Virus record (IMG/VR): IMGVR_UViG_3300022074_000236
Coordinates: 1 to 30,564 of that record
Direction: 5' to 3' (one strand)
Source of the DNA: a virus
DNA length: 30,564 nucleotides
Part shown: one piece after another, positions 1-30,564 of the stretch
Layout of the letters: the number at the start of each line of letters is the position of its first letter
Numbering within the stretch: the first letter of the stretch is position 1
The notes under the pieces: model-generated
What the model was told of the DNA's origin: nothing
The model's input: only the letters and a program-made list of their open reading frames with translations
Databases searched by the model: none
Translations under genes and position numbers: made by a program

Positions 1-2
1 GA

Positions 3-3000
3 AATGGAACTGTTGAGTCTGTTACTGTGACTGCGGGTGGAACTGCATACAACATTGCTGATGATTTAACAATATCTGGAGCAGACCTAGGTGGTAGTGA
101 TACTACACATGATATGGTTCTTGATATCGCTACAATGACATATAGCAATCCAGTTTCAACAGAAACTTTACTGGATGCTTCTATTGACTCAGTAACTGTA
201 ACCAACTCTGGATCAGGTTATCTATCTGCACCTACTATCACTGCTCAGGGTGGTAATGGTATTAACGCAGTATTAGATGCTCTAATAACAAATGAAGGTG
301 TATCTGTAATTAACGTTGGAGCAGCTGGTCAGCAATATCAAAGTGCTCCATTAGTTAATATAGAACAGAAAGTGGGAACTGGTGCATCTATTCTACTCAA
401 GTCATCCGACATGGGCGAAATACTTAAAATTGGTGGCGATAATATTACATTTAACTACAGTCATGATAGAACATTAAAACCAAAGTTAAATACAACCTAT
501 AATTTACAATTAGTCAGAACTCAAATTATTAATTACCTTGATGTAGTAGATGGTGGTCAAAACTTTGTTGCAAATCCTGAGATTCTTCTAGTTGGTGGTC
601 AGGGATCTTTATTTAACTTAGACCCAATAATTGAGAATGAAATTATACAATCTGTTGAGGTTGTAAATGCTGGTAGAGGATTTACGTCTGCACCTACTGT
701 ACAAGCAAGAGTAAGTCATAGTTTTGTTACTCTTAATTCTAATAGCACATTAAACTTCCCATACAACGCAAAAATATCATCAGGAACCAAAGTTAATCTT
801 GTAGCATCTGCGGGTCAACTTCCTGCACCATTAGCAGAAAATATAACATATTATGCTGTTGCAGCAACTATTGCAAACGGACTAGCAGATAATCAGATCA
901 AACTTGCAACCACTCTTGCTAATTCCAATACTGAGACTACTATTGCATTTACAAGTCCTGCTGTAGGAGACCCTACTACAGGACAAACTGTATTTACCTT
1001 ACAAACTACAGATTTAGGTGATAATATTGTTGCATACATGAAACCCGCTACTTTCTCTATTGGAGAGAGAATATATCAAGGTGCATCTACATCTTCATAC
1101 ACTGCATATGGATTTATTAAGAATTGGGATGCTTCTGGACGTGTTGTTAGTGTAGAAATTGTAGAAGGTGATTTTGTGGTTGGTGAACCTGTATTTGGTG
1201 AAGAGTCTGCAGCATTCGGTCAAATTCATGCATTTAGTAGAGCAGATGCAGAATTTGTAGTTTCTCCAATTAGTACATCTGCTGCAACTTGGGAAAGAAC
1301 AACTGGATTCCTAGATCTTAATGAACAACGTGTTTATGATAGTGATAGATTCCAAGAATTCTCATATGATATATCATCATCAGTTAATATTACAGACTGG
1401 AAGAATCCACTTAAGTTTGCTGCTCATCCTGCAGGATTTAAGGTTGTTGGTACACAAGTATTATTACAATCAGTCAAAAAAGAATATAGACCTAGATCTA
1501 CTGTTAACTTTAATCCTAGTGCTGACTATGATTGGTGGACATCAAATACAAATAGTGTTGGAACTACATTTAATGGATTTACAAGCATAACTCCAAAACC
1601 ATCTGCTAAGAATGCTGGTAAGTTAGCAACTATTAATAACTTCGCATTAGCAAAACCAGATTATACTGCTTTTGTTCCTACAGAAGTTTCTATCTACGGA
1701 AAACAGTTATTAGACGTTCAGAAGATATTATCTTGTATTGCATATAAGGTTGATGATATTAGTGATAGAACATTAACATTTGACGGATCTAGTTCTGCTG
1801 TAGTGGACGGAGCAACAGATAGAATTACAATTACAAATCATGGTTTAGTAGCAAATCAATTAGTAACATATAAGTCTGGTGGAGATAGATTCCTAGATGC
1901 TAGAGATTTAATTATTAACAATATTGATCATATCGTTGAAGAAACTATTGGTTTCTTAAATGTACAATATCCAACATTAACATATAATTCAGCAACTTGT
2001 GCAAGAGATACAAGGATGGTCATTGCTTCATGGACAAATGATCTTAAGTATGGTGGTAACTACTTTAGTGTAACTGCTGCAGACTCTTACACAGAAGGTG
2101 GAGCAGTCCAACACGTTGCGGGTGAAGAAGCAGAAACAATATATGCATTTAATAAAGCAAGAGATTTATGTCTTCTAGCAGTTACTAATGATCTCCCTAT
2201 AGGAACATATACAACCATAGTTCCAAAAACAGATTTGAGTATTACAAATGATGCAGGAGGATGTGCAGACGTTAAGAGTGCCATTACAACTCTAGCAGGA
2301 ATAGTAACATCTGCTATTGCTAGTCCCTCATCTGCATTACCTACTACTGACGTTGGTAACTATCCAAATAATAGATATGCAACACCGATAGGTGGATTAA
2401 CAAATAGTGGTCAATATTATATCAGATATGTAGATGCCAATACAATTGAACTATCTGCAACTCTTAGTGGTAGTGCAATTGATTTAACTTCACAAGGAGC
2501 AGGAGTTGGACATTCTCTAAGATGCTTTGTAGACGGTACCAATGATTCATTTAAGTTAAGAGTTGGTGGTATAGATCTTGACACTAAACTTGGGAAAACT
2601 GCAGCGACATCACAATTGATGCTCTCAATAAATGGTCTTATTGCGAATCCTGCAACATATAGTTTGACAAACAATATTGTAACATTTGTTACACCTCCAC
2701 TATCAAATAGTAAGATCATCACAATGTATTATGATCGTTCAACTTACAGTAGTTCATTTATACTAGATCAGATTGGAGATGAGATAAAAACATTTGGTAC
2801 AGGTTATTCTGGACTAGGAACTCATACATTTGTAAGTGGTGTTACAAATGCAATACAGGTAACAGGTGGTTCTCAATTTACTGCACAATCTGGAACTAGT
2901 TACACACCTAGTACAGGTTTACTAATCATAGATATTGGCACTCATAGTCTTACTACAAGTAATACAATCGTTATTGCGGATGGTGGTATTACGTTTACTT

Positions 3001-6000
3001 GTGATGCAGATAACCATGCTTCTAACCATGCTTATCCAAGATCAGGAGATCCTGCATCTGGCAAAACCCTTGCTATCACTGCAGTTGCAGGAGATACAAT
3101 AACAGTTAATGTTGGTATATCTAATAACGAACCAAATGAATTGACACCTGGCACAGGGTACAGTGATGGGGTATACAGTGCTGTCCCACTTAAGAATAGA
3201 CTAGGTGGTGGCGTTGGTGCTACTGCTGATATTACAGTTACAAATGGTAGTGTTACAAACGTAAAACTTGTATCTGGTGGAAATGGATATCTACCTACTG
3301 ACGTAGTTGGAATTGCTGATCCTCGTGTTGGTGAACAATTAGTTAAACAATTTATTCCTACAAATGGAACATATACCCCTGCAGATGGTCAGATGGTATT
3401 GACAATAGGAGCAGAGCATGGTTTATCAGCACCTACTACACATACACCCACCACTGCGACATATGATCCTAACACAGGTCTTATGGTTGTAACCATTGCT
3501 AATCATGGACGTGTAAATGGTGATCAAGTTAAGTTTGCAGATGGTGCAATTAAATTTAGTTGTACTTATGGTAGTGGCGGTAATGGTGATTATCCACGTT
3601 CTACTGATTATGCATCAGACAGATGGTTACAGGTATTTGACTGCACTACAAATACATTTACAGTCCAAGTTCTTGATAGTATCCCATCTACTGATCTAAG
3701 TCCACATACATTTGTATCAGCAGTAACAAATAGTGTCAAGTTTGCAGTATCTACAGTCAGAATTGCTAATGAGTCATTAAAGTTTAGTTGTAACTACAAT
3801 GGTGCTACTGGTTCTGCTGCTATCAAGGCATATCCACGTGCCACTGACCCAATTGGTACACAAGGTAAGATGAAGGATGTACCAGTTGAAGCAGTTGCGT
3901 CTACCACTATTACAATCAACGCATTGAATGGAACAGCACCTACGAATACTGATGCTCATACATGGGAAGGATTGTCTGAATACAATAATTACAGCATAGG
4001 CGATATTCAATACACACCTACTACAGGTCAGATGTTAATATTATTGGGTGCGGATCATGGATTAATTAAAGGTGATAGAATTAGATTTGCTAATAACTCA
4101 CTAACATTTACATGTGCTAAAGATAATAATGCTACTCAACACACATATCCTAGAGTTGGAGATCCTGCAGAGGGTGCATGGTTAACAATAGATGCAGCAA
4201 CAACTAATACAATTACTGTATTTGTAGGTCCTTCATCTGATACATCTACTCACACCTTTGTAAGTGCTACATCAACAGCAATTGAGAGAGCAGTAGTGTC
4301 ATACGGTGTTTACAAGTATAGTAAATTTGCAGACGCAGGAGCACTACTCAGAGCAAACCAGAACTTTATTGCTACAACTGCATATGGTAGAATGATGGCA
4401 AACAATGCAGGATTCTCTAGCACATATCAAGTTAAGTGTATTCGTGATACAAATTTACTAATAGACGCAGTTGCTGATAACGTAGAATTTGGTGGAAACG
4501 ATGCAACATATGATGCTGCTAACCTCTATGTTGGAACAGCACATCTATCTGGTGAAGAAGGACAGTCTGTACAAGTATTCAATCATGCTAGAGATATTTG
4601 TCGTCAGGTTATGCGTAACCTTACAGTTACTACAAACTCATACACTGTAGGAACACAATCAACAGACAGCACAATCAGTAATGACTCTGGAAGCACAACA
4701 TACTCAGAAGCATGCTGTATTGATGTAGCATCTACAATCACATCATTATGGGCTATTGTTACACAGGCAGTGGGAACTGGTGCACATACATGGGCAGGAG
4801 GAACAGCAAGCAACGCAGTTCAGTCAGGTGGTAACTATGTACATACATTCGTATCTGCTGTAGCAAATGGTGTTACAAGTAACGTTGGTAACTTACCAAA
4901 TCCAGTAACAGGTGTAGCATACACTCCATCAACAGGTAATATGGTAATTACCTCGAATGCTCATTTATTAACAACTTCCAATACACTTACTATTGCTGAC
5001 AATGCATTATCATTTACATGCACAATGGATGGCAATACAGCAACTAAGACATATCCAAGATCTACTGACCCTGTATCTGGACAGACTATTACTATTACAG
5101 GAACAACTACTAATACTATTACAGTCAATGTTGGAGCATCTCCAATAGTCAATCATGATGTAACTGATGCCACTTACGACAATAGTACAGGTGTATTAGT
5201 CCTAACAATAGGCACTCACAGTTTGACTGCGGGAACAAGCGTTAAGATAGCTAACAACTCTCTTTCATTCACATGTGCTAACGATAATAACACATCAGTT
5301 AAAACATATCCACGTCCTTCAGATCCTTACTACGATACAGCAATTAATATTGATTCTGTTGTTGCAAACACATCTATTACACTAAATGTTGGAACTAACA
5401 ATGGTAATTTGACAGGTATTACTAGAACCGCATCAGAGCAACCATTCTTCCAGATTGGTGTCTCAGATGTCGCATTTGATGGGAATGATAAGACATTCAC
5501 TACATTATCTGGTGGATCTACACAAGTATTACCAGCGAGTGATAATTTCTTAATATTCTTAAATAGCACATTACAAATTAAAGGAACTAGTAATTCATAC
5601 ACATACACAGGTAGTTCAATTACGTTCTCAGAGGCACCTCTAGCGGGTATGGACTTCTATGGATATTACTTTGGTAAGTTAACTCAACTTGATGCTATTG
5701 ATATTTACTTTGATAATAATAGAAAAACATTTACCATGAAAGAGAATACTGAACCATTCTCTCTAGAAAGTGACAATTCTGCTGTAAGAGCAGAAAACAA
5801 TTTGCTTATATTCTTAAATGGTGTATATCAGGAACCTGGCGTTGCATACTCATTGACTGGTTCTATTATTGAATTTAGTGAAGCACCTAGAGCAAAATCT
5901 GATTGTATTCTATACATCTATACTGGTGCTGCATCAGATGTATTAATTAGTAATACATATAACTCTATTGATCCAGAAGATAGAGTACAAATTGTTAGTG

Positions 6001-6860
6001 AGGGTTCTGATCGTTCTGTTGCTACAGTTTCAAGTTCTACAACAATTGATAGTTACGAGTATACAGGATTAAAACCAACAGTTGCTGAGTTTATAGCAAC
6101 GGTAAGTGGTGGTCAGGTAACACAGGTTGCTATCACTAATGCAGGATCTAATTATGAAGTTCCACCTATCTTAATATTCCAAGGTGGTGGTGGAGAAGGT
6201 GCGACTGCTGAGACTCAAATTGAGACTGGTAGTGGTCGTGTTTTATCAGTTGTAAATCTAAAAGGTGGTGCAGGATATACTACTACTCCAACTGTCCTTG
6301 TTGTCCATCCTGTAAACTTAGAGAGAAAACAAAGAGATAGAATCGTGTCTAACTCAAATTTACTTGGAACATCCTATCTTACATCAACTATAGATGCATC
6401 TGCAACAACTATTAATTTAAAGAATGTATACTTTAACACTAATCAAAAAAATGGTTTCCCTGATGAAGCTGAGGTATTAATACCATTCTATGATACATCT
6501 GTTACTCCAAACAGATGGAATGTGGAAAGAATTTTATATGGTTCAAAAGATACATCTGCCAATACGTTGACAGTTGCTACTGGCGGTAGGGGGTATTCTG
6601 GAACAACTGCTGCAGCACATACAGTCTTAACTGGAACTTATACTTCTAGTGGAACTGCATGTACTGTGACTACATCAGGAGCACACAATTTGTCCACAGG
6701 TCAAAGGATTTACCTAGACTTTACAAGTGGAACAGGTTTTGACGGAACCTACATAGTTACTGTCACAGGATCAACTGGATTCACAGTTGAATTTCCATTC
6801 GCACGGACAACAAGCGGAAACGTAAGTCTTCTTCCAGAAGTTCGTCTGAGATCGTTATAA
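3..6860 (+). CDS. Giant modular virion structural protein, 5'-partial (gp7 position)
   Basis: The reading frame is open from the first bases of the window (codons from position 3), so the N-terminus is missing; the GTG at 27 lies inside a GxGY repeat and is not a real start. About 2285 residues are visible. In order they are: GxGY repeats (to about 720); a 'GERIYQG...GEPVFG' beta module (about 1041-1245); a segment with an HPAGF motif (about 1320-1450); a helical module inserted in a beta module (1884-2387); six YPR/DP beta modules (2898-5408) with a second helical module between copies 4 and 5; two 'LLIFLNGVYQ'-type modules (5447-5930); more GxGY repeats; and a C-terminal 'LDFTSG..DG.Y' module. 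No enzyme motif was seen. Its place directly before gp8 is where T4 carries the wedge protein gp7, but that equivalence is inferred from position only. It is probably a baseplate or fibre component. Confidence 0.85.
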   Translation, partial: NGTVESVTVTAGGTAYNIADDLTISGADLGGSDTTHDMVLDIATMTYSNPVSTETLLDASIDSVTVTNSGSGYLSAPTITAQGGNGINAVLDALITNEGVSVINVGAAGQQYQSAPLVNIEQKVGTGASILLKSSDMGEILKIGGDNITFNYSHDRTLKPKLNTTYNLQLVRTQIINYLDVVDGGQNFVANPEILLVGGQGSLFNLDPIIENEIIQSVEVVNAGRGFTSAPTVQARVSHSFVTLNSNSTLNFPYNAKISSGTKVNLVASAGQLPAPLAENITYYAVAATIANGLADNQIKLATTLANSNTETTIAFTSPAVGDPTTGQTVFTLQTTDLGDNIVAYMKPATFSIGERIYQGASTSSYTAYGFIKNWDASGRVVSVEIVEGDFVVGEPVFGEESAAFGQIHAFSRADAEFVVSPISTSAATWERTTGFLDLNEQRVYDSDRFQEFSYDISSSVNITDWKNPLKFAAHPAGFKVVGTQVLLQSVKKEYRPRSTVNFNPSADYDWWTSNTNSVGTTFNGFTSITPKPSAKNAGKLATINNFALAKPDYTAFVPTEVSIYGKQLLDVQKILSCIAYKVDDISDRTLTFDGSSSAVVDGATDRITITNHGLVANQLVTYKSGGDRFLDARDLIINNIDHIVEETIGFLNVQYPTLTYNSATCARDTRMVIASWTNDLKYGGNYFSVTAADSYTEGGAVQHVAGEEAETIYAFNKARDLCLLAVTNDLPIGTYTTIVPKTDLSITNDAGGCADVKSAITTLAGIVTSAIASPSSALPTTDVGNYPNNRYATPIGGLTNSGQYYIRYVDANTIELSATLSGSAIDLTSQGAGVGHSLRCFVDGTNDSFKLRVGGIDLDTKLGKTAATSQLMLSINGLIANPATYSLTNNIVTFVTPPLSNSKIITMYYDRSTYSSSFILDQIGDEIKTFGTGYSGLGTHTFVSGVTNAIQVTGGSQFTAQSGTSYTPSTGLLIIDIGTHSLTTSNTIVIADGGITFTCDADNHASNHAYPRSGDPASGKTLAITAVAGDTITVNVGISNNEPNELTPGTGYSDGVYSAVPLKNRLGGGVGATADITVTNGSVTNVKLVSGGNGYLPTDVVGIADPRVGEQLVKQFIPTNGTYTPADGQMVLTIGAEHGLSAPTTHTPTTATYDPNTGLMVVTIANHGRVNGDQVKFADGAIKFSCTYGSGGNGDYPRSTDYASDRWLQVFDCTTNTFTVQVLDSIPSTDLSPHTFVSAVTNSVKFAVSTVRIANESLKFSCNYNGATGSAAIKAYPRATDPIGTQGKMKDVPVEAVASTTITINALNGTAPTNTDAHTWEGLSEYNNYSIGDIQYTPTTGQMLILLGADHGLIKGDRIRFANNSLTFTCAKDNNATQHTYPRVGDPAEGAWLTIDAATTNTITVFVGPSSDTSTHTFVSATSTAIERAVVSYGVYKYSKFADAGALLRANQNFIATTAYGRMMANNAGFSSTYQVKCIRDTNLLIDAVADNVEFGGNDATYDAANLYVGTAHLSGEEGQSVQVFNHARDICRQVMRNLTVTTNSYTVGTQSTDSTISNDSGSTTYSEACCIDVASTITSLWAIVTQAVGTGAHTWAGGTASNAVQSGGNYVHTFVSAVANGVTSNVGNLPNPVTGVAYTPSTGNMVITSNAHLLTTSNTLTIADNALSFTCTMDGNTATKTYPRSTDPVSGQTITITGTTTNTITVNVGASPIVNHDVTDATYDNSTGVLVLTIGTHSLTAGTSVKIANNSLSFTCANDNNTSVKTYPRPSDPYYDTAINIDSVVANTSITLNVGTNNGNLTGITRTASEQPFFQIGVSDVAFDGNDKTFTTLSGGSTQVLPASDNFLIFLNSTLQIKGTSNSYTYTGSSITFSEAPLAGMDFYGYYFGKLTQLDAIDIYFDNNRKTFTMKENTEPFSLESDNSAVRAENNLLIFLNGVYQEPGVAYSLTGSIIEFSEAPRAKSDCILYIYTGAASDVLISNTYNSIDPEDRVQIVSEGSDRSVATVSSSTTIDSYEYTGLKPTVAEFIATVSGGQVTQVAITNAGSNYEVPPILIFQGGGGEGATAETQIETGSGRVLSVVNLKGGAGYTTTPTVLVVHPVNLERKQRDRIVSNSNLLGTSYLTSTIDASATTINLKNVYFNTNQKNGFPDEAEVLIPFYDTSVTPNRWNVERILYGSKDTSANTLTVATGGRGYSGTTAAAHTVLTGTYTSSGTACTVTTSGAHNLSTGQRIYLDFTSGTGFDGTYIVTVTGSTGFTVEFPFARTTSGNVSLLPEVRLRSL
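1884..2387 (+). repeat. Helical YGGN module copy A
   Basis: About 168 residues, helical in appearance, with 'CARDTRMVI', 'DLKYGGNYF', 'VAGEEAETIYAFNKARDLC' and later 'CADVKSAITTLAGIV'. It appears to interrupt a beta module ('ITITNHGLVANQLVTYKSGG' before, 'IGGLTNSGQYYIRYVDANTI' after). Confidence 0.75.
2898..5408 (+). repeat. Six YPR/DP beta modules in the left-edge giant protein
   Basis: Six imperfect copies of an approximately 80-100 residue unit at about 2898-3129, 3456-3746, 3747-3974 (lacking the first strand), 4008-4301, 4911-5160 and 5166-5408. The consensus reads 'YTPSTG...I..H.L..G....IA...L.FTC..D.N...K.YPR..DP', then 'I......T.TV.VG', often followed by 'HTFVSA'. One Cys in the 'FTC' or 'FSC' strand is kept in all six. 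A seventh copy sits in the last gene. I do not recognise a named family. Confidence 0.85.
4335..4785 (+). repeat. Helical YGGN module copy B
   Basis: Shows 'CIRDTNLLIDAV', 'NVEFGGNDATYDAANLYV', 'LSGEEGQSVQVFNHARDIC' and 'CCIDVASTITSLWAIV', in the same order as copy A. It lies between YPR/DP copies 4 and 5. Confidence 0.78.
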
Positions 6861-6863
6861 ATA
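6856..6863 (+). promoter_or_regulatory. T4-type late promoter box TATAAATA before gp8
   Basis: An exact match to the T4 late promoter consensus TATAAATA, which T4-like phages recognise through the gp55 sigma-like factor and the gp45 sliding clamp. The TAA stop of the upstream giant gene (6858-6860) lies inside the box. The gp8 start follows 24 bases after the box, so the leader would be very short. No clear Shine-Dalgarno sequence precedes the ATG at 6888. The identity rests on consensus match and position. Confidence 0.8.
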
Positions 6864-6887
6864 ACCAATAAAGCTTATATTATTGCA

Positions 6888-8405
6888 ATGGCACTAGTTA
6901 CAGACAATTTTAGAATATACGCTGCAGAAAGCTTTAGGAATACCTTAACTGCGACCAATAAGGTCTATATGTTTGTAGGTAGAGCAAAGACTTGGGGTAG
7001 TTCAGATGTACCACCCACAGGAGAACCTCTTGATAGCTTCGAGTATGCGAGAACTTCTTATGGCGACTCTGTAGCATTTAAGCGTGTTGACGTATCCGAT
7101 ACTGCATTGGTAATACCAAGAGTAGATTGGATAGATCCTACTAAAACAACAGGTGGAGTAGGACGTACATATTCAATGTATAAACCAGATTATGCACCAA
7201 CAAAAACTACTGCAAATGGTTCTTCTAGACTATATGACAGTAATTTCTATGTTATGAACTCAGACTTTAATGTCTACAAGTGTCTTTATAATGGTGAAGA
7301 TCCTAGTTACCCAAGAGGACGTCCTTCTTTGGTTGAACCTACTGGAACTTCGACAACTATTATTGAAACATCAGATAGTCCTGGCGTCTATTCATATAGA
7401 TGGAAATATCTTTATACTATTGATGCAGATAACATTCTAAAGTTTGTTACTACAGAGTTTATTCCTGTATTATCAAACTCATTAGTGCAATCTGCTGCAA
7501 ACTCAGGATCAGTTGATACTGTTGTTATTGAGAACGCTGGATCTGGATATAATAACGGAACATATACTAATGTTCCTATTCGTGGTGATTATAATGTAAA
7601 CGGTGGAACCCAAGCAGCATGTACAGTTACTATAGTTTCTGGATCTATATCTACAGTGACAATTACAACAGCGGGTTCTGGATATAGTTTTGCATCTATT
7701 GATGTTAGTCTTATTACTAATATTGGTAGTGGTCAAAATGCTTCTCTTGATGTTATTCTTCCCCCTAATGGTGGACACGGTTTTGATTCTGTAAGAGAAT
7801 TGGGTGCATATCGTTTGATGTTTGCTAGTAAGTTAGAAACCACTAGTGCATTTATTGATTTTCCTAATGACTTAACATATAGAAGAGTTGGTCTTGTATT
7901 AAATCCTACTGATTACAACACTACAACTGTTTGTAGTCAGAATACTAGATCTGCTGTGAAAGCAATGATATTCCCACAAGGAACAGATGCAGGAGCACCT
8001 AGTGGTGATTTTGTGCCAGGTGAGACTATCACTCAAACAACAACAAATGCAAAAGGATTAGTTGTCTCATATGATACAACAACTAGAGTATTGAAATACT
8101 ATCAAGATGTTACTGATGGTACTGTTAATGGTAATGTAATTCCTTTTTCTGGTTCTAATCAGATTACTGGATCTACAAATAACTATACTGCAACTCCAGA
8201 TGCAACTCAAGGAACAGCATCAGTTCCTGTAACTCAGATAACAATTGGTGTATCTGTTTATGAATTAGGTTTATCATTCGTCACTGGTTATGCCAACGAA
8301 GAAATTGAGTTAAACTCAGGTGAAATATTATACCTAGATAATAGGATCCCGATCACTCGTTCGGCAGACCAAAACGAAGAGCTAAAAGTAGTAATTGAAT
8401 TCTAA
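6888..8405 (+). CDS. gp8: Baseplate wedge subunit gp8
   Basis: A homologue of T4 gp8, a dimeric wedge component of the contractile-tail baseplate. As I recall the T4 protein, both ends agree. The N-terminal part has 'YMFVGRAKTWG', then 'VIPRVDW' and 'YRWKYLYTI', matching T4's FVTFGR/PW, VIPRRDW and YVWEYLFEI stretches. The C-terminus has 'GEILYLDNRIPI' and 'DQNEELKVVIEF', against T4's GEMIYMENRPPI and DQTEEINILFTF. T4 gp8 is about 334 residues and this one is 505. Much of the excess is a GxGY-repeat insert at residues about 209-300 and a 'GDFVPGETI' beta module at about 371-438. The ATG at 6888 lies just after a late promoter box. The stop abuts the next ATG, so translation is probably coupled. 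Confidence 0.93.
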   Translation: MALVTDNFRIYAAESFRNTLTATNKVYMFVGRAKTWGSSDVPPTGEPLDSFEYARTSYGDSVAFKRVDVSDTALVIPRVDWIDPTKTTGGVGRTYSMYKPDYAPTKTTANGSSRLYDSNFYVMNSDFNVYKCLYNGEDPSYPRGRPSLVEPTGTSTTIIETSDSPGVYSYRWKYLYTIDADNILKFVTTEFIPVLSNSLVQSAANSGSVDTVVIENAGSGYNNGTYTNVPIRGDYNVNGGTQAACTVTIVSGSISTVTITTAGSGYSFASIDVSLITNIGSGQNASLDVILPPNGGHGFDSVRELGAYRLMFASKLETTSAFIDFPNDLTYRRVGLVLNPTDYNTTTVCSQNTRSAVKAMIFPQGTDAGAPSGDFVPGETITQTTTNAKGLVVSYDTTTRVLKYYQDVTDGTVNGNVIPFSGSNQITGSTNNYTATPDATQGTASVPVTQITIGVSVYELGLSFVTGYANEEIELNSGEILYLDNRIPITRSADQNEELKVVIEF

Positions 8406-11400
8406 ATGGCACAGAATACGAACCTCAATATAGCTCCTTACTTCGACGATTTCGATAAAAGTAAGGGGTTTCTGAAAGTATTATTTAAACCTGGCTTCCC
8501 AGTGCAAGCTAGGGAACTTACTACGCTGCAAACTTTATTACAAGATCAGATAGACACGTTTGGTCAAGGTGTTTATAAAGAAGGATCTATGGTAGTGCCT
8601 GGCGGTATTACCTTAAATGAAAATGTATCATGTATATTAATTCAAAACAATTATCTTAACTTAGATGTAGAAAATTATAGAACCTCATTAGATGGTCAAA
8701 TTATTAAAGGTTCTACCTCTGGGGTTCGTGCTCGTGTTTTATTTTCAATAAGTTCTACTACATCAACAAGAAGCAATATTACATTCTATCTTAATTACTT
8801 ACAAAAAGCAGAAGACAATACAACCAGCACATTTACTGCTGGAGAAACATTTACTTGTGAAAGTGATATAACTTATGCATCAACAACTATTGCATCTGGA
8901 ACACCATTAGCACAGTTATTGAACTCAGCTGCTACATCTACAGGTTCTACTGCCAGCATAGGTGCTGGAGTCTTCTTTACAAGAGGATATTTTGTTAATG
9001 TTGCAGAGCAAACTATTATATTAGATCAATATGGTACAGATCCATCATACAAAGTAGGTCTTAAAACAGAAGAAAGGATTGTAACTGCTGATGAGGATGC
9101 AAGTTTATATGATAATGCTATAGGAAGCACAAACTTCTCTGCACCTGGTGCAGATAGGTTTAAGATTACACTAACGTTAGTTAAAAAAGTATTAACAGCA
9201 CCTAACTCTGCTGACTTTATTGAGTTACTTAGAACTAATAGTGGTAAGATTGAAAAGAAAGTAGAACGTAGTGATCTAGGTTTTATTAATGATATTCTTG
9301 CAACTAGAACAAAAGAAGAATCTGGTAACTATTACGTCAAGAAATTTGAGGTAGATGCAAAAGAAAATTTAAATGATGGATTTAATGGTGGTGTATATGA
9401 ATCAACAGAGACAACATCTGGTGGCGTATCTCCATCTGAAGCAAATATATCCTTACAGTTATCTGCGGGTTCTGCATATGTTCAGGGTTATAGAACTGAA
9501 AGAATATCTACGTCTTATAAAGATGTAGAAAAACCAAGAACGTTTGACACTGAGATGAACAAAACAGTTGTCTCTGATTTTGGTAACCATGTATTGATGA
9601 CAAATATGGTGGAAGCACCAGATCTATACTCAACAATATCATTGAAAGAATCTGCGGGTGGTGCAACTGTAGGAGTAACAAGATGTCTTAACGTATCATA
9701 TGAGTCAGGGTCTCAGGCAGCTGGTGCTACTGATTCAGTGTATCGTGTAAATGTTATTGATACACAGTTCTACACAAAAATAACTACAACAGGATCAGTA
9801 TCTGGAACTCAAGGAGATTATGTTGTAGGTGCTACTAGCGGTGCTACAGGATTTATTGCTGCAGCAGTATCATCGAGCACAACAACATACTTATATGCAA
9901 CTAATGGATTATTTGTAGCAGGAGAGGTATTAAAGAAAAATAACTCAGCTGGTGCAACATATGCTACGATTGCTTCTAGTGGTGTTAGAAGTTATGGATT
10001 TGGTGACATTAAACAATATGGATTTAATGCTAATGGAACTGCTGATTCAGTATTAGATGTTAAAGTAGCACTACCTGGCTCAGGTCCTATCTTATCAGGT
10101 CACTCTGCGGGATCTGCAACCATAACTGCTACACTGTCTAATTTTGTGTCTCAATTGAGAATAGGAGACATTGTAGAATTTTCAAACAATGGAGCAAGTC
10201 ATAAAGCAACTGTCACTGCAGTTACTAGTAATTTTGTTTTCACTGTTACTCGTATAGGGTCTACTACACTTGCTAATGGTGTGATAAATGGTAATATCAT
10301 CAGAACTCGTCCAGAATTAAAAGAAGGTACTAAAAAGAAATTACTTACCCCACTTGGATATTCTGCTGTAAAGAATACTAATAATAACAACACAATTAAT
10401 CCATCAGGACGTTTTAGGACATCTGTTACTGTTACAGGTAATAGTAGTACATCTGTGTCAGTCACAGCAGGATCTGGTCTTCAGTGGGTCAATGCTACAG
10501 ATAATGATAGTTTCATTGTAATCGTTACTAGTGGAACAGGCGATGGTCAAATAATGTCTAATGGTAATGGATTTACAACCAGTAGTGTCAATGCAGCACA
10601 AGCAACACTTACCTTTAGTTCCGCACCATCTTCTCTTATTGCAATAGGAACTGTAACAAGTGCAGATAGATCTGGTAAATCAAAAACTACCGAAGTAATG
10701 AAAGTTCTAGAAATCAACGATTCTCTAGGAACAAGTAATGGTTTAAATCAAGTAGCTGGTGGATATGGAACTAGAGTGGAAGATGATTCCATATCTCTTG
10801 GTTGTGCTGACGTATTTAAGATTAAAGCAATATTTGAATCTAAAACTTCTGCAAGTCCTCAAATTCCATATTTCCAATATACAAATTTATTAGGAACAAT
10901 TGCAATAGATGATGTAATTACAGGTGTTAGTTCTGGATCAAGAGCAAGAGTTGTATCTAAAACAGGTAACAGTATATACTTCATTCCTGTTGAGGATGAT
11001 GTGTTTACAGATGGTGAGGATATGACTTCACCTAATGCTACATTTAAAATTGTAACTGGCGGTATAATATCAGGTTCTACAGATATTACTGGTGATTATG
11101 ATCTTGATAATGGTCAAAAAGATCAGTTTTATGACTATTCTAGAATTGTAAGAAAAGCGGGAACCTCATCACCTACACATAAAATACTTGTTATCTTTGA
11201 TAGATTCTTTACCTCTAATGGTACCAATCCATATACTGTTGATTCTTACGATGAAGCAGATTATAAGATTATTCCATCTTATGATGACTTTGATTTAAGA
11301 GATGTACTAGATTTTCGTCCAATAGTTCCACAGCAATTAGCTGGTAGTGGAACTCAAGCATCTCCATTTACTTTAAGCACAACAAAATATTTTGATTTTG

Positions 11401-14400
11401 CTAATAGAGCATTTACAAATAATCAGACAGGAATACCTGGCATCAGTGATACCACCACTTTAAGTTTGCAGTATTACTTACCTCGTGTCGATAAGTTATT
11501 CCTCAGTAAAGATAGTATATTCCAAATTGTCAAAGGTGCACCTAGCGTAAGACCTCAACCTCCAGAAGATGTAGAAGATGCAATGCTTCTCGCAACTGTA
11601 TCATATGCCCCTTATGTGTTTGATGTTGATGCGGACATTGAGATCAAAGAAACAAATTTCAAGAGATATACTTTCAGGGATATTCAGGTTCTAGAAGATA
11701 GAATTAAGACACTTGAATACTATACACAGTTATCACTTCTTGAGAGTGACACTGCAAATATGGAAATTAGAGATGCTAGTGGTCTTAGCAGATTTAAAAA
11801 TGGTTTTATTGTAGATAACTTTGCAAGTCTTTCTACTGCTGATACTTTACATCCTGATTATAGAGTATCTACTGACTTTGAAAGAGGTCAGATGCGTCCT
11901 GCTCACTACACAACACAAGTTCCTCTACAATACAGCACACAGTCTACAAATGTGCAACAAACTGATGATATTATAACACTTCCATACACATCTACTGTAT
12001 TGATTGACCAACCCTATGCTTCAGCTGTGGAAAACGTTAACCCATTTAACGTATTCACATACACTGGTGATATCGAATTATATCCTGAGTCAGACAACTG
12101 GGTTGATACTAAGTCACTCAATCCTATTAAAGGTCCTGTTGTTGAAGGTAACTTCATGACAACAGTAAGAGAGTATAATGCAGATCAGAATGGATTCTCT
12201 CCTATACATTGGAACTCATGGAAAACTACATGGACTGGAACTGATATCAACACATCAGTGGGTTCATTCAGAAGACGTGCAGGAAAGGGTAGACAACCTA
12301 GAGTTAGAACTATCACCACAACTTCTACAACAACCACAAAACAATCAAGAACTGGTGTAAGATATAGGGTAACTCCTGTTATTGAGCAACAGTCACTTGG
12401 AAGCAAGGTTGTATCAGTTGAGCATATTCAATTCATGCGTTCTAGGAACATTGAGTTTGTATGTCAGAAACTAAAACCAAGAACTAAGTTCTTTGGATTC
12501 TTTGATGGTATTAAGATACCTAAAAAATTACTTACACCTAAAGTAATGGGTCTTGTTAAAGATCCTAGCACCGATGCTAAAACAAACAACATTCCATTCC
12601 AAATAGGTGAGACAGTCTATGTTAAGAAAGGAAATGGTAAGTTTAGATTTAAGGCAAGAGTATCAGCTCCTAACGAGAATATACAAATCAACCCTCTTGA
12701 TGGTACAGATATAAGCACAACTACAGACTATACGTCTAACTTGACCTTTATCAATATTGATACTAAGTCACTTGCAGATCAAGTCAAAGGTAGTTACTAT
12801 GGATCACCAAAATTAAATGATTACATAGTTGGAGAAACTAGTGGTGCTGTTGCAAAAGTATCTAATAAAGATCTAGTTACAGACAAGAAAGGTAACCTTA
12901 GAGGTTCATTGTTTATTGATGCCCCTAATATAGAGGGTAATCAGAAGTTTAAGACTGGAACAAAACTATTCAAACTTACTGATGATGAAAATGATAGTGG
13001 AATAGTTGGAGTATCAGACTCTAATGGTGAAGCAGAGTTTACCTCATCTGGTATTTTACAGACTACACAAGAAACAATTATTTCTGTTAGAAATGCTAAA
13101 GTTACATCTGAAGCACAGAAAGATGCTAGAACTATCGTTAATGTATCTGAAACCTCAGAACAAGAAACTAGATGGTGCGATCCACTTGCACAGACTTTCT
13201 TGATAGAAGATTCTAGTTTAGAAGGTGGTGTATTCTTAACTAAGATTGATCTATTCTTCTTTACTAAAGATGAAGAAATCCCTGTTGCAGTAGATATTAG
13301 AACTGTAGAAAATGGAAACCCAACACAGACAGTATTACCTTTCTCTAAGGTAGTTAAACAAGCAGAAGATGTATTTACATCTACTGATGCATCTAAACCT
13401 ACTACGTTTACATTTAAAGCACCTGTATTCTTACCATACAGAACAGAACATTGTATGGTGCTAACATCTGATTCAAACCAGTATAAGGTATTCATTTCAC
13501 TTCTAGGTAATGATGCTATTGATGCTGCACATCTTGGAGAAAAAATATCCGAGCAACCATATATCGGTGTTCTATTCAAGTCACAGAACGCATCTACATG
13601 GACACCATCTCAGTATGAGGATTTGATGTTTAAGATTTACAGAGCAGACTTTACACTTCCATCTACAGCAGCACCTTCTAAACTTATCCTAGAGAATGGT
13701 GAGTTAGGTGAAAGTAATGGTGGAACATTAAATTTAAGAACCAATGCTCTTAAAACAACATCTGGTAGTGATTTAATTAGAATATTCCATGGTAATCATG
13801 GTATGCAGTCACCACTTAACTATGTTACAATTAGTGGCGTACAATCTGAACTTGCAAATGCTCAAATAACAACCAGTAACTTAGCTGCTAATGGTGCATC
13901 TGCGGTATTTTCGGATCCAGTCGTGTTTTTCCATACAACTATAGGTGGTAGTGCTATAAGTGACTCTAATCCTGGTTTTATTAGGATACTTGGAACTGAA
14001 GAAGATGGTAGTGGCGATGAAATTATTGCATATAGTGCAATTAATACTGGAACCAATACAATTACCTTTGCTACAAATGGTAGAAACCATAATGGAACTG
14101 CAGGAACAGCAACTGGTAAGGCACATGCGGTTGGTGCAGTGGTTGAGTGTTATAACTTTGATGGTATACCTCTTACTAAGATTAATAAGACACACAGTAG
14201 TGGCGTTACATCTATAAACAGTCCACATAGTTACAACTTACAAATAACCAGTGTCAATGCGGGTGTAGGTATACAAGGTGGTGGTGGAAATATAACTTCA
14301 ACTCAAAATATTTCATGGGATGTTCTTACACCACAGATACAAAGTCAGTTAGAACCTAGAACTAGCATGATTGCTAGAGTACAAGGAACTAGTGGTACCT

Positions 14401-15047
14401 CTTGCGGTCCTTTCCCAGCTGGATTCAGTGCAGAAACATCATTTATTAAAGATAATACATGGCAAGACGTTACTATTGGAGAAGAGAATTACTTCCCTGC
14501 TACAAAAATAGTTGCAAACCAACTCAATGAAATTAACAGAATGAATAGTGTTAAGTCACTTTCTCTCGAATTAAACCTTGAGTCAGAGGTATCTCACCTA
14601 TCTCCTGTTGTTGACTTATCTAGATGTGACATGATTACAACTGGAAATATAGTTAATAATATTGAACCTACAGATGGTGTTGGTGGAGAATGTGCTGCTA
14701 ACTATATTACTAAGGTTGCTAGAATGGACAAGAGTGCAAGTGGGTTGAAGGTAATGCTTTCAGCAAACACATGGTCTGAATCTAAGATTGTTGTAATGTA
14801 TAAGTTAGTTCCTGTTGGTTATGTTGATAATCTAGATGAACTACCATTCCAGTTCTTTAATACTACAGGTAGACCAGACAGCGGTGAGTTAGTTCCACAA
14901 AACGATTTAGTTGAATTTACAGATTATGAATTTACTGTAGAAGATGTAGATGAGTTTGATGCATTCCAGATTAAAATAAGTTTACTTAACTCAAACCAAC
15001 CATATATACCAAGAGTCAAGGATTTAAGAGGAATCGCTCTAGCATAA
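8406..15047 (+). CDS. Giant DUF4815-type baseplate/tail structural protein
   Basis: 2213 residues. The N-terminus ('NIAPYFDDFD', 'GFPVQARELTTLQT', 'GSMVVPGG') is the signature of the DUF4815 family, large virion proteins of marine T4-like phages encoded right after gp8. A beta module shared with other proteins here lies at residues about 463-527. A conserved block around 1255-1380 includes an Arg/Lys-rich then Thr-rich linker (about 1289-1320). A segment near 1595 ('QTFLIED', 'GGVFLTKIDLFF') and the C-terminal 'DAFQIKISLLNSNQPYIPRVKDL'-type end (about 2180-2213) also recur in these phage proteins. T4 has gp9 and gp10 at this position, so a role in the outer wedge or fibre attachment is likely but inferred. 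The ATG directly follows the gp8 stop. The stop overlaps the next start as TAATG, with an AAGAGGAA Shine-Dalgarno at 15026-15033 serving that next gene. Confidence 0.88.
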   Translation: MAQNTNLNIAPYFDDFDKSKGFLKVLFKPGFPVQARELTTLQTLLQDQIDTFGQGVYKEGSMVVPGGITLNENVSCILIQNNYLNLDVENYRTSLDGQIIKGSTSGVRARVLFSISSTTSTRSNITFYLNYLQKAEDNTTSTFTAGETFTCESDITYASTTIASGTPLAQLLNSAATSTGSTASIGAGVFFTRGYFVNVAEQTIILDQYGTDPSYKVGLKTEERIVTADEDASLYDNAIGSTNFSAPGADRFKITLTLVKKVLTAPNSADFIELLRTNSGKIEKKVERSDLGFINDILATRTKEESGNYYVKKFEVDAKENLNDGFNGGVYESTETTSGGVSPSEANISLQLSAGSAYVQGYRTERISTSYKDVEKPRTFDTEMNKTVVSDFGNHVLMTNMVEAPDLYSTISLKESAGGATVGVTRCLNVSYESGSQAAGATDSVYRVNVIDTQFYTKITTTGSVSGTQGDYVVGATSGATGFIAAAVSSSTTTYLYATNGLFVAGEVLKKNNSAGATYATIASSGVRSYGFGDIKQYGFNANGTADSVLDVKVALPGSGPILSGHSAGSATITATLSNFVSQLRIGDIVEFSNNGASHKATVTAVTSNFVFTVTRIGSTTLANGVINGNIIRTRPELKEGTKKKLLTPLGYSAVKNTNNNNTINPSGRFRTSVTVTGNSSTSVSVTAGSGLQWVNATDNDSFIVIVTSGTGDGQIMSNGNGFTTSSVNAAQATLTFSSAPSSLIAIGTVTSADRSGKSKTTEVMKVLEINDSLGTSNGLNQVAGGYGTRVEDDSISLGCADVFKIKAIFESKTSASPQIPYFQYTNLLGTIAIDDVITGVSSGSRARVVSKTGNSIYFIPVEDDVFTDGEDMTSPNATFKIVTGGIISGSTDITGDYDLDNGQKDQFYDYSRIVRKAGTSSPTHKILVIFDRFFTSNGTNPYTVDSYDEADYKIIPSYDDFDLRDVLDFRPIVPQQLAGSGTQASPFTLSTTKYFDFANRAFTNNQTGIPGISDTTTLSLQYYLPRVDKLFLSKDSIFQIVKGAPSVRPQPPEDVEDAMLLATVSYAPYVFDVDADIEIKETNFKRYTFRDIQVLEDRIKTLEYYTQLSLLESDTANMEIRDASGLSRFKNGFIVDNFASLSTADTLHPDYRVSTDFERGQMRPAHYTTQVPLQYSTQSTNVQQTDDIITLPYTSTVLIDQPYASAVENVNPFNVFTYTGDIELYPESDNWVDTKSLNPIKGPVVEGNFMTTVREYNADQNGFSPIHWNSWKTTWTGTDINTSVGSFRRRAGKGRQPRVRTITTTSTTTTKQSRTGVRYRVTPVIEQQSLGSKVVSVEHIQFMRSRNIEFVCQKLKPRTKFFGFFDGIKIPKKLLTPKVMGLVKDPSTDAKTNNIPFQIGETVYVKKGNGKFRFKARVSAPNENIQINPLDGTDISTTTDYTSNLTFINIDTKSLADQVKGSYYGSPKLNDYIVGETSGAVAKVSNKDLVTDKKGNLRGSLFIDAPNIEGNQKFKTGTKLFKLTDDENDSGIVGVSDSNGEAEFTSSGILQTTQETIISVRNAKVTSEAQKDARTIVNVSETSEQETRWCDPLAQTFLIEDSSLEGGVFLTKIDLFFFTKDEEIPVAVDIRTVENGNPTQTVLPFSKVVKQAEDVFTSTDASKPTTFTFKAPVFLPYRTEHCMVLTSDSNQYKVFISLLGNDAIDAAHLGEKISEQPYIGVLFKSQNASTWTPSQYEDLMFKIYRADFTLPSTAAPSKLILENGELGESNGGTLNLRTNALKTTSGSDLIRIFHGNHGMQSPLNYVTISGVQSELANAQITTSNLAANGASAVFSDPVVFFHTTIGGSAISDSNPGFIRILGTEEDGSGDEIIAYSAINTGTNTITFATNGRNHNGTAGTATGKAHAVGAVVECYNFDGIPLTKINKTHSSGVTSINSPHSYNLQITSVNAGVGIQGGGGNITSTQNISWDVLTPQIQSQLEPRTSMIARVQGTSGTSCGPFPAGFSAETSFIKDNTWQDVTIGEENYFPATKIVANQLNEINRMNSVKSLSLELNLESEVSHLSPVVDLSRCDMITTGNIVNNIEPTDGVGGECAANYITKVARMDKSASGLKVMLSANTWSESKIVVMYKLVPVGYVDNLDELPFQFFNTTGRPDSGELVPQNDLVEFTDYEFTVEDVDEFDAFQIKISLLNSNQPYIPRVKDLRGIALA

Positions 15048-15268
15048 TGGAAGATATAATTGATCTAATTCCTGTTGAGGGTCATCAGACTCTTGGCAGG
15101 GATCCTACGTCTAATGCAATACTTAATACAGATACTACACAGTATGATGCTTATATAAAAGCAAGAGAGAATGCGAAAAAGAAAGACCGTTCTTTACAGG
15201 ATTTAAAAGACGAAGTTGAAGAACTGAAGAGACTTGTAAAAGACTTAGTTCAGAAAGAGGATAAATAA
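15047..15268 (+). CDS. Small coiled-coil protein, 73 aa
   Basis: A 73-residue acidic/lysine-rich protein of unknown function. The N-terminal half ('IIDLIPVEGHQTLGRDP') is not helical in appearance. The C-terminal half, from about residue 37, is very rich in Lys and Glu with hydrophobic heptad spacing ('LKDEVEELKRLVKDLV'), which predicts a short coiled coil. The start overlaps the preceding stop by one base (TAATG), and an AAGAGGAA ribosome binding site stands 13 bases upstream of the ATG. Its stop codon lies within the next late-promoter-like box. Last in the gp8 unit, it may be a small virion or assembly protein; the sequence does not say which. Confidence 0.75.
   Translation: MEDIIDLIPVEGHQTLGRDPTSNAILNTDTTQYDAYIKARENAKKKDRSLQDLKDEVEELKRLVKDLVQKEDK
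15260..15267 (+). promoter_or_regulatory. Late-promoter-like box GATAAATA
   Basis: Seven of eight bases match the T4 late consensus TATAAATA. The box overlaps the TAA stop of the 73-residue gene (15266-15268) in the same arrangement as the box before gp8. The next gene starts 35 bases after the box, at 15303. It would drive the fibre unit 15303-24939. Confidence 0.62.
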
Positions 15269-15302
15269 AGTTAAGCTAAATATTATATGGAATTCTTAGA
15301 GA

Positions 15303-15641
15303 ATGGCAAGTGCTGTATCCAATCTACTAATATATCAAGGTTCTGACTTTATCATCGACTTTACAGTTGAGAATGATAATGGTACAAATTTTAACCTTAC
15401 AGGATATACAGTAGCAAGTAAGATAAAGAAGCATTACACAAGTAGCACCTCACAAACGGTGACTGCTGCGGTATTATCTCCTGCTACAAGTGGAAGAATA
15501 CAACTGTCTCTAAACAATACCCAAACCTCCGCTATGAAGAGTGGAAGGTATGTATATGACGTCGTAATAACTTCTAGCACTGGATTGAAATCCAGAGTCT
15601 TAGAAGGTTCAGTAAGCGTACTTGAGGGAGTAACACTTTAA
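15303..15641 (+). CDS. BppU-like small virion protein, 112 aa
   Basis: 112 residues with an all-beta pattern. It runs 'LLIYQGSDFIIDFTVEND' followed by a Gly/Asn turn and 'NLTGYTVASKI', then 'GRIQLSLNN', 'GRYVYDVVI' and a closing 'VLEGSVSVLEGVTL'. This layout resembles the N-terminal immunoglobulin-like domain of phage upper-baseplate (BppU-type) and similar tail proteins, which often act as fibre adaptors. The resemblance is by pattern, from memory, and not by alignment. It opens the fibre gene unit behind a late-promoter-like box, and its stop abuts the next start. An adaptor or collar at the fibre base is a plausible role. Confidence 0.7.
   Translation: MASAVSNLLIYQGSDFIIDFTVENDNGTNFNLTGYTVASKIKKHYTSSTSQTVTAAVLSPATSGRIQLSLNNTQTSAMKSGRYVYDVVITSSTGLKSRVLEGSVSVLEGVTL
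15624..15630 (+). promoter_or_regulatory. Ribosome binding site GAGGGAG
   Basis: A strong Shine-Dalgarno match 11 bases before the ATG at 15642, within the end of the preceding gene. It supports that start for the 73-residue glycine-linker gene. Confidence 0.55.
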
Positions 15642-15863
15642 ATGGCAAGACTAAGATTCGGAGACCAATCAGTTCCAAAGGTCACACGTGTCGCTACAGG
15701 TGGTGGCGGTGGCACGATTGGAGGAATGTCAGACGTAGATTTGACAGACACATCACAAGGTGGACTAGCAAACGGTTCAGTCCTTGTATATGACTCAGCA
15801 CAAACAAGATTTGTAGCCACAAACGTATTAAACGACATAACAGTTAATGGGGGTAGCTTCTAA
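15642..15863 (+). CDS. Small virion protein with glycine linker and GGSF tail, 73 aa
   Basis: 73 residues. A basic N-terminus ('MARLRFGDQSVPKVTRV') is followed by a five-glycine linker and then a segment 'SDVDLTDTSQGGLANGSVLVYDSAQTRF' (in two parts: SDVDLTDTS, then LANGSVLVYDSAQTRF), of a type often seen near the start or end of trimeric phage fibre proteins. It ends in NGGSF, nearly the same as the DGGTF end of the next protein. The stop overlaps the next ATG by one base (TAATG). The context suggests a small fibre-associated virion protein. GC content is visibly higher here than in the giant genes. The function is not known. Confidence 0.72.
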   Translation: MARLRFGDQSVPKVTRVATGGGGGTIGGMSDVDLTDTSQGGLANGSVLVYDSAQTRFVATNVLNDITVNGGSF

Positions 15864-17548
15864 TGGCATCCAATATTCTAATAAAAAGAAGTACGGGTAC
15901 AACCGCACCAGGCACTATTACCTTTGGTGAACTCGCTGTAACCACAGGTGCTAATGGTACCCAAGCAAACGCAGGAGATCGTATATTTGTCGGAGACAAT
16001 AACGGTGCTGCTCAAATTGTAGGTGGTAGATACTTCATGGACATGCTAGATCATGTCACAGGTACTCTTACAGCAAGTTCAGCGGTCTTAGTTGATAGTA
16101 ATTCAAAGATTGATCAGTGGAACGTTGATGACATTTCCCTCAATGCAAACGTCATTACTACTTCTACTACTGATTCTGACCTCATCTTCCGTGCAAATGG
16201 CACAGGTAAACTGGTTATAGAAGATGGTCAAGAACTAGAGTTTGGAACTACAGGAGATGTAGAACTCTCATTCAATGACTCAGACGCAGTTTTAGATGTC
16301 AAACGTGTAGCAGGAACCCCTGACTTGCGTATCGCTGACGACATGAAACTAATCTTTGGTAATAACAAGGATGTTTCTATAGTCTATGATGAGACGACAA
16401 GTGATAAACTAAAAATTGATGGTGCAGACATTGAAATTGGAACCACATCAACCACTAAAGTAAATTTTGCAAATACCACAGATGCTTCTAACGTTGCTAC
16501 TGCGGGTGTTACTTTTGCGGGTGGTATTGGTGTTGCAGCAACCGCACACATTAAAGATCTGAATATAGATGACAATACTACTATCGGAACTGCATCTGGA
16601 GACTCCCTCAATGTTAATGCAACGACAACCTTCCAGAATGGCGTAACCTTCAACGGAACAACAACTATTTCTGGAACCACATCTCAGACTGGTTCAATTG
16701 AGATTGATAACCTTAAGTTAGATGGTAACGTTTTATCTACTATTAACTCTGTTCAAGAATTGATAATTGACCCCGATCCAGCAACTGATGCTGGTGGTCT
16801 TGTTATCATTAAAGGTGACTTACAGATTGATGGAACTACAACTACAGTGAACTCTGCTTCAATGTCAGTTAATGATCCTACAATCGAATTAGGAGATCCA
16901 ACAACTCCTGTTACTATGACTGCATCAGCAGCTGGTGGACAGGCAGACGTTGTTGTAGACGCTGTAGATCAACTACAAGTTAATGACGCAGTTACTTCTA
17001 CAGTGACTGGTATCGCAGGGTCAACTGTTATTAGTGCTATCAACGCAGGAACTAAAACAGTTACTTTAAGCAATAACCTTACTCAAACAATGGCAGCTGG
17101 TTCTGTCCTTGTCACAGTGAGTGGTGCTGATGACGCATTAGATCGTGGTGTTAAGATCCACTACAATAAAGCTGGAACCAACCAATTCGGTTTCTTTGGT
17201 TATGACCGCACAGGTGGTGCTGATGGAGCTGGTGCTTGGACATTCATTGAAGAAGCAACAGATACAAACACTGTATTTGGTGTCACAGGAAACCGTGGTA
17301 CAGTTTTACTAGGTGACTTAGAACTTGATACTGACCTTGAGGTTCAGTATGGAGGAACTGGAGTTAGCACATTTACCGCAAATGGTATCATTTATGGTAA
17401 CACAGCTGGTGCATTACAAGTTACTGCAGCAGCAAACATGGGATCACCAGGAACAGGATCTGACGTATCTGACTCATATCAGATATTAACTGTAACTGCA
17501 GCGGGTGTGCCTGTGTGGACAGACACAATCGACGGTGGTACTTTTTGA
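15863..17548 (+). CDS. Tail fibre / shaft-type virion protein, 561 aa
   Basis: 561 residues, almost all short beta-strand repeats with Asp/Asn/Gly/Thr turns, as in trimeric phage fibre shafts ('DNLKLDGNVLST', 'GDLQIDGTTTTVNS'). The N-terminus 'NILIKRSTGTTAPGTITFGELAV' (in parts: ILIKRSTG, then GELAV) resembles that of the 2410-residue fibre ('KIKLKRST', 'GEVALN'), which suggests the same attachment style. A later segment ('DRGVKIHYN', 'QFGFFGYDRTGG', 'WTFIEEATDT') is familiar from marine phage structural proteins. The C-terminal part contains 'GGTGVSTFTANGIIYGN' and ends DGGTF. A G-rich run (15849-15853) 9 bases upstream can serve as ribosome binding site. GC is near 45 % in several lines, above the neighbours. 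The exact virion position is unknown. Confidence 0.82.
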   Translation: MASNILIKRSTGTTAPGTITFGELAVTTGANGTQANAGDRIFVGDNNGAAQIVGGRYFMDMLDHVTGTLTASSAVLVDSNSKIDQWNVDDISLNANVITTSTTDSDLIFRANGTGKLVIEDGQELEFGTTGDVELSFNDSDAVLDVKRVAGTPDLRIADDMKLIFGNNKDVSIVYDETTSDKLKIDGADIEIGTTSTTKVNFANTTDASNVATAGVTFAGGIGVAATAHIKDLNIDDNTTIGTASGDSLNVNATTTFQNGVTFNGTTTISGTTSQTGSIEIDNLKLDGNVLSTINSVQELIIDPDPATDAGGLVIIKGDLQIDGTTTTVNSASMSVNDPTIELGDPTTPVTMTASAAGGQADVVVDAVDQLQVNDAVTSTVTGIAGSTVISAINAGTKTVTLSNNLTQTMAAGSVLVTVSGADDALDRGVKIHYNKAGTNQFGFFGYDRTGGADGAGAWTFIEEATDTNTVFGVTGNRGTVLLGDLELDTDLEVQYGGTGVSTFTANGIIYGNTAGALQVTAAANMGSPGTGSDVSDSYQILTVTAAGVPVWTDTIDGGTF

Positions 17549-17561
17549 CACTTAACTAAAC

Positions 17562-17768
17562 ATGAACGCACAAATTGTTATTTCTACATTACAAAAGAAA
17601 ATCTCTGAATTGACACTGATAAACGTAATGATGGAAGCACAAATAACTGACTTACAAAGTCAGTTAAATAGTATGAACGCTGAACAACAAACTGAGAATG
17701 CTCTAGATGGCAACGAAAATCAAACTAAAGAGATCGACGACAGCAGCAGCGGTCCCGACGACTTCTAA
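17562..17768 (+). CDS. Small coiled-coil protein overlapping the fibre gene, 68 aa
   Basis: 68 residues. Positions about 5-45 show hydrophobic heptad spacing (ISTLQKKISELTLINVMM, then ITDLQSQLNSM), which predicts a coiled coil. The C-terminal tail is acidic and Ser-rich and ends in GPDDF. The last 62 bases overlap the start of the 2410-residue fibre gene in another frame. No clear Shine-Dalgarno precedes the ATG, and it sits 13 bases after the previous stop. The strong helical pattern and tight fit between two real genes argue that it is coding. It could be a fibre-assembly chaperone or a coiled-coil plug, but the sequence gives no proof. Confidence 0.65.
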   Translation: MNAQIVISTLQKKISELTLINVMMEAQITDLQSQLNSMNAEQQTENALDGNENQTKEIDDSSSGPDDF

Positions 17769-20700
17769 TTTAGTAGACGGTGAGGTCGCTCTCAATATAG
17801 CGGATAAGAAATTATACGCTAGAAACGGATCCAATATAATAGAGGTAGCAAACCAGAAACCTAATACAGGTGAAGTGGTTACTACTATGTTTTCCACTGA
17901 CATAACGAATGGTCAGGGGAATACTTTCTATGTTGCCACAGCTGGTTCAGATGTTACAACACTTACAAATGGTGGTGCAAATGGTAAGCACCCAGATACT
18001 CCATTTGTTACTATTACAAAGGCACTTACTACTGCAACTTCGGGAGATACAATTTTAGTTGCACCAGGCGAGTATCAAGAAGTCTTCCCAATGACTGTTC
18101 CTGATGGTGTTACAATACGTGGAACAAATTTAAGATCCACATCTGTAAAACCAACAAACGCAACACAGTCAAATACTGCGTTTATAATGTCTGGTGATTC
18201 TCACCTTTCAGATATGACTATCAAAGATTTCTTCTATGATAGTGGTAACGATGATGGATATGCATTTGAAATAGTATCAAGTATGAACTCTACACAGAGT
18301 CCTTACATTGAGAGAGTTACAGTTAATACAAAAGGTAGTGTAGTATCTGGTTCTGATCCTTATGGATATGCACAAGGAGATGCAGGACGTGGTGCTAAAC
18401 TTGATGGTGCAAACTTAAACGCTGCATCACAGCATAGTTCAGTTCTATTCAATGAGTGTACCTTTATTACTCCTAATCAGATTGGTGTAAAAGCAACTAA
18501 TGGTATTAGAGTTGAATGGTTAAATTGCTTCAACTATTTTGCATCTATCGGTATTCAAGGTCTTCAGGGTGCTACAGGTAAAGCTGGAGCAGGACAAACT
18601 AGATTAAAATTTGGTGGTGTTAGTGGAACATTCTCCGCATCTGAAGTTGCGTATCAGTTAGAAAATGGATTTCAGTCAGGAACTTATACAAGATCAAGCA
18701 CTACAGTAACTTTAACTAGAACTGCACATGGTTTAGTAAGTAATGATTACATCTATGCAGACTTCATCAGTGGTGGTGCTACAGATGGATTTTATCAAGT
18801 AACTAAGGTAGATAATGATAATGTAACCTTTACATCAGGATCTGGTACTATATCCTCAAGCAATGTAACTTATAAGAAAGCGGTTGGTCGTGGTGTAGTT
18901 GCTAGTAATGATGGAACTTACGTATTCATTACAGGAAAAGGAACTGGAGAGTTTGTAACTGTAAACAAATCACCTAAAACTTTAAGTAGATTTGGTGACT
19001 CACAGTTAGATACAGCACAAAAGAAATTTGGATCATCATCTATATTATTAGACGGAACAGAAGATAATGTAAAGGTTCCAACTGATGAAGACTTTGGATT
19101 TGGTACTGCGAACTTCTGCGTAGAAGCATTCATAAGACCTGGCAGTGTAACAGGCATACAGAGAATATTTGACCTTAGAGATGCATCTGCTACAGATACA
19201 GCACCGACTGTATATCTTAATGGAACTGCATTGCATTTTGCAGTAGGCAATACATCACAGATAAACGGTGGAACATTAGCAACTGGAACTTGGTATCATG
19301 TTGCTGTTGCAAGAAATGCAGGAACAACAAAATTATTTTTAGATGGAACTGAGATAGGAACATATACAGACGCTAATGACTATGGATCTACAACTCCTGT
19401 TGTCATAGGTTCAGATTATCAGGCATCTCCTACAGAAGCATTCAACGGACATGTTGACGAAGTGAGGATTAGTAAAGGTGCTGCTCGTTTTACTGCAGGA
19501 TTTACTCCTACAACAACTGAATACTCATCAGATCTGAATACAGTGCTATTGCTACATGCAAACGGTACAGACGCTTCTACGACCTTTACAGACGCATCTG
19601 GTGGAACATCTGATATTAGATCTAGTGGTGGTGATTCTGCTACATCTGTTATCACTGCTGACTACTCTCAGTTTGGTGCTGAAATTCGTTCAGTGGGATC
19701 TGCATGTGTATATGGACAGAAAGGTGCACAGGCAGATGGTTCTGGAGCAAAACTAATTCTTACATCACATAACTTTGCTTATGTTGGATCTGGTGCAGAC
19801 TTTACGAATGACCCATCTCTCGCTGTTCAGAATAATGAAGTAGAAGAACTCAATAGTGGTCAAGTATTATTCTCTTCTACAGACCATCTTGGTGATTTCC
19901 GTGTTGGTGATGCACTTACAGTTGACGTATCAACTGGTAGTGTAAACTTTGCAGCATCATCAACAGCTCAGTCAGCTGCAAACATCACATTAAGCGATGC
20001 TACTGGAACGACTAACATATTCCCTGCATATATTGAGACAGGTAATTTAAGATTAGCAGGAAATAGTATCACATCTACCACAGGTCAGGTAATTGTTGAC
20101 CCCTCTGGTGAAGAAGACTTTGTTGTTAACGCTGAGACAATCGTTAAAGATGCCATATATTTTGATGTTAATAAGTCAATATCATTTGGTAGCACAACTC
20201 AAGGTTCATTAAAAATTGGTGGATTTGGTGGTAGCACAGTATTTGGTGCTTCAGAAGCATCTACTTTCTCAACAAGATCACTTACTGTTCTTAGAAATGG
20301 TATTGGAAGTGTTAACATAACTGGTGCAGGAACAGGATACACTGGTGGTGCACAACCAACAACCGTAATTACAGATCCTTTCCAAAAAGGAACTGTATCC
20401 AATACTATCGCCACAGTTGGTAGTCTTAAAAGAATAAATCTAACTAACAGAGGTTCTGGTTATACAGATGCACCAACTGTAGCATTTGACTCTGGATCAG
20501 GAGTTGCTACTGCGGTTCTGTCAACAGGTGGTAAAGTTGTTGGAATAACAATATCAGCTGGTGGAACTGGATATACATCTGGAACAATTACTGTTACAGT
20601 GGATGCACCATCAGAACAAATTTTTTCTGGAGGAATAACTTCTGTCAACACAACTGCTAATACAGTCACATTAAACAATCATCCATTTGAGACTGGAGAC

Positions 20701-23700
20701 GAAGTTACATATGATGCAACAACTCTTGATGCAACTGCAACTGCTATTGGTGGATTAACTACAGCAACAAATTATTTTGCTATTCGTGTTGATGATAATA
20801 CAATAAAACTCGCATTAAATTTAACTAATGCTAATAATGGAACAGCAATATCACTAACATCCACAGGAACTTTACAGCAATTTTTTAAAGGTCAAACAGC
20901 AGTTGTTGGAACTCCTACAATTTCTGCAGGAGTTGTTACAGCAATACCTCTTACAAGTGGAGGAAATGGATATACTAACGCACCTGGTATTAATATTACT
21001 GACTCAGGAAGTGGACTTAACGCTCAAGCACTTCCGACTTTTGGTAGATCAGTATCATCTATTACTATAGACACAGCAGGATCTTATGCATCTGCCCCTA
21101 CTCTTTCGTTCACACCCGTAGCGGGAGATACAACTGGAGCAAATGCTGCAGGAACACCCATTTTGGGATTTGCGGTTGCTACAGTTACATTAGCAACTCA
21201 AGGTTTAGGATATAGAAGTATACCAACTGTAAAAATAACTCAAAGTGGAGACGCACCAACAACTGAAGCAATACTTGCTTTAACTTTAGACGAGCAAACT
21301 GGTAAACTTGCAACTATAACAATAACTAGTGCAGGAGAAGGATATGAAGCTAATCCAACTATCACTCTTGAAGGTGGTGGTGGTAATGGAGGAGTTCTTA
21401 GTGTAAATGTTCAGTCATTGACTGGATCAATAACCGCTACTGGATCAGGATATTTGCCTGGCACATATAACAACGTAGGTTGGACAGGATCTGCAAGTGG
21501 AACTAGCGGAACTGCAACATTTACTGTGCCTGGTCTTCAAGGAGTTATTACTGCAGCAGGATCTGGTTATAAAGACGCTCTTCCATATAGTATTGAGTTT
21601 AGAAACGCTCCGACTACAACTTATACTATGACAGTTGTTCAGAGAGATAAACTTGGTCTTATAGGTGCTGTTACAAACGGACCTTTCCAAGTTGGTGAAA
21701 CTGTTACTACAAATGGAGCTGGAAGTGGTTCAGGAACTGTTAGTGCAGTTGGAACTGACTTTTTATATTTGAGCAATGTTACTGGAACATTCCAAGGTGG
21801 GCAAACAGAAACTGTAACTGGTGGAACTTCAAATGCATCTGCTAGTCTTGATAGTTTTGGAAGTGGACTTAATAGATATCTGGTCAATGGTGCTGAGGGA
21901 CAAAGTTTAACACTACTTGACGACAACACATATAAATTTGACATATCCGATTCCAGTATGGGAGGGCACCCCCTAGCACTTGGCGATACTATTGATAAAG
22001 TTACTACAAGGACTTATGGAACAACAGGTACTGCAGGAGCATATTTTGAGGTAATTTGTGCAAATGGTGTAGCTGCATTGAGCACAACCACATATCTTAA
22101 TTGTACAGTTCATGGTCAAAGCATGATTGAACCTGGCACAGTGTCTTTTGCAACTGGAGCTGCAGGACAAAGTGGAAGTGGAATGACTGCAGATGTAACT
22201 GTATCCAGTGGTGCAGTAACTGCGGTAACACTTACTAACCAAGGTTCAAACGCTAAAGTCGGTGATGCATTAATCGTTGATCCTATTGATTTAGGTGATG
22301 CAACTGGATCTGGATTCATATTTACACTAAACTCAAACAATACAGGTATTGCAACTGTATCAAATATATCTTTAGCTGGAGATAATTATGTTATTGGAGA
22401 GGTATTAAGTGTTGACGATAGCAGCGTTGGTTCAGCTGGTGGTTCTGGATTCCAATATACTGTAAGTAATGTAGGTTTTGTATCTTCAGTAACTATACAA
22501 GATGCTGGTCAAGCATATGAACTTGCTGATACTTTAATATTAGGTGAAGTTGGTGGTGCAAGTATTGCACAAGGAACTGGTTTTTCTGCTACCCTCGCAA
22601 CAATAAACCCAATTAAAGCTCTTGAGTTAACTCAAGCGGGTGATCTAAACATGGGTGTAGGTGGTGGGTCACAAATGTCCCTAAAACCAGAGGGATCTAT
22701 TACAGCAACATCATGGAGTATCAATGCATCTGGTATATCACAACTTGCTTCAGTTACCACTAGTGGTAATATATCTGCATCAGGAACTCTTTCTGCTAAC
22801 TCAACTTCTGCATTTACAGGAAGAGGAACCTTCAATGGTGGCATAACTGTAAGTGGTGCAGACTCATCAATAGACAGAGTAAATATAAAAATCTTAGATG
22901 GTAGTGCTACTGCACCTTCACTTACATTCTCTGATACTGGTTCTGCTCAAACAGGATTTTTCAAATCAGCTACAAATAAAATTGGTGTTAGTCTTGGTGG
23001 AACTGAAGGTGTTCGATTTGATGGAACAGATTATATTAGCACTATAGGATTACAAGTTGATTCGACTCTTGGTAATTTAAATCCATTTTTAAAAGTAGAA
23101 ACTACAACTCCTAAGTTATCAATAGGTACTGCTGCCACACAAATAGAAATTAATAACGCAACAACCATTAGCACAGGAGGAACAGATATTGATGTTCCTC
23201 TAACTTTTGACACTAAAGGTGGTGGAGATTACACATTTAAAGGTGGTGCAAACGTTGACTTTATTGTTGATGATGGAACAACAGAAGTATTCAAATTAGA
23301 AACATCTACAGGAACTGCATTATTCAGTGGTAATTTAGATGCAGGAAAATTAAGAGTTAGACAAAATGTTGTAAGTAACAATAGTTCTGCAGCGGTAAGA
23401 TCCTTTGGTGAGGTTGTTGCACTAACAGTTACTGGAACTGGATCTGGATATACAGATGGAACATATACAGGAACAGCAACCACTTCAACAGGTGGTGGAA
23501 CTGGATGTACAGTTACAGTCACAGTTGCTTCGGGAACATTCTCAGCAGTTACTATAGTTGCGAAAGGACAAAACTATGCAATAGGTGACACTCTTCTAAT
23601 CACTGCAGCTGGTGGTGGATCTGGTTTAACAATTACTGTATCCGACATTGATGGTCAAGGTGTTGTATTAAAACCATCGGCAGGAAAAGATGTTCTAGTT

Positions 23701-24939
23701 GATTCTACTGGTTCTTTTATAATTCCATCAGGTACTACAAACGAACGTCCTAATACATTAGATCGTATTACTGGTGCTATTAGATTTAATACTTCACAGT
23801 TACAGTTTGAAGGTTTCAATGGAAATGACTTTGTTTCTCTTGGTGGTGTTCGTGACGTTGACCAAGACACTTACGTATTAACTGAATCTTCACCAGGTGC
23901 TGATGAAGATACTTTTGAGTTCTACAATACTGGTGTTAATTCATTAAGTATTGCTCAGGACAAATTTACACTTAGAACTGCAAAGACCTTTGAAACTGTT
24001 GGAACATTAAGTCTAAAAGGAACTTCAATAGGTGTTGATCCTCTTGATGTTCTTAGAGGTGCTGCATCTGTTCTTAAGGTTAGAGATAAAAAAGATATAG
24101 AAGTTACTGGTGGTGGTAGATTAAGAGCAGTTCCAATCCAAGGTACAATTTCAACTATAGGAACTGTAACATCAAATGGAAATAATTACGGAGTATCTCA
24201 AACATATACTGGCGTAGATTCTACAGGAGAATTTGACGGATCAGGAGCGAAATTTAATGTTGTGACAAATGCTAGTGGTGGTATTACATCAGTAGCAGTT
24301 AATGTTGGTGGAACTGGATATGAAGTTGGAGAGGTAATTACTATTGCGGGTGGCACACTTGGTGGAGCAACTCCTGCAGATGACATCACATTCGCAGTTA
24401 CAGGATTATCAAGCACTTCTACAGCATTTTTACGTCTTGATGTTTTAAATCCAAACTATACTACTCGATTAAGTTCTAAGTCATTTATTGATTTAGATGG
24501 TAGTGGATCACAAGCAGGATGGAAAATCAATAGAGGATGGAATGCAGGAACAGAATCATACTTAACAGTATTTGATTCTACTGCCACATTCATGGAACTA
24601 GATGATTGTCGTGTAGAAGGTGGTCAGTTAAGTTCATTCCCAACATCTGCAAGTATTGTACAGTTTGATAAAAGTGTATATAAAGGTGGAAAAACTCTTG
24701 TAACTATTGAAAGTGATGACGGTAAAGTTCATATGCTTGAAGTTACAACTGTATGTGCTACAGCAGGAACAACTGCACATGCAACTGTTACTAACTCAGT
24801 AACATCTGATAATGATTTGGTTGATGCAACGATTAGTGTTGTTGGTTCTAACGTCACTATATCACTTGCAAAGTCAAGTGCTGCTAGTTCATCATCAAAC
24901 TTCACTGGTAGATTTACAACTACCAAAGTTAAAGCATAA
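17707..24939 (+). CDS. Giant tail fibre with beta-helix, LamG-like and cupredoxin-like domains, 2410 aa
   Basis: 2410 residues. The N-terminus 'MATKIKLKRSTTAAAVPTTS' followed by 'GEVALN' is typical of marine phage tail fibres and fixes the start. Domains in order: a pectate-lyase-like beta-helix (about 70-310, 'FYVATAGSD', 'GDTILVAPGEY'); an 'HGLVSNDYIYADF' beta module (about 325-395); a LamG-like jelly roll (about 435-635); GxGY repeats (about 860-1300); a 'GPFQVGETV' module; a cupredoxin-like domain (about 1400-1475); further GxGY repeats; a fibre-shaft region (about 1640-1900, 'TSGNISASGTLSANST'); and a C-terminal region with 'DVDQDTYVLTE' and 'GWKINRGWN'. It probably binds the host surface, with LamG and beta-helix as carbohydrate-contact candidates. 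A late-promoter-like box overlaps its stop. Confidence 0.88.
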   Translation: MATKIKLKRSTTAAAVPTTSNLVDGEVALNIADKKLYARNGSNIIEVANQKPNTGEVVTTMFSTDITNGQGNTFYVATAGSDVTTLTNGGANGKHPDTPFVTITKALTTATSGDTILVAPGEYQEVFPMTVPDGVTIRGTNLRSTSVKPTNATQSNTAFIMSGDSHLSDMTIKDFFYDSGNDDGYAFEIVSSMNSTQSPYIERVTVNTKGSVVSGSDPYGYAQGDAGRGAKLDGANLNAASQHSSVLFNECTFITPNQIGVKATNGIRVEWLNCFNYFASIGIQGLQGATGKAGAGQTRLKFGGVSGTFSASEVAYQLENGFQSGTYTRSSTTVTLTRTAHGLVSNDYIYADFISGGATDGFYQVTKVDNDNVTFTSGSGTISSSNVTYKKAVGRGVVASNDGTYVFITGKGTGEFVTVNKSPKTLSRFGDSQLDTAQKKFGSSSILLDGTEDNVKVPTDEDFGFGTANFCVEAFIRPGSVTGIQRIFDLRDASATDTAPTVYLNGTALHFAVGNTSQINGGTLATGTWYHVAVARNAGTTKLFLDGTEIGTYTDANDYGSTTPVVIGSDYQASPTEAFNGHVDEVRISKGAARFTAGFTPTTTEYSSDLNTVLLLHANGTDASTTFTDASGGTSDIRSSGGDSATSVITADYSQFGAEIRSVGSACVYGQKGAQADGSGAKLILTSHNFAYVGSGADFTNDPSLAVQNNEVEELNSGQVLFSSTDHLGDFRVGDALTVDVSTGSVNFAASSTAQSAANITLSDATGTTNIFPAYIETGNLRLAGNSITSTTGQVIVDPSGEEDFVVNAETIVKDAIYFDVNKSISFGSTTQGSLKIGGFGGSTVFGASEASTFSTRSLTVLRNGIGSVNITGAGTGYTGGAQPTTVITDPFQKGTVSNTIATVGSLKRINLTNRGSGYTDAPTVAFDSGSGVATAVLSTGGKVVGITISAGGTGYTSGTITVTVDAPSEQIFSGGITSVNTTANTVTLNNHPFETGDEVTYDATTLDATATAIGGLTTATNYFAIRVDDNTIKLALNLTNANNGTAISLTSTGTLQQFFKGQTAVVGTPTISAGVVTAIPLTSGGNGYTNAPGINITDSGSGLNAQALPTFGRSVSSITIDTAGSYASAPTLSFTPVAGDTTGANAAGTPILGFAVATVTLATQGLGYRSIPTVKITQSGDAPTTEAILALTLDEQTGKLATITITSAGEGYEANPTITLEGGGGNGGVLSVNVQSLTGSITATGSGYLPGTYNNVGWTGSASGTSGTATFTVPGLQGVITAAGSGYKDALPYSIEFRNAPTTTYTMTVVQRDKLGLIGAVTNGPFQVGETVTTNGAGSGSGTVSAVGTDFLYLSNVTGTFQGGQTETVTGGTSNASASLDSFGSGLNRYLVNGAEGQSLTLLDDNTYKFDISDSSMGGHPLALGDTIDKVTTRTYGTTGTAGAYFEVICANGVAALSTTTYLNCTVHGQSMIEPGTVSFATGAAGQSGSGMTADVTVSSGAVTAVTLTNQGSNAKVGDALIVDPIDLGDATGSGFIFTLNSNNTGIATVSNISLAGDNYVIGEVLSVDDSSVGSAGGSGFQYTVSNVGFVSSVTIQDAGQAYELADTLILGEVGGASIAQGTGFSATLATINPIKALELTQAGDLNMGVGGGSQMSLKPEGSITATSWSINASGISQLASVTTSGNISASGTLSANSTSAFTGRGTFNGGITVSGADSSIDRVNIKILDGSATAPSLTFSDTGSAQTGFFKSATNKIGVSLGGTEGVRFDGTDYISTIGLQVDSTLGNLNPFLKVETTTPKLSIGTAATQIEINNATTISTGGTDIDVPLTFDTKGGGDYTFKGGANVDFIVDDGTTEVFKLETSTGTALFSGNLDAGKLRVRQNVVSNNSSAAVRSFGEVVALTVTGTGSGYTDGTYTGTATTSTGGGTGCTVTVTVASGTFSAVTIVAKGQNYAIGDTLLITAAGGGSGLTITVSDIDGQGVVLKPSAGKDVLVDSTGSFIIPSGTTNERPNTLDRITGAIRFNTSQLQFEGFNGNDFVSLGGVRDVDQDTYVLTESSPGADEDTFEFYNTGVNSLSIAQDKFTLRTAKTFETVGTLSLKGTSIGVDPLDVLRGAASVLKVRDKKDIEVTGGGRLRAVPIQGTISTIGTVTSNGNNYGVSQTYTGVDSTGEFDGSGAKFNVVTNASGGITSVAVNVGGTGYEVGEVITIAGGTLGGATPADDITFAVTGLSSTSTAFLRLDVLNPNYTTRLSSKSFIDLDGSGSQAGWKINRGWNAGTESYLTVFDSTATFMELDDCRVEGGQLSSFPTSASIVQFDKSVYKGGKTLVTIESDDGKVHMLEVTTVCATAGTTAHATVTNSVTSDNDLVDATISVVGSNVTISLAKSSAASSSSNFTGRFTTTKVKA
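19009..19610 (+). other. LamG-like (concanavalin-type) domain in the tail fibre
   Basis: Fibre residues about 435-635. The order 'KFGSSSILLDG', 'FCVEAFIRP', 'IFDLRDASA', 'WYHVAVARNAGTTKLFLDG', 'PVVIGSDYQ', 'FNGHVDEVRISKGAAR' and 'LLLHANGTD' is the classic layout of LamG/laminin-G-3 jelly rolls, including the diagnostic 'W.HVAV.R..G...LF.DG' and 'G.VDEVRI' motifs. These domains commonly bind glycans, so this is a candidate receptor-binding element. Confidence 0.88.
20290..21620 (+). repeat. GxGY glycine-rich protein repeats in the tail fibre
   Basis: At least eight imperfect copies of a 25-45 residue unit of the form 'I.IT..GSGYT.APTV.IT..GSG', for example 'NLTNRGSGYTDAPTV', 'PLTSGGNGYTNAPGI' and 'TITSAGEGYEANPTI'. 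One 'GDEVTYD' beta module (20638-20890) interrupts them. More copies occur at about 22190-22610, 23400-23660 and 24145-24410, in the giant protein at the left edge, and in gp8. They are probably short beta units acting as spacers. Confidence 0.8.
21895..22130 (+). other. Cupredoxin-like domain in the tail fibre
   Basis: Fibre residues about 1400-1475. The segment starts 'LLDDNTYKFDISD', has His1421 in 'GGHPL', then 'GTAGAYFEV', and closes with 'LNCTVHGQSM', giving Cys1466, His1469 and Met1473. Plastocyanin and azurin bind type 1 copper with one early His and a later Cys-x2-His-xn-Met. Here the His-to-Cys distance is 45, against 47 in plastocyanin, and the loop is C-x2-H-x3-M. The assignment is by motif and spacing only. 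Metal binding is not shown. Confidence 0.55.
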
Positions 24940-24942
24940 ATA
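24935..24942 (+). promoter_or_regulatory. Late-promoter-like box CATAAATA
   Basis: Seven of eight bases match the T4 late consensus. The box lies across the TAA stop of the giant fibre (24937-24939) and is followed by ACC, as is the box before gp8. The next ATG (24964) comes 22 bases after the box. Confidence 0.65.
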
Positions 24943-24963
24943 ACCTCTAGGTAACCTAAGACA

Positions 24964-25497
24964 ATGCCCGTAAAGAATTTTTCATCAATAGGAGGATACT
25001 CAGTAGCATCTACTGAAGTAATGAATACTTCTAGAGCTTTGAAAAATATCTCTGCAATGCATATGGTAAGCGATAGTTTTACTGATGCAAACAAAGATAT
25101 TTTCATTCTGAAGAGGCAAACAGATGCATCTAATAATACGATGCAATTATCATTAGATGGTACAACACCTCTTGCTACAAATACACCTCCATTACTAAAC
25201 GACTCTGTTGCTTTTGCGAGTGGAACTATTTTTGGACAAGAAACATCAAACAATACATATGTTTATGCTGCCAAATTTGACATTATAATTACTACCTCAT
25301 CTACTGGAACTCCTACAGTTGCTTCTGAAAGGAAGATAATTGTTAGGAACAATCCGCCAGGTCAGGAAACTTGGAATGTGGTTCCAGCAGCAATCACAAT
25401 TGGTGCAGCACCATTCTTTACTTTTCAAGTGTCAAGTGTTACTACCTCATCTACAGTTAAGTGGATAGGTAATTTAGATTTAACCGTTGTTACATAA
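24964..25497 (+). CDS. Virion structural protein, 177 aa
   Basis: 177 residues. The N-terminal part ('NFSSIGGYSVAS', 'ALKNISAMHMVSDSFTD', 'DIFILKRQTD') leads to a beta-rich second half ('YVYAAKFDIIITTSS', 'ERKIIVRNNPPG', 'FFTFQVSSV', 'TVKWIGNLDLTVV'). Proteins with this pattern are common next to fibre genes in marine T4-like phages, but I know no defined role. It stands first behind a late-promoter-like box, between two giant fibre-type proteins, which suggests a fibre tip, adaptor or trimerisation partner. The TAA stop is 15 bases before the next ATG and in the frame of the next gene. Confidence 0.8.
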   Translation: MPVKNFSSIGGYSVASTEVMNTSRALKNISAMHMVSDSFTDANKDIFILKRQTDASNNTMQLSLDGTTPLATNTPPLLNDSVAFASGTIFGQETSNNTYVYAAKFDIIITTSSTGTPTVASERKIIVRNNPPGQETWNVVPAAITIGAAPFFTFQVSSVTTSSTVKWIGNLDLTVVT

Positions 25498-25503
25498 CCT
25501 TTT

Positions 25504-25508
25504 AGGAA
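25504..25508 (+). promoter_or_regulatory. Ribosome binding site AGGAA
   Basis: A Shine-Dalgarno match 4 bases before the ATG at 25513. With the in-frame stop at 25495-25497 it fixes the start of the last gene. Confidence 0.6.
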
Positions 25509-25512
25509 CGAA

Positions 25513-28500
25513 ATGAGTTTTCAGATTAATGCCGACCAACAGCGAATTGAAGCTAGCGGATCAAAAGCGACAGGAAATTGGACGAATGCCACATACAGCA
25601 GAACAGCAGCTGGTGTAGGTAACATAGTTTCTGTTGCACATGGTATTATAGGCACAGAAACGTTATATCTTGATTTCACATCTGGCGGTGAAGTAGATGG
25701 CAATTTTACAGTAACAAAAGTAGACGACGATAATTTAAGTTTTACAGGTTCCGCAAACAGTGTAATTACAGCGGGTGCTGGTGTAGCATATAAGAGAGTA
25801 AGATCATTAAGTATCCAAGGAGATACATCTATAGAAGTATCTGTTGGAACAGGTGCACTAGAGAAAGACGCATTATTCATAAACAAAAATGCACAGGAAA
25901 ACGTAAGAATTGGTGTTAATACTAACGATCCTCAGTATGAACTTGATGTAGAAGGTCAGATCAGAACGACTCGTTCTATCATTTCTGATACTGCACAGGT
26001 TACAAACCTCGATATTGATACTATTATCAACCCTGCGTTAAATCTTCGTGCTCCAAACTTAATTAACTTTGAAGATACAGACGTAACAAGTCCTACTTTT
26101 GGAACTATATTTAATCCAACTGCTGATACACCTCCTTTAAGTGATCAGTCCAGAAGAGTTGCTACCACTGACTTTGTATATAAAGTTGCTACTAATGACA
26201 CTGGTGGTCGTGTTTACGTATCACAGACTATTGGTAGTGATCTAAACGATGGTCGTTCAGCTGCAAGACCTGTTCAAACAGTTAAGAAAGCAGCACAGAT
26301 TGCTTATGGATTACAGAAAGCAACCCCAGATGCAAGTGACGAATACGTAACTATCATCGTATCTGGTGGTGAGTATCTAGAAGATAACCCAATTTCACTT
26401 CCTAGAAACTGTTCACTTGTTGGTGACAACCTACGTCGTGTAATCATGCGTCCTGCAAATCAGGATCGTCATATGATTAAGGCGTCTAACGAAACATACA
26501 TCTTTGGTGTTGTATTCAGAGACGCATTACAGAACGCATCAGACCCACAGAGTACAGTAATTCATACTTGGAAGTATGCTTTTGTGTTTGATGACAAACA
26601 AAGATTATACTACGAACCAGAAATATCACAGATCCCTGCAATACCTGGCGATAAGTTCCGTGGTGATAACATATTCAAAGTTACATTTAACAACCACACA
26701 GGTAGTAACACAACTCTAGTAGTTGGACACTTTTTACAAGGTGGATCTTCAGGAACACTAGGTACAGTTCAGGCAATCAACTTTACAGGTCCTGTTGCAT
26801 CACCTTACTCTACAGGTGATATTACGGTTCTTATTACATCAGGTATTAACGATGTATTCCAAGATGCTGAAAAAATATTCTATGATGCTGTAGCAGCAAA
26901 TATCATTACTGACCTTAACAATGCGGGTGTATCAGATAGGTTTGACGTTGTTGATGCTGAATCATTAAGACCAGAACTAGAGACAATCTCTAATCAAATT
27001 TATCAGCACACTGTTGATACAGAAAGAGAAGTAGTATCATTTAGAGGCAGCACTAATTATATCAATATAACAACTGATAGAATTACTATTACTGCACACG
27101 GTTTATTAACTGGTGATCAAGTTGTATACAGTAAAGATGAGAATACAACTCCACTACCAGGTTTAATTGATACTACTCGTTACTGGGTAAGAAAGGTAGA
27201 TGATAATACTATTGAATTATATGATACTGAAGCAAATGCTATTGCAAATACAACTCTAACTCAGGGTAGAAAAGATCTTACAGGTGTATCTGCCGATGAT
27301 AAGTTCCATGAGTTGACAACTGGTAATGTGATGCCAGAAGACAATCACATTTATGTCAGCAGTCATCAGTATACAACTGGAGATGGTGTCATATATCGTG
27401 CAGGAAAAATGGGCGGTATCGCTGGTCTTGTTGACGGAACTGCATACTTTGTTTATAAAGAAAGCGATAACTGGTTCAGACTTGCATCATCTGCTGCTAA
27501 CGCAACACAAAAAAATGCATCAGGTGCTGATGATCCTGTAACATTACCTATAACATCCACTGGTGTAGGTTTCCAAAGATTTGAATTACAAGATAAATTA
27601 CTATCAATATCAACGATTGATACATCACTGAATACCATATCAACATATAATGGTCCTATATTCACATTAGCAAGTTCTTCTGTATCATCTGATTTCCATG
27701 ATTATGAAGTTGGACAAGAAGTTAATGTTTATGGTTTCCAAAACAGTGCAATAAACTTTGGAACAGGAACTAATAGCACTTACAGTATTACTGGTGGATT
27801 GATTACAATTTCAATTACAGGTGTAGATAACTCACTTACCAGTGCGTTCTTTGGCAACATGGCATCATTGGGTCAAGCTGGTGTTACATTTGCATTTCCT
27901 GGCTCTGATGCAAGATTTAATAAGACCTACCATATTGGAGCATTTGATACAGGATCTGGAACTCCAACATTACCAGGCAATACTGATTTAGGTAGAGGTG
28001 CAGGAAGATATAACAGTTCTAACACAACAATTACATTTGTATTAAAACAAGCAAACATTGATACCGCAAGTGATGTATCTACATCATCTGGAACTGGTGT
28101 TTCTGTTCTTAATAACTTAGAAGATCTTAATGGTAGAAAGTATATTACACATCGTATTGAACGTGCTGATGGTTACTCACTACAGTTTGTTGTAAGAGCA
28201 AATATATCAGAAATTAGTGCTAGTCTTGATGCAACTGGTAACCAAACTGTTGTTGGATCAAACAACTATGTTCTAGCATCTCTTCGTAACTCACCATATG
28301 GATTTACTAAGATCAACCAAAGTGATAGATTTAGAGATGGTGCTGAGAATATCAAAAACAACCAAGAATTTATTGCAGAGGAGTCAGTCGGTTATGTCAA
28401 ATATTATTATGAATCATCCGCTACTCGTGGTACTGCACTTACTATTGGTGGAACAAACTTTGGACAAGTAGCAGCAACTGTTGCAAGATCAGTTACATCA

Positions 28501-30564
28501 TGGTCTATAACTGGTGATAAAGCAACTGTCAAGATTCAAAAAGGACACAACTTATATCCTAGTTTCAGTCAGCATACTCCAAGTGCTGCAACATACACTC
28601 CTGCAAGTGGTGTATTAGAAGTAACAATTACTGGTCATGGATTTAGTAATGGAGACCTAATTAAATTTGATGCGGGTGCATTAGTATTTACTTGTACAAC
28701 AGATAGCAACCAAACCAAGCATCCATATCCAAGAGGATCAGATCCTGCATTTGATAAGTGGTTAGCAATATCTAATAAAACAAATGATACCTTTGAAGTT
28801 AACGTTGGTGTATCTAGCGACACTTCAACCCATACACTTGTAAGTGCGGGAACTAACTCACTTAAGAAAGCATTAACATCTGCTGTAACCTTTACAGGAA
28901 CTGGTAACGCTACACTTAATGGAACTCATGGTATCCAAGACATCTATGATGATAGAGAATTTACAGTAGACCTACCAGACAGCACACAGAACGGACAGTC
29001 TGGAACTGGTGGAACATTCACAGATAATCAGCAACCATTCAGAACTCCTAATAGTAAGGATCAAGGTAACAAATATAGTGACGTTTCTGAATTACTATTT
29101 GCTAACGCAGACATGATTGCAGACTATGCAGTCAATAAAATGCTTGCTGCAAATCCAAGTTACACAATACCTACAGGCAATACTGCATGCTATGATGATG
29201 TCAGAGACTTTATACAAAAGTGTGTAGCACATAACCTCAAATGGGGTGGTAACGATAGAGTATTTGATCAGGCAAAATTCTATATTGATCCTGGTTTCTC
29301 ATTAACAAGAGATCGTTATTCAGAAGTATTTGGATATGCAAAAGATGCTTGTATTTTAGCAGGAAGAAATCTACCATTATACAGAAATCCTCACGCTACA
29401 AAATTACAATACTATCATAATGCAACTCTTGACACAGGTGCAGGGACAGTTCGTCGTGACGCTGCAACTCTAATACAAAAAAACCTTGAGTTTATTGCAT
29501 TTGAAGCAGTTCAACAATATAATATAGACAACCCATCCCACAATGTGCCAGGTGGAAACCAGAATTGTATTGACGATGCTTTAGATGTATTACGTGCTGT
29601 TACTTACAACCTAGCATACGGTGGTAACGAGCAAGTTTATGATGCTGCAAATCTATATGTTGCATCAACATTCTTAGACGGAGAAGAGACAGAATCACGT
29701 GCAGTATTCCAATTAGTAAAAACAATTGCAAAACAAGTTCTAGAAAGTCAGACTGTTACTGTTGAGGGTAATCATGGATTTACTCAGGTAACTGATAACA
29801 CTAATAAAGGAACATCTGTTGAAGCAACATTGGTAGAAGGATTCTTCACAATCATTGACACTGCTATCGCTAACGATAACATGTCACATGCCACTAGAAC
29901 GGTTGCAACCAACCCATCTTGTGCAAATGTCATCTCAGCAATTACAACCTTCTTCAGCACCGTTACAACAGCGATAGGAAGCGGTTCTACTGCAGGATCT
30001 GTATCCAGTGTTACAAGAACACCTTCACCTGGCGATCAACAGTGTATTGATGACGTCATGAAGATTACTAGAGCATTCCAGTATGACTTACGTTATGGTG
30101 GTAACTCTAAGATTGTTGAAGCAGCAAACTTATACATCTCTGGAGCAAGTGGTGTTCAGCACGTTGCAACTGAGGTCACATACACTCGTGCAATATTTGC
30201 AGCAGCAAAAGAATTATCAATAGACGCAATAAGAAATAATTTAGAGAATGGTCAGTTCTCACAAATACTTCCTAGATCAAATGGTTCGATTACTGTAGAT
30301 TCATCTGCACCTGAATGTGCTAACGTTGTATCTGCATTGACTACAAACTGGGGTATCCTTGATAACGTATTATCAAGTGGTAACGCATACAGTGGAACTA
30401 CAACAAATCCTGATCCTTTAGTTACAGAACAAGATCAGTCTAGTTACAATTTCCCACTAGTAAACACATTCCTAGATCTTCCAGTTATTGAAGCATCTCC
30501 TTATATTCAGAACTCTTCACTTATATCATTCCTTGGTGGTTCTGGTTGTGAAATTGATGGTGCT
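25513..30564 (+). CDS. Giant fibre-like virion protein, 3'-partial
   Basis: Open from ATG 25513 to the last base: 1684 codons with no stop, so the C-terminus is outside the window. The start is fixed by an in-frame TAA at 25495-25497 and an AGGAA at 25504. Modules in order: a 'LYLDFTSGGEVDGNF' beta module (about 16-95); a fibre-shaft motif 'VRIGVNTNDPQYELDVEGQI' (about 130-150) and 'RRVATTDFVY'; a beta-helix start 'VYVSQTIGSDLNDGRS', 'TIIVSGGEYLEDNP' (about 230-320); two 'HGLLTGDQVVY...VDDNTIEL'-type modules; one YPR/DP module (28585-28872); and three cysteine-containing helical YGGN modules (29071 onward). No catalytic motif was seen. It is probably a long tail fibre or baseplate-associated protein and closely resembles the left-edge protein in its modules. 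Confidence 0.85.
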   Translation, partial: MSFQINADQQRIEASGSKATGNWTNATYSRTAAGVGNIVSVAHGIIGTETLYLDFTSGGEVDGNFTVTKVDDDNLSFTGSANSVITAGAGVAYKRVRSLSIQGDTSIEVSVGTGALEKDALFINKNAQENVRIGVNTNDPQYELDVEGQIRTTRSIISDTAQVTNLDIDTIINPALNLRAPNLINFEDTDVTSPTFGTIFNPTADTPPLSDQSRRVATTDFVYKVATNDTGGRVYVSQTIGSDLNDGRSAARPVQTVKKAAQIAYGLQKATPDASDEYVTIIVSGGEYLEDNPISLPRNCSLVGDNLRRVIMRPANQDRHMIKASNETYIFGVVFRDALQNASDPQSTVIHTWKYAFVFDDKQRLYYEPEISQIPAIPGDKFRGDNIFKVTFNNHTGSNTTLVVGHFLQGGSSGTLGTVQAINFTGPVASPYSTGDITVLITSGINDVFQDAEKIFYDAVAANIITDLNNAGVSDRFDVVDAESLRPELETISNQIYQHTVDTEREVVSFRGSTNYINITTDRITITAHGLLTGDQVVYSKDENTTPLPGLIDTTRYWVRKVDDNTIELYDTEANAIANTTLTQGRKDLTGVSADDKFHELTTGNVMPEDNHIYVSSHQYTTGDGVIYRAGKMGGIAGLVDGTAYFVYKESDNWFRLASSAANATQKNASGADDPVTLPITSTGVGFQRFELQDKLLSISTIDTSLNTISTYNGPIFTLASSSVSSDFHDYEVGQEVNVYGFQNSAINFGTGTNSTYSITGGLITISITGVDNSLTSAFFGNMASLGQAGVTFAFPGSDARFNKTYHIGAFDTGSGTPTLPGNTDLGRGAGRYNSSNTTITFVLKQANIDTASDVSTSSGTGVSVLNNLEDLNGRKYITHRIERADGYSLQFVVRANISEISASLDATGNQTVVGSNNYVLASLRNSPYGFTKINQSDRFRDGAENIKNNQEFIAEESVGYVKYYYESSATRGTALTIGGTNFGQVAATVARSVTSWSITGDKATVKIQKGHNLYPSFSQHTPSAATYTPASGVLEVTITGHGFSNGDLIKFDAGALVFTCTTDSNQTKHPYPRGSDPAFDKWLAISNKTNDTFEVNVGVSSDTSTHTLVSAGTNSLKKALTSAVTFTGTGNATLNGTHGIQDIYDDREFTVDLPDSTQNGQSGTGGTFTDNQQPFRTPNSKDQGNKYSDVSELLFANADMIADYAVNKMLAANPSYTIPTGNTACYDDVRDFIQKCVAHNLKWGGNDRVFDQAKFYIDPGFSLTRDRYSEVFGYAKDACILAGRNLPLYRNPHATKLQYYHNATLDTGAGTVRRDAATLIQKNLEFIAFEAVQQYNIDNPSHNVPGGNQNCIDDALDVLRAVTYNLAYGGNEQVYDAANLYVASTFLDGEETESRAVFQLVKTIAKQVLESQTVTVEGNHGFTQVTDNTNKGTSVEATLVEGFFTIIDTAIANDNMSHATRTVATNPSCANVISAITTFFSTVTTAIGSGSTAGSVSSVTRTPSPGDQQCIDDVMKITRAFQYDLRYGGNSKIVEAANLYISGASGVQHVATEVTYTRAIFAAAKELSIDAIRNNLENGQFSQILPRSNGSITVDSSAPECANVVSALTTNWGILDNVLSSGNAYSGTTTNPDPLVTEQDQSSYNFPLVNTFLDLPVIEASPYIQNSSLISFLGGSGCEIDGA
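28585..28872 (+). repeat. Seventh YPR/DP module, in the right-edge giant protein
   Basis: Shows 'TYTPASGVLEVTITGHGF', 'LVFTCTTDSNQTKHPYPRG', 'DP', 'TFEVNVG' and 'STHTLVSAG' in the same order as the six copies about 23 kb to the left. Confidence 0.85.
29071..30400 (+). repeat. Helical YGGN modules copies C, D and E
   Basis: Three tandem copies in the right-edge protein. C (about 29071-29397) has 'CYDDVRDFI' and 'NLKWGGNDRVFDQAKFYI'. D (about 29461-29998) has 'CIDDALDVL', 'NLAYGGNEQVYDAANLYV', 'LDGEETESRAVF' and 'CANVISAITTF'. E (about 30031-30400) has 'CIDDVMKIT', 'DLRYGGNSKIVEAANLYI' and 'CANVVSALTTNW'. Confidence 0.8.

Follow-up and report, generated by a model that had tools for sequence, protein, structure and literature searches.

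Within a 30,564-nt stretch of viral DNA (IMG/VR record IMGVR_UViG_3300022074_000236, hereafter the window), we found that a protein resembling cyanophage gp7 carries a domain that, judged from its sequence, is probably a divergent member or a close sister of the plastocyanin/azurin (type 1 copper) superfamily. This domain would be a beta-sandwich module placed in a probably outward-facing, variable part of the protein and would contain a putative site for one metal ion, made up of His1421, Cys1466, His1469 and Met1473. Copper proteins of the type 1 superfamily are known as cellular electron carriers, and the open-licence papers searched describe no cupredoxin, plastocyanin or blue copper domain in a phage structural protein. 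The domain is carried by hundreds of marine phage contigs and is unnamed in the annotation libraries searched. If copper is bound, a transition metal would be a built-in component of marine virus particles, with a bearing on phage attachment, virion stability and trace-metal cycling.

The domain lies in the variable middle of a gp7-like virion protein

The second half of the 30.6-kb viral record is 82-86% identical at the DNA level, over ~80% of its length, to the Prochlorococcus myoviruses P-HM1, P-HM2 and MED4-213. The carrier of the domain is a long ORF with an end-to-end match to PHROG 32294 'baseplate wedge subunit', whose counterparts in P-HM2 and P-HM1 are named gp7, baseplate wedge initiator. 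Identity between relatives was mostly 40-80% in the middle of the protein compared with 67-97% in most of its N-terminal part, so that two well conserved ends enclose a hypervariable middle, which holds the cupredoxin-like domain; the DNA of these relatives is 82-86% identical over most of the region. Such conserved ends around a variable middle would be the layout expected of an outward-facing adhesion part, and the protein also has a LamG domain, which is lectin-like. The original prediction had called this protein a tail fibre. As an annotation that name found no support, the catalogues giving baseplate wedge subunit/gp7, but 'fibre' may be functionally right despite this cataloguing, the LamG domain and the variable middle being fibre-like traits. 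The coordinates of the protein and of its features are listed in Table 1.

Table 1. Features of the gp7-like protein in the window
Feature	Position	Strand	Basis
gp7-like ORF, 2410 aa	17707..24939	+	homolog of cyanophage 'gp7 / baseplate wedge initiator'
LamG / concanavalin A-like domain (Laminin_G_3, aa 449-592)	19051..19482	+	PF13385, E=8.2e-21
Variable middle region, aa ~861-1860	20287..23286	+	block-wise identity to full-length relatives
Cupredoxin-like domain, ~aa 1388-1482 (NRYLVNG ... GTVSFA)	21868..22152	+	profile boundaries, AlphaFold2 model
His1421 in GGHPL, first putative metal ligand	21967..21969	+	just before predicted strand; ~97% conserved in family
Cys1466 in NCTVHGQSM, putative thiolate ligand	22102..22104	+	end of penultimate predicted strand; invariant in ligand-bearing members
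His1469, putative ligand, C-x2-H	22111..22113	+	conservation in family
Met1473, putative axial ligand, H-x3-M	22123..22125	+	conservation in family

The annotation of MED4-213 divides the gp7-like gene into two CDS (L529, NC_020845.1 38175-38645). The motif-bearing piece begins past the break and the longest frames of the two parts differ; the split could be either a natural break or a sequencing frameshift.

The four residues follow the ligand pattern of type 1 copper proteins

Type 1 copper proteins, for example plastocyanin, use His, Cys, His and Met as ligands. The four residues from which a copper site had originally been proposed were located in the ORF exactly at the positions given for them, with the segment GTAGAYFEV between GGHPL and NCTVHGQSM and a spacing of H-45-C-x2-H-x3-M. 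Both the order His, Cys, His, Met and the form C-x(2-4)-H-x(2-4)-M, taken as the ligand test for the type 1 copper family, were thus found. The 2410 residues of the protein include only 9 Cys, 15 His and 14 Met, and the pattern H-x38..52-C-x2-H-x2..4-M occurred once in the protein and in 2 out of 20,000 shuffles of it. The spaced pattern is therefore real and unlikely to result from composition, although a single protein alone is insufficient as proof of a site.

The four residues are kept or lost nearly always together

Ligand columns were among the most conserved of the family when 137 domains were compared at 85% redundancy, with Cys present in 100%, the second His in 99% and the first His in 97%. 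Met followed the second His two residues later (H-x2-M) in 106 of these domains and three residues later (H-x3-M) in 21. To avoid circularity, the profile was rebuilt with the ligand columns masked and the search was repeated. Among the 179 non-redundant domains obtained with this ligand-blind profile, 145 carried the complete H+C+H+M set, 27 carried none of it and seven had the first His only, while Cys, His and Met without the first His were seen in 0 of the 179. In two of the seven His-only domains Cys and His are still present, with a short insertion between them. The expectation that these residues would be conserved in homologous marine phage proteins was thus borne out, and their near all-or-none behaviour is the strongest evidence that the sequences offer in favour of a putative site.

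On a tree built without the ligand columns, the C/H/M state changed ~7 times and that of the first His 4 times. The Fisher p value for joint loss (7e-26) overstates independence, because a single clade of Synechococcus phage fibre proteins (A3 family: L016, L019, L021-L023, L253-L332) contributes many of the ligand-less sequences. Members of this clade retained the TYRFDVSDSSM block and the fold and lost Cys, His and Met together, in most cases with the first His too. Further separate losses affected second copies in Flavobacteriaceae proteins and other single loci. A ligand-less Synechococcus phage paralog (S-IOM18 R9TLP4, S-RIM2, ACG-2014a) is like the window domain in its fold, according to Foldseek in BFVD, and in its TYRFDVSDSSM block, and differs from it in the absence of Cys, second His and Met and, usually, of the first His. 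These ligand-less members suggest that some phages dispense with the site and that a metal may not be needed for the module everywhere.

Conservation was also apparent close to the window protein. Across 11 full-length relatives, several of them near-identical, all four putative ligands were invariant in blocks that are 45-78% identical, unlike the adjoining Cys1451, which is V or L in the same relatives. The N-terminal block TYRFDxSDxS was as conserved as the ligand columns.

Profiles link the domain to the plastocyanin/azurin family

We compared the viral profile with PF00127 (plastocyanin/azurin), represented by 87 sequences from cyanobacteria, the phylum of the SAR116 genome and archaea. 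The hhalign probability was 95.2 over 72 columns with the ligands in register, and the score of 45.5 was well separated from those of 100 column shuffles (14.7 or lower). The same comparison yielded probabilities of 1.1 for fn3, 0.2 for Big_2 and 1.0 for PKD, and hence no profile similarity to these three Ig-like families. The CuA domain of cytochrome c oxidase subunit II (COX2, PF00116) belongs to the cupredoxin superfamily and has Cys/His/Met ligands late in the domain as well; it differs by its two Cys and binuclear CuA, and hhalign gave it only 9.9. The spacings C-x2-H-x2-M, x3 and x4 all exist among PF00127 members, and the His-to-Cys distance of 45 is within the range seen in them. Masking all four ligands reduced the probability to 5%, left the register of strands 2-3 unchanged and gave a score of 17.5, still higher than every shuffle. 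The profile similarity to PF00127 thus rests mostly on the ligand columns.

Two cellular proteins bridge both groups. These are 825-aa open frames (L343 and L344) in the genomes of loci L238 and L233, both from Bacteroidetes single cells, which the viral HMM retrieved with 31.6 and 31.4 bits (E ~2.5e-8). L343 has a Pfam Copper-bind match of 32.2 bits (cut-off 21.2) and L344 was also retrieved above the cut-off. Their Copper-bind domain resembles the viral one in SGHPF ... YYYQCSLHNGM, with C-x2-H-x2-M, and is unlike it in belonging to a cellular protein and in the absence of the FDxSDSS block. When the viral HMM was masked, they were still first, with an E-value of 0.002, and were the only sequences above the decoys. 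In the reverse direction, with an HMM of cellular copper proteins, 114 viral-domain sequences outranked the best of 2,740 decoys, although the domain of the window, being too divergent, gave a poor score (E ~4). Capture of a host plastocyanin gene was considered as an origin and rejected, as the closest cellular Copper-bind matches are these Bacteroidetes proteins of the L343 type and not plastocyanin.

Direct searches gave little. The Pfam scan of the window protein returned no match for the cupredoxin-like domain, the curated Copper-bind model included, and across 91 relatives Copper-bind matched six at E<=1 (best 0.0063), which is suggestive only. NCBIfam and Rfam searches gave no matches. 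In the PDB, the single window sequence found chance matches only and no cupredoxin, profile A1 found nothing relevant, and profile A2 found pseudoazurin 3tu6 at E 0.42, a value not significant alone, with only the C..H..M part aligned.

The predicted fold is an all-beta sandwich with the ligand layout of plastocyanin

AlphaFold2 modelled the window domain from 91 sequences with a mean pLDDT of 87.4 and a pTM of 0.80, and a canonical relative (L080) with values of 94.9 and 0.85. Both models are all-beta sandwiches in which a strand begins just after the first His, the last strand but one ends with Cys, and the final loop carries the second His and Met. The ligands of plastocyanin have the same placement relative to the strands. 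When compared with PF00127 (plastocyanin, pseudoazurin, azurin and amicyanin types), the viral domain shares the His...Cys-x2-His-xn-Met ligand set and the strand order beta2-beta3-His-beta4 ... beta7-Cys ... loop ... beta8. It departs from that family in an H-P where H-N is usual at the first His, an extra conserved TYRFDxSDxS block and longer loops, and the window domain also lacks a Pfam match and a confident structural match to a solved cupredoxin.

A Foldseek search of the PDB with both models returned nothing at E<=1e-3 and no cupredoxin in the best 50. The best matches were Ig-like sandwiches whose TM scores did not exceed 0.48 by either length and whose E-values were 0.017 or higher; by query length, TM scores to the listed Ig folds were 0.28-0.46, and these are not confident matches. 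Antibody chains, present in their thousands, may have filled the list, but a cupredoxin of the standard kind would nonetheless be expected to appear in it. Matches at E<=1e-3 in BFVD were mostly other cyanophage structural proteins, ligand-less ones included. For a cupredoxin fold, an eight-stranded Greek-key barrel, the evidence is divided: the ligand set, the profile link and the strand order agree with it, whereas the best 50 PDB structures contain no cupredoxin and are headed by Ig-like folds. On the basis of sequence and ligand layout the domain appears cupredoxin-like and, in the models, structurally divergent, which falls short of proof of the fold.

The domain is widespread in marine phages and occurs in some cellular proteins

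A tblastn search of phage records gave matches in 277 records at an E-value limit of 10, the weakest of which are uncertain; nearly all came from marine cyanophages and a few from phages of Methylophilales and Pelagibacter. Viral contigs scanned with a profile gave more than 550 candidates among the matches listed. The core of the family reads T-Y-[RK]-F-D-x-S-D-x-S-x3-H-P ... G-[TS]-x-G-x-x-G-[AS]-[YF] ... Y-x-C-x2-H-x2-3-M, and several tail-fibre and baseplate PHROGs are matched by proteins that contain copies of the domain. Scanning bacterial and archaeal genomes revealed 26 loci, part of which are phage DNA in single-cell assemblies, as exemplified by L227, a protein whose start resembles that of the window protein. 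Other carriers look cellular and appear to be secreted-type proteins: L229 from Flavobacteriaceae, which also has DUF11/DUF7507 repeats, L245 from SAR116, in which RTX-like and DUF5648 regions are present, and L249 from Prochlorococcus, which contains DUF4214.

Two Flavobacteriaceae proteins of ~1500 aa each (L229 and L247) contain a complete domain near the N-terminus and a degenerate second copy towards the C-terminal part. The degenerate copy of L229 has other residues in place of both His and the Cys.

A proposed role for the domain and its alternatives

In the arrangement that we propose, the predicted strand 'NTYKFD' would run into His1421 and the penultimate strand 'TTTYLN' would terminate in Cys1466, with His1469 and Met1473 following in the last loop, so that the four residues would meet at one site and together hold one metal ion. 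The metal would most likely be copper, acquired after lysis or at the cell surface. The main job of the site would be to lock and shape an exposed virion module, acting as a metal staple in a domain for adhesion or decoration. More tentatively, and at odds somewhat below even, marine phage virions could have as a standard building block a large branch of the type 1 copper superfamily that has escaped annotation, copper-loaded and shaping or arming the variable adhesion region; virions would then bind copper and copper supply could affect their stability or attachment.

The most serious competing explanation, although an unlikely one, is that an Ig-like or other beta-sandwich distinct from cupredoxins gained a His/Cys/His/Met site as a structural staple for Zn, Fe or Cu, and that the cupredoxin likeness of the domain reflects convergence of the ligand motif. 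It would account for the Ig-like folds that head the Foldseek results of both confident models and for the disappearance of most of the PF00127 profile similarity on masking of the ligand columns. Against it stand the hhalign probabilities of only 0.2-1.1% for fn3, Big_2 and PKD, the low query-length TM scores to Ig folds, the bridge proteins, which keep the first rank with masked ligands, and a strand order and ligand positions that follow the cupredoxin plan. It is less probable again that no metal is bound and that the four residues are conserved for another reason, for instance because they help the loop to fold or supply a Cys cross-link between neighbouring fibre chains. The TYRFDxSDxS block, equally conserved with no metal site, and the ligand-less members that keep the fold (R9TLP4) would be compatible with this reading, but the loss is correlated across ~45 positions and involves His and Met, which a cross-link would not need, and the residue set and its spacing are those of known type 1 copper ligands. 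That the likeness arose by chance in a single protein and reflects no conserved feature has practically no probability left: the window domain alone lacks a significant Pfam or PDB sequence match, as chance would predict, but the shuffling result and the conservation across hundreds of loci refute it.

A last alternative, which we consider improbable and slightly more so than a non-metal role, is an electron-transfer or copper-delivery module that hands copper to a host receptor, as a copper 'Ferrojan Horse', or exchanges electrons with host surface proteins. Its appeal lies in the type 1-like ligand set and in the precedent of iron-binding HxH motifs proposed in marine phage tail fibres under the Ferrojan Horse hypothesis (PMC11705849), the closest concept among the papers searched. 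Those motifs would likewise mean transition-metal binding by a marine phage adhesion protein, although an HxH iron motif is different from the His/Cys/His/Met site of the cupredoxin-like domain. Electron transfer seems less likely because the domain stands alone as an insert between beta repeats and no redox partner is evident, and homologs are found in phages of hosts as dissimilar as Prochlorococcus and Pelagibacter, as well as in cellular surface proteins. Nothing in the analysis spoke for or against redox sensing or contact with host copper proteins, which the original prediction had raised. The preferred reading, an external structural or binding role of a metal-stapled module, fits better with a site that is kept in a variable region, with its modular spread across different fibre proteins and with the secreted-type cellular carriers.

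A phycobilisome-like stretch in another protein of the window

A cyanophage tail-fibre-like protein encoded at 25513-30564 of the window has a match to Pfam Phycobilisome (PF00502; E 1e-7, 32.5 bits, cut-off 22.2) in two stretches, one of them at aa ~1311-1374. A sequence search of solved structures gave no match for the Phycobilisome-like stretch. The repeats CIDDALDVLRAVTYNLAYGG and CIDDVMKITRAFQYDLRYGG of this protein show likeness to the Cys helix of phycobiliproteins.
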